The notes under the pieces were generated by a model. The model did no database searches and had not been told where the DNA came from. It worked only from the letters and a program-made list of their open reading frames with translations. Positions 1 to 44,224 of a DNA stretch of 44,224 nt are shown here, piece by piece; position 1 is the stretch's first letter, and each line of letters begins with the position of its first letter. The position numbers were made by a program, and so were the translations under genes. This DNA comes from a virus, in IMG/VR virus record IMGVR_UViG_3300032267_000432, positions 1 through 44,224 of that record. One strand, 5' to 3'.

Positions 1-597
1 GCAGTTACATCAGGTGAAGTTTACAAATCTGGAAACGCATTTAGAGTTACATCTTCAGGAACCACCCAAGTTTTAGTTAAGTCAACTACAACATCAGCTG
101 ACCTTATGGGAATCTACTACCCTGAGACAGCCTACTCATTTAGTGTGTACGTAAAAGCTGGGCAGACCTCTAACCCTGTAACACCATCTATTGTTTGGTA
201 TAACTCAAACAAGACAGTAATTAGTACAGCTTCAGGCAGCGCCTTTCCCGTTAACATTAACAGCTGGACACGAGCTACTGTTACAGCTGTAGCTCCAGAT
301 AACGCAGCTTATGCACATGTGCAGCTTGCTTGGACCCCTTTAGCAACGTCAAACATCTTGTTTACAGACGCTGCTCTATTTGAAAATAGCTTCTTTGTAT
401 TAGAATACTTTGACGGCAGCGTAGGCTTTAGCTCTACAGCTGAGCTCTTCTGGGAAGGCGCTACCCCAAATGCTGGGCGTAGCCACTACTACAAGAACCG
501 TGTTGCAATTGAAAGCCGTATGAACGCAGGAGCCCTTGACGAGTACGTAGGCCTAGGTGCTTCCTATGCCGTGTATCTTGCTCAACCAAAGACGTAG
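1..597 (+). CDS. Phage tail/fibre-type protein, C-terminal part (5' truncated)
   Basis: The frame is open from base 1 to paired TAG stops at 595-600, so the start lies outside the window and about 198 residues are seen. The visible part has alternating beta-strand patterns with aromatic residues (YSFSVYVKA, a W in the core, then ILFTDAALFE). This is the usual look of a carbohydrate-binding jelly-roll module (CBM4/9-like) found in phage tail, fibre or adhesin proteins. The chain ends about 60 residues after that module. The role in virion structure or receptor binding is inferred from fold pattern only; no catalytic residues are visible. Confidence 0.55.
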   Translation, partial: AVTSGEVYKSGNAFRVTSSGTTQVLVKSTTTSADLMGIYYPETAYSFSVYVKAGQTSNPVTPSIVWYNSNKTVISTASGSAFPVNINSWTRATVTAVAPDNAAYAHVQLAWTPLATSNILFTDAALFENSFFVLEYFDGSVGFSSTAELFWEGATPNAGRSHYYKNRVAIESRMNAGALDEYVGLGASYAVYLAQPKT

Positions 598-609
598 TAG
601 GATAGCCCT

Positions 610-891
610 ATGCTAGACCTAATACTCATCGGATGCTTTACAGCCTTTCTGCTTGCTGTTATAGAACCTCTAGTTTCTATTCTAAGTATTTTTATTAGTA
701 ATAGGGTTACCAATGCTATTTCCTCAATTAGTTTTTCAAGCATTGCCTGTTGGTTAGTTGAAGTTTCAACTATCAAGGGAGTCGTACTATATGCCGTATC
801 TGGTGCGTTTCTTGGCTCAGCCTTGCTAGCTATTGTAGAACGGGTGGCTGTATACAAACCCGCCGTTGTTAACCCGACTAGACCAGAATAA
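610..891 (+). CDS. Small membrane protein
   Basis: A 93-residue protein that I do not recognise by family. The N-terminus (residues 2-31) is a strongly hydrophobic stretch, a second hydrophobic segment covers about residues 37-50, and a third covers about 56-75, so two or three membrane spans are expected, with a short Pro-rich tail. It sits directly behind the tail-type gene, where phages often keep holins, but it lacks other lysis genes around it. A holin function is therefore only a guess. Confidence 0.5.
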   Translation: MLDLILIGCFTAFLLAVIEPLVSILSIFISNRVTNAISSISFSSIACWLVEVSTIKGVVLYAVSGAFLGSALLAIVERVAVYKPAVVNPTRPE

Positions 892-929
892 GAAATTGTG
901 TAGTATGGGTCTCCTAACAAGGAGGTCTT

Positions 930-1601
930 ATGGAGAAGTACTTTGTTATCGTAGGTGGTAACGGAGAAACAAGTCGGGCAAATATTGAAGCCCTTATGGA
1001 AGATTATTACTATGCAAATGGTAACGAGGGTTTTTTAGTACTCCCATATAAATTAAAGCCGTCACAAGGCCAAGTCTTTGCTGCCCAGTACGCAAAAGAT
1101 AAACACAAAGATATTTTAATCTTTGCTCCCGAGGATGCCACACACGAAGGTATACCCGCGGCAAGCATGAACGTAACTGTAAAGCCTTTCGAGGAGGCTG
1201 CTTTGAAATTAAAGAGTTCAAAGACCTCTGCCTTTATCCTGTGGGATGACGAAGACCAAGACTCTCAGCAAATCTTAGCGGTGTGTAAAGAAAATAACGT
1301 TCCTTGTTTTGACTTAAGTGATGGGCTATCCCCTATCTCCGCTGCTCCAGATATTAAAGCAATCAAAGAGCCAGAGTTTCCAAAGGAAGAAGTTCTAGAG
1401 AAGAAGGAGCCTGAGGTTGTTCAGGAAGAGGAAGAAGATTACGAAGACGAAGAAGAAGATTGGGAAGATGACGAAGAAGAAGACGAGGTCGAGGATATGG
1501 AGAATCTCCATCAAGGAATCGAAGCCATAGCCCGTATCTTTGCTAAGGTATTTATTGAGGAACTGGAGAAGGCTAAGGGTGATGGAACCGATAAGCCCTA
1601 A
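930..1601 (+). CDS. Unknown protein with acidic low-complexity tail
   Basis: A 223-residue protein with a strong ribosome binding site (AAGGAGG, 918-924). The first 135 residues look like a compact alpha/beta domain of Rossmann-like character (MEKYFVIVGGNGET at the N-terminus, later DILIFAPEDATH and TSAFILWDDEDQD). A Glu/Asp-rich linker follows at roughly 150-188, then a short helix (IEAIARIFAKVFIEELEKA). A -10-like TAGTAT at 901-906 lies just upstream, so this may begin a transcription unit. I cannot assign a function. A nucleotide- or ligand-binding role is possible but unproven. Confidence 0.6.
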   Translation: MEKYFVIVGGNGETSRANIEALMEDYYYANGNEGFLVLPYKLKPSQGQVFAAQYAKDKHKDILIFAPEDATHEGIPAASMNVTVKPFEEAALKLKSSKTSAFILWDDEDQDSQQILAVCKENNVPCFDLSDGLSPISAAPDIKAIKEPEFPKEEVLEKKEPEVVQEEEEDYEDEEEDWEDDEEEDEVEDMENLHQGIEAIARIFAKVFIEELEKAKGDGTDKP

Positions 1602-2502
1602 AGCCCTAGGTATACTCCTACATATTCGCTCATTCGGGGCTCTACGGGGCGCTGAGGGCCTTTCTGAGGCCTTCCAGACGGGTGTTAAGGTAATCCGCTC
1701 AGGGCTGACTGAGCTCCGTTCTAGGGGCTACGTGGCCCTAGAGAAGGGTAGGGGTCAGGGCGGTCACTACTGGAGTCAGTTGCTAATTACAGAAGAGGGG
1801 CTAGAGTATCTGTCACGGTATGCCGAAAAGGCACCTGGACGGAGTGCCAAAAAGGAACGTGGACCGCATGCCAAAAAAGGCAACTCCATTTCACAGAATA
1901 GCAATATAGCTAATTATCCTAATAGTCTATATACAAATTCTTTATTAAAAGAGGGTCCGACGGAGTCGGACCACAATGAAACTTTTGAAACTATGGACCT
2001 AAAGATTGGAGAACAGATGTTAGGCGGGGACCCAATTGACCCTGATGACTTGGCGGATTTAAAAGCAAAGGACCGCGAGCGAAAGCGCCGCGAAAAAACA
2101 GAGGCTCGTCAAGGTCGTCACGCAGATAAAGTTATTGAACTTGCTAGTCGTGATGTTAAGGACTGGACACCTAGCCAAGTCTCTACATACTTTGCGGACC
2201 AGATGAAACAAATCTGGCACATTGCTGAGTGGACAACCAACCGCTCTGGATTAAATGGCGCCATTGAGTTGCTCCGCGAAAAACACGGAACTAACGGCGA
2301 AGAAGAAAGAACTTTAATTGATAAGTTTTTATCAACTATCAAGCACGACAAGAGACTTGACAACCCAGATAGGGTGTGGCGTATGTTTATAAAGAGGGCG
2401 CCAGATATGCTTCCCGATATCCGCAGAAGTAGTAATACTGATGTTGATGTTGCAGCACTTAAGAATGACGCGTCTAAATCATGGGAGGGCTTTAATGTAT
2501 AA
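1582..2502 (+). CDS. Winged-helix DNA-binding protein, putative replication initiator/loader partner
   Basis: The reading frame is open further upstream, but the ATG at 1582 (MEPISPKALGIL) avoids a long overlap with the preceding gene; 306 residues. Residues about 1-75 form a winged helix-turn-helix (ISPKALGILLHIRSFG, then a recognition helix around VIRSGLTELRSRGY and a wing), as in phage replication proteins of the DnaD/helix-turn-helix type. A lysine- and charged-rich linker follows, then a helical C-terminal half. It lies directly before a DnaC-like ATPase and a DnaB-like helicase, which suggests origin recognition or helicase recruitment. That role is inferred from order and domain. Confidence 0.65.
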   Translation: MEPISPKALGILLHIRSFGALRGAEGLSEAFQTGVKVIRSGLTELRSRGYVALEKGRGQGGHYWSQLLITEEGLEYLSRYAEKAPGRSAKKERGPHAKKGNSISQNSNIANYPNSLYTNSLLKEGPTESDHNETFETMDLKIGEQMLGGDPIDPDDLADLKAKDRERKRREKTEARQGRHADKVIELASRDVKDWTPSQVSTYFADQMKQIWHIAEWTTNRSGLNGAIELLREKHGTNGEEERTLIDKFLSTIKHDKRLDNPDRVWRMFIKRAPDMLPDIRRSSNTDVDVAALKNDASKSWEGFNV

Positions 2503-3184
2503 GTTAGAGGAACAAAAAGTTAGACGCCGCTCCTGGATACAGTCTGCTGGTATTCCATACTTGCTTCAAGGTTGGACTTTGGATGATTGTCAACAGTCAG
2601 ACCCAGAAGACATTAAAAAGGTACGTGCTTGGGTTCAGGCTGTTGCTGATGGCAAAGTAGTACGTGCCGCTGGTAATCCATCATGTGGAAAAGGTCTTCT
2701 ATTATACGGCAACCCAGGGCGTGGAAAAACTACTTTAGCTTTGTCGATTATTCAAGAAATGATGTTAACCCTTCCTATTGAGGCTTTTGACGTAAAGGCT
2801 AGCGAGTCATTAATTAGGCCTTGTTACTTTATGACCTTTAATGATTTCTTAAACCTCAAAGGTTCTATGATGAATGAGCCGACAGATGACCAAGACACCC
2901 TCTATCATGGTGTTCTAGGTGAGTCTTTAGCGGATGCCTACAATATACGTGTATTAGTTTTAGACGATATTGGTAAGGAACATGCGGGTCTCTCTGGGTG
3001 GCAAAAGAACATGCTCCATCATCTTTTGCGCACTAGATACAACAACGGATTACCAACTATCATTACCACAAACGTAGAACTAAATGATTGGGCAGGCCTC
3101 TATGGAGACGCAACAGAGAGTTTCGCAAGGGGTGCGTTTGCCTATTTACCAGTCGTGTCACAAAGAGGAGACCTACGTAAATGA
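2495..3184 (+). CDS. DnaC-like AAA+ helicase loader ATPase
   Basis: The ATG at 2495 (MYKLEEQKV) follows a GGGAGGG Shine-Dalgarno at 2483-2489, so the longer upstream frame is not used; 229 residues. It has an N-terminal basic region, then Walker A (LLLYGNPGRGKTT, about residues 68-80), Walker B (VLVLDDIGKE, about 151-160) and a sensor region with TIITTN. This is the pattern of DnaC/IstB-type AAA+ ATPases that load the replicative hexameric helicase. The DnaB-like gene lies three genes downstream. It overlaps its downstream neighbour by ATGA, consistent with translational coupling. Confidence 0.85.
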   Translation: MYKLEEQKVRRRSWIQSAGIPYLLQGWTLDDCQQSDPEDIKKVRAWVQAVADGKVVRAAGNPSCGKGLLLYGNPGRGKTTLALSIIQEMMLTLPIEAFDVKASESLIRPCYFMTFNDFLNLKGSMMNEPTDDQDTLYHGVLGESLADAYNIRVLVLDDIGKEHAGLSGWQKNMLHHLLRTRYNNGLPTIITTNVELNDWAGLYGDATESFARGAFAYLPVVSQRGDLRK

Positions 3185-3495
3185 GGAATACTGTGAATGA
3201 AGCTTTCAGACTGGTACAGGTTTTCCTAAGCCAGACTCAGACCCCAGGTCCAGGAATCTACGAAGTATCAGTTCAAGAAGGAACTGAGAAATTATTTTGT
3301 ACATGCCCTGGCTTTAAAGGTCGTGCCACTTGCAAGCATGTTAAGTTTGTAAAGACGCGCATTGAAAACAATAACGGCAACTATCCTCTAGAAATCTCTA
3401 GCCGTGCCTCTAAAGACGACGCGGACAAAGCCCGCCAATCTAATACAGACTTTCGAGAATTTGTTATTAAGTTTGGAAAGATAGAGGTATTCTAA
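3181..3495 (+). CDS. Small SWIM-type zinc finger protein
   Basis: A 104-residue protein, starting on the ATGA shared with the loader gene. It contains C40-x-C42 and C51-x-H53 (FCTCPGF...TCKHV), which fits the CxCx(n)CxH signature of SWIM zinc-binding domains, known to bind DNA or proteins. The C-terminal part is charged and ends in VIKFGKIEVF. Placement between helicase loader and helicase suggests a part in replication; no enzymatic motif is visible. Confidence 0.65.
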   Translation: MRNTVNEAFRLVQVFLSQTQTPGPGIYEVSVQEGTEKLFCTCPGFKGRATCKHVKFVKTRIENNNGNYPLEISSRASKDDADKARQSNTDFREFVIKFGKIEVF

Positions 3496-3499
3496 CCCC

Positions 3500-3907
3500 A
3501 TGAAACATGGGGATATAAGTAACGAGTTACCAAAAAGGCTACTGGTTACTACCGACATTTTTTTAACACTTGAAATTAAAAAAGGCAAGAAGCTTAAAAT
3601 AATTCCAACTGTTAAGATAAATAAAAAAATTGACAGGGCTATCCTTAGTTGGTTGTACCTATATACAAATAGAACAGGCTATACATTAGAGCTTGTCTCA
3701 TATGATTTAACGGAACAAGATTTATCTACATTGGTTGACCAGCTTGACAAGGCAGGTACTAACCCGTTTAGATACTTCACGGCATACGACACGGTCAACC
3801 ATCTGGTATCTGAGTTACCCCTCAGACCCGAAGTTGTAGGTGTTGTTGATATACAATCAAGGCTTCTACGATACGGGCACTGGGGACGGGACTTTAAAGG
3901 CTTATGA
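3500..3907 (+). CDS. Uncharacterised protein in replication operon
   Basis: A 135-residue protein I do not recognise. It has beta-rich N-terminal segments (RLLVTTDIFLTLEI, KLKIIPTVKI), a central helix and a C-terminal stretch with VVGVVDIQSRLL and HWGRDF. A weak GAGG near 3484 could be its ribosome binding site. Its stop overlaps the ATG of the DnaB-type helicase gene, so the two are probably translated together. The late HWG..DF segment resembles the C-terminal strands of some HAD-type phosphatase folds, but the nucleophile motif is missing and I would not assign it. Confidence 0.55.
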   Translation: MKHGDISNELPKRLLVTTDIFLTLEIKKGKKLKIIPTVKINKKIDRAILSWLYLYTNRTGYTLELVSYDLTEQDLSTLVDQLDKAGTNPFRYFTAYDTVNHLVSELPLRPEVVGVVDIQSRLLRYGHWGRDFKGL

Positions 3908-5127
3908 ACAATGAAACTAAACTACTAAGTAAAGTCCTTGCTGACCGCGACCTAGCCCTTTTATTTGAACGCGGTGTACACGACTCTTGGTTTGTTGACC
4001 CAGATAATAAACAAGTCTGGAAGCTAACCCGAGAGCACTTCACAACTTACGCTGAAGTTCCAAGTCTTGACGTAATTAAACAAAATTTTCCTAACTATAA
4101 GTTAGTAGATGTACAAGACTCTTTAGAGTACTTAATAGATGTTGTAGTTAAAGAGCGACGTGTTGCAGCCACAATCAAGATGATTGATGGTGCTATTAAA
4201 TTTATAGATGCTCAAGACCATGAGACAGCGCTGCTTACATTACAGAGCGGCATGTCTAGTCTTGAAGAAGATGGCCTAAGTAAGAGCAGCGACTTAGATG
4301 TAACTAACGAGCCGTTATCTCGTTGGGATGAGTATGAGTACCGCAAGAACAACCCAGGGCTTCTTGGAGTTCCAACAGGTTTCCCTACCATGGACCTAGC
4401 AACTGGTGGTCTACAGGACGGGCAGTTGATTGTTATCGTGGCCCCACCTAAGACTGGTAAGTCAACTCTTGCATTACAGATTGCACAGAACGTGCACATG
4501 CAAGACAAGAAAGTTATGTTCCAGTCCTTTGAGATGAGCAATACCGAACAGATTACTCGTTATGACTCTATGCGAGCTCGCATTTCCCACAGCCGACTAA
4601 TTAATGGTTTGCTAACACCAGAAGAAGAAGCACGGTATAAGCAAAAGCTTGAGAACATTACAAAGATGCGTGAGAAGTTCTGGTTAGTTGATGCCGCATC
4701 AGGCATGACCGTAACTGGTATTGCTAGCAAGATTCAAGTCTTGCATCCAGACATTGTATTTATTGACGGTACCTATTTGATGATTGATGAGCAGACTGGT
4801 AAGTCCAACGAGCCACTTGCTATTACTAACATTACTCGTTCTTTAAAGCGCATGGCTCAAAAGTTTAAGGTTCCTATTGTTGTATCAACCCAGGCATTGA
4901 AATGGAAGATGAGCAAGGGTCAGGTAACAGCCGACTCTATTGGTTACTCATCTTCTTTCCACCAAGACGCAGACGTGTTGTTTGGTTTACAGCGTGAAGA
5001 TGAAGCGGTAGATGACACACGTCTATTAAAGATTCTTGATAGCCGTAACTCTGGACGCGCAGAAGTATCACTTATGTGGGATTGGAATAATGGCCAGTTC
5101 CGTGAGATTGATGGAAGTGACCTATGA
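3904..5127 (+). CDS. DnaB-family replicative DNA helicase
   Basis: A 407-residue protein. An N-terminal helical domain (about 1-110) is followed by a RecA-like ATPase core: Walker A PPKTGKST near residues 181-188, Walker B IVFIDG near 284-289, and STQAL plus LQRED further on, where DnaB proteins keep the sensor and H4 regions. The family forms hexamers that unwind the fork ahead of the polymerase. It is preceded by a loader ATPase and followed by a primase, the standard replisome order. Start and stop overlap both neighbours by four bases (ATGA). Confidence 0.92.
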   Translation: MNNETKLLSKVLADRDLALLFERGVHDSWFVDPDNKQVWKLTREHFTTYAEVPSLDVIKQNFPNYKLVDVQDSLEYLIDVVVKERRVAATIKMIDGAIKFIDAQDHETALLTLQSGMSSLEEDGLSKSSDLDVTNEPLSRWDEYEYRKNNPGLLGVPTGFPTMDLATGGLQDGQLIVIVAPPKTGKSTLALQIAQNVHMQDKKVMFQSFEMSNTEQITRYDSMRARISHSRLINGLLTPEEEARYKQKLENITKMREKFWLVDAASGMTVTGIASKIQVLHPDIVFIDGTYLMIDEQTGKSNEPLAITNITRSLKRMAQKFKVPIVVSTQALKWKMSKGQVTADSIGYSSSFHQDADVLFGLQREDEAVDDTRLLKILDSRNSGRAEVSLMWDWNNGQFREIDGSDL

Positions 5128-6053
5128 CCATAGAGGAAATGGAAGACACACTCGAAAGGTTAGGTATTGAAGTTGTCTCTACTAGAGGTTCCGAAATCCA
5201 AGGTTATTGTCCAGCACACGTTGAGCGTACGGGCCACGAAGACCGTAACCCGTCGTGGTGGATTAACTCAGACACAGGTGCTCATATCTGTTTTTCATGC
5301 CACTTCAAAGGCGGACTGTTGTCCTTGGTTTCCTATATTCAAAAGTGGGACTTCGATAAATCTAAAGAGTGGCTTGAAGATGGAACAACAAATCTTAGTG
5401 CTGCATTACAAAAAGCAGTAAAGCCTAAAAAAATATTTGAAGAGTTAACTTATATAACTGAGTCTATGCTTGCTGCGTTTGGTACTCCACCAGATGACGC
5501 ATTAAAAGCAAGAGGTTTAACAGCATCAACAGCAGCTGAGTATGAGGTGCTGTGGGATAACAGACACAGTAATTGGATTACCGTTATTCGCGACCCATAC
5601 ACACACAAGTTATTGGGGTGGCAGGAGAAGGGCCACAAGTCTAGGTTTTTTAGAAATCAACCCACAGGTGTGCAGAAAAGTAATTCCCTATTTGGTTTTA
5701 AACAATACACAGGCGGAGACATGATTGTTGTTGAGTCGCCGTTAGATGTTGTTCGCTTAGCGTCTGTAGGGATTAAAGGTGGGGTTAGTACCTACGGTTC
5801 AATAGTATCTATGCAACAGTTTAATGTTATTAGAGGAGCCGATAGGGTTATCTTTGCTATGGACAATGATACGTCTGGGCGTGAGTCGTCCGTAAACCTT
5901 TTAATCCTTTGTCAAGAGTATGGCAAGGAAGCTTGGTTTTTTAATTATGAGCAGACCGAAATGAAAGATGTTGGCGGAATGAGCAAAGCCGAGATACAGT
6001 ACGGCTTAGAGAAGGCTCGTCACATGGTTCATGGAAAGAAGGCGCTTCGATGA
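5124..6053 (+). CDS. DNA primase (CHC2 zinc finger plus Toprim)
   Basis: A 309-residue protein. A CHC2-type zinc finger occupies about residues 28-66 (GYCPAH, then ICFSCHFKGG), which recognises template DNA. A Toprim fold follows, with the conserved glutamate in VVESPLDVV (about 202-210) and the acidic pair in FAMDNDTSGR (about 245-254), the metal-binding residues for primer synthesis. It is shorter than bacterial DnaG (about 580 residues) and lacks the C-terminal helicase-binding domain, as in many phage primases. It lies directly after the DnaB-type gene. Confidence 0.9.
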   Translation: MTIEEMEDTLERLGIEVVSTRGSEIQGYCPAHVERTGHEDRNPSWWINSDTGAHICFSCHFKGGLLSLVSYIQKWDFDKSKEWLEDGTTNLSAALQKAVKPKKIFEELTYITESMLAAFGTPPDDALKARGLTASTAAEYEVLWDNRHSNWITVIRDPYTHKLLGWQEKGHKSRFFRNQPTGVQKSNSLFGFKQYTGGDMIVVESPLDVVRLASVGIKGGVSTYGSIVSMQQFNVIRGADRVIFAMDNDTSGRESSVNLLILCQEYGKEAWFFNYEQTEMKDVGGMSKAEIQYGLEKARHMVHGKKALR

Positions 6054-6592
6054 TTATTGGACTTACAGGTTATGCACAGTCTGGCAAAGACTCTGTTGCT
6101 GATATCCTTGTTAAAAACTATGGTTATACACGCATAGCTTTTGCAGACCCTATTCGCAAACTTCTTTATGAGATGAACCCTATAGTTAAAGATGGTGGGT
6201 ATAGGGTCCAACCAGTTGTTGATAGTTACGGTTGGGATGTTGCCAAGACTGCTTTCCCAGAAATTCGCACTATGCTACAGAGTCTAGGTGTCGGCGCTCG
6301 TAAAACTTTTGGTGATATGTTTTGGGTAAAGCAAGCATTAAATGAACTTCAGTTGTTTGGAGAAGTTAACTATGTTATTACGGATGTTAGGTATCCAAAC
6401 GAAGCCAAGGCTATTAGAGACTACGACAACTCACAGATTTGGCGCATAAAGCGCAGTGGGGTTATCCCAGTAAATGCTCACGCGTCAGAGACTGCCATGG
6501 ATGGTGAAAAGGTTGACCAGATATTTCTTAACAACGGTACCCTTGATGACCTTAAGATTCTTATACAAACTAGAATGAGAGCATACATATGA
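6050..6592 (+). CDS. Deoxynucleoside monophosphate kinase
   Basis: A 180-residue P-loop kinase: GYAQSGKDS at residues 7-15 is the Walker A, and VITDVRYPNEAKAI carries the conserved Asp-Arg region of phage dNMP kinases (T4 gp1 type, PF21448-like fold). These enzymes phosphorylate dNMPs to dNDPs for phage DNA synthesis. The gene overlaps the primase stop by ATGA and sits in the replication operon, consistent with nucleotide supply. Confidence 0.8.
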   Translation: MIIGLTGYAQSGKDSVADILVKNYGYTRIAFADPIRKLLYEMNPIVKDGGYRVQPVVDSYGWDVAKTAFPEIRTMLQSLGVGARKTFGDMFWVKQALNELQLFGEVNYVITDVRYPNEAKAIRDYDNSQIWRIKRSGVIPVNAHASETAMDGEKVDQIFLNNGTLDDLKILIQTRMRAYI

Positions 6593-6828
6593 TTATGGAG
6601 TACGGTTCCTGGGTCCTTGCCGTTATAGGTGTCGGAGGAATCTATTTTGTTGGACGTAAAACTATCTGGGGCTGGCTAGTGCTTCTTTTTAACGAGGTTT
6701 TATGGATTGGTTACGCTCTAACTACTGACCAGTACGGTTTTATTTTCTCTGCTCTTGCCTACGCTCTTGTCTATATTAGGTCTTATATCCATTGGTCTAA
6801 AGATAGAGTTAACGAGATACCTCTGTGA
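6589..6828 (+). CDS. Small three-span membrane protein
   Basis: A 79-residue protein with three hydrophobic segments (about residues 7-22, 26-46 and 49-67) and a charged C-terminus. The start may be ATG 6589 (overlap ATGA with the kinase) or ATG 6595. The fold resembles one repeat of small PnuC/SemiSWEET-like transporters in spacing only. I do not assign a substrate. It is translationally coupled to the helicase gene through GTGA. Confidence 0.55.
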   Translation: MIMEYGSWVLAVIGVGGIYFVGRKTIWGWLVLLFNEVLWIGYALTTDQYGFIFSALAYALVYIRSYIHWSKDRVNEIPL

Positions 6829-8414
6829 CATTTACAGGAACCCTTCTGCCTTATCAACCTGAGGCTGTTGACCGCATGTGCGAGCGTCAGAAGATGCTGG
6901 TTGCTTACGACCTTGGTTTGGGTAAGACTGTTCTGACTATTGCAGCTATAGAACGTTTGATGGATGAGAACAAAATTACAGAGCCAGGTCTTATAATCTG
7001 TCTATCCTCATTGAAGTATCAGTGGGCTAACCAGATTGAGAAATTTACTAATGGAACTTCAAAGGCTTTGGTTATTGATGGAACGCCGAAGAAACGTGCA
7101 GAGCAATACGCCGAAGCTATGGACTGGCGGACTACAGGGATTGATTACATCGTTCTTAACTACGAGCAGGTTGTTAACGACTGGGATTCCATCAAGGAAC
7201 TACCACGAGGATTCGTTGTACTTGACGAAGCCACAGCCATCAAATCTTTCAAGTCCAAACGCTCCCGAGCAGTAAAGAAGTTAATCAATGCTAAATATAG
7301 ATTTGCCCTCACTGGTACTCCGATTGAAAATGGCAGGCCTGAAGAGCTGTATAGCATTATGCAGTTCGTTGACGCCAGCGTACTTGGTAGGTTTGACATC
7401 TTTGATGCTGCTTTTATCGTAAGAAACTCTTGGGGAGCACCTCAGTACTACCGTAACTTAAAGACTTTGCATGAGAAGATGAAAGAAGCTTCTGTACGTA
7501 AGGCTCAGAAAGACCCAGATGTTGCCCCTTACTTGCCAGACACTATCCACAAAGACCCTATAAAAATTTTCTTTGACCGCAAGGCTTCTAAGTTATACGG
7601 TCAGATAACCTCAGATTTAATTAATGACTTGGATGAAGCTCAGGATTTATTTGGACATAACTTTAATCTTCTAGCCCACTACGGCGTTGAATCTCGTCGA
7701 GGTGGTCCAGAGGATGAAATGCGTGGCAAGATAATGTCTAAGATTGGCGCATTAAAAATGCTGTGTTCCCACCCAGAGTTGTTAACAACTAGCGCTAAAA
7801 AGTTTAAGCAGATGGGTGGCGAGGGCTCAGCTTATATTGCAGAGCTTGTAGACACTGGTAAGTTAGATGGATTAACTAACTCTCCTAAATTAGATTACCT
7901 AGTTCAATATGTAAAAGACCACCTAGAACAGAGCGAAGACAACAAGGTAGTTATATTTGCTACCTACGTTGATATGTTAGATAAAGTCGTTGACGCACTG
8001 GGCGTTGACATGTGTAGAAAGTACTCGGGAAAACTAGATGCTAAAACCAAAGAAGAAAATAAAGTTGCCTTCAACACTGACCCCACTATTCGTGTTCTTG
8101 TTAGCTCTGATGCTGGGGGCTACGGTGTGGACCTCCCTGCTGCTAACCTTCTTATCAACTATGATTTACCTTGGAGTTCAGGAAACGCTACGCAAAGGAA
8201 TGGTCGTATTCAACGAGCGTCCTCCACGTGGCCCACAATCGTAATCCAAGACATTCTTATTTCTGGTTCAATTGAAGAACGTCAGCATGAGGCACTGCAA
8301 CAGAAAAACTCTGTTGCAAACGCTATTATTGATGGCACTGGAATGACAGAAGATGGCGGAGTGCCATTGAGTGTTGGTAGTTTAAGACAGTTTTTATTAG
8401 CAGCAAATGTTTAA
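6825..8414 (+). CDS. SNF2-family DNA helicase/ATPase
   Basis: A 529-residue protein that starts with GTG 6825 in a GTGA overlap. It has helicase motif I YDLGLGKT (about 28-35), motif II VLDEATAIKS (DEAT box, about 131-140), motif III LTGTPIEN (about 161-168), and the C-terminal lobe with motifs V-VI SDAGGYGVDL and QRNGRIQR (about 427-460). This is the SF2 SNF2/RapA-like set seen in many phage helicases that remodel DNA or restart replication. The stop TAA abuts the first tRNA gene. Confidence 0.9.
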   Translation: MTFTGTLLPYQPEAVDRMCERQKMLVAYDLGLGKTVLTIAAIERLMDENKITEPGLIICLSSLKYQWANQIEKFTNGTSKALVIDGTPKKRAEQYAEAMDWRTTGIDYIVLNYEQVVNDWDSIKELPRGFVVLDEATAIKSFKSKRSRAVKKLINAKYRFALTGTPIENGRPEELYSIMQFVDASVLGRFDIFDAAFIVRNSWGAPQYYRNLKTLHEKMKEASVRKAQKDPDVAPYLPDTIHKDPIKIFFDRKASKLYGQITSDLINDLDEAQDLFGHNFNLLAHYGVESRRGGPEDEMRGKIMSKIGALKMLCSHPELLTTSAKKFKQMGGEGSAYIAELVDTGKLDGLTNSPKLDYLVQYVKDHLEQSEDNKVVIFATYVDMLDKVVDALGVDMCRKYSGKLDAKTKEENKVAFNTDPTIRVLVSSDAGGYGVDLPAANLLINYDLPWSSGNATQRNGRIQRASSTWPTIVIQDILISGSIEERQHEALQQKNSVANAIIDGTGMTEDGGVPLSVGSLRQFLLAANV

Positions 8415-8487
8415 TGCCCCATAGCTCAGTTGGCAGAGCATCGCACTGTTAATGCGAGTGTCCCTGGTTCGAGTCCAGGTGGGGCAG
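8415..8487 (+). tRNA. tRNA-Asn (GTT)
   Basis: A 73-base cloverleaf: 7-bp acceptor stem (TGCCCCA with TGGGGCA), D arm starting GCTC, anticodon stem around TGTTAAT with anticodon GTT, T arm CCTGG-TTCGAGT-CCAGG, discriminator G. No CCA is encoded. It begins one base after the stop codon of the SNF2 gene, so processing from the operon transcript is likely. Confidence 0.93.
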
Positions 8488-8491
8488 CGAT

Positions 8492-8567
8492 GCGGTTGTA
8501 GCTCAGTTGGTAGAGCGGCACCTTGCCAAGGTGCAGGTCGCGAGTTCGAGCCTCGTCAACCGCTCCA
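8492..8567 (+). tRNA. tRNA-Gly (GCC), CCA encoded
   Basis: Acceptor stem GCGGTTG with CAACCGC, D arm GCTCAGTTGG, anticodon loop TTGCCAA (anticodon GCC), T loop TTCGAGC, discriminator T, and an encoded CCA at 8565-8567. Only five bases separate it from tRNA-Asn, so the two are almost certainly one transcript. Confidence 0.93.
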
Positions 8568-8568
8568 G

Positions 8569-8639
8569 TCCCACCTCGTCTAACGGCAGGACGGCGCCCT
8601 CTGGAGGCGTCTATCGTGGTTCGAATCCATGGGTGGGAG
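8569..8639 (+). tRNA. tRNA-Gln (CTG)
   Basis: A 71-base cloverleaf: acceptor TCCCACC with GGTGGGA, anticodon loop CTCTGGA (anticodon CTG, reading CAG), T arm CGTGG-TTCGAAT-CCATG, discriminator G, no encoded CCA. It follows tRNA-Gly with one base between the CCA and the 5' end. Confidence 0.9.
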
Positions 8640-8646
8640 CTTTACA

Positions 8647-8665
8647 CCCAACGATAATCGTTGGG
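8647..8665 (+). terminator. Hairpin after tRNA cluster
   Basis: CCCAACGAT and ATCGTTGGG form a 9-bp inverted repeat around one central A. There is no T-run behind it, so it may be a processing or regulatory hairpin rather than an intrinsic terminator. It overlaps the likely promoter region of the next gene. Confidence 0.4.
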
Positions 8666-8681
8666 CAGGTATACTTATAGG

Positions 8682-8825
8682 ATGCCTAACGCACCTAAGA
8701 CCCCAACGCGTACTATCCGCGTATCTGATAGCCTATGGACCGCTGTCCAAAAAAAGGCTAAGGCAGAGAAGATTACCGTTACAAGCGTCATTATCAAAGC
8801 GCTAGAAGATTATCTTAACAAGTAA
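8682..8825 (+). CDS. Ribbon-helix-helix DNA-binding protein (47 aa)
   Basis: Translates to MPNAPKTPTRTIRVSDSLW and on to LEDYLNK, 47 residues. A short basic arm is followed by a beta strand (RTIRVSDSLW), helix A (AVQKKAKAEK) and helix B (VTSVIIKALEDYL), the Arc/CopG/MetJ ribbon-helix-helix pattern of dimeric repressors. A TATACT hexamer at 8670-8675 sits exactly six bases before the ATG and there is no real ribosome binding site, so the mRNA is probably leaderless. A possible operator is the palindrome at 9001-9010. Confidence 0.75.
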   Translation: MPNAPKTPTRTIRVSDSLWTAVQKKAKAEKITVTSVIIKALEDYLNK

Positions 8826-8826
8826 C

Positions 8827-8970
8827 ATGGGCAAGCACCACGATAAGATTGCCAAGGCCTTGGCTCAACGCCAAGCGTCAACTCCCAATGGCTCTGGTTA
8901 TAAGAAGCCTGGCAGCATGAACAAGAAGAAGACTGGCTACAGAGGAATCAAGGCTAACAACGCCAAATAG
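8827..8970 (+). CDS. Small basic protein (47 aa)
   Basis: It begins one base after the previous stop and encodes 47 residues rich in Lys, Gly and Asn, with the C-terminal half reading like NKKKTGYRGIKANN. No domain is recognisable. The composition suggests nucleic-acid or virion-core binding; similar tiny basic proteins occur near 19-24 kb and at the right edge of this window. Confidence 0.5.
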   Translation: MGKHHDKIAKALAQRQASTPNGSGYKKPGSMNKKKTGYRGIKANNAK

Positions 8971-8974
8971 TAAG

Positions 8975-9014
8975 TTGACAGACCCTAGGACTTGGTATTA
9001 GGTTATAACCAAGT
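8975..9014 (+). promoter_or_regulatory. Promoter-like region with palindromic operator
   Basis: TTGACA at 8975-8980 is a perfect -35 hexamer. A -10 is less clear (TTAGGT at 17 bp spacing or TATTAG at 15 bp). Downstream lies the perfect palindrome GGTTATAACC (9001-9010) nested in a wider inverted repeat ACTTGGT (8990-8996) and ACCAAGT (9008-9014). A repressor binding here, possibly the upstream ribbon-helix-helix protein, would block the promoter of the 9035 operon. Confidence 0.5.
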
Positions 9015-9034
9015 TCAACAGATAGGGGATTTTC

Positions 9035-9445
9035 ATGGATACAACAGCTATCCGCTCGTTTATTAATCAATATCAAAAACTTAAAGATGAAGTAGATTTT
9101 TTAAGTAAAAGACAAACAGAAATTAAAGGTCGACTAACTCAGTCTATTGATGAGTTTGGCGCCGCCGATGAACGCGGTCACATTGTTCTTACAGTCCCTG
9201 CAGAGATGTCAGAGGAACAAGATGTAACTATTATGAAACAACGTCGTGTTGCAAAAAACCTAGACATGGATGTAGCAGAAGATATCCTTACTAAAAAAGG
9301 TATCCGCGATAAGTGTATTAAGATGGTTCCACAAATTGATGAAGCAGCAATCATGGCTGCTTTCTATGAGGGGTATTTAACAGAGGATGACATTGACACG
9401 ATGTTCCCATCTAAAGTTACTTATGCATTTATCGTAGGAAAGTAA
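9035..9445 (+). CDS. Uncharacterised protein with N-terminal coiled coil
   Basis: A 136-residue protein with an AGGGG ribosome binding site. Residues 5-40 form an amphipathic helix with heptad spacing (FINQYQKLKDEVDFLSKRQ); a small mixed domain follows and ends in VTYAFIVGK. I do not recognise the family. It is first in the operon leading to the DNA polymerase, so a replication accessory role is possible. Confidence 0.6.
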   Translation: MDTTAIRSFINQYQKLKDEVDFLSKRQTEIKGRLTQSIDEFGAADERGHIVLTVPAEMSEEQDVTIMKQRRVAKNLDMDVAEDILTKKGIRDKCIKMVPQIDEAAIMAAFYEGYLTEDDIDTMFPSKVTYAFIVGK

Positions 9446-9454
9446 TAGGCTTAA

Positions 9455-9928
9455 ATGTCAGACGAGATAGATAAGATGTTTTCTGATTTGGATACTTATT
9501 ATCCAAACAGTAAACGAAAGCGTCGGGAATTAAAAAAGCCCGAGGTAGATGTTCCAGATACATGGGATACAAAATCCTATAAAAAGACTCTACCTAATGG
9601 TAAGGACATAGAGTTCTATACCATTGGCGCTCTCGCACAAGCGTTAGGAAGACCTGTAATAACAGTCCGTACATGGATTAAAGAGGGATACCTACCGCCA
9701 TCTCCTTACCGACTTCCCACAAAGAAGAACCGTAACGGGGATGACCATAAGGGTCGGAGACTGTACTCTCGGGCTCAGATAGAAGCAGTTGTTGAACTGT
9801 TTGGTAAGTCTGGAGTTTTGCACGTGAAACGTATAGACTGGCCAAATCAGCAATTAACAAATGCTATTGCTGATACTTGGAAAAGTATCCAAGTTGAAGA
9901 TGCTAAAACAAACGAAACAAAGGAATGA
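9455..9928 (+). CDS. MerR-like helix-turn-helix protein
   Basis: A 157-residue protein. A MerR/excisionase-type HTH spans about residues 53-88 (FYTIGALAQALGRP then VRTWIKEGYLP), where the second helix contacts DNA and the P-x-P turn starts the wing; RLYSRAQIEAVVELF follows as a helix. A charged N-terminal arm of 50 residues precedes it. No effector-binding or dimerising coiled coil is obvious. It could be a transcription regulator or a DNA-bending replication factor. Confidence 0.65.
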   Translation: MSDEIDKMFSDLDTYYPNSKRKRRELKKPEVDVPDTWDTKSYKKTLPNGKDIEFYTIGALAQALGRPVITVRTWIKEGYLPPSPYRLPTKKNRNGDDHKGRRLYSRAQIEAVVELFGKSGVLHVKRIDWPNQQLTNAIADTWKSIQVEDAKTNETKE

Positions 9929-9929
9929 T

Positions 9930-10595
9930 ATGTCAATCAATCGCACGGAAGATTTTCTTCCAAAAGTAGACGAGTTCTCAGTGGACTCACAAATTGATGA
10001 GCGTCCGACTCAATCAAGCAGTACCGCAGTACAATCAGGATGGGATGCAGCTGAGAAGCTCACCGTATCCGCAGGTGACTACCCAACAGAATTTAAGTTT
10101 GTTGATGGTGAGTTCACAATTGTTAAGTTCATTGACCAGAATGGTCCCTTTGCTATCTACAAGCAACACTTCCTACAGCAGAAAACTGTAGGTAAGCGCT
10201 CGTATGTATCACTAGGGGCTAACGACCCACTATGCGTAAAGCTAGGCAGCAAGCCTGAAGACAAGAGAGCATTCACGATGGCAGTGGTTACTCCCGCAGG
10301 TGTTGTACGTCAAATGCTTATCGCAAGCCCTCGCTTGTACAAAACATTGTACGCAGCAGAGTTCTCACCACAAGGTCCTTTGACCAAGAACTACTGGGCT
10401 ATCAGCCGCACTGGAAAGATGCAGCAAACTGTGTATCACCTCAACGCAGTTAAGCCACGCGACCTCATGGAAGACTGGGGAATCGATTCAGACATGGCAG
10501 AAAAGGGTGTTGCCGAAATCAAGCCGTTCGAACGTTCCGTTATTAAGGAACACACATGGGCGGAACTTGAAGAAATCGCCAACTCACTTCTCTAA
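9930..10595 (+). CDS. Possible single-stranded DNA-binding protein
   Basis: The ATG at 9930 (MSINRTEDFLPKV) with GGA upstream is preferred over the longer frame that overlaps the previous gene; 221 residues. The core has many beta strands (KFVDGEFTIVKFID, GPFAIYKQHFL, RSYVSLG, AFTMAVVTPAG) and aromatic residues, and the C-terminus is acidic and helical. Placement before the polymerase and an OB-like strand pattern suggest an SSB-type protein such as those of other phages. I see no specific signature, so the call is tentative. Confidence 0.4.
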   Translation: MSINRTEDFLPKVDEFSVDSQIDERPTQSSSTAVQSGWDAAEKLTVSAGDYPTEFKFVDGEFTIVKFIDQNGPFAIYKQHFLQQKTVGKRSYVSLGANDPLCVKLGSKPEDKRAFTMAVVTPAGVVRQMLIASPRLYKTLYAAEFSPQGPLTKNYWAISRTGKMQQTVYHLNAVKPRDLMEDWGIDSDMAEKGVAEIKPFERSVIKEHTWAELEEIANSLL

Positions 10596-10605
10596 CAACT
10601 AGCGT

Positions 10606-10652
10606 TCTGGGGAGCCATGTTCTTAATCCCCTTTCTAATATGGCTCCCCAGA
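10606..10652 (+). promoter_or_regulatory. 13-bp hairpin over the upstream edge of the polymerase gene
   Basis: TCTGGGGAGCCAT (10606-10618) pairs perfectly with ATGGCTCCCCAGA (10640-10652) around a 21-base pyrimidine-rich loop. It lies between the stop of the preceding gene and the AAGGGG ribosome binding site of the polymerase. No T-run follows, so attenuation or RNA processing is more likely than simple termination. Confidence 0.6.
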
Positions 10653-10669
10653 CTCTTAAGGGGTATCAA

Positions 10670-12640
10670 TTGAACATTATTACAACAAGAGAACAATTAG
10701 ATGAGATGGTTGCCTACTATCTTAAGCAAGATGCTTTTGCTTTTGACGTAGAAACTGTTGGAGCAAGACGAGGAGTTCCAGTTGTCAACCAAGTATTATG
10801 GATTAGCCTTGCGACACATGGTCGCGGGGATGTTATTCCGTTGGGCCACCCAAATGGTGAGTTTATATCAGAGAGCTTCCCACTCACGGGGCAAGGAGAG
10901 AAGCGCGTTCTCGCGGGCTTACAGGCTAGAGAGAGTGATTACTCTCGTGACCGCAAAAAAGCTACTAAAACTTTCGGCCCTGCTCCTGAACAACTCTTCC
11001 CAGCCGAAGTCTTTGAAGCATTAAAACCTTTATTTTTTAGTGACAAGTTAAAAGTAGGTCACAACTTAGTCTTTGATTTATGCTCTGTCTCTAAGTATCT
11101 AGATAAAAAAATACCTACAGGCCCTTACTTTGACACTATGGTTGGCTCATTTGTATATGACAACCGTAATAAAAACAAGTGTGGCCTTGACGACTGCTTA
11201 AAGCGCGAGTTGGGTTATGAGATGGAGAAGGGTGTTGGCGCTCAGGTAGAGGTTCACCCGTTTAGCACTGTGGCTAAATACGCATACCTAGATGCAAAGT
11301 ACACTTTCTTACTGTGGAAAGAGGTAGCTAAAAAGATTACAGAAGCTGACCTAGATAATATTATGAACCTAGAGATGGGCGTCTTAGAAGTCTTATGTCA
11401 TATGAAGTTGCATGGCGCACCTATTGACACCGAGCAGCTAGCCATACTTAATACCCAGTTAGAGATAGATATAGAAAAAGCTAGGGCTGAGATTTATAAG
11501 ATTGCTGGTCGAGTATTTAACATTAACTCTAACCAAGAAAAGCAGTACCTCCTATACAGCAAGAAGTCCGATGGTGGTCAAGGATTAAGCCCAAAGATTC
11601 TTACAGCAAAGGGTCAAGACAAAGAGATGAAAGGTATAGACCTAGACTACGTAGATTATTCTGTGTCAGCTGAGGCATTAGAGCCTTATCGTGAGAAGAA
11701 CCTGTTAGTTCACGCTCTGCTTACCTACGCAGATTTAAATAAATTACAGAGCACGTACGTAATCCCATACCTGGGAGGTGACGTTGTTCGTACCGTTGGT
11801 GGTAAATCTAAAGTAGAGTACAAAGAAAGCTTATTAGTTGACGGGCGTATCCACGCTGACTTTATCCAACATGGAGCTGAGACTGGTCGGTTCTCTAGTC
11901 GTAACCCAAACTTGCAGAATGTTCCTAACCCAGCAACTGCGCATGGTAAGGCTATCCGTAACTTGTTCTATGCACCGCCAGGATACAAACTAGTGGTCGC
12001 TGACTACTCACAGATTGAACCTCGCATTATTGCTTCTATGTCTAAGGACCCAACCATGGTTAAAAACTATTTAGAAGGTGGAGACATCTATACAACTGTT
12101 GGAGATGTCATGAAGGTAAACCGTCAGGCTGGAAAGGTTCTTGTTTTATCTATGGCATACGGCGTAGGTCCAGACAAGATTGCTCGTTCTATTGGGTGTA
12201 CCGTTACCGAAGCGCGTACTTTATTAGGAAACTTTGCGGATAAGTTTAAGTCCGTAAATATCTATCGCATTAAGGTTATTGGGGCTACTAGAAGTAAACA
12301 GTATGTATCTACCCTTATGGGGCGCAAGCGTTACTTACCTGAAATTAACTCTAAAGATTTCCTAAAGCGTGGCGGGGCTGAGCGTCAGGCGTTCAACACA
12401 CGTATCCAAGGGTCTGCTGCTGACATCATGAAGCTTGCTATGATTAGGGCTCATCAGATGATTCCTGAGGGGTCTAGTATCTTGTTAACCGTACACGATG
12501 AACTTGTTACTTTAACCCCAGACAACCTTGTTGAAGAAACAAAAGAGGCTATTAGAGAAGCAATGGAAGGCATCAACTTACTAGAGGTACCACTTATTGC
12601 AGATGTAACGGTTGTTCAGCGATGGGGAGAGGCAAAGTGA
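10670..12640 (+). CDS. Family A DNA polymerase with 3'-5' exonuclease
   Basis: The start is probably TTG 10670, six bases behind AAGGGG; the in-frame ATG 10640 has no ribosome binding site and lies inside a hairpin stem (666 residues from that ATG, 656 from the TTG). Exonuclease motifs are FDVETVG (Exo I, about 25), HNLVFD (Exo II, about 131) and YAYLDAKYT (Exo III, about 204). Polymerase motif A is VADYSQIEPR (about 442), motif B RQAGKVLVLSMAYG (about 484) and motif C TVHDEL (about 608). It lacks a 5' nuclease domain. This is the phage replicative polymerase. Confidence 0.95.
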   Translation: MNIITTREQLDEMVAYYLKQDAFAFDVETVGARRGVPVVNQVLWISLATHGRGDVIPLGHPNGEFISESFPLTGQGEKRVLAGLQARESDYSRDRKKATKTFGPAPEQLFPAEVFEALKPLFFSDKLKVGHNLVFDLCSVSKYLDKKIPTGPYFDTMVGSFVYDNRNKNKCGLDDCLKRELGYEMEKGVGAQVEVHPFSTVAKYAYLDAKYTFLLWKEVAKKITEADLDNIMNLEMGVLEVLCHMKLHGAPIDTEQLAILNTQLEIDIEKARAEIYKIAGRVFNINSNQEKQYLLYSKKSDGGQGLSPKILTAKGQDKEMKGIDLDYVDYSVSAEALEPYREKNLLVHALLTYADLNKLQSTYVIPYLGGDVVRTVGGKSKVEYKESLLVDGRIHADFIQHGAETGRFSSRNPNLQNVPNPATAHGKAIRNLFYAPPGYKLVVADYSQIEPRIIASMSKDPTMVKNYLEGGDIYTTVGDVMKVNRQAGKVLVLSMAYGVGPDKIARSIGCTVTEARTLLGNFADKFKSVNIYRIKVIGATRSKQYVSTLMGRKRYLPEINSKDFLKRGGAERQAFNTRIQGSAADIMKLAMIRAHQMIPEGSSILLTVHDELVTLTPDNLVEETKEAIREAMEGINLLEVPLIADVTVVQRWGEAK

Positions 12641-13140
12641 GTTGGTTTAATCGTTTCTTTAAAAAAGGTGGAGAGTCTTTTAACATATCTTTTGAGAACT
12701 TTAAGGAAGAGATACCGTTAGGAACGTTGATGCGTTGGTATCTATACGACACGGACCTATCTGAGCACCCAAACGAGTTAGCTTTATTGTTAGGCATGAA
12801 CCCTGTAAGTGATGAGGGACATGAGCATGAGACTGGCGAAAGCGAAGCACGTCTAGATAACGTTGAGTATTTAATACCTTTTATATCCACGATTGCACAG
12901 CTAGGTGCTGATGTCATTGTTGCTATGCAAATAGATGAAATTAAAAAACGAGAACCAGACGGGTTTTTAGAAAAAGAAATTGAAAGAGAGACTGAAATGA
13001 TGCATATGATGTATCAAATGATTGGTTTCTCAGCTTTATTAGGCGGCTTGTCAACCGCCATGAAACTTGGTTTAATAGTACCTGGGGAAGTTTACACAAC
13101 TGACCTAGCTTATAGAAAGGATGAGGACGATGAGCAGTAA
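12637..13140 (+). CDS. Uncharacterised protein between polymerase and recombinase
   Basis: GTG 12637 in a GTGA overlap, with GGAGAGG at 12626-12632, is a better start than ATG 12622. It encodes 167 residues: a basic start (SWFNRFFKKGG), an acidic middle and a C-terminal hydrophobic stretch (FSALLGGLSTAMKLGLIV) that could be a membrane-associated helix. No family recognised. It may couple replication proteins to the membrane, but that is speculation. Confidence 0.55.
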   Translation: MSWFNRFFKKGGESFNISFENFKEEIPLGTLMRWYLYDTDLSEHPNELALLLGMNPVSDEGHEHETGESEARLDNVEYLIPFISTIAQLGADVIVAMQIDEIKKREPDGFLEKEIERETEMMHMMYQMIGFSALLGGLSTAMKLGLIVPGEVYTTDLAYRKDEDDEQ

Positions 13141-13486
13141 TTGGTGGGCTAACAAATTAGGGAGCACACCCGCTCCAAGACCTCAGCCAGTAGCACCACA
13201 GGTTCAACCACAACAACAGCAACCTGTTTATCAACAACCTCCTTCATACCCAACAGTTCAACAAACAGTGCCTTTATCAGAACGTTGTCCTGGATGTAGA
13301 AGTAACAACTATGGTGGGGCAACTCCTGAGTCTCGCAAACGCTGCTATGATTGCGGTTATCCAATTGTTCAATCTGGAACTGGTGTTTCTGGAGTAAATA
13401 GTCCAAGAGCAGACGGTCCTACTCAAGCAGCAAAACAAGTACAAGCAGGCGGTTTTAATCCAAACACAATCATAGGACACATTTAA
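13130..13486 (+). CDS. Pro/Gln-rich protein with zinc ribbon
   Basis: The ATG at 13130 (MSSNWWANKLG) is preferred over ATG 13121 on ribosome-binding-site spacing; 118 residues. Residues 13-50 are a Pro/Gln-rich flexible segment. A zinc ribbon follows (CPGC then, 15 residues later, CYDCGYP). The C-terminus ends with GGFNPNTIIGHI. Flexible linker plus zinc ribbon suggests an adaptor in the replication or recombination complex; it overlaps the RecA-like gene by one base. Confidence 0.6.
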   Translation: MSSNWWANKLGSTPAPRPQPVAPQVQPQQQQPVYQQPPSYPTVQQTVPLSERCPGCRSNNYGGATPESRKRCYDCGYPIVQSGTGVSGVNSPRADGPTQAAKQVQAGGFNPNTIIGHI

Positions 13487-14538
13487 TGAATGCAGAGCTA
13501 ATAAAAGTCTTAAAGAATATTAACAAGAAGTACGGGGATGACACCATCATTCTCGGGTCTGACATTAAGACTGATGTTGCTCAGCGTTACACAACTGGCT
13601 CAGTATCACTAGATGTTGCATTAGGCGGTGGGTGGCCAGTAAACCAGTGGCATGAAATTATTGGTGAAGCTAGTAATGGTAAGACTGCTATTGCATTAAA
13701 AACTATTGCTGCTAATCAAAAGCGCGACCCAGAGTTTACAACTGTGTGGGTAGCAGCAGAGCAGTGGGTTCCTACATATGCAGAAATGTGTGGCGTAGAC
13801 TCCACTCGTGTATACGTAGTTTCAACTAACGTTATGGAGCAAGCATATGAATCTGTCATCCAACTTACAGAAAGTAAAGCGGTCGATTGTATTGTTCTTG
13901 ATTCTTTACCTGCCTTGGTCCCTACAACAGAAAACGATAAGGAGATGGAGGAATCTACTGTAGGTCGTAGCGCTCTTCTAACTAATAAGTTTTTCCGTAA
14001 AGTAGGCAAAGCATCTAAAAGAAGTCTTACAGAAGAAGAGCGCCCGTTTATTGGTATTGTTATTAACCAGTGGCGCTCCAAGATTGGTGTCATGTATGGT
14101 GACCCACGCACTACCCCAGGTGGTTTGGGTAAAGACTATGCGTTCTTTACCCGTATTGAGGTCCGTCGTGATGACTGGATTGAGGTAGGAACTGGACAAG
14201 ATAAGCGCCGTGTAGGTCAGAGTATTAAGGCCAGAGTTATTAAGAACAAGTCAGCCCCACCATCACAGGTGGCTACCTTTGACTTCTATTTTTCAAAGGG
14301 CAACGGCCTACATGCTGGCGATATTGATTTTGCTAAAGAAATCCTGGCTATTGGTATATTAAACAAGGTAATTAGCAGAGCAGGTGCCTACTACCGTTAC
14401 GCGGATAGACAATGGCAGGGTTCAGATGCTATGCTTGACGCAATACGGGAAGAAATTGATTTAAAAGAGACTTTAGAACGCGATGTACTTGACTCCATCA
14501 AGGCAGGCTCCAAGCTGGTAGCCGAGAATGAGGAGTAA
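13486..14538 (+). CDS. RecA-like recombinase
   Basis: A 350-residue protein. Walker A GEASNGKTA lies near residues 60-68, Walker B CIVLDSLPAL near 133-142, and the N-terminal TGSVSLDVALGGG pattern (about 40-52) is typical of RecA. It is about the size of bacterial RecA but diverged, as in phage UvsX/RecA proteins that assemble on ssDNA for strand exchange and recombination-dependent replication. Nearby resolvases and nucleases support this role. Confidence 0.9.
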   Translation: MNAELIKVLKNINKKYGDDTIILGSDIKTDVAQRYTTGSVSLDVALGGGWPVNQWHEIIGEASNGKTAIALKTIAANQKRDPEFTTVWVAAEQWVPTYAEMCGVDSTRVYVVSTNVMEQAYESVIQLTESKAVDCIVLDSLPALVPTTENDKEMEESTVGRSALLTNKFFRKVGKASKRSLTEEERPFIGIVINQWRSKIGVMYGDPRTTPGGLGKDYAFFTRIEVRRDDWIEVGTGQDKRRVGQSIKARVIKNKSAPPSQVATFDFYFSKGNGLHAGDIDFAKEILAIGILNKVISRAGAYYRYADRQWQGSDAMLDAIREEIDLKETLERDVLDSIKAGSKLVAENEE

Positions 14539-14872
14539 AGGACAAAAGGAGTCGAAGAAGCATGAGGACCGACTAGCAAAAGCTATCGGTGGTCAGCGTA
14601 CAGCTGCCAGCGGTGCCTTTTGGAGTCGTAAAGGTGATGTTCGGTCTAAAGACTTGTTAATAGAACACAAGTGGACTGGCAAAGCCACCGTAACCATCAA
14701 GGCTACGGTTCTAGAAAAGATTGTTACAGAAGCAATTCTTGACAGTCGGATGCCTGTCCTCGGTTTTAGTCTCAACAATAAAAACTATGTGATGCTAACT
14801 GAAGATGACTTTCTGGAACTACGCCAGAAACTTCAGGAGTTAATTGAGTGCACGAAGACATCGGACACGTAG
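14528..14872 (+). CDS. PD-(D/E)XK nuclease, Holliday-junction-resolvase-like
   Basis: A 114-residue protein. An N-terminal helix (KKHEDRLAKAIGGQRT) carries an early Glu, followed by GAFWSRKGDV (D37) and LLIEHKW (E46-x-K48), the PD-(D/E)XK catalytic layout seen in Hjc-type resolvases and VRR-type nucleases. The small size fits an archaeal-type resolvase. It overlaps the RecA-like gene end and precedes WhiB. A second, RuvC-like resolvase lies at 16516. Confidence 0.65.
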   Translation: MRSKGQKESKKHEDRLAKAIGGQRTAASGAFWSRKGDVRSKDLLIEHKWTGKATVTIKATVLEKIVTEAILDSRMPVLGFSLNNKNYVMLTEDDFLELRQKLQELIECTKTSDT

Positions 14873-15165
14873 AGGGCTGGAGACATAAAGCCAAGTGTCG
14901 CGGTATGGATACAGAGTTGTGGTACCCACCAAGAGATAAAGCAAAGTATAAAAAAATAGCAACCGTATCTAAAGCTGTGTGCTTTGGTAAGGACGGGTTG
15001 CCAGAGTGTCCTGTACGTAAAGAGTGTTTGCTATACGCAGAGTCCATGGATGAACAGCATGGTATCTGGGGTGGCATGTCCCACCGTGAGCGTAACGCGT
15101 TAAAGCGTAAAGCTAAGAAGGAAGGAAAAACACTTGAGGAATGGGTTCTTGACAGTGATGTGTGA
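14848..15165 (+). CDS. whiB: WhiB-like iron-sulfur transcription factor
   Basis: The GTG start at 14848 has AGGAG at 14835-14839; 105 residues. Cysteines at 17, 45, 54 and 60 and the GIWGGMSHRER segment (about 72-82) are the [4Fe-4S]-binding and DNA-binding parts of the Wbl family, which is confined to Actinobacteria and their phages. The usual C-x2-C between the second and third cysteines is stretched to C-x8-C (FGKDGLPE inserted). Phage WhiB proteins can act as competitors of host WhiB2. It is the best host marker in the window. Confidence 0.88.
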   Translation: MHEDIGHVEGWRHKAKCRGMDTELWYPPRDKAKYKKIATVSKAVCFGKDGLPECPVRKECLLYAESMDEQHGIWGGMSHRERNALKRKAKKEGKTLEEWVLDSDV

Positions 15166-15177
15166 TAGGGTCTAAGT

Positions 15178-16035
15178 ATGACACAACCTAAGTACAAGCC
15201 TTCGGGGGCATTAAAGAGTTTTGTAAATGCTGGTAAAAAACCAAGCAGAGTATTGACTTCAGTAGAAAGACATGTTCTTTCTAAACCAAAAGATATGAGT
15301 CGTCGCACTGACGTACTACATCCATCAGAGATGGCAAGTGGTGAGTGGTGCTATCGCGCTTCTTACTTCCAGTTAAAAGGCCATCATCCTTTAGAAAGTA
15401 ACCGCACCAACAGTCTTAGATTGCAATCTGTTTTTGCTGAAGGCCATGGTATCCACGCTAAGTGGCAAAAGTGGTTCCAAGAAATGAACTGTCTATACGG
15501 TAAGTGGTATTGCAAAGACTGTGACGAGTACTTCTTTGGCGGCTCTGACTGTCACGAAGGGCCACTTGAGTATTGTGAAGTTCCGTTGTTCTATGAGCCT
15601 TTGCGCATTTCAGGTCATGCTGATGGGTGGTTAGTAAACCTAGGTGACCCACTAATGTTAGAGGTTAAATCTATCGGTATTGGAACTATCCGTTGGGAAA
15701 ACCCAGAGCTAGTAGCACAGCACAGCGGTAATATGGAAAAGATTTGGGCAGATATTAAAGAGCCTTTTGCTAAGCACATTACTCAAGTACAAATTTATAT
15801 GAAGCTTGCCGAGTTGTTAGAACTACCAGATTACCCAAGAGAAGCAGTGCTTATCTACGAAAACAAAGCAACACAGGATGTAAAAGAGTTTGTAGTACCT
15901 AAATCTGACTTTGCTATTGCACCAATGTTTGAGGCAGCAGCAATGATTATGGAAGCTATTAATAACAACATTCCTCCTGCTTGTAACTTAGACAAATGGG
16001 GCGGGTGTTCTAAGTGCGGAGGTTATAATGAGTGA
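15178..16035 (+). CDS. Cas4/RecB-like PD-(D/E)XK exonuclease
   Basis: A 285-residue protein with a TAGGGT hexamer six bases before its ATG. LHPSEMASGEWCYRASYF (about 45-62) has the first cysteine and basic helix of Cas4/AddB-type nucleases, GHADGW (about 144-149) and LEVKS (about 160-164) carry the D and E-x-K active site, and CNLDKWGGCSKCGG near the C-terminus supplies further cysteines for a metal or Fe-S site. An extra CKDC and C..H pair (about 110-130) suggest an inserted zinc knuckle. Likely a 5' end-resecting nuclease working with the RecA-like protein. Confidence 0.75.
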   Translation: MTQPKYKPSGALKSFVNAGKKPSRVLTSVERHVLSKPKDMSRRTDVLHPSEMASGEWCYRASYFQLKGHHPLESNRTNSLRLQSVFAEGHGIHAKWQKWFQEMNCLYGKWYCKDCDEYFFGGSDCHEGPLEYCEVPLFYEPLRISGHADGWLVNLGDPLMLEVKSIGIGTIRWENPELVAQHSGNMEKIWADIKEPFAKHITQVQIYMKLAELLELPDYPREAVLIYENKATQDVKEFVVPKSDFAIAPMFEAAAMIMEAINNNIPPACNLDKWGGCSKCGGYNE

Positions 16036-16519
16036 GATAGTGGCAACAGGCATCAGCGAGATTGTCCTACAACAGTTAGAGTCCCAAGGGCTGCCATTAA
16101 AACGCTCAATGAACATCCAACCACCAGAGTTTCCAGCTGATATTACCTTGGTTGATGACCAAGAACTAATGGTTATGGCTGGTAAATATATGGAGAACTT
16201 AAACTTCCTACGTACTCAGGTAGCCTGCGCTAACCTTGCGGAGTTAGAAGCCACGAACTCCTATGACCTTGAGGTTGCTAAAGGGTTGCTAATGAAGACC
16301 ACTGGTAAGAGCACAGAAAAAGCCGTCATGTTAAAGGCAGCAGTTGCTACTGATGATTACATCATGGTCTTGGATAAAGCAAAGAACTATGCTCATGCAT
16401 ATAGAAAACTATTAGAGACTGCGTTAGAAAACTTAGAGCGTTACTACTCATTAACTAGTCGTGAGCTCACCCGACGCACGTCTAGCAGTCGGATGATGGG
16501 AAATAGATTTGTACCATGA
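16028..16519 (+). CDS. Helical protein in recombination operon
   Basis: A 163-residue, almost fully helical protein. A proline-containing N-terminal arm is followed by long helices (ELMVMAGKYMENLNFLRTQVACANLAEL, split by short loops; AHAYRKLLETALENLERYYSL) and a Ser/Arg-rich tail. No family recognised. Its position between the Cas4-like nuclease and the RuvC-like resolvase suggests a DNA-recombination accessory, perhaps an ssDNA-annealing or mediator protein; this is inference only. Confidence 0.55.
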   Translation: MSEIVATGISEIVLQQLESQGLPLKRSMNIQPPEFPADITLVDDQELMVMAGKYMENLNFLRTQVACANLAELEATNSYDLEVAKGLLMKTTGKSTEKAVMLKAAVATDDYIMVLDKAKNYAHAYRKLLETALENLERYYSLTSRELTRRTSSSRMMGNRFVP

Positions 16520-17079
16520 CCATTAAAAATTTTGATGGAGGTCTCGACCTCGCAGGCAGTAGCCCTGTTTCAGTGTATGTAGGCATAGACCAGTCATATA
16601 GTGGATTTGCTATAACCCTGCTAGGAGAGGACAACGCCTTTTTTACTCAGGTGTTTAAATCTGATTTACGAGGTATAGACCGTTTGGTAGAGATTAGGGC
16701 ATTTCTTAGTAATGTCCTATTTGATACGCCCATCAAAATTTTAGATGTAGCCATGGAAGATTACGCTTACGCAGGCTCAGGCAGGGTGTTCCACCTAGGT
16801 GAACTAGGCGGGATGGTTAAGCTTGAGTGTCATGCTTCTGGTCACTACCCCCTACTGGTGCCGCCTACCAGTTTAAAAAAGTATGTAACAGGTAAGGGAA
16901 CGGGTATACAAAAGAACCAGATGCTACTTCACATTTATAAGAAGTGGGGTGTAGAATTCACGGACGACAACGCCGCAGATTCCTATTCTCTAGCTAGGGT
17001 GGTTTCTGGCAAGCATGAGTTAGCGTATGAAAAAGATGTGTACGAAAAACTACAAGACGTTAAATTTAGGGAACGATAA
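16516..17079 (+). CDS. RuvC-like Holliday junction resolvase
   Basis: A 187-residue protein with an RNase H fold signature: YVGIDQSYSGFAI (D25), VAMEDYAY (E81), PPTSLKKYVTGKG and DDNAADSYSLA (about 150-160, acidic triad). The order D...E...DxxxD matches RuvC and phage RuvC-like nucleases that resolve four-way junctions before packaging. A 15-residue arm precedes the first strand. It overlaps both neighbours by a few bases. Confidence 0.85.
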   Translation: MTIKNFDGGLDLAGSSPVSVYVGIDQSYSGFAITLLGEDNAFFTQVFKSDLRGIDRLVEIRAFLSNVLFDTPIKILDVAMEDYAYAGSGRVFHLGELGGMVKLECHASGHYPLLVPPTSLKKYVTGKGTGIQKNQMLLHIYKKWGVEFTDDNAADSYSLARVVSGKHELAYEKDVYEKLQDVKFRER

Positions 17080-17630
17080 TGACAACTCTAGTTGGTGTGC
17101 AGTACGAAGACAAATGCGTTTTAGGCGCAGACAGTCAGGTAACTGATGTCGATGGTCGTATCCAACGACATACACAGATGATGAAAATTTCTCAACGTGG
17201 CGACCTTTTAATTGCTGGCTCTGGTGAGGTTAACCCTTGTGATATCGCACAGCATATTTGGAATCCACCTAAGTTAACAGCAGCGCACAAAAAAGACGTT
17301 TATCATTTTGCTATTACTAAGGTTGTCCCCTCTTTACGTAAGTGTTTAAAAGATAACGGGTATAACTTTGAAGAAGAACGAGATAAAAGCAGTAACGAGC
17401 AGCGGTTTCACTTTTTAATTGCTGTCGGCGGAGAGATTTTTGATATTAGTGACGACCTATCAGTCACTCGTTCTCAAGACGGGCTATACGCCGTAGGCAA
17501 CGGCTCAGCATATGCTTTAGGAGCGCTTCATGCTGGTGCTAAAGCCGAAGAGGCATTAGAAATTGCAGAAAAACTAGACGCCTATACCTCAGGGCCATTT
17601 CAAGTAGTAGAACAAGAAAAGGTAGGCTGA
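17079..17630 (+). CDS. HslV/proteasome-beta-like Ntn hydrolase
   Basis: A 183-residue protein starting MTTLVGV. Removal of Met would expose Thr2 as the N-terminal nucleophile; GADSQVTD supplies the Asp (about 18) and MMKIS the Lys (about 36) of proteasome and HslV active sites, and LLIAGSGEV and FHFLIAVGG are core strands of this fold. The length fits HslV and beta-type subunits. No ATPase partner gene is next to it, although AAA+ proteins occur elsewhere in the window. Role could be degradation of host or phage proteins. Confidence 0.7.
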   Translation: MTTLVGVQYEDKCVLGADSQVTDVDGRIQRHTQMMKISQRGDLLIAGSGEVNPCDIAQHIWNPPKLTAAHKKDVYHFAITKVVPSLRKCLKDNGYNFEEERDKSSNEQRFHFLIAVGGEIFDISDDLSVTRSQDGLYAVGNGSAYALGALHAGAKAEEALEIAEKLDAYTSGPFQVVEQEKVG

Positions 17631-17797
17631 TGCCAAAATATGATTTTACCTGTGTTAACTGTGACCGTACAGTTGAGATGCACTTTGCCTTTGATGCTGC
17701 ACAACGTCCTTCTTGCGAAGGTTGCGGAGAGTTTATGATTAAATCTTACACACCACCATCAGTGCAGTTTAAAGGTGGAGGGTGGGGCGGTCAATGA
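17630..17797 (+). CDS. FmdB-like zinc ribbon protein (55 aa)
   Basis: Starts on a TGATG overlap with the Ntn hydrolase and encodes 55 residues, beginning MPKYDFTCVNCDRTVEM. CVNC and CEGCG form a two-knuckle zinc ribbon with the layout of FmdB-type regulatory proteins; the tail is Gly-rich and ends GGGWGGQ, as often seen in that family. Function in phages is unknown. Confidence 0.72.
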   Translation: MPKYDFTCVNCDRTVEMHFAFDAAQRPSCEGCGEFMIKSYTPPSVQFKGGGWGGQ

Positions 17798-17955
17798 TTG
17801 ATAAGAGTAACTATTCTTACAAAGGATTACCAGTAGTAGTTGCAGATGATGATTTTATTGAGCATTTGTACGAAAATGGTTTTGATAAAACTATAGATGT
17901 TGCTGAATTAAACGAAGAGTGGGTTGATTGGGCTAGGGAGAACGTAAATGAGTAA
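17794..17955 (+). CDS. Small acidic protein (53 aa)
   Basis: The ATG at 17794 overlaps the previous stop (ATGA). It encodes 53 residues with a short beta start (YKGLPVVVADDD) and an acidic helical end (LNEEWVDWARENVNE). It overlaps the next gene by eight bases, so the chain of small genes is probably translated as a coupled series. No recognisable domain. Confidence 0.55.
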   Translation: MIDKSNYSYKGLPVVVADDDFIEHLYENGFDKTIDVAELNEEWVDWARENVNE

Positions 17956-18193
17956 GACGCAAGACAAGCGAGCAGCGCGTGTTGCTGAACAACAAGAGTT
18001 TATTAAGAAACGTCGTACAGCTCAGTTAGCTGTATTTGAGTCAAACTTTAACGCTGGTTTACAGTTTTATAATGACAACAAAGACAAGATGTCAGAAGAA
18101 GAAATTGCCCTTATTGATAAAGAGATTGAAGACAACCTAGCCCTAATCCATAATATAAAAAAAGAGTGGGGTTTAGATGGCCAAGAGTCATAA
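17948..18193 (+). CDS. Small helical protein (81 aa)
   Basis: An 81-residue protein predicted to be a charged helical hairpin: a basic first helix (KRAARVAEQQEFIKKRRTAQ) and an acidic second half (MSEEEIALIDKEIEDN). Unknown family. It overlaps both neighbours, so it belongs to the same operon as the Ntn hydrolase. Confidence 0.55.
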   Translation: MSKTQDKRAARVAEQQEFIKKRRTAQLAVFESNFNAGLQFYNDNKDKMSEEEIALIDKEIEDNLALIHNIKKEWGLDGQES

Positions 18194-18410
18194 GAAAAAA
18201 GACTTGCTAGAGGACGGTTGGATGACCTCTGATGAGTTTGTAGACCGCCTTACCCTTGGACTTAGGGAGTATTTAAGCTCTAATTGGGGCCACGCTAAAG
18301 GTCAGCTACATCATCCAGAAGACTTAGCAACTACTGCTTCAATTTATATGGAAGTTGCTTACAGAGTTATTGCAGACTTTAGCGGTTGTCGCCATGGCAA
18401 AGGGAATTAG
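18177..18410 (+). CDS. Uncharacterised protein (77 aa)
   Basis: A 77-residue protein, helical in pattern (DEFVDRLTLGLREYLSS, then DLATTASIYMEVAYRVIADF), with a basic start and end. No family recognised. It overlaps the preceding gene by 17 bases and the following gene by 17. Confidence 0.5.
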   Translation: MAKSHKKKDLLEDGWMTSDEFVDRLTLGLREYLSSNWGHAKGQLHHPEDLATTASIYMEVAYRVIADFSGCRHGKGN

Positions 18411-18615
18411 AGAACTAAAGCCTGATTACACAGGCACTATGGAGTATGCGGACCAGATTTGCCATGAATGCCCTAACTGTGAGTCTAGTCTGTGGAATAT
18501 AAAGGCTAGTTTTCAGGATTACGAGTTAGCCCAGTATTTGCTGGATATGGAGTGTTCTGTTTGCGGCAGCTATGCCAAGGCTCCCACGCCTTTAGACAGA
18601 CCAACTTTAATTTAG
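18394..18615 (+). CDS. Zinc ribbon protein (73 aa)
   Basis: The ATG at 18394 (MAKGIRELKPDY) is taken because the longer frame would overlap its neighbour heavily. The 73 residues contain CHECPNC and, about 40 residues later, CSVCGS, two knuckles of a zinc ribbon. It ends the operon that began at 9035. The following 50 bases before SpoVS carry TTGTAT and TATTCG at 16 bp spacing, a weak promoter candidate. Confidence 0.55.
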   Translation: MAKGIRELKPDYTGTMEYADQICHECPNCESSLWNIKASFQDYELAQYLLDMECSVCGSYAKAPTPLDRPTLI

Positions 18616-18667
18616 ACTGCATAATTGTATCTACGGGGTTCCACACTATTCGTAAACCGAGGTACAC

Positions 18668-18946
18668 ATGTCCGAACCAAAAGATGAACAAATCCTACGC
18701 GTCGGCGCAGGAAGCAACCCACAAGCTGTAGCATCAGCTATTGCCCACAGCATTTATGAAACTCGCACTTGCAAAATTCGTGCAGTCGGTGCTGGCGCAG
18801 TAAACCAAGCCGTTAAGGCAATTGCTATTGCCCGTGGATACACAGCTCCACGAGGTCTAGACCTTCTTTGCATCCCTGGCTTCTCAAGCATTGACAGCCA
18901 TGATGGTCAGATTTCCGCAATTGTTTTTGATGTAAAAGCAAGTTAA
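18668..18946 (+). CDS. spoVS: SpoVS-like protein
   Basis: A 92-residue protein matching the stage V sporulation protein S family almost end to end: LRVGAGSNPQAVASAIA, then RAVGAGAVNQAVKAIAIARG and LDLLCIPGFS. SpoVS is a small Alba-fold, nucleic-acid-binding protein known from Bacillus, Thermus and actinobacterial relatives. In a phage it may affect host development or act as a nucleoid or RNA-binding factor. GAGGT at 18659-18663 serves as ribosome binding site. Confidence 0.88.
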   Translation: MSEPKDEQILRVGAGSNPQAVASAIAHSIYETRTCKIRAVGAGAVNQAVKAIAIARGYTAPRGLDLLCIPGFSSIDSHDGQISAIVFDVKAS

Positions 18947-19007
18947 CCCTGTATTTCTATCCCAATAGCTATACCCTGTTATTACTCCTAAGGCCAAAGG
19001 AAACCAT

Positions 19008-19349
19008 ATGAAAAAAGACTCAACAAAGAACTCAGCACCGATTGCTCCGACATCTGCGGAACCATCAAACGCTGCAGGTTCAAAGCCACAAGTTGCTAGA
19101 CCTGTAAAGGGAACACTTGTGAAGAAGACTGGCAACGCTAAGGGTGCAACAGACCCTTACACACAGGCAAAGCCAGCACGTAAGAACATTCTTGGACAAC
19201 TCGCTCGCGGTGGCGCTCGCTACGGCATTCGTGTTAAGTTCCAGAAGAGTGTTGCTCCAGAAGCAGGTGCTACTCAAGGTAACGGCCGCATTTTTAGCTC
19301 AGCCATTAACCGTCAAAGCCCTAACTTCAAAGACGGCAGCAACAACTAA
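19008..19349 (+). CDS. Basic Ala/Pro/Lys-rich protein
   Basis: A 113-residue protein with low complexity: a Ser/Pro/Ala N-terminal half and a basic half (KPARKNILGQLARGGARYG). An AAAGGA ribosome binding site precedes it. The composition suggests DNA or RNA binding, perhaps in the virion, but there is no fold signature. It is followed by a strong terminator. Confidence 0.55.
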   Translation: MKKDSTKNSAPIAPTSAEPSNAAGSKPQVARPVKGTLVKKTGNAKGATDPYTQAKPARKNILGQLARGGARYGIRVKFQKSVAPEAGATQGNGRIFSSAINRQSPNFKDGSNN

Positions 19350-19365
19350 AACTTAATAGCTAGAG

Positions 19366-19390
19366 GCCCCGCTATATGCGGGGCTTTTTG
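19366..19390 (+). terminator. Intrinsic terminator
   Basis: GCCCCGC (19366-19372) and GCGGGGC (19378-19384) pair around TATAT, followed by TTTTTG. A textbook rho-independent terminator ending the SpoVS transcription unit. Confidence 0.93.
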
Positions 19391-19423
19391 CATTTTGGGA
19401 ATATATTTTATATTAGATTGTTA

Positions 19424-19483
19424 TATACTATAGATGACCGCTCAACCGAGGGTCACTTAACTTATATCGTCTAAGGAGATATA
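19424..19483 (+). promoter_or_regulatory. hsp20 promoter and leader hairpin
   Basis: TATACT at 19424-19429 is a good -10 with no clear -35. The leader contains TGACC and GGTCA arms and a second hairpin, TATATC (19463-19468) with GATATA (19478-19483), which holds most of the AAGGAG ribosome binding site in its loop. Such a fold could tune translation with temperature, as known for other small heat-shock genes. Confidence 0.45.
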
Positions 19484-19485
19484 TT

Positions 19486-20034
19486 ATGGCTTCAGGCTAC
19501 CCAATGGGCTCACCACATGAAAGAAATCAAGAATGGTCGATTCCCCATCAACCAAAGCAAATACCAGTAGGAACTCAACAGCTTATTAAGGGTTATCAAC
19601 TAGCTGCAGAACGTTCCGTAGACCCATTTAAGGCGCTACACAATATGCTAGACCCGTGGACATTCGGGTTTGAGCGTCACCTAGAGTTCTTCCAGAACCT
19701 AGAAGACGTTCGTATTAAGTCCAACTACCCCCCATACAACATCAAGACACTGCCCGATAATAAGGCAGAAATTGAGCTTGCTATCGCGGGATTTAAGAAA
19801 GATGATGTTAAGATTACCTACAAAGACAACATCATTACAGTCGAAGGCAACCGCGGCGAAGACGATGCGGAGTACTCATATAAGGGTATTGCAACACGTA
19901 ACTTTGTACAAAAGTTTGCAGTTGCAGACGACGTAATTGTAGGAGACGCAAAACTATCTGATGGTTTCTTAATCATTGAGCTAGAGCGCCTCATTCCCGA
20001 AGGCAAAAAAGAAAAAACAATCAAGATTAAATAA
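19486..20034 (+). CDS. hsp20: Small heat shock protein, Hsp20/alpha-crystallin
   Basis: A 182-residue protein. An N-terminal arm of about 75 residues is followed by an alpha-crystallin domain with PPYNIKTL, IELAIAGFKKDDVKI, ITVEGN and RNFVQKFAV. The usual I-x-I/V-type tail is represented by KTIKIK. Hsp20 chaperones bind unfolding proteins as oligomers; phage versions are common in large marine and freshwater myoviruses, sometimes tied to tail assembly. It is a single-gene unit with its own promoter and terminator. Confidence 0.92.
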   Translation: MASGYPMGSPHERNQEWSIPHQPKQIPVGTQQLIKGYQLAAERSVDPFKALHNMLDPWTFGFERHLEFFQNLEDVRIKSNYPPYNIKTLPDNKAEIELAIAGFKKDDVKITYKDNIITVEGNRGEDDAEYSYKGIATRNFVQKFAVADDVIVGDAKLSDGFLIIELERLIPEGKKEKTIKIK

Positions 20035-20080
20035 GGCTGTCCATGGACGTCCACTGACGTTCACCAGTGTTATTATATGA

Positions 20081-20110
20081 TTGCAAGACGTACTGTAACC
20101 CTGTTATAGT
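20081..20110 (+). promoter_or_regulatory. Sigma-70-like promoter facing a terminator
   Basis: TTGCAA (20081-20086) and TATAGT (20105-20110) are spaced by 18 bases. Transcription from about 20117 would reach the strong hairpin at 20136-20166 at once, giving an RNA of about 55 bases, unless the terminator is read through. Confidence 0.45.
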
Positions 20111-20135
20111 ACGACTCCCCCTTTTTGTACCGTGA

Positions 20136-20178
20136 CCCCCTGCTAAATAAAATATTTAGCAGGGGGTTTACTTTACTT
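20136..20178 (+). terminator. Intrinsic terminator after hsp20
   Basis: CCCCCTGCTAAATA (20136-20149) pairs perfectly with TATTTAGCAGGGGG (20153-20166) around AAA, then TTTACTTTACTT. A 14-bp stem and a T-rich tail make a strong terminator. It could also stop transcription on the opposite strand. Confidence 0.9.
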
Positions 20179-20200
20179 ACCATCTCTGATTCTTTATGAT
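20172..20200 (+). promoter_or_regulatory. Promoter for the 20242 operon
   Basis: TTTACT (20172-20177) and TATGAT (20195-20200) are spaced by 17 bases, in the gap between the hsp20 terminator and the next gene. It would give a leader of about 35 bases with GGGGCGAAAGG before the ATG at 20242. Confidence 0.5.
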
Positions 20201-20241
20201 ACGCTTACTATCACACACGAGACGGGGCGAAAGGACAACCT

Positions 20242-20541
20242 ATGCCTAGGGAAGCAGACAAAAAGAGTCTGGGTGATTTGCTTAGTGAATTAGAAGCAAA
20301 TCCAAAGAGAAGCAAAAGCGCAGGTGCGTGTATTTGCGGTCGATGGTTAACAACTATTGATAAAGATACAGTAGAGCGTATGTATAAAGCATTCGGTGGA
20401 ACAAAGATTCTTGTAGATATTTCTAATTACTTTTCTGCAATTAAAGAAGTGTACCCAGAGATTCCATTAGAAAAAACAACGTTCTATATGCACTTCAGAA
20501 GAAAATGCTCATGCTACAGAAACAACGGAGATAATGCCTGA
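20242..20541 (+). CDS. Uncharacterised protein with Cys pairs (99 aa)
   Basis: A 99-residue protein. GACICGRW near residue 29-36 and KCSCYRN near the C-terminus give two Cys-x-Cys pairs that could bind one metal. The middle is helical (DTVERMYKAFGG, ISNYFSAIKEVYP). The helical segment with basic flanks resembles small DNA-binding proteins such as terminase small subunits, but this is not a firm match. It overlaps the phosphoesterase gene by one base. Confidence 0.5.
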   Translation: MPREADKKSLGDLLSELEANPKRSKSAGACICGRWLTTIDKDTVERMYKAFGGTKILVDISNYFSAIKEVYPEIPLEKTTFYMHFRRKCSCYRNNGDNA

Positions 20542-21572
20542 TGACAACAAAATTAAGCTTAAACGATATTTTAGATATGGCTATAGTAGATGCGGAAGTC
20601 GCTCCTACTAGCTGGGCTTGGCCACCAATACAACAAGCAAAGCCAACAGTTATTAAGCCAGCAGAATATAAAGAAAAACAAGCAACAAAAAATGGATTTA
20701 AATTATTCGTATTTGTACCTGACCCACAGATTGGTTACCGCAAGTACGAAGATGGAACACTAGACCCATTCCACGATGAAGCAGCAATTGATGTACATTT
20801 CCAACTACTTGCATACATGGAAAAACGCTACGGCGTAGATGAGATTGTGCACCTAGGCGATTACTTAGACCTACCAACAATGGGTAAGTACGCGCAAGAG
20901 GAAATGTTTGCACACACTGTGCAGCCAGCACTTGATTACGGCCACGCTTTGCTAGCTAAACAACGTGCTACTTGCCCAACTGCAAAGATTACTTTAATTG
21001 AAGGTAACCACGACTGCCGTATGCAGAAGTACGTAACAATGAACGCCATGGCTTCTAAGGGTATTAAACGCGCAGGCGCTACTCCAGAAGATTGGCCTGT
21101 TATGTCTATTCCTTACCTACTTCGCCTTGATGAAATTAATGTTAATTACGTAGGCGCATACCCAGCAGGAGAGTATTGGATTACCCCACACCTTCGTGCT
21201 GTTCACGGAACTACTGTACGTTCTGGTGGTTCTACAGCATCTGCCTATGTAAACAAGAACCCACACGTTTCCACAGTGTTTGGTCACGCACACCGTCAAG
21301 AAATGCAGTACAAGACTGTAGCTAATGGCGATGGCCCTATCCGTTCTGTATCAGCATCACCAGGTTGCTTATGCCGTGTTGATGGTGCTGTTCCTTCTTA
21401 TGGTGCTGGTTTAAACGACCAGGGACGTCCAGTTAAGCACTGGGAAGACTGGCAACAAGGAATTATGATTGGCTGGGTACATGAAGATGACGGCCATTTC
21501 ACCTTGCAACCTATTCATATTATGGATGGCGAAGCTATTTACGAGGGTAAAGAGTTTAAGGCGACCGTCTAA
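20541..21572 (+). CDS. Calcineurin-like metallophosphoesterase
   Basis: A 343-residue protein. The metal-binding motifs are in order: VPDPQIG (about 59-65, in place of DxH), HLGDYLD (about 105-111), EGNHD (about 154-158), a histidine in AVHGTT (about 217) and FGHAHR (about 247-252). The family cleaves phosphoesters in nucleic acids, nucleotides or proteins; phage members include SbcD-like and lambda phosphatase-like enzymes. No SbcC partner is next to it. The N-terminal 50 residues look unstructured. Confidence 0.85.
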   Translation: MTTKLSLNDILDMAIVDAEVAPTSWAWPPIQQAKPTVIKPAEYKEKQATKNGFKLFVFVPDPQIGYRKYEDGTLDPFHDEAAIDVHFQLLAYMEKRYGVDEIVHLGDYLDLPTMGKYAQEEMFAHTVQPALDYGHALLAKQRATCPTAKITLIEGNHDCRMQKYVTMNAMASKGIKRAGATPEDWPVMSIPYLLRLDEINVNYVGAYPAGEYWITPHLRAVHGTTVRSGGSTASAYVNKNPHVSTVFGHAHRQEMQYKTVANGDGPIRSVSASPGCLCRVDGAVPSYGAGLNDQGRPVKHWEDWQQGIMIGWVHEDDGHFTLQPIHIMDGEAIYEGKEFKATV

Positions 21573-21595
21573 AAATACAGGCGTATGATTGAGGC

Positions 21596-22141
21596 ATGGC
21601 TGCCCCACACCAAAATACACAGAATCTAGGCGCTGCAGGTATGCAGGGCACCTACACCAATTATGGTGGAGGTGGAACTCCTGTTGCTCGTTCAGAGCTA
21701 GATTTCTTACGTATTGGTCAAGGCCGTGTACCTCAAGCCGAGTATCCAGACGGTTACCTTGGAACTATTCGTACACGTCGTGACGACCGTGGACGTGGTA
21801 AACCAAACGGAACGTCAGAAAATGTACTTGACAGCTTAAAGACTCGTGTCACTCAGCGTTCATACCAACGCGGTGTTCACCGTGGTGAGCGCATTGACCA
21901 GTCTGATTATTACTACCCTGCAGGTTTAGAAAACACAAGAGGCATTGCTCGACAGATGCAAGCATCTAAAGAGGGAACTGTATATAAAGTCAAGCGTCAC
22001 GTTGAGGCTTATAACTTAGTGCCTGCTCCCCACCTTCCTAACGACGGTAAAGCAGGCCCTACTGTTAAGAGTGATTCACCTGTTAACATTAATAAGGTAC
22101 GTCAAGAGCAAATGTCGCGTATGCGACCACAGTGGAAGTAA
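21596..22141 (+). CDS. Uncharacterised basic Gly/Tyr/Arg-rich protein
   Basis: A 181-residue protein without a recognised domain, rich in Gly, Arg, Tyr and Gln, including GGGGTPVARSEL and SQRSYQRG-type segments. TATGAT lies exactly six bases before its ATG, so the message may be leaderless. It starts a run of short, polar, probably virion-associated or scaffolding-like proteins that continues to 24066. Confidence 0.55.
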   Translation: MAAPHQNTQNLGAAGMQGTYTNYGGGGTPVARSELDFLRIGQGRVPQAEYPDGYLGTIRTRRDDRGRGKPNGTSENVLDSLKTRVTQRSYQRGVHRGERIDQSDYYYPAGLENTRGIARQMQASKEGTVYKVKRHVEAYNLVPAPHLPNDGKAGPTVKSDSPVNINKVRQEQMSRMRPQWK

Positions 22142-22144
22142 AAT

Positions 22145-22534
22145 ATGCCAGGTAAATATGCAGATGGTGTCTACGGTCATAAGCCGTGGGACAAAGACCG
22201 TCCTGGACTTTACGCTCCAGAAGAAGCCGCGTTTCCTCCACAGGAGTACCTAGGGCCCTTTCAGTCTAATCAAGACCGCCTACTTAACCAATCCTTGGCA
22301 ACATGGACCATGAGCAGCGAAGAAATTCAAGCTTATGTGCGCCCAAACTTGCCTCAAATAAACTTATTTCCACCACGATACGGTTATGTAACAGAGGAAA
22401 TTGGTATTCAAGATATAATTGAACTACCTGGTAGAAACCAGAATCAGGTTGGTCAGCGTGTAGAGTCTGATTACTCCAATACTCCAAACACTACACAATC
22501 AACAAGCCGAAACACACTAGGAGGGTCAGTCTAA
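22145..22534 (+). CDS. Uncharacterised protein (129 aa)
   Basis: A 129-residue polar protein with many Pro, Tyr, Asn and Gln residues (KPWDKDRPGLYAPEEAAFPP near the start, PNTTQSTSRNT at the end). No hydrophobic core pattern or known motif. Three bases separate it from its upstream neighbour, and it overlaps the next gene by one base. Confidence 0.5.
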   Translation: MPGKYADGVYGHKPWDKDRPGLYAPEEAAFPPQEYLGPFQSNQDRLLNQSLATWTMSSEEIQAYVRPNLPQINLFPPRYGYVTEEIGIQDIIELPGRNQNQVGQRVESDYSNTPNTTQSTSRNTLGGSV

Positions 22535-22713
22535 TGGGACGTAATAACACAGATTTTAAAGTAGGGCAGGTTCCTGTAACTTTCCAGATGTCCTCAAAGG
22601 ATGGAAGCTGGTCTGGTTCACATACATTTATGTCTAAGAGCCCAGAGCATGCTAAGGCACAAGCTCGGGACACTGGATATAAAGTACATGACGAAGGAAA
22701 GGTTGGAAACTAA
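22534..22713 (+). CDS. Small protein (59 aa)
   Basis: Starts on a TAATG overlap with GGAGGG at 22520-22525. It encodes 59 residues (MGRNNTDFKVGQVPVTFQ at the start) with alternating beta-strand character and the end YKVHDEGKVGN. Unknown family. The one-base overlaps on both sides show it is a real cistron of this operon. Confidence 0.6.
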   Translation: MGRNNTDFKVGQVPVTFQMSSKDGSWSGSHTFMSKSPEHAKAQARDTGYKVHDEGKVGN

Positions 22714-22940
22714 TGCCAGTACCACGTAGAGAAAACAATAAAGCTCGCGCTCCTAAGATTGAAGACGTTAGGGCAGCTTATTTTTCTGGTAAAGTTACCA
22801 CCGAAGAAGCTAACGATTTAACTGATTCAAATAGTTTTTCCATTAAAGAGCATCCACTTAATACTAAAAACTCTAAGCCTAGTGATTTTTCTTTAGACCA
22901 AGCAGCTTATTACGCCCACAAAAGAGCAGGTCTAAATTGA
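22713..22940 (+). CDS. Small protein (75 aa)
   Basis: A 75-residue polar protein (MPVPRRENNKARAPKIEDV at the start), helical in pattern, ending QAAYYAHKRAGLN. No family recognised. It overlaps its neighbours by one and four bases. Confidence 0.55.
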   Translation: MPVPRRENNKARAPKIEDVRAAYFSGKVTTEEANDLTDSNSFSIKEHPLNTKNSKPSDFSLDQAAYYAHKRAGLN

Positions 22941-23149
22941 GTAAAGACCCAGGTCTATTTACCGATAGCACGGGTGAAGGCATGGCTGGGGCTACAGATG
23001 TCAGCCTTGAGACCGTTTATAATGGCACTAAAAGCTGTAAAGCCTGTGGTTCAAGCATGAACCCAGTACAATCATTGAGGGACCAAGACGTTTGCCCAAA
23101 CTGCAACCGTCGTAAGGCCCATCGATTAGTGAAAGGACGCATGTCATAA
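22937..23149 (+). CDS. Zinc ribbon protein (70 aa)
   Basis: TTG start at 22937 in a TTGA overlap; 70 residues. CKACGSSM and CPNCNRRK form a zinc ribbon in the C-terminal half, followed by a basic end. The Gly/Asp/Thr-rich first 30 residues look flexible. Several such zinc ribbons occur in this phage region. Confidence 0.6.
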   Translation: MSKDPGLFTDSTGEGMAGATDVSLETVYNGTKSCKACGSSMNPVQSLRDQDVCPNCNRRKAHRLVKGRMS

Positions 23150-23358
23150 TGGCAGTCAATCAATCACGTTCACTTAACGGAGATATGTCCGAAGGTGCAA
23201 CAGACGGCAAGTATCGTAAGCGCCGTCCTAATACAACTGTAGCTGCTGGCATGGGCGACCAAGATGTGGTTAAGAACCGCGCAGGTCTACACCCATACAT
23301 GAACTATGGTTTTATTAATTCAGAAGAACAATCTAAGGTTAACCCAGCGGGTAACTAA
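23149..23358 (+). CDS. Small protein (69 aa)
   Basis: A 69-residue polar protein with a central KYRKRRPNTTV basic patch and GMGDQDVVKNRAG. No domain visible. One-base overlap with the upstream gene. Confidence 0.5.
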   Translation: MAVNQSRSLNGDMSEGATDGKYRKRRPNTTVAAGMGDQDVVKNRAGLHPYMNYGFINSEEQSKVNPAGN

Positions 23359-23359
23359 C

Positions 23360-23542
23360 ATGGCAAAGACACCACGTCGCCGTGAGTTTGACAGCGTACG
23401 CCAATTTCAAAAGTTTGGTAGTGCGTTAGACAAGCTTGGCAATAAGTCATCAGGTCCAACTAGTAATGTAACTAAGTTAGAAGATTCTGAGTATTACGAG
23501 CGCAAAATGGGCGCCGACATTATTGAGGCGCGTAACAAATGA
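23360..23542 (+). CDS. Small basic protein (60 aa)
   Basis: The ATG at 23360 (MAKTPRRREFDSVRQFQKFG) leaves one base after the previous stop and gives 60 residues; the frame is open further upstream but that would overlap the neighbour. Its MAKTP start resembles the gene at 44030 and may reflect a shared processing or folding need. No known domain. Confidence 0.5.
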   Translation: MAKTPRRREFDSVRQFQKFGSALDKLGNKSSGPTSNVTKLEDSEYYERKMGADIIEARNK

Positions 23543-24066
23543 ACCCTAGTGAGTTTCAGCTTAGCGGAACAAGAGACGCAAACGGCGAAATTAAGATAAG
23601 CGCTCAAGAGGCAATGAACCCTAAAGAGCACAAGATGATTAAGTTTGATAAAGAAAACGCCGCTCAACGGGCTATTCTTTCCGCATCAGCAGATAAAGAC
23701 CACCCAAATTATATTGCTGGAACTGCAATCCACGCTGGCGGTCACTTTTCTATCCCTAATACAGCAATTCGTAAACCAAATAACTATTCCCCCGCAGCAG
23801 ACCACAGACGTCATAAGCTTATTACAGACGCCATGGCTGGTGGGCAAGACAAGTCTAAGGTTACCCCAACACCAAGGGGTGGAAAAAAATCAACAGGACC
23901 GTCACCACTTGAAGCAGTAGCCGCAAAACTTGGACCAAGCACCCAGCGTAAGACCACAATTGACACCGTAACTGGTAAGAAAACCGAAAAGATTTCAGAT
24001 GCTGAGTTTGCTGCTAAAGAAGCTAAGATGTCAAAAGCAAGGGCAGCTTTAAAAAAGTCTAAGTAG
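23539..24066 (+). CDS. Uncharacterised Lys/Ala-rich protein (175 aa)
   Basis: A 175-residue protein, overlapping its neighbour by ATGA. The first 90 residues have mixed character with NYIAGTAIHAGGHFSIPNTA. The rest is low-complexity and basic (TPRGGKKSTGPSP; KEAKMSKARAALKKSK). The basic tail suggests DNA contact or a virion function. It is the last gene of this run. Confidence 0.5.
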   Translation: MNPSEFQLSGTRDANGEIKISAQEAMNPKEHKMIKFDKENAAQRAILSASADKDHPNYIAGTAIHAGGHFSIPNTAIRKPNNYSPAADHRRHKLITDAMAGGQDKSKVTPTPRGGKKSTGPSPLEAVAAKLGPSTQRKTTIDTVTGKKTEKISDAEFAAKEAKMSKARAALKKSK

Positions 24067-24083
24067 TGTGATAGGCTACCGTC

Positions 24084-24641
24084 ATGGGTAACAACATTGA
24101 CGAGCTAGAGCCAGATAGAATGAACCTGCTTGTATGTAAGCAGTGTAAAACTATCCAAGAAATTCCGTACACCAAGACTGGTAAGTCATTAGGTGAGGGT
24201 CGTTATGACCAATCTGATAATCCATTTATTCAAATGTATATCGGCGACTGCGAGCGTCAAGGGCACTTTGGTGTCCTTAGTGACTGTTTAACAGTTGCAT
24301 GGATGGGTAACCCAAGTCTTAAAGAAAGTATCCTTAATCAGATTAAGGAACAGATACTAGGTGGTGGCTCTAAGGGGCTAGACGTCCTTGGCACTAACTT
24401 CTATAACGTAAAAGACACCTATTCCTCAGATGCGATGAAGTGTTACGCTATCCATAACCGTCCCAAGGGACAGTGCCCTGACTATAAGTCAGACCGCAAA
24501 GAACTAAAACCAGATACAGCCAAAGACCGTTTAGAAGCAGGGCTAAAAGCAACAAACGCAAAGATTCACTTATGTGATTTTTGTCCTGTTAAGATGTACA
24601 ACCAAAAACGTGCTTACCAAGCGAGAGGACTATACAATTGA
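24084..24641 (+). CDS. Cysteine-containing uncharacterised protein (185 aa)
   Basis: A 185-residue protein with CKQCKTI near residue 18, a second C-rich part in the middle (GDCERQGHFG) and CDFCPVKMY near the end, so it may bind two zinc ions. TAGGCT lies six bases before the ATG, which suggests a leaderless message. Unknown function; the spacing of Cys pairs resembles adaptor or recycling proteins rather than an enzyme. Confidence 0.55.
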   Translation: MGNNIDELEPDRMNLLVCKQCKTIQEIPYTKTGKSLGEGRYDQSDNPFIQMYIGDCERQGHFGVLSDCLTVAWMGNPSLKESILNQIKEQILGGGSKGLDVLGTNFYNVKDTYSSDAMKCYAIHNRPKGQCPDYKSDRKELKPDTAKDRLEAGLKATNAKIHLCDFCPVKMYNQKRAYQARGLYN

Positions 24642-24964
24642 CCGAAAATATTGAAGACGCACAGGTTATTGAAACTATTGCAGAGAACACTCCTGCAGAA
24701 CCTGACGCACAAACGGCTTTTATTATTATTAAGCAGGGCAATAACGATTGGTATGCAACAGCTGACCTATCTACTGCTATTACCGTTGAACGCGAAGCTA
24801 CAGTTGACGACATCAAGCATGGGTGTCAGGACATTGTAGACAGCATGATGCAAAGCGCTATTGCTTACCAAGTTATGGCCCTTTTAAAGCCTATTGTGGA
24901 AGATAGTGATGATTCCGTGGCTAGTTCAATCAAACAAGCACTGCAGGAGCGCGATATACTGTAA
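24638..24964 (+). CDS. Acidic uncharacterised protein (108 aa)
   Basis: TTG start at 24638 in a TTGA overlap; 108 residues. An acidic N-terminal arm is followed by a strand-rich part (TAFIIIKQGNNDWYATADL) and a helical C-terminus. No known family. The acidic arm and small size recall modulators or inhibitors, but that is only a resemblance. Confidence 0.5.
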   Translation: MTENIEDAQVIETIAENTPAEPDAQTAFIIIKQGNNDWYATADLSTAITVEREATVDDIKHGCQDIVDSMMQSAIAYQVMALLKPIVEDSDDSVASSIKQALQERDIL

Positions 24965-24985
24965 ATACAGTTAAGGGGTGTTCCT

Positions 24986-25210
24986 ATGGCGTTCATAGAA
25001 ATGTCATGCAATTGCATGGCGTCGTTCCAAGCAGATGTGCAAGAAGTTGCAAATGAGGCCCTGGTGATTATGTGGGCACAGCAGTTTGTTTCTGCGCATC
25101 AACAGTGTGGTTATATGAACCCAGTTAAGACCGATACCCCAGAGAAGCACCGTAAATTTGAGTTCGAAACCGATGTTATGCACAAAGAGAAAAAAGAAAA
25201 AGAACTATAA
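24986..25210 (+). CDS. Small protein (74 aa)
   Basis: A 74-residue protein with an AAGGGG ribosome binding site. It has MSCNCMASFQ near the start, VIMWAQQFVSAHQQCGYM in the middle and a Lys/Glu tail. No family recognised; the histidine and cysteines could bind a metal. Confidence 0.5.
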   Translation: MAFIEMSCNCMASFQADVQEVANEALVIMWAQQFVSAHQQCGYMNPVKTDTPEKHRKFEFETDVMHKEKKEKEL

Positions 25211-25217
25211 TACCTAG

Positions 25218-26150
25218 ATGAACTTCTATGACGCGCTGGTGAAGCAGGCTAAGCCAGTCACCATAGAGCCCTCCGAGACTTCCTACTTCAGCACCCCAGG
25301 TGCTGGGTTGGACCCTCGTCTATTTAGAGACGGAAAGATTGTCCCCCATATCCGTTCTTTAATTTATAGAATCCTTCTTGAGCATTTAAGAGCCCGCTAC
25401 AGCAACCCAGAGTCATACGTACATGTGTGGTTAGCTGGTTCTGCAGTTTCTTATCAATGGTCAGCAGCAAGAAAACCAGCAGACCTTGATTGCCTTATTG
25501 GCGTTAACTACCTAGCGTTTCGTCAAGCTAATCCAAAGTATAAAGGTCTAAGTGACCGTGAGATTTCCCAGATGTTCAACGAGGGTTTTAATACGGAACT
25601 GCACCCAGTTACAGGAAACTTCTTGGATATATTTGAATTGACGTTCTATGTTAATGTGCAGTCTGACATCCGTAAGATAAAGCCATACGCAGCATACTCA
25701 CTGACAAATGATGATTGGACTGTTCAACCTGAAGTTAAAGCTGTTCCTAATAATAAACAATGGGACCGCCGTGTAGCTCAGGATAAGTCCCTAGCTGTAG
25801 ATATTTTATCTAGATATTCAGACGCCCTATCTAATATAGGTTCTGCTTCTACAGATGTTGCTAGACGCAATGCTGAAGCTGCATTAAAGCTAGCTGTAGA
25901 CCAAGGAGCTGCTTTATTTGAAGACATCCATCAAGGAAGAAAACACGCGTTTAGTCCTAGTGGACAAGGTTACGGAGATGTATATAATTACCGCTGGCAG
26001 TCAGGAAAAGCAAGCGGAGTCGTACAAGCACTAAAAGAATTAAAAGAAATTTCTAAAAAAACAAAACAAGATTTTGAAGCACAGACTTATGGTATGGAAC
26101 TACCAACAACTAGCACTCTAATAAGGAGAGCGGCTACACACTACAACTGA
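25218..26150 (+). CDS. Nucleotidyltransferase-fold protein
   Basis: A 310-residue protein. WLAGSAVSYQW (G74-S75) followed by ADLDCLIG (D89-x-D91) is the hG[GS] and [DE]h[DE] signature of the DNA polymerase beta-type nucleotidyltransferase fold. The rest is helical and includes a long RKHAFSPSGQG segment. Substrate is unknown: candidates are tRNA, antibiotics or a protein. TATAAT lies exactly six bases before the ATG, suggesting a leaderless message of its own. Confidence 0.65.
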   Translation: MNFYDALVKQAKPVTIEPSETSYFSTPGAGLDPRLFRDGKIVPHIRSLIYRILLEHLRARYSNPESYVHVWLAGSAVSYQWSAARKPADLDCLIGVNYLAFRQANPKYKGLSDREISQMFNEGFNTELHPVTGNFLDIFELTFYVNVQSDIRKIKPYAAYSLTNDDWTVQPEVKAVPNNKQWDRRVAQDKSLAVDILSRYSDALSNIGSASTDVARRNAEAALKLAVDQGAALFEDIHQGRKHAFSPSGQGYGDVYNYRWQSGKASGVVQALKELKEISKKTKQDFEAQTYGMELPTTSTLIRRAATHYN

Positions 26151-26162
26151 TAGGGTATATAC

Positions 26163-26624
26163 GTGGCAATATTAGTTTTTCTAGATGGGGTATTAAAAGA
26201 TACTAGGCTTGGTGGCCCCATTCAAGACGGCATGTCTTTATATAGAACACTTAAAGAAAAACACCGTGTTTTAATCCTTTGTGATGATGTTACAAAGGGC
26301 GACCATTGGCTTCGCCAACAACGAATTAACAATATTGACGACGTTGTAGATAAATCAAATGTCCCAGCGTTGGGTGATGACCCAGACTTTAGGCTGGTTG
26401 AGTGGATTAAAAGCCAAGGCCCAGTGGAAATGGTTATTACTTCCGACCCCGATTTGACTGTTAAGTTATTGTCTGTTGGTATTACTACCCTAGTATTTAT
26501 GGCTCCTACCTACATTAGGGAAGAGTTTAGACCTGATAGCCGAAAGGGTGTCAAGTCTTGGCAAAAGATTGTAGAAGAGATAGACTCACAGAACGCCGCA
26601 TATAAGGAGGACCCACGGATATGA
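26163..26624 (+). CDS. HAD-like protein with altered nucleophile
   Basis: GTG start at 26163; 153 residues, with TAGGGT six bases upstream. The first strand reads LVFLDGVLKD, where a HAD phosphatase would have DxDGV: the catalytic first Asp is replaced by Phe. EMVITSDPDLTV and TTLVFMAP look like the later strands of that fold. It may be a non-catalytic relative. It overlaps the next tiny gene by ATGA. Confidence 0.45.
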   Translation: MAILVFLDGVLKDTRLGGPIQDGMSLYRTLKEKHRVLILCDDVTKGDHWLRQQRINNIDDVVDKSNVPALGDDPDFRLVEWIKSQGPVEMVITSDPDLTVKLLSVGITTLVFMAPTYIREEFRPDSRKGVKSWQKIVEEIDSQNAAYKEDPRI

Positions 26625-26731
26625 CCGATACACCAAAATGTCCACAAGGATGTGATTCCAAAACTTTGGAGTATGTTGGAGATAAAGCCTGGCTATGTTC
26701 TAAATGTGGGCATACCTGGGGTCGTGAATGA
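26621..26731 (+). CDS. Tiny zinc ribbon protein (36 aa)
   Basis: Encodes 36 residues on an ATGA overlap at both ends: CPQGC followed by CSKCGHTWG. The two Cys pairs form a compact zinc ribbon. Ribosome binding site AAGGAGGA at 26604-26611. A tightly coupled cistron with a real coding pattern. Confidence 0.65.
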   Translation: MTDTPKCPQGCDSKTLEYVGDKAWLCSKCGHTWGRE

Positions 26732-28194
26732 AGATTATCTATTTAGGTGCTGAGGTTCCTTCAAATAGAGTAATCCTTGAGGAGACTACCGCCAATCATG
26801 TGGGAGTGAGCTACTACCGCCTGGTGCAACGCGGCCTGCCAAAGACCAAAGAGTATCTATTAGAAAACTACTTTAATAAAGATTTTTATATTTATGTGTC
26901 CCCTGGCCTACCCAAGACTCTGAAGCTGGGCCTAGCTGAGCTAGAAGAGTTCGCTGCTGGTTACGAGCATTTTGTGGCTGTAAATATGGACAGGCTTACC
27001 ACCTTTTATGAAATTAATGGCTACGGGATTGACCCAGAGTTCATAGACCAACAACGCAAAGATGTGTGGTCAGAGGTCCCACCTGCTAAGTTCGTGCCTG
27101 TATGGCAGCCACAGACAGGCTACGACGGCCTAAAGAACCTAGTTGAGTATTACCTAGATGTTGCTATCCCAGGCGACGCAATTGAGTCAGAGACCCAGTT
27201 GGCAAGCGCTACACGTATCCATAGCAAGCGTCAGGGAACCCGCTGGCATGCGCTAGGATGCGCCAAGCCAGATAACCTGCGCCAAGTCCCATTTGACTCC
27301 GCAAGCACCTTGTCGTGGTTATCGCCCATGATGCATGGTGAGACTATTATTTGGGATGGCACTAGGCTTGTCCGCTACCCAAAGAAGATGAAGGACCAAG
27401 CACGTTCTAGATACAAAGCTACCTACGAAAAGGCTGGCTTAGATATAGATAAGATTCTTGAGGATGACCCGCAAGAAGTTGCTAAGTTAGCCGTGTGGTC
27501 TTACGAACAGTTTGAAGTAAGGATGAATATGATAAGCGGTAATCCAGAAGACCCAATGTTATATGATAACAGTGAGGGGAGTGAAGTGGAGCAAAGTGGG
27601 GAAAGTGCTCCTGCCGTATATGATAATAGGGGGGTAGATATGCGGAAACTTGAGCCGCGAAATCCCGCCGAAATGGGCAATCTTCCAGTCTTTGGATTCA
27701 ATACAAAGACCGAAATTGACGAGGATGGCACTATCAAAGATGTCACTGCGGTTAGTTCTCAACAGACCTCACTTCGTGCATGCGACACATGTTTTGTAGC
27801 CGCTAACTGCCCTGCTTTCAAGCCCCAATCTGCTTGTGCTTTTAAGTTACCAATCGAAGTAAAGACTAAAGACCAACTCAAGAGTTTAATTAATGCAATC
27901 ATAGAAATGCAGGGACAACGCGTTGCTTTTATGCGTTTTGCTGAAGAAATGAACGGTGGATACGCTGACCCTAACGTTTCTCAAGAGATAGACCGCCTAT
28001 TTAAATTGATTAAAACAACCAAAGAATTGGACGACTCGCGTGAGTTTATTCGCATGACTGTAGAGCGACAAGGCTCTGCTGGTGTGCTAAGTTCTATCTT
28101 CGGAGACAAGGCTCAAGCCCTAAAAGAGTTACCAAATGGCGGGTTCACCGAAGCCCAAACCACCGAAATAATCAAGGGCGCAATAGAAGAATAG
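26728..28194 (+). CDS. TGT-like TIM-barrel candidate with Cys cluster
   Basis: A 488-residue protein. The N-terminal half has barrel-type segments FVAVNMDRL, FVPVWQPQTGYDG (about 119-131) and RWHALGCAKPDNL, then FDSASTLSWLSP (about 189-200). These resemble the barrel strands and late substrate segment of tRNA-guanine transglycosylase or DpdA-type enzymes. The C-terminal part has CDTCFVAANCP and a later Cys (about 352-370), a possible zinc or Fe-S site, then a helical end. No queuosine genes are near, so the activity remains open. Confidence 0.4.
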   Translation: MKIIYLGAEVPSNRVILEETTANHVGVSYYRLVQRGLPKTKEYLLENYFNKDFYIYVSPGLPKTLKLGLAELEEFAAGYEHFVAVNMDRLTTFYEINGYGIDPEFIDQQRKDVWSEVPPAKFVPVWQPQTGYDGLKNLVEYYLDVAIPGDAIESETQLASATRIHSKRQGTRWHALGCAKPDNLRQVPFDSASTLSWLSPMMHGETIIWDGTRLVRYPKKMKDQARSRYKATYEKAGLDIDKILEDDPQEVAKLAVWSYEQFEVRMNMISGNPEDPMLYDNSEGSEVEQSGESAPAVYDNRGVDMRKLEPRNPAEMGNLPVFGFNTKTEIDEDGTIKDVTAVSSQQTSLRACDTCFVAANCPAFKPQSACAFKLPIEVKTKDQLKSLINAIIEMQGQRVAFMRFAEEMNGGYADPNVSQEIDRLFKLIKTTKELDDSREFIRMTVERQGSAGVLSSIFGDKAQALKELPNGGFTEAQTTEIIKGAIEE

Positions 28195-28228
28195 GATTTC
28201 TTATTATCATATAAGACAACCTAGCAAC

Positions 28229-28283
28229 ACCCTGGAACAGGGTTAGTTCTAAAACAGATGTAACGCACGTATAAACTATACGT
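28229..28283 (+). promoter_or_regulatory. Inverted repeats in the RNR leader
   Basis: ACCCTG-GAA-CAGGGT (28229-28243) and ACGTATA-AAC-TATACGT (28267-28283) are two perfect inverted repeats in the 113-base gap before the ribonucleotide reductase gene. They may be a repressor site or leader hairpins. No cobalamin riboswitch consensus is visible. Confidence 0.45.
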
Positions 28284-28307
28284 TCAATTAAACAAGAGGA
28301 GATTACG

Positions 28308-30341
28308 ATGGCATTTACTTTTCGCCTAGCAGAAGAATTTTTAAAGGACTACCGCGAGAAGAAAGTGCCTTGGGGATACCAAGATGCCGCTGGTAACTCA
28401 GTTGGCGAAATTACCTTTTTAAGAACCTACTCCCGATTAAAAGAAAATGGGGAAAAGGAAACTTGGACCGATGTTTGCCAACGAGTAATCGAGGGCATGT
28501 ATTCAATCCAGAAAGACCACTGCAAGTCTCAGCGTTTACCATGGAATGACTCCAGGGCTCAGGCTTCGGCTAAGGAAGCCTTCGACCGTTTGTTTAATTT
28601 AAAGTGGACTCCACCAGGCCGAGGTCTGTGGGTTATGGGCACCCCAATTGTCAATGAGCTCAAGAACTCTGCAGCACTGCAGAACTGTGCTTTTGTCTCT
28701 ACTTCTAGCATGTCTAAATTAGACCCTGCCAAGCCGTTTGCTTTTCTAATGGAAGCATCAATGCTGGGCGTAGGTGTTGGCTTTGACGACAAGGGCGCAG
28801 ACAAAGATTTCACAATCTACGAGCCTAAGTTGCCAGAAGTAACTATCCAGATTCCAGATACCCGTGAGGGCTGGGTTGAGTCATTAAGCATGCTCATCAA
28901 CTCTTATTTAAAACCAGAACAGCCTGTTTATGTATTTGATTACTCCCTAATCCGTCCTGCTGGCGTTCCCATCAAGACATTTGGAGGCACGGCCGCGGGC
29001 CACGAGCCGCTGGAGAAGCTGCACAATCACGTCCGCTCTATCTTTAATAAGAAAAGGGCCAATTCTAAATTAACAAGGGTAGATATTGCCGATTTAGGTA
29101 ATTTAATCGGCGTGTGCGTTGTCTCTGGCAACGTCCGCCGCTCAGCCGAGCTACTCATGGGTAGATTAGATGACCAAACCTTTTTAAATTTAAAGAACCC
29201 TGCCAAGTTCCCAGAGCGCAACTCATACGACAGCTCAGCTCCTGGTTGGGCCTGGATGTCTAACAACTCCGTTGAGGTATCAGTAGGTTCTAATTTAGAA
29301 CACATTGTTGAGGGTATTGCCCTGAACGGTGAGCCTGGTGTTATCTGGATGGATGTTACTCGTCAGTATGGTCGCCTTATTGACCCAATCAATAATAAAG
29401 ACCATCGAGCCGCTGGTTACAATCCATGTGCAGAACAGTCTTTGGAATCATTTGAGTGTTGCACTCTGGTTGAAACCTACCTCAACCGCCACGACTCTAT
29501 AGAAGATTACAAGCGCACATTAAAGTTTGCCTACCTCTACGCGAAGACCGTCACATTGCTACCTACCCACTGGGAAGAAACTAACGCAATCATGCAACGC
29601 AATCGCCGCATCGGAACTTCTATGTCTGGTGTAGCCAACTTTGCAGACCGCGTAGGGCTACCAACTCTTCGTGTGTGGATGGACGAGGGATACGCAGTTA
29701 TCCAAAACTACGACCGCACATACTCCGAGTGGTTAGGTATCCGCGAATCTATTAAGACTACGACAGTCAAGCCATCAGGAACAGTATCTATTCTTGCTGG
29801 TGAATCTCCTGGGGTGCATTGGACTCCTGGCGGTGAGTATTTCCTTCGTGCTATTAGATTTGGAAACGATGACCCTATGCTTCCTCTCTTTAAGGCGTCA
29901 GGTTATAAAGTAGAAAAAGCTTCGGAATCTCCTAAGACTACTAGCGTGGTGTTTTTCCCTATTAAGTCCTCTGCAAAAAGGTCGGAAAAGGATGTCTCTA
30001 TTTACGAGAAGATGTCTCTCGCAGCGATGGCACAGCGTTATTGGTCAGACAACAGCGTTAGCGTTACAGTATCATTTAATGCAAATACTGAAAAAGACGC
30101 CGTAGGAACAGTGCTACATATGTTTGATGGGCAACTCAAAACCGTTTCTTTCTTACCTATGGGGAACGAGACTTACCCACAGATGCCATACACACAGATA
30201 ACTAAAGAAGAATACGAAAAATCTACTATGAAGTTACTGCCTATCGACTTTACTGATGTCTATGCAGGAATGGCAGCCGATGCAATCGGTGAGAAATACT
30301 GCTCAACGGACTTCTGCGAAGTGCCTATAAAAGATAATTAA
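28308..30341 (+). CDS. nrdJ: Class II (B12-dependent) ribonucleoside-triphosphate reductase
   Basis: A 677-residue protein with GAGGAG upstream. LQNCAF (about 124-129), NPCAEQ (about 373-378) and FECC (about 382-385) supply the redox and radical cysteines and the catalytic Glu. The C-terminal YCSTDFCE pair (about 664-671) is the electron-shuttling dithiol. Length and layout match the monomeric Lactobacillus RTPR type, which uses adenosylcobalamin and reduces NTPs. It supplies dNTPs for phage replication without needing a second subunit or oxygen. It stands alone between a leader and a terminator. Confidence 0.92.
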   Translation: MAFTFRLAEEFLKDYREKKVPWGYQDAAGNSVGEITFLRTYSRLKENGEKETWTDVCQRVIEGMYSIQKDHCKSQRLPWNDSRAQASAKEAFDRLFNLKWTPPGRGLWVMGTPIVNELKNSAALQNCAFVSTSSMSKLDPAKPFAFLMEASMLGVGVGFDDKGADKDFTIYEPKLPEVTIQIPDTREGWVESLSMLINSYLKPEQPVYVFDYSLIRPAGVPIKTFGGTAAGHEPLEKLHNHVRSIFNKKRANSKLTRVDIADLGNLIGVCVVSGNVRRSAELLMGRLDDQTFLNLKNPAKFPERNSYDSSAPGWAWMSNNSVEVSVGSNLEHIVEGIALNGEPGVIWMDVTRQYGRLIDPINNKDHRAAGYNPCAEQSLESFECCTLVETYLNRHDSIEDYKRTLKFAYLYAKTVTLLPTHWEETNAIMQRNRRIGTSMSGVANFADRVGLPTLRVWMDEGYAVIQNYDRTYSEWLGIRESIKTTTVKPSGTVSILAGESPGVHWTPGGEYFLRAIRFGNDDPMLPLFKASGYKVEKASESPKTTSVVFFPIKSSAKRSEKDVSIYEKMSLAAMAQRYWSDNSVSVTVSFNANTEKDAVGTVLHMFDGQLKTVSFLPMGNETYPQMPYTQITKEEYEKSTMKLLPIDFTDVYAGMAADAIGEKYCSTDFCEVPIKDN

Positions 30342-30356
30342 ATATATAAAGTAGAG

Positions 30357-30392
30357 AGCCCCCCTAGACCCGAACTAGGGGGGCTTTCTTTA
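30357..30392 (+). terminator. Intrinsic terminator, end of rightward genes
   Basis: AGCCCCCCTAG (30357-30367) pairs with CTAGGGGGGCT (30375-30385) around a 7-base loop, followed by TTCTTT. It ends the + strand transcription. The reverse strand also has a T-rich stretch (TCTACTTTATATA), so it may stop the - strand operon too. Confidence 0.93.
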
Positions 30393-30396
30393 TGCT

Positions 30397-30464
30397 ATAG
30401 CGCTGATTACGGCGAAGGGACGGAAACCATAATCAAGGGCGGAGATGAGGACACCCTGCGCTAT
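30397..30464. ncRNA. Possible three-way-junction RNA element
   Basis: P1 is ATAGCGC (30397-30403) with GCGCTAT (30458-30464). P2 is TGATTA (30404-30409) with TAATCA (30430-30435). P3 starts AGGG (30436-30439) with CCCT (30454-30457). The three stems abut with no unpaired junction bases. Strand and function are not known: it lies in the gap between two convergent transcription units and does not match a known riboswitch or ribozyme that I can recognise. Confidence 0.4.
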
Positions 30465-30470
30465 TAAATC

Positions 30471-30623
30471 CTAACCACAACTATTGCAGTAATTATATAC
30501 TCTCATCTCTCTTATAGCAATTAAGAAAGACCTACCGCAGTGATAGCAAGACACCATTTCTGTTGTCCTGCGTCTCTTATGTAACTCTACTAAAACTTGG
30601 TAGTTACTTATATTAATCTTCAT
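30471..30623 (-). CDS. Tiny zinc ribbon protein (50 aa)
   Basis: The - strand frame from ATG 30623 encodes 50 residues. CYHCGR (about 26-31) and CNSCG at the very end form a zinc ribbon with a basic middle (LHKRRRTTEM). AGGAG precedes the start, which overlaps the preceding gene by eleven bases. It is the last gene of the leftward operon. Confidence 0.55.
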   Translation of the reverse strand: MKINISNYQVLVELHKRRRTTEMVSCYHCGRSFLIAIREMRVYNYCNSCG

Positions 30624-30741
30624 CGTCGTCTCCTAACTCAAACTCTTCAAACTCTTCTTCACTCTCTTCAACTACTGGTGAAGATATGTTCCAATCGCCG
30701 TTAGGGACAATAGGGTCAAAAGAATAGTTAAAAGTAGACAT
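30613..30741 (-). CDS. Tiny acidic protein (42 aa)
   Basis: Encodes 42 residues on the - strand, with a Glu/Asp-rich second half (SPVVEESEEEFEEFELG). Overlap with the following zinc-ribbon gene supports it as a cistron. No known domain; strongly acidic tiny phage proteins can mimic DNA, but that is not shown here. Confidence 0.45.
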   Translation of the reverse strand: MSTFNYSFDPIVPNGDWNISSPVVEESEEEFEEFELGDDDED

Positions 30742-30749
30742 TTAAGTAA

Positions 30750-31037
30750 TTAAATCTCTCTCTTAAATATAACTTGTCCTGCAAACTCTGTCGGTTTTCC
30801 CTTCGCGTCAAGCGTAGCTCCTGGGCCCATTTTTACAGACTTGCGTGTGGTCATCTTGATAACCATCTCTTTAATCCAACGCTTACCTGCGCTCGCGTTA
30901 GACCATGCGGTTGTTACAATTACATTACCTTCGTCGATACCCTCATCATAAGTAGTAACGCGGGCTAACCATGCGCCACCTTTTTCAGGGTTCTTCTTTA
31001 GTGTTGCGTCAAATACTACATTTACTTTTTTACCCAC
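30750..31037 (-). CDS. Uncharacterised protein (95 aa)
   Basis: GTG start at 31037 with AAGGAG nine bases upstream; 95 residues. Beta-rich and basic, starting GKKVNVVFDATLKK. Possible small nucleic-acid-binding or beta-barrel protein; no family recognised. It follows the glycosylase-like gene with a gap of three bases. Confidence 0.55.
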   Translation of the reverse strand: MGKKVNVVFDATLKKNPEKGGAWLARVTTYDEGIDEGNVIVTTAWSNASAGKRWIKEMVIKMTTRKSVKMGPGATLDAKGKPTEFAGQVIFKREI

Positions 31038-31040
31038 TTG

Positions 31041-31454
31041 TTACTCCTTAGTAATAGGCCAATGGTATGGCAAGGTTTCATCTACATCAGGGAAGTATTG
31101 CCGATAATGTTCTGCAAACTTCCTAACTAGGTTCGCTTGGTGCGACCTATGAAAGTCGGGGTCGCCTAGCCATGAAGGATAGACTACAGGCTCAACAGGG
31201 AACTTGTCTAGTAGGGTGTCCTTGTAACCTCTCTCTCGCCACTCAACACAAACTATGCGCCCATACTCGTAAAGGGCAGGCTCGTAATCTTTCCACATGA
31301 GAACGGCAGGGTGGTTACGCCAACCGCCACCTTTACTCTCTCCGTTAAGAACTCTCATAATTTGGTAAGCCTCAACTCTCTGCTTACCTAATCGGCGCAT
31401 GTCCAGCACCCTAGCACTCTCTCTAAAATTAGATAGCGGTAGGAAAGTCTGCAT
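31041..31454 (-). CDS. MSMEG_6728-like protein (pyrimidine-dimer glycosylase-related)
   Basis: A 137-residue protein. MQTFLPLSNFRESARVLDMR, then RRLGKQRVEAYQIMRVLNG, GGWRNHPAVLMWKDYEPALY and EWRERGYKD match the pattern of the actinobacterial MSMEG_6728 family, which is annotated as related to pyrimidine dimer DNA glycosylase (Pyr_excise, T4 endonuclease V). A role in repair of UV damage is likely by family, but the T4 active-site N-terminal Thr is not present. Confidence 0.6.
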   Translation of the reverse strand: MQTFLPLSNFRESARVLDMRRLGKQRVEAYQIMRVLNGESKGGGWRNHPAVLMWKDYEPALYEYGRIVCVEWRERGYKDTLLDKFPVEPVVYPSWLGDPDFHRSHQANLVRKFAEHYRQYFPDVDETLPYHWPITKE

Positions 31455-31455
31455 G

Positions 31456-31542
31456 CTACTTACAATCCTCTTTCTGCTCTAGGCACTTATGGACTTCCCA
31501 TAAGCCCTCTTTCATTAAGTCACCGCACCAATTACACATCAT
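31456..31542 (-). CDS. Cys-containing microprotein (28 aa)
   Basis: An open frame from ATG 31542 with GGAGAGAGAGAG upstream encodes 28 residues: MMCNWCGDLM and then WEVHKCLEQKEDCK. The C-x2-C plus two later cysteines suggests a metal-binding micropeptide. Small size lowers confidence, though the ribosome binding site is good. Confidence 0.45.
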   Translation of the reverse strand: MMCNWCGDLMKEGLWEVHKCLEQKEDCK

Positions 31543-31553
31543 CTCTCTCTCTC

Positions 31554-31697
31554 CTATACTTTATCGGGGCTACCTTGCGGTATAGCGCATAATACACAGA
31601 ACGCTAAGCCAATCTCTCCTGCTTCTTCATTATAGACATCATCAGGGAATAACATCTCTCCCTTTTCAAACTCTAAAAAACATCTGGCGCACCTCAC
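31554..31697 (-). CDS. Zinc-ribbon microprotein (47 aa)
   Basis: GTG start at 31697 within a GTGA overlap with the preceding gene; 47 residues beginning (V)RCARCFLEFEKGEMLFPDD, with CARC followed by CVLCAIP. The two Cys pairs form a zinc ribbon. The four-base overlap and the pattern make it likely real. Confidence 0.55.
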   Translation of the reverse strand: MRCARCFLEFEKGEMLFPDDVYNEEAGEIGLAFCVLCAIPQGSPDKV

Positions 31698-31861
31698 GAT
31701 ACGCCGTCCATTTCAGTAACGGATTTCTTTTCTATATTTAATCCTTTATCTTTCTCTCCACACGCACAGTTTCCGCAGCCACAACCGCCACCACCGCCGC
31801 CACTCAGCGTAGGTGCATTTTCTTGGGTGTAAAGTATTTCTTGTCCAGCGTTATCTCTCAT
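31694..31861 (-). CDS. Gly/Cys-rich microprotein (55 aa)
   Basis: Encodes 55 residues on the - strand from ATG 31861. After a polar arm of 20 residues comes SGGGGGGCGCGNCACGEK, a run of glycines with four cysteines in alternating positions, then a Lys/Glu tail. It may be a metal-binding or modified peptide. It is coupled to the next gene by GTGA. Confidence 0.55.
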   Translation of the reverse strand: MRDNAGQEILYTQENAPTLSGGGGGGCGCGNCACGEKDKGLNIEKKSVTEMDGVS

Positions 31862-31881
31862 TTGATTATCTCTTTTCTATA

Positions 31882-32004
31882 TTAAAGGACTACATAGGGA
31901 ATAGGTTTAGAGCAGGTATCGCACTCTCCGCTACAGCAGGTGCAGTAACTATCATAGACATGGGAGTTACTTTCGGGTAATTCCCAACAACACACTCTCT
32001 CCAT
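31882..32004 (-). CDS. Cys-rich microprotein (40 aa)
   Basis: The ATG at 32004 (MERVCCWELPESN) has GAAGG upstream; 40 residues with eight or so cysteines in the pattern CC, then CTCCSGECDTC. A longer frame upstream is not supported by a ribosome binding site. Possible metal-binding peptide. Confidence 0.5.
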   Translation of the reverse strand: MERVCCWELPESNSHVYDSYCTCCSGECDTCSKPIPYVVL

Positions 32005-32005
32005 A

Positions 32006-32182
32006 TTATTTTTTACCTTCCGCGTCGGTGTTAGCGTCGTCGTATCCTGCCATATAAATAGCAGATAACCTCTCAACCAGCATATTAGTTGCGTTATCTA
32101 TATTAGGCATTGAAGCCTCAAAATACATAATTTGGTCGGCTTGGTCTTTAATATCCTCTAGTGCATCAGCGCTTATCATCAT
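32006..32182 (-). CDS. Small helical protein (58 aa)
   Basis: Encodes 58 residues from ATG 32182 (two Met codons in tandem), helical in pattern (DALEDIKDQADQIMYFEA, then TNMLVERLSAIYMAGYD). It overlaps the preceding gene by 17 bases. Unknown function. Confidence 0.55.
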   Translation of the reverse strand: MMISADALEDIKDQADQIMYFEASMPNIDNATNMLVERLSAIYMAGYDDANTDAEGKK

Positions 32183-32594
32183 CTATCACCGCCTCTCCTT
32201 CCTGTATCTTTCCGTCGGCTAGGGTTAGCGTATCTCCATAACCTTTCCACACGACATTACCTTCGGGGTCTGTAATAGTAATAAGGTTATCGGGGTCTTT
32301 AACCCATTGTTGCAAGGCGTGGGAGTTGATAATAGTTTCAACGCTAGCAACACTCTCTCCCTTATATTTATTTCCATTAAGGTCTATCTCTGCATACCAC
32401 TCGCCTTCGTTAGCCTTGTTAATAGCATTAACGCATGGGTCAAGCATACTTAGTGGGATAGTCTTATTGAACTTGTTTTGCAGATGATACGCGACCTCTG
32501 CGTGTAGCGGTGATAACTCCTCTACCGCGTCGTCGTCATGCTCGATAACTTCTGCGTCGATAATCTCGTTCCCGTTAGCGTCGTAATCCGTCAT
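32166..32594 (-). CDS. Uncharacterised acidic protein (142 aa)
   Basis: A 142-residue protein. An acidic N-terminal arm (about 1-28) is followed by a mixed domain with EWYAEIDLNGNKYKG and LITITDPEGNVVWKG strands. It has no catalytic motif that I recognise. It lies in the middle of the leftward operon of small proteins. Confidence 0.55.
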   Translation of the reverse strand: MTDYDANGNEIIDAEVIEHDDDAVEELSPLHAEVAYHLQNKFNKTIPLSMLDPCVNAINKANEGEWYAEIDLNGNKYKGESVASVETIINSHALQQWVKDPDNLITITDPEGNVVWKGYGDTLTLADGKIQEGEAVIDDDKR

Positions 32595-32624
32595 TAGTTT
32601 TCTCTCTGATAGTTGTTGTATATA

Positions 32625-32780
32625 TTAAACTAGCGCTCTGACGCGATAGTCTGCCTTGTGCTTCAGGTTGCCGTATTCTTCTCCAACCCACTCGTCGGCT
32701 AAGGCTATCGCTTGGTCTGCGTTTTCCGCTTCCCATGTTGTCGCCATATTAACTATCACTTGCACTTCGTATCTAGGCAT
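32625..32780 (-). CDS. Small protein (51 aa)
   Basis: Encodes 51 residues (MPRYEVQVIVNMATTWEAE then ADQAIALADEWVGEEYG). The beta-alpha pattern resembles a small single-domain fold. GAGG lies upstream and the start overlaps the previous stop by eight bases. Unknown family. Confidence 0.55.
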   Translation of the reverse strand: MPRYEVQVIVNMATTWEAENADQAIALADEWVGEEYGNLKHKADYRVRALV

Positions 32781-32940
32781 ATTCCTCTACCTCTCGCTCT
32801 ATGTAGCCTTCTACAATTAAACTATCTAGTAAGTCTGATATATCGCCTAGCCGACCTCTTAACTTCGGCTCGGTTACTGCGTATCGTGCTTCCTCTATAG
32901 CATTTACCATAGAGTATAGGTTTTCCTTTGTATAGTCCAT
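32773..32940 (-). CDS. Small helical protein (55 aa)
   Basis: Encodes 55 residues, two helices (LYSMVNAIEEARYAV and LGDISDLLDSLIVEGYIE) with charged ends. No family recognised. Overlaps the next gene by eight bases. Confidence 0.5.
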   Translation of the reverse strand: MDYTKENLYSMVNAIEEARYAVTEPKLRGRLGDISDLLDSLIVEGYIEREVEEYA

Positions 32941-32946
32941 TTATTT

Positions 32947-33198
32947 TTACTCCTCTATCTCATCTAGTCGGGTAATCATAGGCGCTTGCAGATTTAAGTC
33001 TGCGATAACCTTAGTAAGACTATCAACCCACTCGTCAATATCTTGTCGTTCATCATGGTAATCAAGGTTATCTAGTCGGGTATCTTTGCTACCGCGTAAG
33101 TAGTTTAGGTCAAGGCTTGCACCTAACGCCGTATCTATAAGGATAATAGCCGAACTATCGCCCTCTAGGTATTTCTTGCATACTTCGTCGTATATCAC
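32947..33198 (-). CDS. Uncharacterised acidic protein (83 aa)
   Basis: GTG start at 33198 with GGGG upstream; 83 residues. Acidic and helical (IILIDTALGASLDLNYL; DEWVDSLTKVIADLNLQ). Unknown family. Six bases separate it from the next small gene. Confidence 0.5.
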   Translation of the reverse strand: MIYDEVCKKYLEGDSSAIILIDTALGASLDLNYLRGSKDTRLDNLDYHDERQDIDEWVDSLTKVIADLNLQAPMITRLDEIEE

Positions 33199-33206
33199 TT
33201 TATCCC

Positions 33207-33398
33207 CTATCTGATTTTAGTATTGTCCTCTAAGTAGAACGCATAGTCAATAGCGCTAAGCGCTAGGTTATTTAGATTTTCCGTTTGCGGGTGGTTGGTA
33301 TCTTGCACTATGTCTAGTATCTTGTTAAGCGTTACTTTAAGCATTTCCTTGTAATCTATATTTATATTGTCTGTGCTTTGTTCAATTTCTATGTCCAT
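33207..33398 (-). CDS. Small helical protein (63 aa)
   Basis: A 63-residue protein starting at ATG 33398 with GGAG upstream; a polar arm, then helices (EMLKVTLNKILDIVQD; NLNNLALSAIDYAFYLED). Unknown. It is the first small gene after the VWA gene. Confidence 0.5.
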   Translation of the reverse strand: MDIEIEQSTDNINIDYKEMLKVTLNKILDIVQDTNHPQTENLNNLALSAIDYAFYLEDNTKIR

Positions 33399-33444
33399 GT
33401 TTTTACTCCGTTTAATTTTTATTAACCTTCCGTTTTAGTTTGTG

Positions 33445-33478
33445 TAGGGCGTGGGGGGAAGGGTTAGCCCACGCCCTA
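33445..33478 (-). terminator. Hairpin downstream of the VWA gene
   Basis: TAGGGCGTGGG (33445-33455) and CCCACGCCCTA (33468-33478) form an 11-bp stem. Right beside it is AGTTTGTGT, the same end sequence as in the long intergenic repeats, but there is no full second copy. Read on the - strand it ends in ACACAAACTAAAA, so it may end part of the transcript of the ATPase and VWA genes. Confidence 0.6.
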
Positions 33479-33492
33479 ACTCTATATTTATC

Positions 33493-35397
33493 TTATCGTC
33501 TGACGACCTTCATCTGCGACTTCACTAGGTCTTTGGCGATAGCGATAATATCTTTCTCATCATCTACTATCTTAAAGAACTTAGCGCCATGACGATAGCG
33601 GATAATCATTTTCGCGTAGTCCTCGGGGTGATTTTCTTTATACCACTCTAGCCCACCAATAAATACCACCTGTGTTAAGACACCTGCGTTATTCATGCGA
33701 GAGATAATCTGATTATTGAGGTCGTCGCTATCCCACTCGCCGTCGGTGATAATGAAGCATATCTTTATCCCCTTACGGCTTGCGTTAAGGATACGCTCTG
33801 CCTCGATTAAGCCCTTAAAGGGATTAGTGCTACCGCTAGTTTGGCAGAACCTCATCTCATCACTCTTAGCCTTATCGTCTGCTTTATATACGATACGACT
33901 ATCGTGGTTGAACTTATAGACAGTAACCCTGCCGTTGATACGCTCGATACCGCGCTTTAGTATCCACGCCGTTTCCATTGTCTTATGGATACGACCGCCC
34001 ATGCTACCGCTAGTATCTACTAGGATTACCGCTTCAATATCGTTGCTATCGTTGCCTTGTTCCCACCTATCAAATAACTTATCTATGTTATTTATATCAG
34101 CGTTCATGGCTCGACCGACATTGAGGCGACCGCTTTCTACTTCTAGTTGCCATGCAGGGTCGTTATCTATGCGTAGTCGCTCTAACTCCACCGCGAAGCG
34201 TCGAGCGCTTGCGGAAGTAGTCATGCTTACGGACATATTAGAATAGGAAGCGGATTTAACTCCGCTACGCATTTCCTCATTATCCATAATCGCTCTACGG
34301 ACTTCTGCGGTATCGCGCTTCACCACTTCGTTGTTTTGTAGATTAGATAATTGTTGGTTGATAAGGTCTTTAATAGCCTTATCGTCGTCGCTCATCTTAT
34401 CTTGAACTTCTTTAGTAGTGATAGGACTATCACCGCCACCTGCGCCTTCGCTTTGTTGTGCTTCGTCGCTAGGGTTATCATCTAAGGTTTCGCGCTTGGT
34501 TGAACCTTCCATGCGGTCGGCTTTTTCTTGTAGGCGGTCTTGTTCCTTAGCGCTTTCGGCGCGACCTTTTTTCATCATGCTTCGGTCGATATGTCCGTCG
34601 CACTTACCTTCGCCGTTCGTAGGCATAATGGGTGGTGGCGTGTCCTCATCTGTTCCCATGTATTTAGAGAACTCTGCGATAAGCCTTTTAGCGCGGTCAT
34701 AATCTTTGGGGAAAGATAATGTCCGATACTCATGGATAATATCCGCTAAGGTTATCGCTAGCGCTTGCCCGAAGTTTGTGGCGAAGCGTGTAGCAATTTC
34801 TTGTCGGATATTTATATCAAGGTATTTTCTACCTGTGATAAGGATAAATAGGGAAGCCCACTCGCTACTGTCGCCCTTTAATATATATTCAAGGGTTGAA
34901 GCCTCTAGGAAAGGTTGCGTTGCAGGATACTTTGCTACCAATAGTCGTTCGATACGACTATCCTCTAGGATATTTAAGCAACGCTTATACTTATTTTGTA
35001 TAACCCATTGACCTAACTCGCTATTGGCGCGTGGCGTGTATTGGATATGTCCGACCTCATGGTAGTTGAACCCATGAAGGCTAACGATAGTGTTATCGTC
35101 AATATCCTCTAATAGTGTGGCGTTGAACACGATAGCCTTGCCGTCGTTGTATGCGGTGGTATCTAGGTTGGGGTCGTCGTCTATCTTAACCTCTACCTTG
35201 TCGCCTGTGATAATACTATCGGCGCGTGAGTAGATAACACCCACGCTCGATAGCGCCTCTTTGTGTGCTTGATAGGCTTCTTGCTTGGCTTCAATATCAA
35301 CGCCATATTCCATAACGCCTAAGTCGCTATTCCATGACGCACTTTGATATATCTCGTTCATAAGCCTATCTAGGCTATCTTGCTCGTTACGCCACAC
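33493..35397 (-). CDS. VWA-domain protein with HExxH motif (CobT/MoxR-partner-like)
   Basis: GTG start at 35397; 634 residues. HEVGH at about 113-117 is a zinc-protease-like HExxH motif, with LEDSRIE about 30 residues later as a possible third ligand. The acidic and basic middle is low-complexity. The C-terminal VWA domain has the MIDAS motif DTSGS at about 460-464 and ITDGEWDS at about 550. It follows the AAA+ ATPase with one base between, the typical MoxR-VWA or CobS-CobT pair. It may serve as a chaperone or metal-insertion partner. Confidence 0.75.
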   Translation of the reverse strand: MWRNEQDSLDRLMNEIYQSASWNSDLGVMEYGVDIEAKQEAYQAHKEALSSVGVIYSRADSIITGDKVEVKIDDDPNLDTTAYNDGKAIVFNATLLEDIDDNTIVSLHGFNYHEVGHIQYTPRANSELGQWVIQNKYKRCLNILEDSRIERLLVAKYPATQPFLEASTLEYILKGDSSEWASLFILITGRKYLDINIRQEIATRFATNFGQALAITLADIIHEYRTLSFPKDYDRAKRLIAEFSKYMGTDEDTPPPIMPTNGEGKCDGHIDRSMMKKGRAESAKEQDRLQEKADRMEGSTKRETLDDNPSDEAQQSEGAGGGDSPITTKEVQDKMSDDDKAIKDLINQQLSNLQNNEVVKRDTAEVRRAIMDNEEMRSGVKSASYSNMSVSMTTSASARRFAVELERLRIDNDPAWQLEVESGRLNVGRAMNADINNIDKLFDRWEQGNDSNDIEAVILVDTSGSMGGRIHKTMETAWILKRGIERINGRVTVYKFNHDSRIVYKADDKAKSDEMRFCQTSGSTNPFKGLIEAERILNASRKGIKICFIITDGEWDSDDLNNQIISRMNNAGVLTQVVFIGGLEWYKENHPEDYAKMIIRYRHGAKFFKIVDDEKDIIAIAKDLVKSQMKVVRR

Positions 35398-35398
35398 T

Positions 35399-36868
35399 TT
35401 AGATACCTACGCTTGGTGAGTAGGAAGTAATAGGGATATTCATAACGGAAGTGTCGCTAATCTTATCCTCTAGTGTTTCTGTAACGGCTTCATCTGTTTT
35501 AATAGAAAGAACCGCTAAGCCTAACTCCTCTGCGATATTGTCGCGGTGAGTATTGACTACTAGCCTTACTGCTGACCTTTCCTCATCACCCTCGAACGAG
35601 TTAATGTAGTTGTAGGTAGCGAACTCCATGCCGAACGCTTTGGCGTTGGTAATGAAGGCGACTAGCGAGCGTGTCGATACTGGCGTAGCGAGTGTGCCCT
35701 TGTTGAACTCGGCGCGTAGTTGGTTTGCCATTTCCACTAGCGACTTATTCTTTAGTAACTTCTGTTCAATAGGCTTATCGTATGGGAACGATAGTCTTAC
35801 TGCGAAGCGGTCGGCGAGTGCCTGATTAAGTGGGCGAGTGCCACGATAGTCGGGGTTCATGTCGCCCATGATTAGTAGGTCGGGGTGCGCCTTGATTACT
35901 TCTCCACCATTTTCCATTAGTTGTATCTCACGACGATAATCTAATAAAGAAAAGATAAAGGTGAGAAAGCGCTCGGGTGCGAAGTTAATCTCGTTGAACA
36001 ATAGAACACCGCCGTTACGGACTATCTCTGTAACCGCGCCGTCTTGCCAACGGAAGTGTCCGTCGGGAGTTGGTATCCAACGACCGACTAGGTGCGAAGC
36101 CTCTAGCCCGATATGGCAAGCGACATTGAAGTAACGCATACCGCGAGCGCTAGCATAAGCCTGTGCGCTCATAGTCTTACCGCTTCCTGCATGACCTTCG
36201 ATAAGGATATTCATGGAGTTGGCTAGTGCGTGGTCATATACCTCGAAGTCGGTAAGGTTATCAACGACCTTGCGGTTGATATAGGTCTGCGCCCACTTTT
36301 TGTCGGGAACGCTCACCATAGCATTTACGAGCGATAGGCTTGTTTCGTTGGTTGGTCGAACCTCGATAACCTTATTAGTGGTCGTTGCTACTTCCACTAT
36401 CTTTGCTTCCGCGATAGGCGTATCTGCACCCTTAAAGATAGGCTTAATAGATACACCCTGATTACGGCGTTTGTCCGTAATGTAATCATTGAGGCTATTG
36501 TCGCCAATTTCTAGGCGAGCGATAAGACTACCTGCAACCTCATTGTGGTTGCTGATAACCTCATCATTGACCGCTTCTGCGGTTTCTAGTGCATATAGCG
36601 CCTTGATACCGATATTGGTAATCTGTCCTAGTTTCATCATGTCGCGGTCGCGGTCGCTGATAACGACGGCGCATACTTCGTGTGAGATAGGAGTGCTTGG
36701 GAGTTGTGCTAGTGCTACCTGCTTCCATGCCTGACCTCTGCCCTTCATGCCGTTCGATACGCGGTGGTAGATATATACCTCGGTATCGTCGGATAGGATA
36801 AGTGTCTGTGCCTGTGCAGGTAGTCCTTCGAGTTGGTCGTCGGATACGACCATTAGTGCTAAGGACAT
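35399..36868 (-). CDS. MoxR/CobS-like AAA+ ATPase
   Basis: A 489-residue protein with AAGGGT upstream. The first 190 residues have no recognised domain. The AAA+ core has Walker A EGHAGSGKT (about 224-232), Walker B GVLLFNEIN (about 287-295), sensor-like MGDMNPDYRGTRPL (about 334-347) and ADRF (352-355). The IGLEASHLVGRW segment and the flow of motifs fit the MoxR and CobS group. The partner VWA gene is directly downstream. Phage CobS-like genes are known from other phages, mostly without a proven function. Confidence 0.8.
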   Translation of the reverse strand: MSLALMVVSDDQLEGLPAQAQTLILSDDTEVYIYHRVSNGMKGRGQAWKQVALAQLPSTPISHEVCAVVISDRDRDMMKLGQITNIGIKALYALETAEAVNDEVISNHNEVAGSLIARLEIGDNSLNDYITDKRRNQGVSIKPIFKGADTPIAEAKIVEVATTTNKVIEVRPTNETSLSLVNAMVSVPDKKWAQTYINRKVVDNLTDFEVYDHALANSMNILIEGHAGSGKTMSAQAYASARGMRYFNVACHIGLEASHLVGRWIPTPDGHFRWQDGAVTEIVRNGGVLLFNEINFAPERFLTFIFSLLDYRREIQLMENGGEVIKAHPDLLIMGDMNPDYRGTRPLNQALADRFAVRLSFPYDKPIEQKLLKNKSLVEMANQLRAEFNKGTLATPVSTRSLVAFITNAKAFGMEFATYNYINSFEGDEERSAVRLVVNTHRDNIAEELGLAVLSIKTDEAVTETLEDKISDTSVMNIPITSYSPSVGI

Positions 36869-36957
36869 CTGTGTAACCCTTCTTAGTCGCCATTATTGGC
36901 TTAGTTCCTATCTAAGTCTATTTCCGTATTTACTGCAAGGTGGCAGGGCATATATTT

Positions 36958-36996
36958 GATTACATTTTGATAACGATTATTGGGTAGTTATCCACA
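36958..36996 (-). promoter_or_regulatory. DnaA-box promoter module 1
   Basis: On the + strand: GATTACATTTTGATAACGAT, 10 bases, then TTATCCACA (36988-36996). On the - strand this reads TGTGGATAA, a spacer, then CGTTATC and a GTAATC block. It lies about 90 bases upstream of the AAA+ start and matches the other six modules in layout and in 39-base length. Confidence 0.65.
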
Positions 36997-37299
36997 ACCT
37001 GCTGAACAACCTATGAACAACCTTCTTATGCCTCTCTGTGAAAAATCGGCGCGGTAATAGGGTTATCTCTTGTTATATAGAGAGAGATATAGGGAAGGGA
37101 TAGGACTACTGCTCTCTCTGCTCTCTCTGCTTCTTATCATATAGCCGATAGGGCTACCCTGTCGTAAGTCTGGCTGTGCGCCCGATAAGCCTATCGGCTC
37201 TCTCGGCAGTAGCCTAAACTTCCGAACTTACTCTCATCTCTCTCGGCTTTCAAGCCGACACGCCGTATCTCTCATGTGATAAGCGCCACACGCCGTAGG

Positions 37300-37415
37300 G
37301 TTTGTGTTGGCTATAACTTCGTTATAGCCAATATTGCTATAAATACAAAGTATTTATAGCAATAGGGGTTTCAAGGGGATTCCCCTAGGGTGGGTGGGTG
37401 GGATTCAACACAAAC
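37300..37415. repeat. Compound inverted repeat with GTTTGTGTTG ends
   Basis: GTTTGTGTTG (37300-37309) pairs with CAACACAAAC (37406-37415). Inside are two more perfect hairpins: TTGGCTATAAC with GTTATAGCCAA (37307-37331) and ATTGCTATAAATAC with GTATTTATAGCAAT (37333-37363). The pairing of the outer ends matches the other intergenic repeats. Confidence 0.75.
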
Positions 37416-37429
37416 ATTCGGGCATGAAA

Positions 37430-37460
37430 TAAGCCTACCGCCCATGCAACGGTAGGCTTA
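37430..37460 (-). terminator. Terminator hairpin of the 37496 unit
   Basis: TAAGCCTACCG (37430-37440) pairs with CGGTAGGCTTA (37450-37460). On the - strand it is followed by TTTCATGCCC. It ends the four-gene unit 38896-37496. Confidence 0.75.
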
Positions 37461-37495
37461 CCTCTCTTATCGCCAAAGGGGAAGGGATAAGGTTG

Positions 37496-38017
37496 TTAGC
37501 AGATTTGGAATCCACCGCTATCGCGGAGAAACTCTGCAAACTCTCGTATATTGTCCTCTGTTAGTGGGTAATGACTAGCAAAGGGTTCTGTTTTTCCGAA
37601 ACCGCGACACCCATTACATGTGCCATGCGTTCTTCCTACCAAGATAGCAATATCTTCGGTCAGTTCTTTGGTTGGCATACCACCCTCAACGCCTATCTTA
37701 TCTTCTCTGATACCTGAACCTTCGCAAATACGGCAGGTATCCCATTCTAGTTGGGCTATCTCCATATCTCGTTCCTTGATATATGCGAGCGCCTCACCGC
37801 TTTCTAATTTTAGAAGCAACAATAGGCTTAGCGCCTGTGCTTCCTCTGCGGTCTTTAGCCCATCTCCGTCGTTAGTGTGCCCATGTGGCACTCTCGCCTC
37901 TAGAGTGCTATCTACTTCACAGCAGTAATCCCATAGTGGTCGCCACCACCATACATTATTACGGAAATACTCACCGCGCTCGCTAGTTGGAGCGATACCA
38001 TATACATCCATTCCCAT
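37496..38017 (-). CDS. DnaJ-type zinc finger protein
   Basis: A 173-residue protein with AGGAG upstream. It starts GMDVYGIAPTSERGEYF, a start seen in phage and bacterial proteins of unknown role. The C-terminal half has CRICEGSG and CNGCRGFGK, the repeated CxxCxGxG zinc motifs of DnaJ-type proteins. No J domain is present, so it is a stand-alone zinc adaptor. Confidence 0.65.
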   Translation of the reverse strand: MGMDVYGIAPTSERGEYFRNNVWWWRPLWDYCCEVDSTLEARVPHGHTNDGDGLKTAEEAQALSLLLLLKLESGEALAYIKERDMEIAQLEWDTCRICEGSGIREDKIGVEGGMPTKELTEDIAILVGRTHGTCNGCRGFGKTEPFASHYPLTEDNIREFAEFLRDSGGFQIC

Positions 38018-38026
38018 AGTTGTCTC

Positions 38027-38176
38027 CTAGTCTTGGTGTTGGAAACGAATATAGTTGTCGTCTCCGTCGTCTTGTAGGTTAGTATAAATAACCAGTTGTC
38101 CGTCGTCTAGCGCCTGAATATCATAATCAGGACATATCTGCACTAGCGCGTTTCTGAACTCGTCTCCTTTTATCAC
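38027..38176 (-). CDS. Small acidic protein (49 aa)
   Basis: GTG start at 38176, overlapping the previous stop as GTGA; 49 residues beginning (V)IKGDEFRNALVQ. Acidic with beta segments (GQLVIYTNLQDDGDD). No family recognised. Tight coupling to both neighbours makes it likely real. Confidence 0.55.
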   Translation of the reverse strand: MIKGDEFRNALVQICPDYDIQALDDGQLVIYTNLQDDGDDNYIRFQHQD

Positions 38177-38400
38177 TTTGCCACCTCTATCATCATTGTT
38201 GTCCAGCCCTCATTACATTTCTCCATAACAGAGGTAAGACTATCGGTGATAACCTCTGCGCCAGCCTCGGCTAACGCCTCGTTAGGCACATTTGAGGTCG
38301 CATACTCTAGATACTTGTGTTCCTCTATACAGATATTGAAGTTGATAGCGAATGGTATCTCTACCATTTTTACGCCGTTGATAACCTTAGTCGTCGTCAT
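38173..38400 (-). CDS. Uncharacterised protein (75 aa)
   Basis: A 75-residue protein with IPFAINFNICIEEHKYLE and EVITDSLTSVMEKCNEG. Possibly a small beta-alpha protein; unknown function. It overlaps both neighbours (its ATG lies inside the preceding gene, 14 bases of overlap). Confidence 0.55.
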   Translation of the reverse strand: MTTTKVINGVKMVEIPFAINFNICIEEHKYLEYATSNVPNEALAEAGAEVITDSLTSVMEKCNEGWTTMMIEVAK

Positions 38401-38896
38401 TGTCCTGTTCTCCCTTTAGTAGTGTGCGGATTTGTTCATCTTGTTCCTCGTCCATAATCATATATGGGTCAAACTTGCCGAACTTCTTGGCGAACGCATT
38501 AGGACGAAGCACTAGGCTGATGTCCTCGGGTAGGTCTATATCATAAACCGCACTAACCTTACCAGCCACGCCCAATAGGCTTAGTAGTGGTTGGAACGCA
38601 CCCATACCCCAAGCGGTGTGGATAGCGATAGATAGTGCTGATAGGTCGTCGTCGCTAGGTTCGTTTTCCTCACTTAGCGGTTCTAACGCGGTGTTGGCGA
38701 GCGCATTGACGAGTTTCATCTGAAACTCCTCTTTCTCCTTGAATACTTGGCACATAATCGCGCTCTTTAGTCTGCCGTCTGATAGCCCTAGTGTTCCTTG
38801 CGGTAGCCTAGGATTATCTTCTTCTTCATCTTGTAGATGTATTGCGGATATGATTTCCGAAAAGCGATACTTTCGCTCATCTCTCGTCATAGTCAT
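38387..38896 (-). CDS. Uncharacterised helical protein (169 aa)
   Basis: A 169-residue protein with a good AAGGAG ribosome binding site. Charged N-terminus, a central hydrophobic part (AWGMGAFQPLLSLLGVAGKVS) and an acidic C-terminus (DEEQDEQIRTLLKGEQDNDDD, split in reality by loops). Unknown family. First gene of its unit. Confidence 0.55.
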   Translation of the reverse strand: MTMTRDERKYRFSEIISAIHLQDEEEDNPRLPQGTLGLSDGRLKSAIMCQVFKEKEEFQMKLVNALANTALEPLSEENEPSDDDLSALSIAIHTAWGMGAFQPLLSLLGVAGKVSAVYDIDLPEDISLVLRPNAFAKKFGKFDPYMIMDEEQDEQIRTLLKGEQDNDDD

Positions 38897-38968
38897 AGGT
38901 ATATCTCCTTATCCCTTTGGTGCGGATACTAATTTACCCTATCTCTTACATATAGGGAACACTCTCAC

Positions 38969-39007
38969 GATTACATTTGTATAACGATTTCTCGTAGGTT
39001 ATCCACA
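38969..39007 (-). promoter_or_regulatory. DnaA-box promoter module 2
   Basis: GATTACATTTGTATAACGAT, then 10 bases and TTATCCACA (38999-39007). Same 39-base layout as module 1. It lies about 73 bases upstream of the start at 38896. Confidence 0.68.
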
Positions 39008-39013
39008 GGCAGA

Positions 39014-39096
39014 GTTTGTGTTGGGCTTGCTTAGCGCTTTATGGCTACGCCATAAAGCATATAAAGCAGTAATAGCTAAGCAAGCCCAACACAAAC
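39014..39096. repeat. Long intergenic inverted repeat A
   Basis: A perfect 22-bp outer stem: the left arm starts GTTTGTGTTGGGCTTGC (39014-39035) and the right arm ends GCAAGCCCAACACAAAC (39075-39096). The loop region has a second hairpin, GCTTTATGGC with GCCATAAAGC (39036-39058). It lies between promoter module 2 and the terminator of the next unit. Confidence 0.85.
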
Positions 39097-39116
39097 AATA
39101 GTCTTAGCGCAAAGAG

Positions 39117-39150
39117 AAGCCCCCTGCCACACGTCCATGGCAGGGGGCTT
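39117..39150 (-). terminator. Terminator of the 39167 gene
   Basis: AAGCCCCCTGCCA (39117-39129) pairs with TGGCAGGGGGCTT (39138-39150), 13 bp. On the - strand CTCTTTGCGC follows. A strong GC-rich stem, so termination or transcript-end protection is likely. Confidence 0.8.
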
Positions 39151-39166
39151 ATTAGTAGAGGGGCTA

Positions 39167-39661
39167 CTAATCCTCGTTTTCTTCGGCGCTGACCTCAATG
39201 TTGTCGCGCAGGATACCGCTGAAGTCGACGTAGTAACTGTCGTCTGTGACTGTAGCGGAAGCGTCCTCCCCAAGGGCGCTGACTGTAAAGTTGACCTCGA
39301 TGTCGGAGAAGTCAAGGTCTTCAGTAACCTTATCGCAGGCGTCGTCCTCATCATTTGCCTCGATGTTTTCGACGAAGAGAATACTGTCGCCGAATAGGGT
39401 TACTGTTACATTGTATGTAACTGCAATTTGTGATACATGTGTCCAACGATTTTCGTCGGCTATTTTGTTGTAAAGTTCAACGGCGTAATCCTTGGACATG
39501 TTGCCATGACCAATTTCGCGCTTGAATACAGTAATAAGGCTATCCTGTATCTGTCCCTCTACTCGTGCGGTGACATTCTCAACGCACTGCTTTTCCCAAA
39601 CTATCTTCAGTTCGGTAACGTCACTCTCACCATAGAGAGTAACTCCGTCTTGGATAATCAC
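39167..39661 (-). CDS. Uncharacterised acidic protein (164 aa)
   Basis: GTG start at 39661 with GGGG upstream; 164 residues, the only gene of its unit. It has an N-terminal strand-rich part, a helical centre (FKREIGHGNMSKDYAVELY) and a beta-rich acidic C-terminus (NFTVSALGEDASATVT). No family recognised. Confidence 0.6.
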   Translation of the reverse strand: MIIQDGVTLYGESDVTELKIVWEKQCVENVTARVEGQIQDSLITVFKREIGHGNMSKDYAVELYNKIADENRWTHVSQIAVTYNVTVTLFGDSILFVENIEANDEDDACDKVTEDLDFSDIEVNFTVSALGEDASATVTDDSYYVDFSGILRDNIEVSAEENED

Positions 39662-39737
39662 TTTATCCCCTCTTCTCTGTAGGTATTTCCTACATGTCCT
39701 AATCTAATAGTAAGTAGTCTCTCGTGCAAACCAATAC

Positions 39738-39776
39738 GGTAAATTTTTGATAACGTTTCCAGGGAAGTTATCCACC
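39738..39776 (-). promoter_or_regulatory. DnaA-box promoter module 3
   Basis: GGTAAATTTTTGATAACGTT, then TTATCCACC (39768-39776), one mismatch from the consensus box. 39-base layout kept. About 77 bases upstream of the start at 39661. Confidence 0.6.
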
Positions 39777-39786
39777 GGCTGCCAGA

Positions 39787-39869
39787 GTTTGTGTTGGGCT
39801 ATCTGGCTATCAACTAATACATTAATTGATAGAAAAGTTTCATTGCCAGCCAGATAGCCCAACACAAAC
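39787..39869. repeat. Long intergenic inverted repeat B
   Basis: A 22-bp stem: left arm GTTTGTGTTGGGCTATCTGG plus CT (39787-39808), right arm ending CCCAACACAAAC (39848-39869). The loop contains ATCAACTAAT and ATTAATTGAT, another near-perfect hairpin. It lies between module 3 and the next unit's terminator. Confidence 0.85.
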
Positions 39870-39872
39870 AAA

Positions 39873-39906
39873 GATAGCCCTAGCGGTGTTCTGCGCTAGG
39901 GCTATC
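39873..39906 (-). terminator. Terminator of the 39933 gene
   Basis: GATAGCCCTAGCG (39873-39885) pairs with CGCTAGGGCTATC (39894-39906), 13 bp. On the - strand it is followed by TTTGTTTGTGTT, which is also the start of repeat B. Confidence 0.8.
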
Positions 39907-39932
39907 GGGTATTTCTCCGTGGGGGGAGAAAT

Positions 39933-40328
39933 TTACAGGAGCGAGGTGTCTATAGACTCGCTGATTGCTTTTAGTCGTCGTGCATAGAGACGCGCTAGAG
40001 ACTTATACTTATCGCGCTCTGCGATAAGGTCATCTATCGTGCGTTGGACTTCACCGACGGCAGCTTCACGGCGCTCGGACTTAGTCATCTTGCGGACTAG
40101 TTTAGGCTTACGCTTTCCGTCCTTACCATTGTGGATACCCACATGGATAGACATCTGCGGTTGTGTAGATTGCATGACGCCACAGGTGTTACAACCATAA
40201 TTGGTTATAACCTCATTGGCTTCAGTTAGCCATGTTAGTTTCGACATGGACGTAAAGAACTTGCCTGCCCGCATTGGGTTAGGCACAGTATCAGTAATTA
40301 CGAGAATTGCATTTGGCATTGAGAACAC
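39933..40328 (-). CDS. Uncharacterised basic protein with CxxC (131 aa)
   Basis: Probable GTG start at 40328 with GGTGAT upstream; a second start at ATG 40319 is possible; 131 residues. GCNTCGVMQ carries a C-x2-C, the middle is basic (KDGKRKPKLVRKMTKSERR) and the end is a helix (DDLIAERDKYKSLARLYARRL). It may bind nucleic acid. Single gene in its unit. Confidence 0.55.
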   Translation of the reverse strand: MFSMPNAILVITDTVPNPMRAGKFFTSMSKLTWLTEANEVITNYGCNTCGVMQSTQPQMSIHVGIHNGKDGKRKPKLVRKMTKSERREAAVGEVQRTIDDLIAERDKYKSLARLYARRLKAISESIDTSLL

Positions 40329-40474
40329 TTATATCACCCCCCATCTTATTAGTTACACTCTCACCTTATTGACGTTCAATAAGAGGTTATTCATGATTGC
40401 TCCTCTTCTATGAACAGTATCTCTGCTCATGTAGTTACTCTAACATTGAGTGACGCAAATATCTTCCCCCATTT

Positions 40475-40513
40475 GGTTACAGCTTTATAACGATTCCAGG
40501 AGACTTATCCACA
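40475..40513 (-). promoter_or_regulatory. DnaA-box promoter module 4
   Basis: GGTTACAGCTTTATAACGAT, then TTATCCACA (40505-40513). 39 bases as in modules 1-3. Leader to the 40328 start is about 147 bases, longer than in the others. Confidence 0.65.
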
Positions 40514-40519
40514 GGCAAT

Positions 40520-40597
40520 GTTTGTGCTGGGGCTTTATATATGGGCAGGAAAGACAACTACCCTGCCCATAAGCACATATAAAGCCCCAGCACAAAC
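40520..40597. repeat. Long intergenic inverted repeat C
   Basis: A 21-bp stem: left arm GTTTGTGCTGGGGCTTTATA plus T (40520-40540), right arm ending GCCCCAGCACAAAC (40577-40597). Inside, ATGGGCAGG (40541-40549) pairs with CCTGCCCAT (40562-40570). Here the end sequence reads GCTGG rather than GTTGG, and both arms changed together. Confidence 0.85.
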
Positions 40598-40601
40598 AAA
40601 T

Positions 40602-40628
40602 GAGCCCCCAGCTTTTGGCTGGGGGCTC
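40602..40628 (-). terminator. Terminator of the DUF932 gene
   Basis: GAGCCCCCAGC (40602-40612) pairs with GCTGGGGGCTC (40618-40628) around TTTTG. On the - strand it is followed by ATTTGTTTGTGCTG. Confidence 0.82.
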
Positions 40629-40642
40629 GCTTGCTTATCCTA

Positions 40643-41650
40643 CTAGGCGCTCGCGAACTCGCGGACGGCAGAGAGAATACGTGCCTTCTCGGCATTGACC
40701 ATTGCATCAAAGCCAGATGCAGCAGCGACGATTGCCTCGCCATTGGCGGTGCGTGATGGGCGGTAGTAATCTAGACGCTCGGTCATAGCGTTTAGAGCAC
40801 CCCATGCGGTGCCACGGATACCATCTTGAGTTGGTGCCTTGAAATACAATTCATCAAGGACGTCCATCTTTTGCTGGTGCTTGGTAGCAGTGCCTTTTGG
40901 CGCATTATCGTCCAAAGGATAGATTGACTTTACAAGGTCGCTCCATTGCTTGGCAGATACCTCGGTCTCAAAGAGAGCCTTAGCCATGGTTTCGAATTCA
41001 TCCATGTGTGCGAATGTTAGCCCTAGGACTCGGCGAGCCTCGGCAACGCGACCCTCAACTTTCAAAGTGTGGCGCACTTTGAATGATTGCTTGGTTGAGC
41101 GTAGCGCCATGTTGAGTGTGTTTTGGCAGACAACACGGACGGGTGTGATGGATGCTTGAACACTTGCAGAGCCATCATGTGAAGAGTGGACTAGCAGATA
41201 AGTCGTAGTCTTATCGGCGATGCCATCTGCATCAAGAATAAATTCGCGTGGCACGACCAAAGAGCCAAAGACAACTTTGCCATCTTTGATTGAGCCAGCA
41301 GACTCCCATGATGCGCCACCATCAAGGATGTTATCGCCAAAGTCGAAGAGGTCTTCGTTTTGGAATACGCGGTAACGGTCTCCTACAACGGCGAGCACGT
41401 CGGTGCCTTGGTCTGCAGGATTGGTGCGGACAACATAATTCATGTTGCCCTTGGTGCGGTATCCATCTGGATACACGCAAGGCTCAAGGCGGACATTCCA
41501 GTCCTTGAGCATAGCGCCCTTGAGCATGTCGGCGGTTGATATATCCGCATCCACGTCAAAGGTGGCATTGGCTAAGCCATGCCACGCTGGGGCGCCACGC
41601 AGGGCAAATGCAACTTGCCCATTGTCGAATTCTTCTAGGTTATGAGCCAT
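40643..41650 (-). CDS. DUF932 family protein
   Basis: A 335-residue protein with AAAGGGGAG upstream. The start MAHNLEEFDNGQVAFALRG, the AWHGLA segment, VVGDRYRVFQNEDLFDF, VVCQNTLNMAL and the C-terminal YYRPSRTANGE-like part match DUF932 (TIGR03299 phage/plasmid-related) proteins. These are common in phages and plasmids; their function is unknown. It is the only gene in its unit. Confidence 0.85.
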   Translation of the reverse strand: MAHNLEEFDNGQVAFALRGAPAWHGLANATFDVDADISTADMLKGAMLKDWNVRLEPCVYPDGYRTKGNMNYVVRTNPADQGTDVLAVVGDRYRVFQNEDLFDFGDNILDGGASWESAGSIKDGKVVFGSLVVPREFILDADGIADKTTTYLLVHSSHDGSASVQASITPVRVVCQNTLNMALRSTKQSFKVRHTLKVEGRVAEARRVLGLTFAHMDEFETMAKALFETEVSAKQWSDLVKSIYPLDDNAPKGTATKHQQKMDVLDELYFKAPTQDGIRGTAWGALNAMTERLDYYRPSRTANGEAIVAAASGFDAMVNAEKARILSAVREFASA

Positions 41651-41736
41651 GAGAATTCTCCCCTTTCGATAAGACTAGGCGGGTGCCTAGTAAGCCCATC
41701 TTATGCGAGCGCCAGCATTATTGTCTACTCTCGGTT

Positions 41737-41778
41737 GGTTACGTTTCTATAACAATCTCATCCACACCCTGTGGATAA
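41737..41778 (-). promoter_or_regulatory. DnaA-box promoter module 5 (two opposed boxes)
   Basis: GGTTACGTTTCTATAACAAT, then TCATCCACA (41758-41766) nine bases closer than in the other modules, and a perfect box on the opposite strand, TGTGGATAA (41770-41778). It is the only exception to the 39-base spacing. About 87 bases upstream of the start at 41650. Confidence 0.6.
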
Positions 41779-41790
41779 CCCTGTGGAAAA

Positions 41791-41875
41791 GTTTGTGTTG
41801 GGGCTTATGGGGCACGGGATATAGCTGCTTTAGCGTTGCTATATCCAGCCCCAATCCATAAGCCCCAACACAAAC
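41791..41875. repeat. Long intergenic inverted repeat D
   Basis: A 20-bp stem: GTTTGTGTTGGGGCTTATGG (41791-41810) with CCATAAGCCCCAACACAAAC (41856-41875). The inner GGATATAGC (41817-41825) pairs with GCTATATCC (41838-41846). Between module 5 and the next terminator. Confidence 0.85.
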
Positions 41876-41878
41876 AAA

Positions 41879-41906
41879 TCAGCCCCAGCCAATTGGCTGG
41901 GGCTGA
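41879..41906 (-). terminator. Terminator of the 41919 gene
   Basis: A perfect 28-base palindrome: TCAGCCCCAGCCAA next to TTGGCTGGGGCTGA. On the - strand ATTTGTTTGTGTTGG follows. A strong stem without a classic T-run. Confidence 0.8.
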
Positions 41907-41918
41907 GTCGTAGGGGAT

Positions 41919-42221
41919 TTATGCAACTAACCTTTCGGCTAGCGCACGACGGATAAACGTTTGCGTTTTGCTGGTAGTAGGTGAGAACTTTTGTTCTACG
42001 ATATACCAACCATTTGCGCCAAACCATGCGATAGGCGTAGCGTAGGAGAAGACTACATACGCGCCAGGCTTGAAGTCTGCCACTAGCTTGTTGTATTCAT
42101 CACCTAACCTTCCCGCGCTGGGTGTGTAGTTGTAATACTTACCGCTTAGGCTTGACGCTTCAAACGGCTCGCGGTTTGGTATGCGCTCCATCGCTACTTT
42201 TTGGCTAACGTGAAGTTTCAT
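41919..42221 (-). CDS. Uncharacterised protein (100 aa)
   Basis: The ATG at 42221 (MKLHVSQKVAMERIP) is taken because it follows its neighbour closely; the frame is open further upstream without a ribosome binding site. The 100 residues include strands GAYVVFSYATPIAWFG and NGWYIVEQKFSP, and a basic end (FIRRALAERLVA). Unknown function. Confidence 0.55.
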   Translation of the reverse strand: MKLHVSQKVAMERIPNREPFEASSLSGKYYNYTPSAGRLGDEYNKLVADFKPGAYVVFSYATPIAWFGANGWYIVEQKFSPTTSKTQTFIRRALAERLVA

Positions 42222-42441
42222 TGTATTTGACCTCCTCGCGGTATTGTTCTGCAAGATAGTCTGCGTGTGCGTCTGCGTAATACGAATTCGTATCGTGCTC
42301 CCAGCGCTCGCGCTCGTCTGCGCTTCCTTCACTATAACCACGGAACCAGCCCGCACGATAAGCGAAGTATCCAGCAATACACGCGACGAGTATATCCACG
42401 AGTAAGTTGAAGCCGTTATAGAAGATGATTTCATTAGGCAT
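42205..42441 (-). CDS. Small membrane protein (78 aa)
   Basis: A 78-residue protein with one membrane segment near the N-terminus (about 11-29, LLVDILVACIAGYFAYRAG) and a polar, acidic C-terminal part. It overlaps the following gene by 17 bases and starts inside the end of the preceding one. Unknown function. Confidence 0.55.
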   Translation of the reverse strand: MPNEIIFYNGFNLLVDILVACIAGYFAYRAGWFRGYSEGSADERERWEHDTNSYYADAHADYLAEQYREEVKYNETSR

Positions 42442-42574
42442 TTACCTTCCTCGCTTCCTCGTTTGCACATGGATAGCAGATTTTTTCTATTCTATCCATG
42501 CAACCTAGTAGAAACGCATCTACGCCACTAAATACGATTCCTTCATCTGTTCCACATATTGAACACTTGTTCAT
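42434..42574 (-). CDS. Zinc ribbon protein (46 aa)
   Basis: Encodes 46 residues from ATG 42574 (GGGG upstream): CSICGTDE near the start and CYPCANEEARK near the end, with a helical middle. Overlaps the next gene by eight bases (ATGCCTAATG). First gene of its unit. Confidence 0.6.
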   Translation of the reverse strand: MNKCSICGTDEGIVFSGVDAFLLGCMDRIEKICYPCANEEARKVNA

Positions 42575-42655
42575 TTCTAACCCCTTTACTATAAACGCCC
42601 CTTGCGCTTATGAGATAAGACTATTACACCGCGCCAGCAATACGCAACGCGACAC

Positions 42656-42694
42656 GATTACTTTTCTATAACGTTTTTACTATAGTTATCCACA
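42656..42694 (-). promoter_or_regulatory. DnaA-box promoter module 6
   Basis: GATTACTTTTCTATAACGTT, then TTATCCACA (42686-42694). 39 bases. About 82 bases upstream of the start at 42574. Confidence 0.65.
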
Positions 42695-42740
42695 GGCTCT
42701 CTCTGTAGTAGTGGGTTCGTTTGCCTTACCCTAAGCCAAT

Positions 42741-42812
42741 GTTTGTGTTGGCCCACCCTCCCCATTCCCCTACGGGGAATCGAGAGAGGCGAGGGGGGAA
42801 GTCCTCGCCTCT
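42741..42812 (-). terminator. Half repeat and terminator of the 42817 gene
   Basis: GTTTGTGTTGG (42741-42751) is the left repeat end without its partner arm. To its right are two hairpins: ATTCCCC-TAC-GGGGAAT (42764-42780) and AGAGGCGAGG with CCTCGCCTCT (42785-42812). The second is next to the stop of the 42817 gene and probably terminates it. Confidence 0.65.
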
Positions 42813-42816
42813 AACC

Positions 42817-43074
42817 TTATCCTTCCATTGACTTGATTAGTTCTAAGTTTTCTAAAGCTTCCTCGGGATACTCGGTCACTCGCTCGACATAGTGGCAGTC
42901 TACGTGTGAGCCGTCGCAACGGCTACAGTCTGAGCCCTTCACTATGTAACTTGTGCCTTGGATAACTACCTCGTGACTGAAACCTTCTAGGTTGCCGTCC
43001 TTGTTGATTGCATACTCGTGCGCTTGCTCGCTGGTAAACGCCGCGTTGATTAGGTCAATGAATAGCGTGTTCAT
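42817..43074 (-). CDS. Uncharacterised protein with Cys/His cluster (85 aa)
   Basis: An 85-residue protein: KGSDCSRCDGSHVDCHYVER holds three Cys and two His in close spacing, a likely metal site, followed by an acidic helix. It overlaps its neighbour by ATGA. Unknown family. Confidence 0.55.
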   Translation of the reverse strand: MNTLFIDLINAAFTSEQAHEYAINKDGNLEGFSHEVVIQGTSYIVKGSDCSRCDGSHVDCHYVERVTEYPEEALENLELIKSMEG

Positions 43075-43262
43075 TTAGTAAACGCCTCGGTTACTGTTTC
43101 GAGTGATGTCTTGATGGCGTCGCGGTATCCCGCTTGGTATTGTGCAACTGCTACGCTTGAGAGTATCCCTTGGATAGCCTCGCGCTTGTCTGCTGGGACG
43201 TGTGATACTACTACTGCAATAGCCTCGGCTACTACTTGGCTAACATTGTCGTTTTGTGACAT
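43071..43262 (-). CDS. Small helical protein (63 aa)
   Basis: A 63-residue helical protein with AAGGGG upstream (QVVAEAIAVVVSHVPAD, then VAVAQYQAGYRDAIKTSLE). Unknown. First gene of the last leftward unit, next to the divergent control region. Confidence 0.55.
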   Translation of the reverse strand: MSQNDNVSQVVAEAIAVVVSHVPADKREAIQGILSSVAVAQYQAGYRDAIKTSLETVTEAFTK

Positions 43263-43560
43263 TTATTTCCCCTTGTTAGGTAGTGAACCCCTTGTTCACT
43301 AAGAGAACACTATTAGATAGGGCTACCACACGCAAGCCTAGTCGGTCTCGTTTCTATAACAATTTATCCCCAGTTATCCACACCCCCCCAGGGTTAGACC
43401 TGTGGATAACTAAGGAAGCCACCAGGGCGCAGGAGTAGGTACTTACTTGGGGGGCAGACAGTAGCCTTAAAAATTTTTAATGAGGTCGGGGAAATATGAG
43501 GCAGTAGCCCTTCTGCGCGTTTGCCCAGTTTAATTTAGATTGGGACCTTACCCTATGCTT
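43263..43560. other. Divergent control region, possible origin
   Basis: 298 bases between leftward and rightward genes. It holds module 7, three DnaA-box-like sites within 46 bases (43364-43372, 43374-43382, 43401-43409), the perfect AT palindrome TTAAAAATTTTTAA (43467-43480) and repeated CAGTAGCC words near 43459 and 43502. This is the best candidate for a replication start or master switch in the window. Confidence 0.45.
43344..43382 (-). promoter_or_regulatory. DnaA-box promoter module 7
   Basis: GGTCTCGTTTCTATAACAAT, then TTATCCCCA (43364-43372) and TTATCCACA (43374-43382). The 39-base distance is kept to the second box. About 82 bases upstream of the start at 43262. Confidence 0.65.
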
Positions 43561-43785
43561 ATGAGTTTCAATGAGTTTCTTAGCGATAGCATGGATGTGC
43601 CTGGGCGTGTCGCAAAGTTTGCTAAGTTATTGTTTGGTGATGTAGATAATGGCTGCGGGCGGTTGGAGTACGACGCGATTGCGTGGAAACAGCATTTTAT
43701 TGATAAACACCCAGATTCTCCCCAATTGATACATATGTTGGTTTCCTCTTATGTGGCATATATCAAGACCATTAAGAGTAAATAG
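43561..43785 (+). CDS. Uncharacterised protein (74 aa)
   Basis: ATG 43561 (MSFNEFLSDSMD) lies exactly six bases after TACCCT, as in other leaderless starts here; ATG 43555 is an alternative. About 74 residues, helical and with an aromatic core (AIAWKQHFIDKHPD; LIHMLVSSYVAYIKTI). Unknown family. First gene of the rightward region at the right end. Confidence 0.55.
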   Translation: MSFNEFLSDSMDVPGRVAKFAKLLFGDVDNGCGRLEYDAIAWKQHFIDKHPDSPQLIHMLVSSYVAYIKTIKSK

Positions 43786-43799
43786 AGGAGAATGTAAAC

Positions 43800-44030
43800 A
43801 TGGACGATATGAAGACACCTGGACCTAATCACCCTGCTCATAATGGTTTACGCAACCGTGGCGGAGGAGAGAATCGTCGTCACGAATTTTTCGACCAGAA
43901 CTTATCTGATACTGAGAACAACGTTCAAAACGCACACCACTCAGGGACTAATTCTGCAATCGCGCCGAATGTTACCTCTATGGCCGCTTTCAAGCGTAAC
44001 AAGGCATCCCGTAAACCAGAGGGATACTAA
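43800..44030 (+). CDS. Polar Asn/His/Gly-rich protein (76 aa)
   Basis: A 76-residue protein with GAGGAG upstream. Rich in Asn, His, Gly and Arg (NGLRNRGGGENRRHEFF; SMAAFKRNKASRK). No hydrophobic core; probably disordered. It is one base-overlapped with the next gene. Confidence 0.5.
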   Translation: MDDMKTPGPNHPAHNGLRNRGGGENRRHEFFDQNLSDTENNVQNAHHSGTNSAIAPNVTSMAAFKRNKASRKPEGY

Positions 44031-44224
44031 TGGCAAAGACTCCAGCTTGGCAACGTAAAGAGGGACAGAACAAAGAAGGCGGACTTAATGCAAAGGGCCG
44101 TGCTTCTGCAAAAAAAGAAGGTCACAACCTTAAGCCACCTGTAAGTAAAGAACAAGCTAAGAAGTCTCCTAAGAGTGCAGCACGACGTAAGTCATACTGT
44201 GCACGTAGCGCAGGACAAGCAAAA
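44030..44224 (+). CDS. DUF6321-like small basic protein (3' truncated)
   Basis: At least 65 residues, cut by the window end. MAKTPAWQRKEGQNKEGGLN, then KGRASAKKEGHNLKPP and RRKSYCARSAG resemble a small basic protein family (DUF6321-like, AWQRKEG...GGLN) found in cyanophages and other large phages. The role is unknown. Confidence 0.55.
   Translation, partial: MAKTPAWQRKEGQNKEGGLNAKGRASAKKEGHNLKPPVSKEQAKKSPKSAARRKSYCARSAGQAK

Follow-up and report, generated by a model that had tools for sequence, protein, structure and literature searches.

The stretch analysed here in full (the window) is a viral record of 44,224 bases with a GC content of 44.6%, which encodes its own DNA polymerase A, DnaB-like helicase, DnaC-like loader and primase. 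A near-identity search of named phages, with positions 20.0-44.2 kb of the window as query, returned no match. Between 36.9 and 43.4 kb, seven leftward units (- strand) carry a common module, six copies of which are 39 bp long, exactly as an earlier note on this DNA had described. In the direction of the genes the module reads nTGTGGATAAC, then about 12 bases, then CGTTATnnAAAnGTAAnC, the layout common to the six 39-bp copies being TGTGGATAAC, about 12 bp and CGTTATnnAAAnGTAAnC. The exact DnaA box TTATCCACA occurs seven times in the window, in intergenic positions that all fall within 36988-43409 and are spread across six of the seven units, whereas 100 first-order Markov simulations of the window gave 0.39 on average and never more than 3. 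When up to one mismatch was allowed, 29 boxes were found against 10.9 +/- 3.3 expected, a number reached by none of 100 shuffles. In the third copy the box is inexact, with the sequence TTATCCACC, and the fifth has TCATCCACA as its same-orientation box, accompanied by an exact inverted one.

Organization of the seven leftward units

All modules, genes and candidate promoters of the seven units lie on the - strand, and promoters were assigned with a simple sigma70 consensus score. The module of unit 1 (36958..36996) holds its DnaA box at 36988-36996, together with GTTAT/GTAAT repeats, and precedes genes for an AAA ATPase (35399-36868) and a VWA protein (33493-35397); the candidate -10, TAGACT (36915-36920), is paired with a weak -35 and has the same offset, 76, in the orthologous units of loci L078 and L079. 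Unit 2 (38969..39007) has an exact box at 38999-39007, a candidate -10 TAAATT at 38931-38936 and a gene at 38387-38896, and an orthologue of this unit was found in G007. The unit 3 module (39738..39776), with the one-mismatch box TTATCCACC at 39768-39776, is followed by a candidate promoter with a -35 of TTGCAC (39724-39729) and a -10 of TAGATT (39701-39706) at a spacing of 17, and then by a gene at 39167-39661; its orthologue in G007 keeps an intact box. Unit 4 (40475..40513) carries an exact box at 40505-40513, a candidate -10 TAGAGT at 40437-40442 and a gene at 39933-40328. Units 1, 2 and 4 each have a -10 candidate without a good -35.

The module of unit 5 (41737..41790) consists of TCATCCACA at 41758-41766, the exact inverted box at 41770-41778 and TTTTCCACA at 41782-41790; its candidate promoter (-35 TAGACA, 41722-41727; -10 TAAGAT, 41698-41703) lies ahead of a DUF932 gene at 40643-41650. 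Unit 6 (42656..42694), with an exact box at 42686-42694, serves small genes that run from 42574 downward and has a candidate promoter with a -35 of TTGCGT (42642-42647) and a -10 of TAGTCT (42618-42623), spaced by 18. In unit 7 (43344..43409) the exact box at 43374-43382 is joined by an extra TTATCCCCA at 43364-43372 and an exact inverted box at 43401-43409; the candidate promoter (-35 TTGCGT, 43330-43335; -10 TAGTGT, 43307-43312; spacing 17) precedes genes at 43071-43262 and 42817-43074. This last module is also the divergent region ahead of the rightward genes, and a similar double-box arrangement was seen in L077 and L079.

Several further features were observed in the window. A long inverted repeat (39014..39096) with the conserved ends GTTTGTGTTGG / CCAACACAAAC adjoins the box, similar repeats lie at 39787-39869, 40519-40598 and 41791-41875, and a looser pair was found at 37289-37426. 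The first four share their outer ends and differ in their inner arms, which are nevertheless complementary; they are flanked by a terminator-like hairpin on one side and the box on the other, and look like insulating hairpins. The sequence CAACACAAAC also occurs upstream of boxes in L082 and L083. Hairpins with a CAAGGGG-type loop were seen near predicted transcription starts (43280-43302 and 42590-42615), with counterparts in L077-L085, and in several units the stem of such a 5' end stem-loop, as judged by eye, starts near the predicted transcription start. Elsewhere, the protein encoded at 26728-28194 matches the phage queuine tRNA-ribosyltransferase family (phrog_887) and could be a DNA-modifying enzyme of the DpdA type.

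The box and its surroundings in related viruses

The DUF932 gene of unit 5 was used to find relatives, first at 13 and then at 80 viral loci. In a search of related phages, as the earlier note had proposed, TTATCCACA occurred 266 times in 81 DUF932 neighbourhoods, whereas 60 letter-permuted 9-mers averaged 11 occurrences and reached 35 at most. By a crude call of open reading frames, 128 of the 220 distinct boxes in these neighbourhoods lie outside ORFs, against 47.7 expected. Close relatives (clade 1) retain the module, which in them contains the 11-bp direct repeat GTTAT-N6-GTTAT, while in the next clade (clade 2; 69-72% protein identity) CTGTGGATAACT is retained at most units and its partner is GTGAACA/ATGAACA. 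In both clades the columns of the box vary little or not at all, in part through selection, since units were located via the box, and the conserved stretch extends beyond the 9-mer to approximately CCTGTGGATAACT; the repeats downstream of the box differ, being GTTAT in clade 1 and TGAACA in clade 2. In more distant relatives the boxes are multiplied at 14- or 21-bp spacing, or inverted. Because the 266 copies over 81 loci so far exceed the permuted controls, the 9-mer TTATCCACA was taken as the constant part of the module, with spacing, orientation and partner as the variable parts. A constant 9-mer in varying surroundings would be expected of a site for a protein that reads DnaA boxes, and not of a -35 element.

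The exchange of the partner repeat beside the box was seen in individual loci, L082-L085 differing from L077-L081 (GTTAT, TGAACA) and L086 having CTGAG (2771), with an 11-bp period. The swap may point to a second regulator that is diverging. When the partner repeats were scored as weak DnaA boxes, those of clade 1 reached 7.14 against 6.65 (sd 0.18) and those of clade 2 showed no resemblance, a likeness, slight in one clade and absent in the other, that was judged unconvincing. Arrays of boxes were also recorded: a cluster of six at 13537-13672 of L177, in which the first five follow one another at intervals of exactly 21 bp; 11 boxes on a single strand within 6.7 of the 80 kb of G011; and 86 stretches with tandem boxes at 14-bp spacing, found by pattern search.

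Phages without this arrangement served as controls. The Streptomyces phages Elmer and BoomerJR possess the same DUF932 gene and unit layout without a promoter-linked DnaA box; in the intergenic regions examined (L114 and L115), which belong to a gene block of the same kind, the TTG-17-TAGACT promoters are preceded by GCCGCCCCGG..AAAAGATCTTG. Two further phages with DUF932, one of Microbacterium and one of Gordonia, had no box in the stretch read. A search of named phages with the box string matches many records, including T5-like phages; in one of these, SSP1 (L324), DnaA boxes are clustered in two intergenic gaps, 2614-2695 and 6009-6090, in a manner more origin-like than unit-like. As these clusters occupy two gaps rather than providing one box per unit, SSP1 was not counted as having the same arrangement.

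Position of the box relative to candidate promoters

The earlier note had taken the element to be linked to transcription, which agrees with the present results, but had further proposed that the box overlaps the -35 and that the TTATA-type hexamer behind it is the -10. The spacing TGTGGA-17-TTATAN in the window copies favors such a reading. However, across the non-redundant units of the two clades, TAnnnT occurs at the expected place in just 2 of 14 (neither with TTG) and 0 of 26, respectively, and better promoters lie further downstream. The TTATA itself mostly forms no TAnnnT hexamer, and comparison with relatives identifies it as half of the 11-bp direct repeat GTTAT-N6-GTTAT. In other clades, moreover, the box is flipped or moved, which is impossible for a -35. 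As a sigma70-like -35/-10 pair is found about 25-75 bp downstream in orthologous and paralogous units, it was concluded that the box is not the -35; this reading was rejected on the comparative positions of TAnnnT and the orientation flips, and we consider it highly improbable.

The candidate promoters themselves keep a defined distance from the box. The best promoter scores downstream of boxes exceed those of shuffles (z 3.3 and 7.3). In clade 1, TAnnnT is present at an offset of 66-71 from the box start in 11 of 14 non-redundant units, seven of which also have TTG at a spacing of 16-18 bp, and in clade 2 it occurs in 21 of 26 units, where it falls into one of three windows, near 48, 58 and 68, at intervals of about 10 bp. 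For forward boxes the offset to the -10 is periodic, with a best fit of 10.5 bp (R 0.44, p ~3e-4, n=41, the p value being uncorrected for relatedness or for the several periods scanned); these -10 positions derive from the simple consensus score, and related units are not fully independent. Reversed boxes showed no helical phase to the -10 (n=17), and several clade-1 units, including unit 1 of the window, place the -10 at offset 75-76, half a turn out of phase. The module lies upstream of the candidate promoters and some 100 bp or more ahead of the translation starts, with the box at a predicted -55 to -85 or so, resembling the site of an upstream regulator. Both the clade-1 offsets and the 10.5-bp phase of the forward boxes fit regulation of a core promoter from this position.

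Host DnaA as the candidate regulator

An actinobacterial MAG was reached via DUF932, and its order of small genomes was taken as the candidate host. In 30 genomes of this order, 90 of the 124 TTNTCCACA sites around dnaA are TTATCCACA, which strengthens the DnaA-box reading of an element conserved in so many phages; a host with a clearly different box, which the earlier note had named as a ground for abandoning that reading, is thus not what was found. A G precedes 69% of the host dnaA-region sites, as in most phage boxes, and the candidate host genomes (1.0-2.2 Mb) contain about 5-21 exact boxes each. The tRNA-Asn of the phage shares 87-88% identity with members of the order, with 1 of 149 genomes of the phylum passing a strict cut, relatives of the DUF932 and AAA proteins occur in actinophages among others, and the GC content of cultured Planktophila phages (44.8%; PMC10202952) is near that of the window. 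The ribonucleotide reductase offered no host link, being unmatched among 61 genomes from the order and having weak matches (<=34% identity) elsewhere in the phylum. From lineage, GC content and tRNA we infer that the host belongs to this actinobacterial order, which its genome size and source suggest to be the Nanopelagicales, and these viruses appear to infect tiny freshwater actinobacteria. A DnaA-like protein encoded by the phages was considered and rejected, as the DNA-binding domain IV of DnaA (DnaA_C, PF08299) was absent from ten phage records, some of which may be fragments, while bacterial genomes and controls were positive. DnaA is therefore likely to be supplied by the host.

The leftward units are probably transcribed separately and regulated, most likely activated, by host DnaA bound upstream of their candidate promoters. 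Each would form its own transcription unit, comprising an upstream terminator and hairpin, the box with its partner repeats at 11-bp spacing, a core promoter of the sigma70 type with its -35 and -10 some 25-55 and 48-76 bp, respectively, downstream of where the box starts, and then a 5' hairpin followed by between one and three small genes. The DnaA of the host, bound at about -55 to -85 and on one helix face relative to RNA polymerase, would control initiation, most likely as an activator of class I type. All units of the block would respond jointly to free DnaA, and therefore to the replication state of the host, and would lose DnaA while phage copies multiply. A more extended version, in which a phage-wide regulon is wired to DnaA, switched on at entry when free DnaA is plentiful and shut off by itself as phage genomes soak it up, the same titration starving the host oriC, is conceivable but rather doubtful.

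The boxes might instead act mainly as a sponge that titrates DnaA from oriC, or as phage replication origins, with their promoter position secondary. The seven perfect boxes in 44 kb, about as many as a candidate host genome contains in full (about 5-21), would suit this, as would the three boxes clustered at the divergent region of unit 7, the six of L177 with five at 21-bp spacing, and the phage's own DnaB-like helicase, DnaC-like loader and primase. The window and its close relatives, however, mostly have a single box in each unit, set at a constant distance from the candidate promoter, partner repeats and helical phase are needless for a sponge, and in five records the cumulative GC skew does not change direction at the boxes; this explanation is unlikely. 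A single phage origin of the oriC type was rejected, as the boxes are dispersed over seven units and the skew does not turn there. That another phage or host protein reads the same sequence, with DnaA uninvolved, is in keeping with a conserved stretch (~CCTGTGGATAACT) longer than the 9-mer, with clade-specific partner repeats that are unconvincing as DnaA sites, and with the analogous upstream elements of very different sequence in Streptomyces phages with the same gene. Yet the shared core, whatever the clade, orientation or spacing, matches the candidate host's DnaA box exactly, sites at host dnaA likewise favor the additional G ahead of TTATCCACA, and no DnaA-like DNA-binding domain was found in the ten phage records, and we regard this possibility as distinctly unlikely.

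The proposed regulation by host DnaA has partial parallels. DnaA is already known as an activator and repressor, and in the E. coli DnaA regulon (dnaA, nrdAB) strong and weak boxes likewise lie near sigma70 promoters, with activation or repression set by DnaA level and nucleotide; the genes there are chromosomal, whereas here they are viral and have clade-specific partner repeats. Phage lambda is a replicon on which transcription at ori is stimulated by the DnaA of its host (Szalewska-Palasz 1998, cited in PMC8203912), an effect proposed to act through RNA polymerase beta; that account describes a single, origin-tied site, in contrast to the standard module found here at seven to eleven accessory units. 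Phages of Alphaproteobacteria have established sites for host CtrA (PMC9437464), which are similarly intergenic sites for a host cell-cycle regulator amid small unknown genes, gained and lost between relatives, but the regulator and host phylum differ, and the same authors' DnaA scan of those phages was negative, with no asymmetry. Cluster K actinophages (PMC3203893) have a short repeat (SAS/ESAS) at many genes, about half with upstream inverted repeats. It is, however, a 13-bp GGGATAGGAGCCC at translation starts, and the module was not assigned to it, being a DnaA box of different sequence, about 100 bp or more upstream and ahead of candidate promoters, with no GGGATAGGAGCCC at the translation start. 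Elmer and BoomerJR come close in their unit layout of terminator, repeated element and TTG-17-TAGACT promoter, and differ in the element itself. Our literature search, in which coverage of subscription papers was sparse, yielded no account of actinophage promoters with DnaA boxes. The earlier statement that no description was known is nevertheless too strong for the kind of system, given lambda and CtrA.

The presence of DnaA sites upstream of promoters suggests that a viral gene block is tied to the host replication machinery. If this is true, many viruses of abundant freshwater actinobacteria would directly read the host replication initiator, and phage sensing of the host cell cycle would widen from alphaproteobacterial CtrA to DnaA, which is present in nearly all bacteria. 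It would also offer a testable route by which a phage may time a gene block and interfere with host replication, and the module would provide a sequence signature with which such phages can be recognised in metagenomes.
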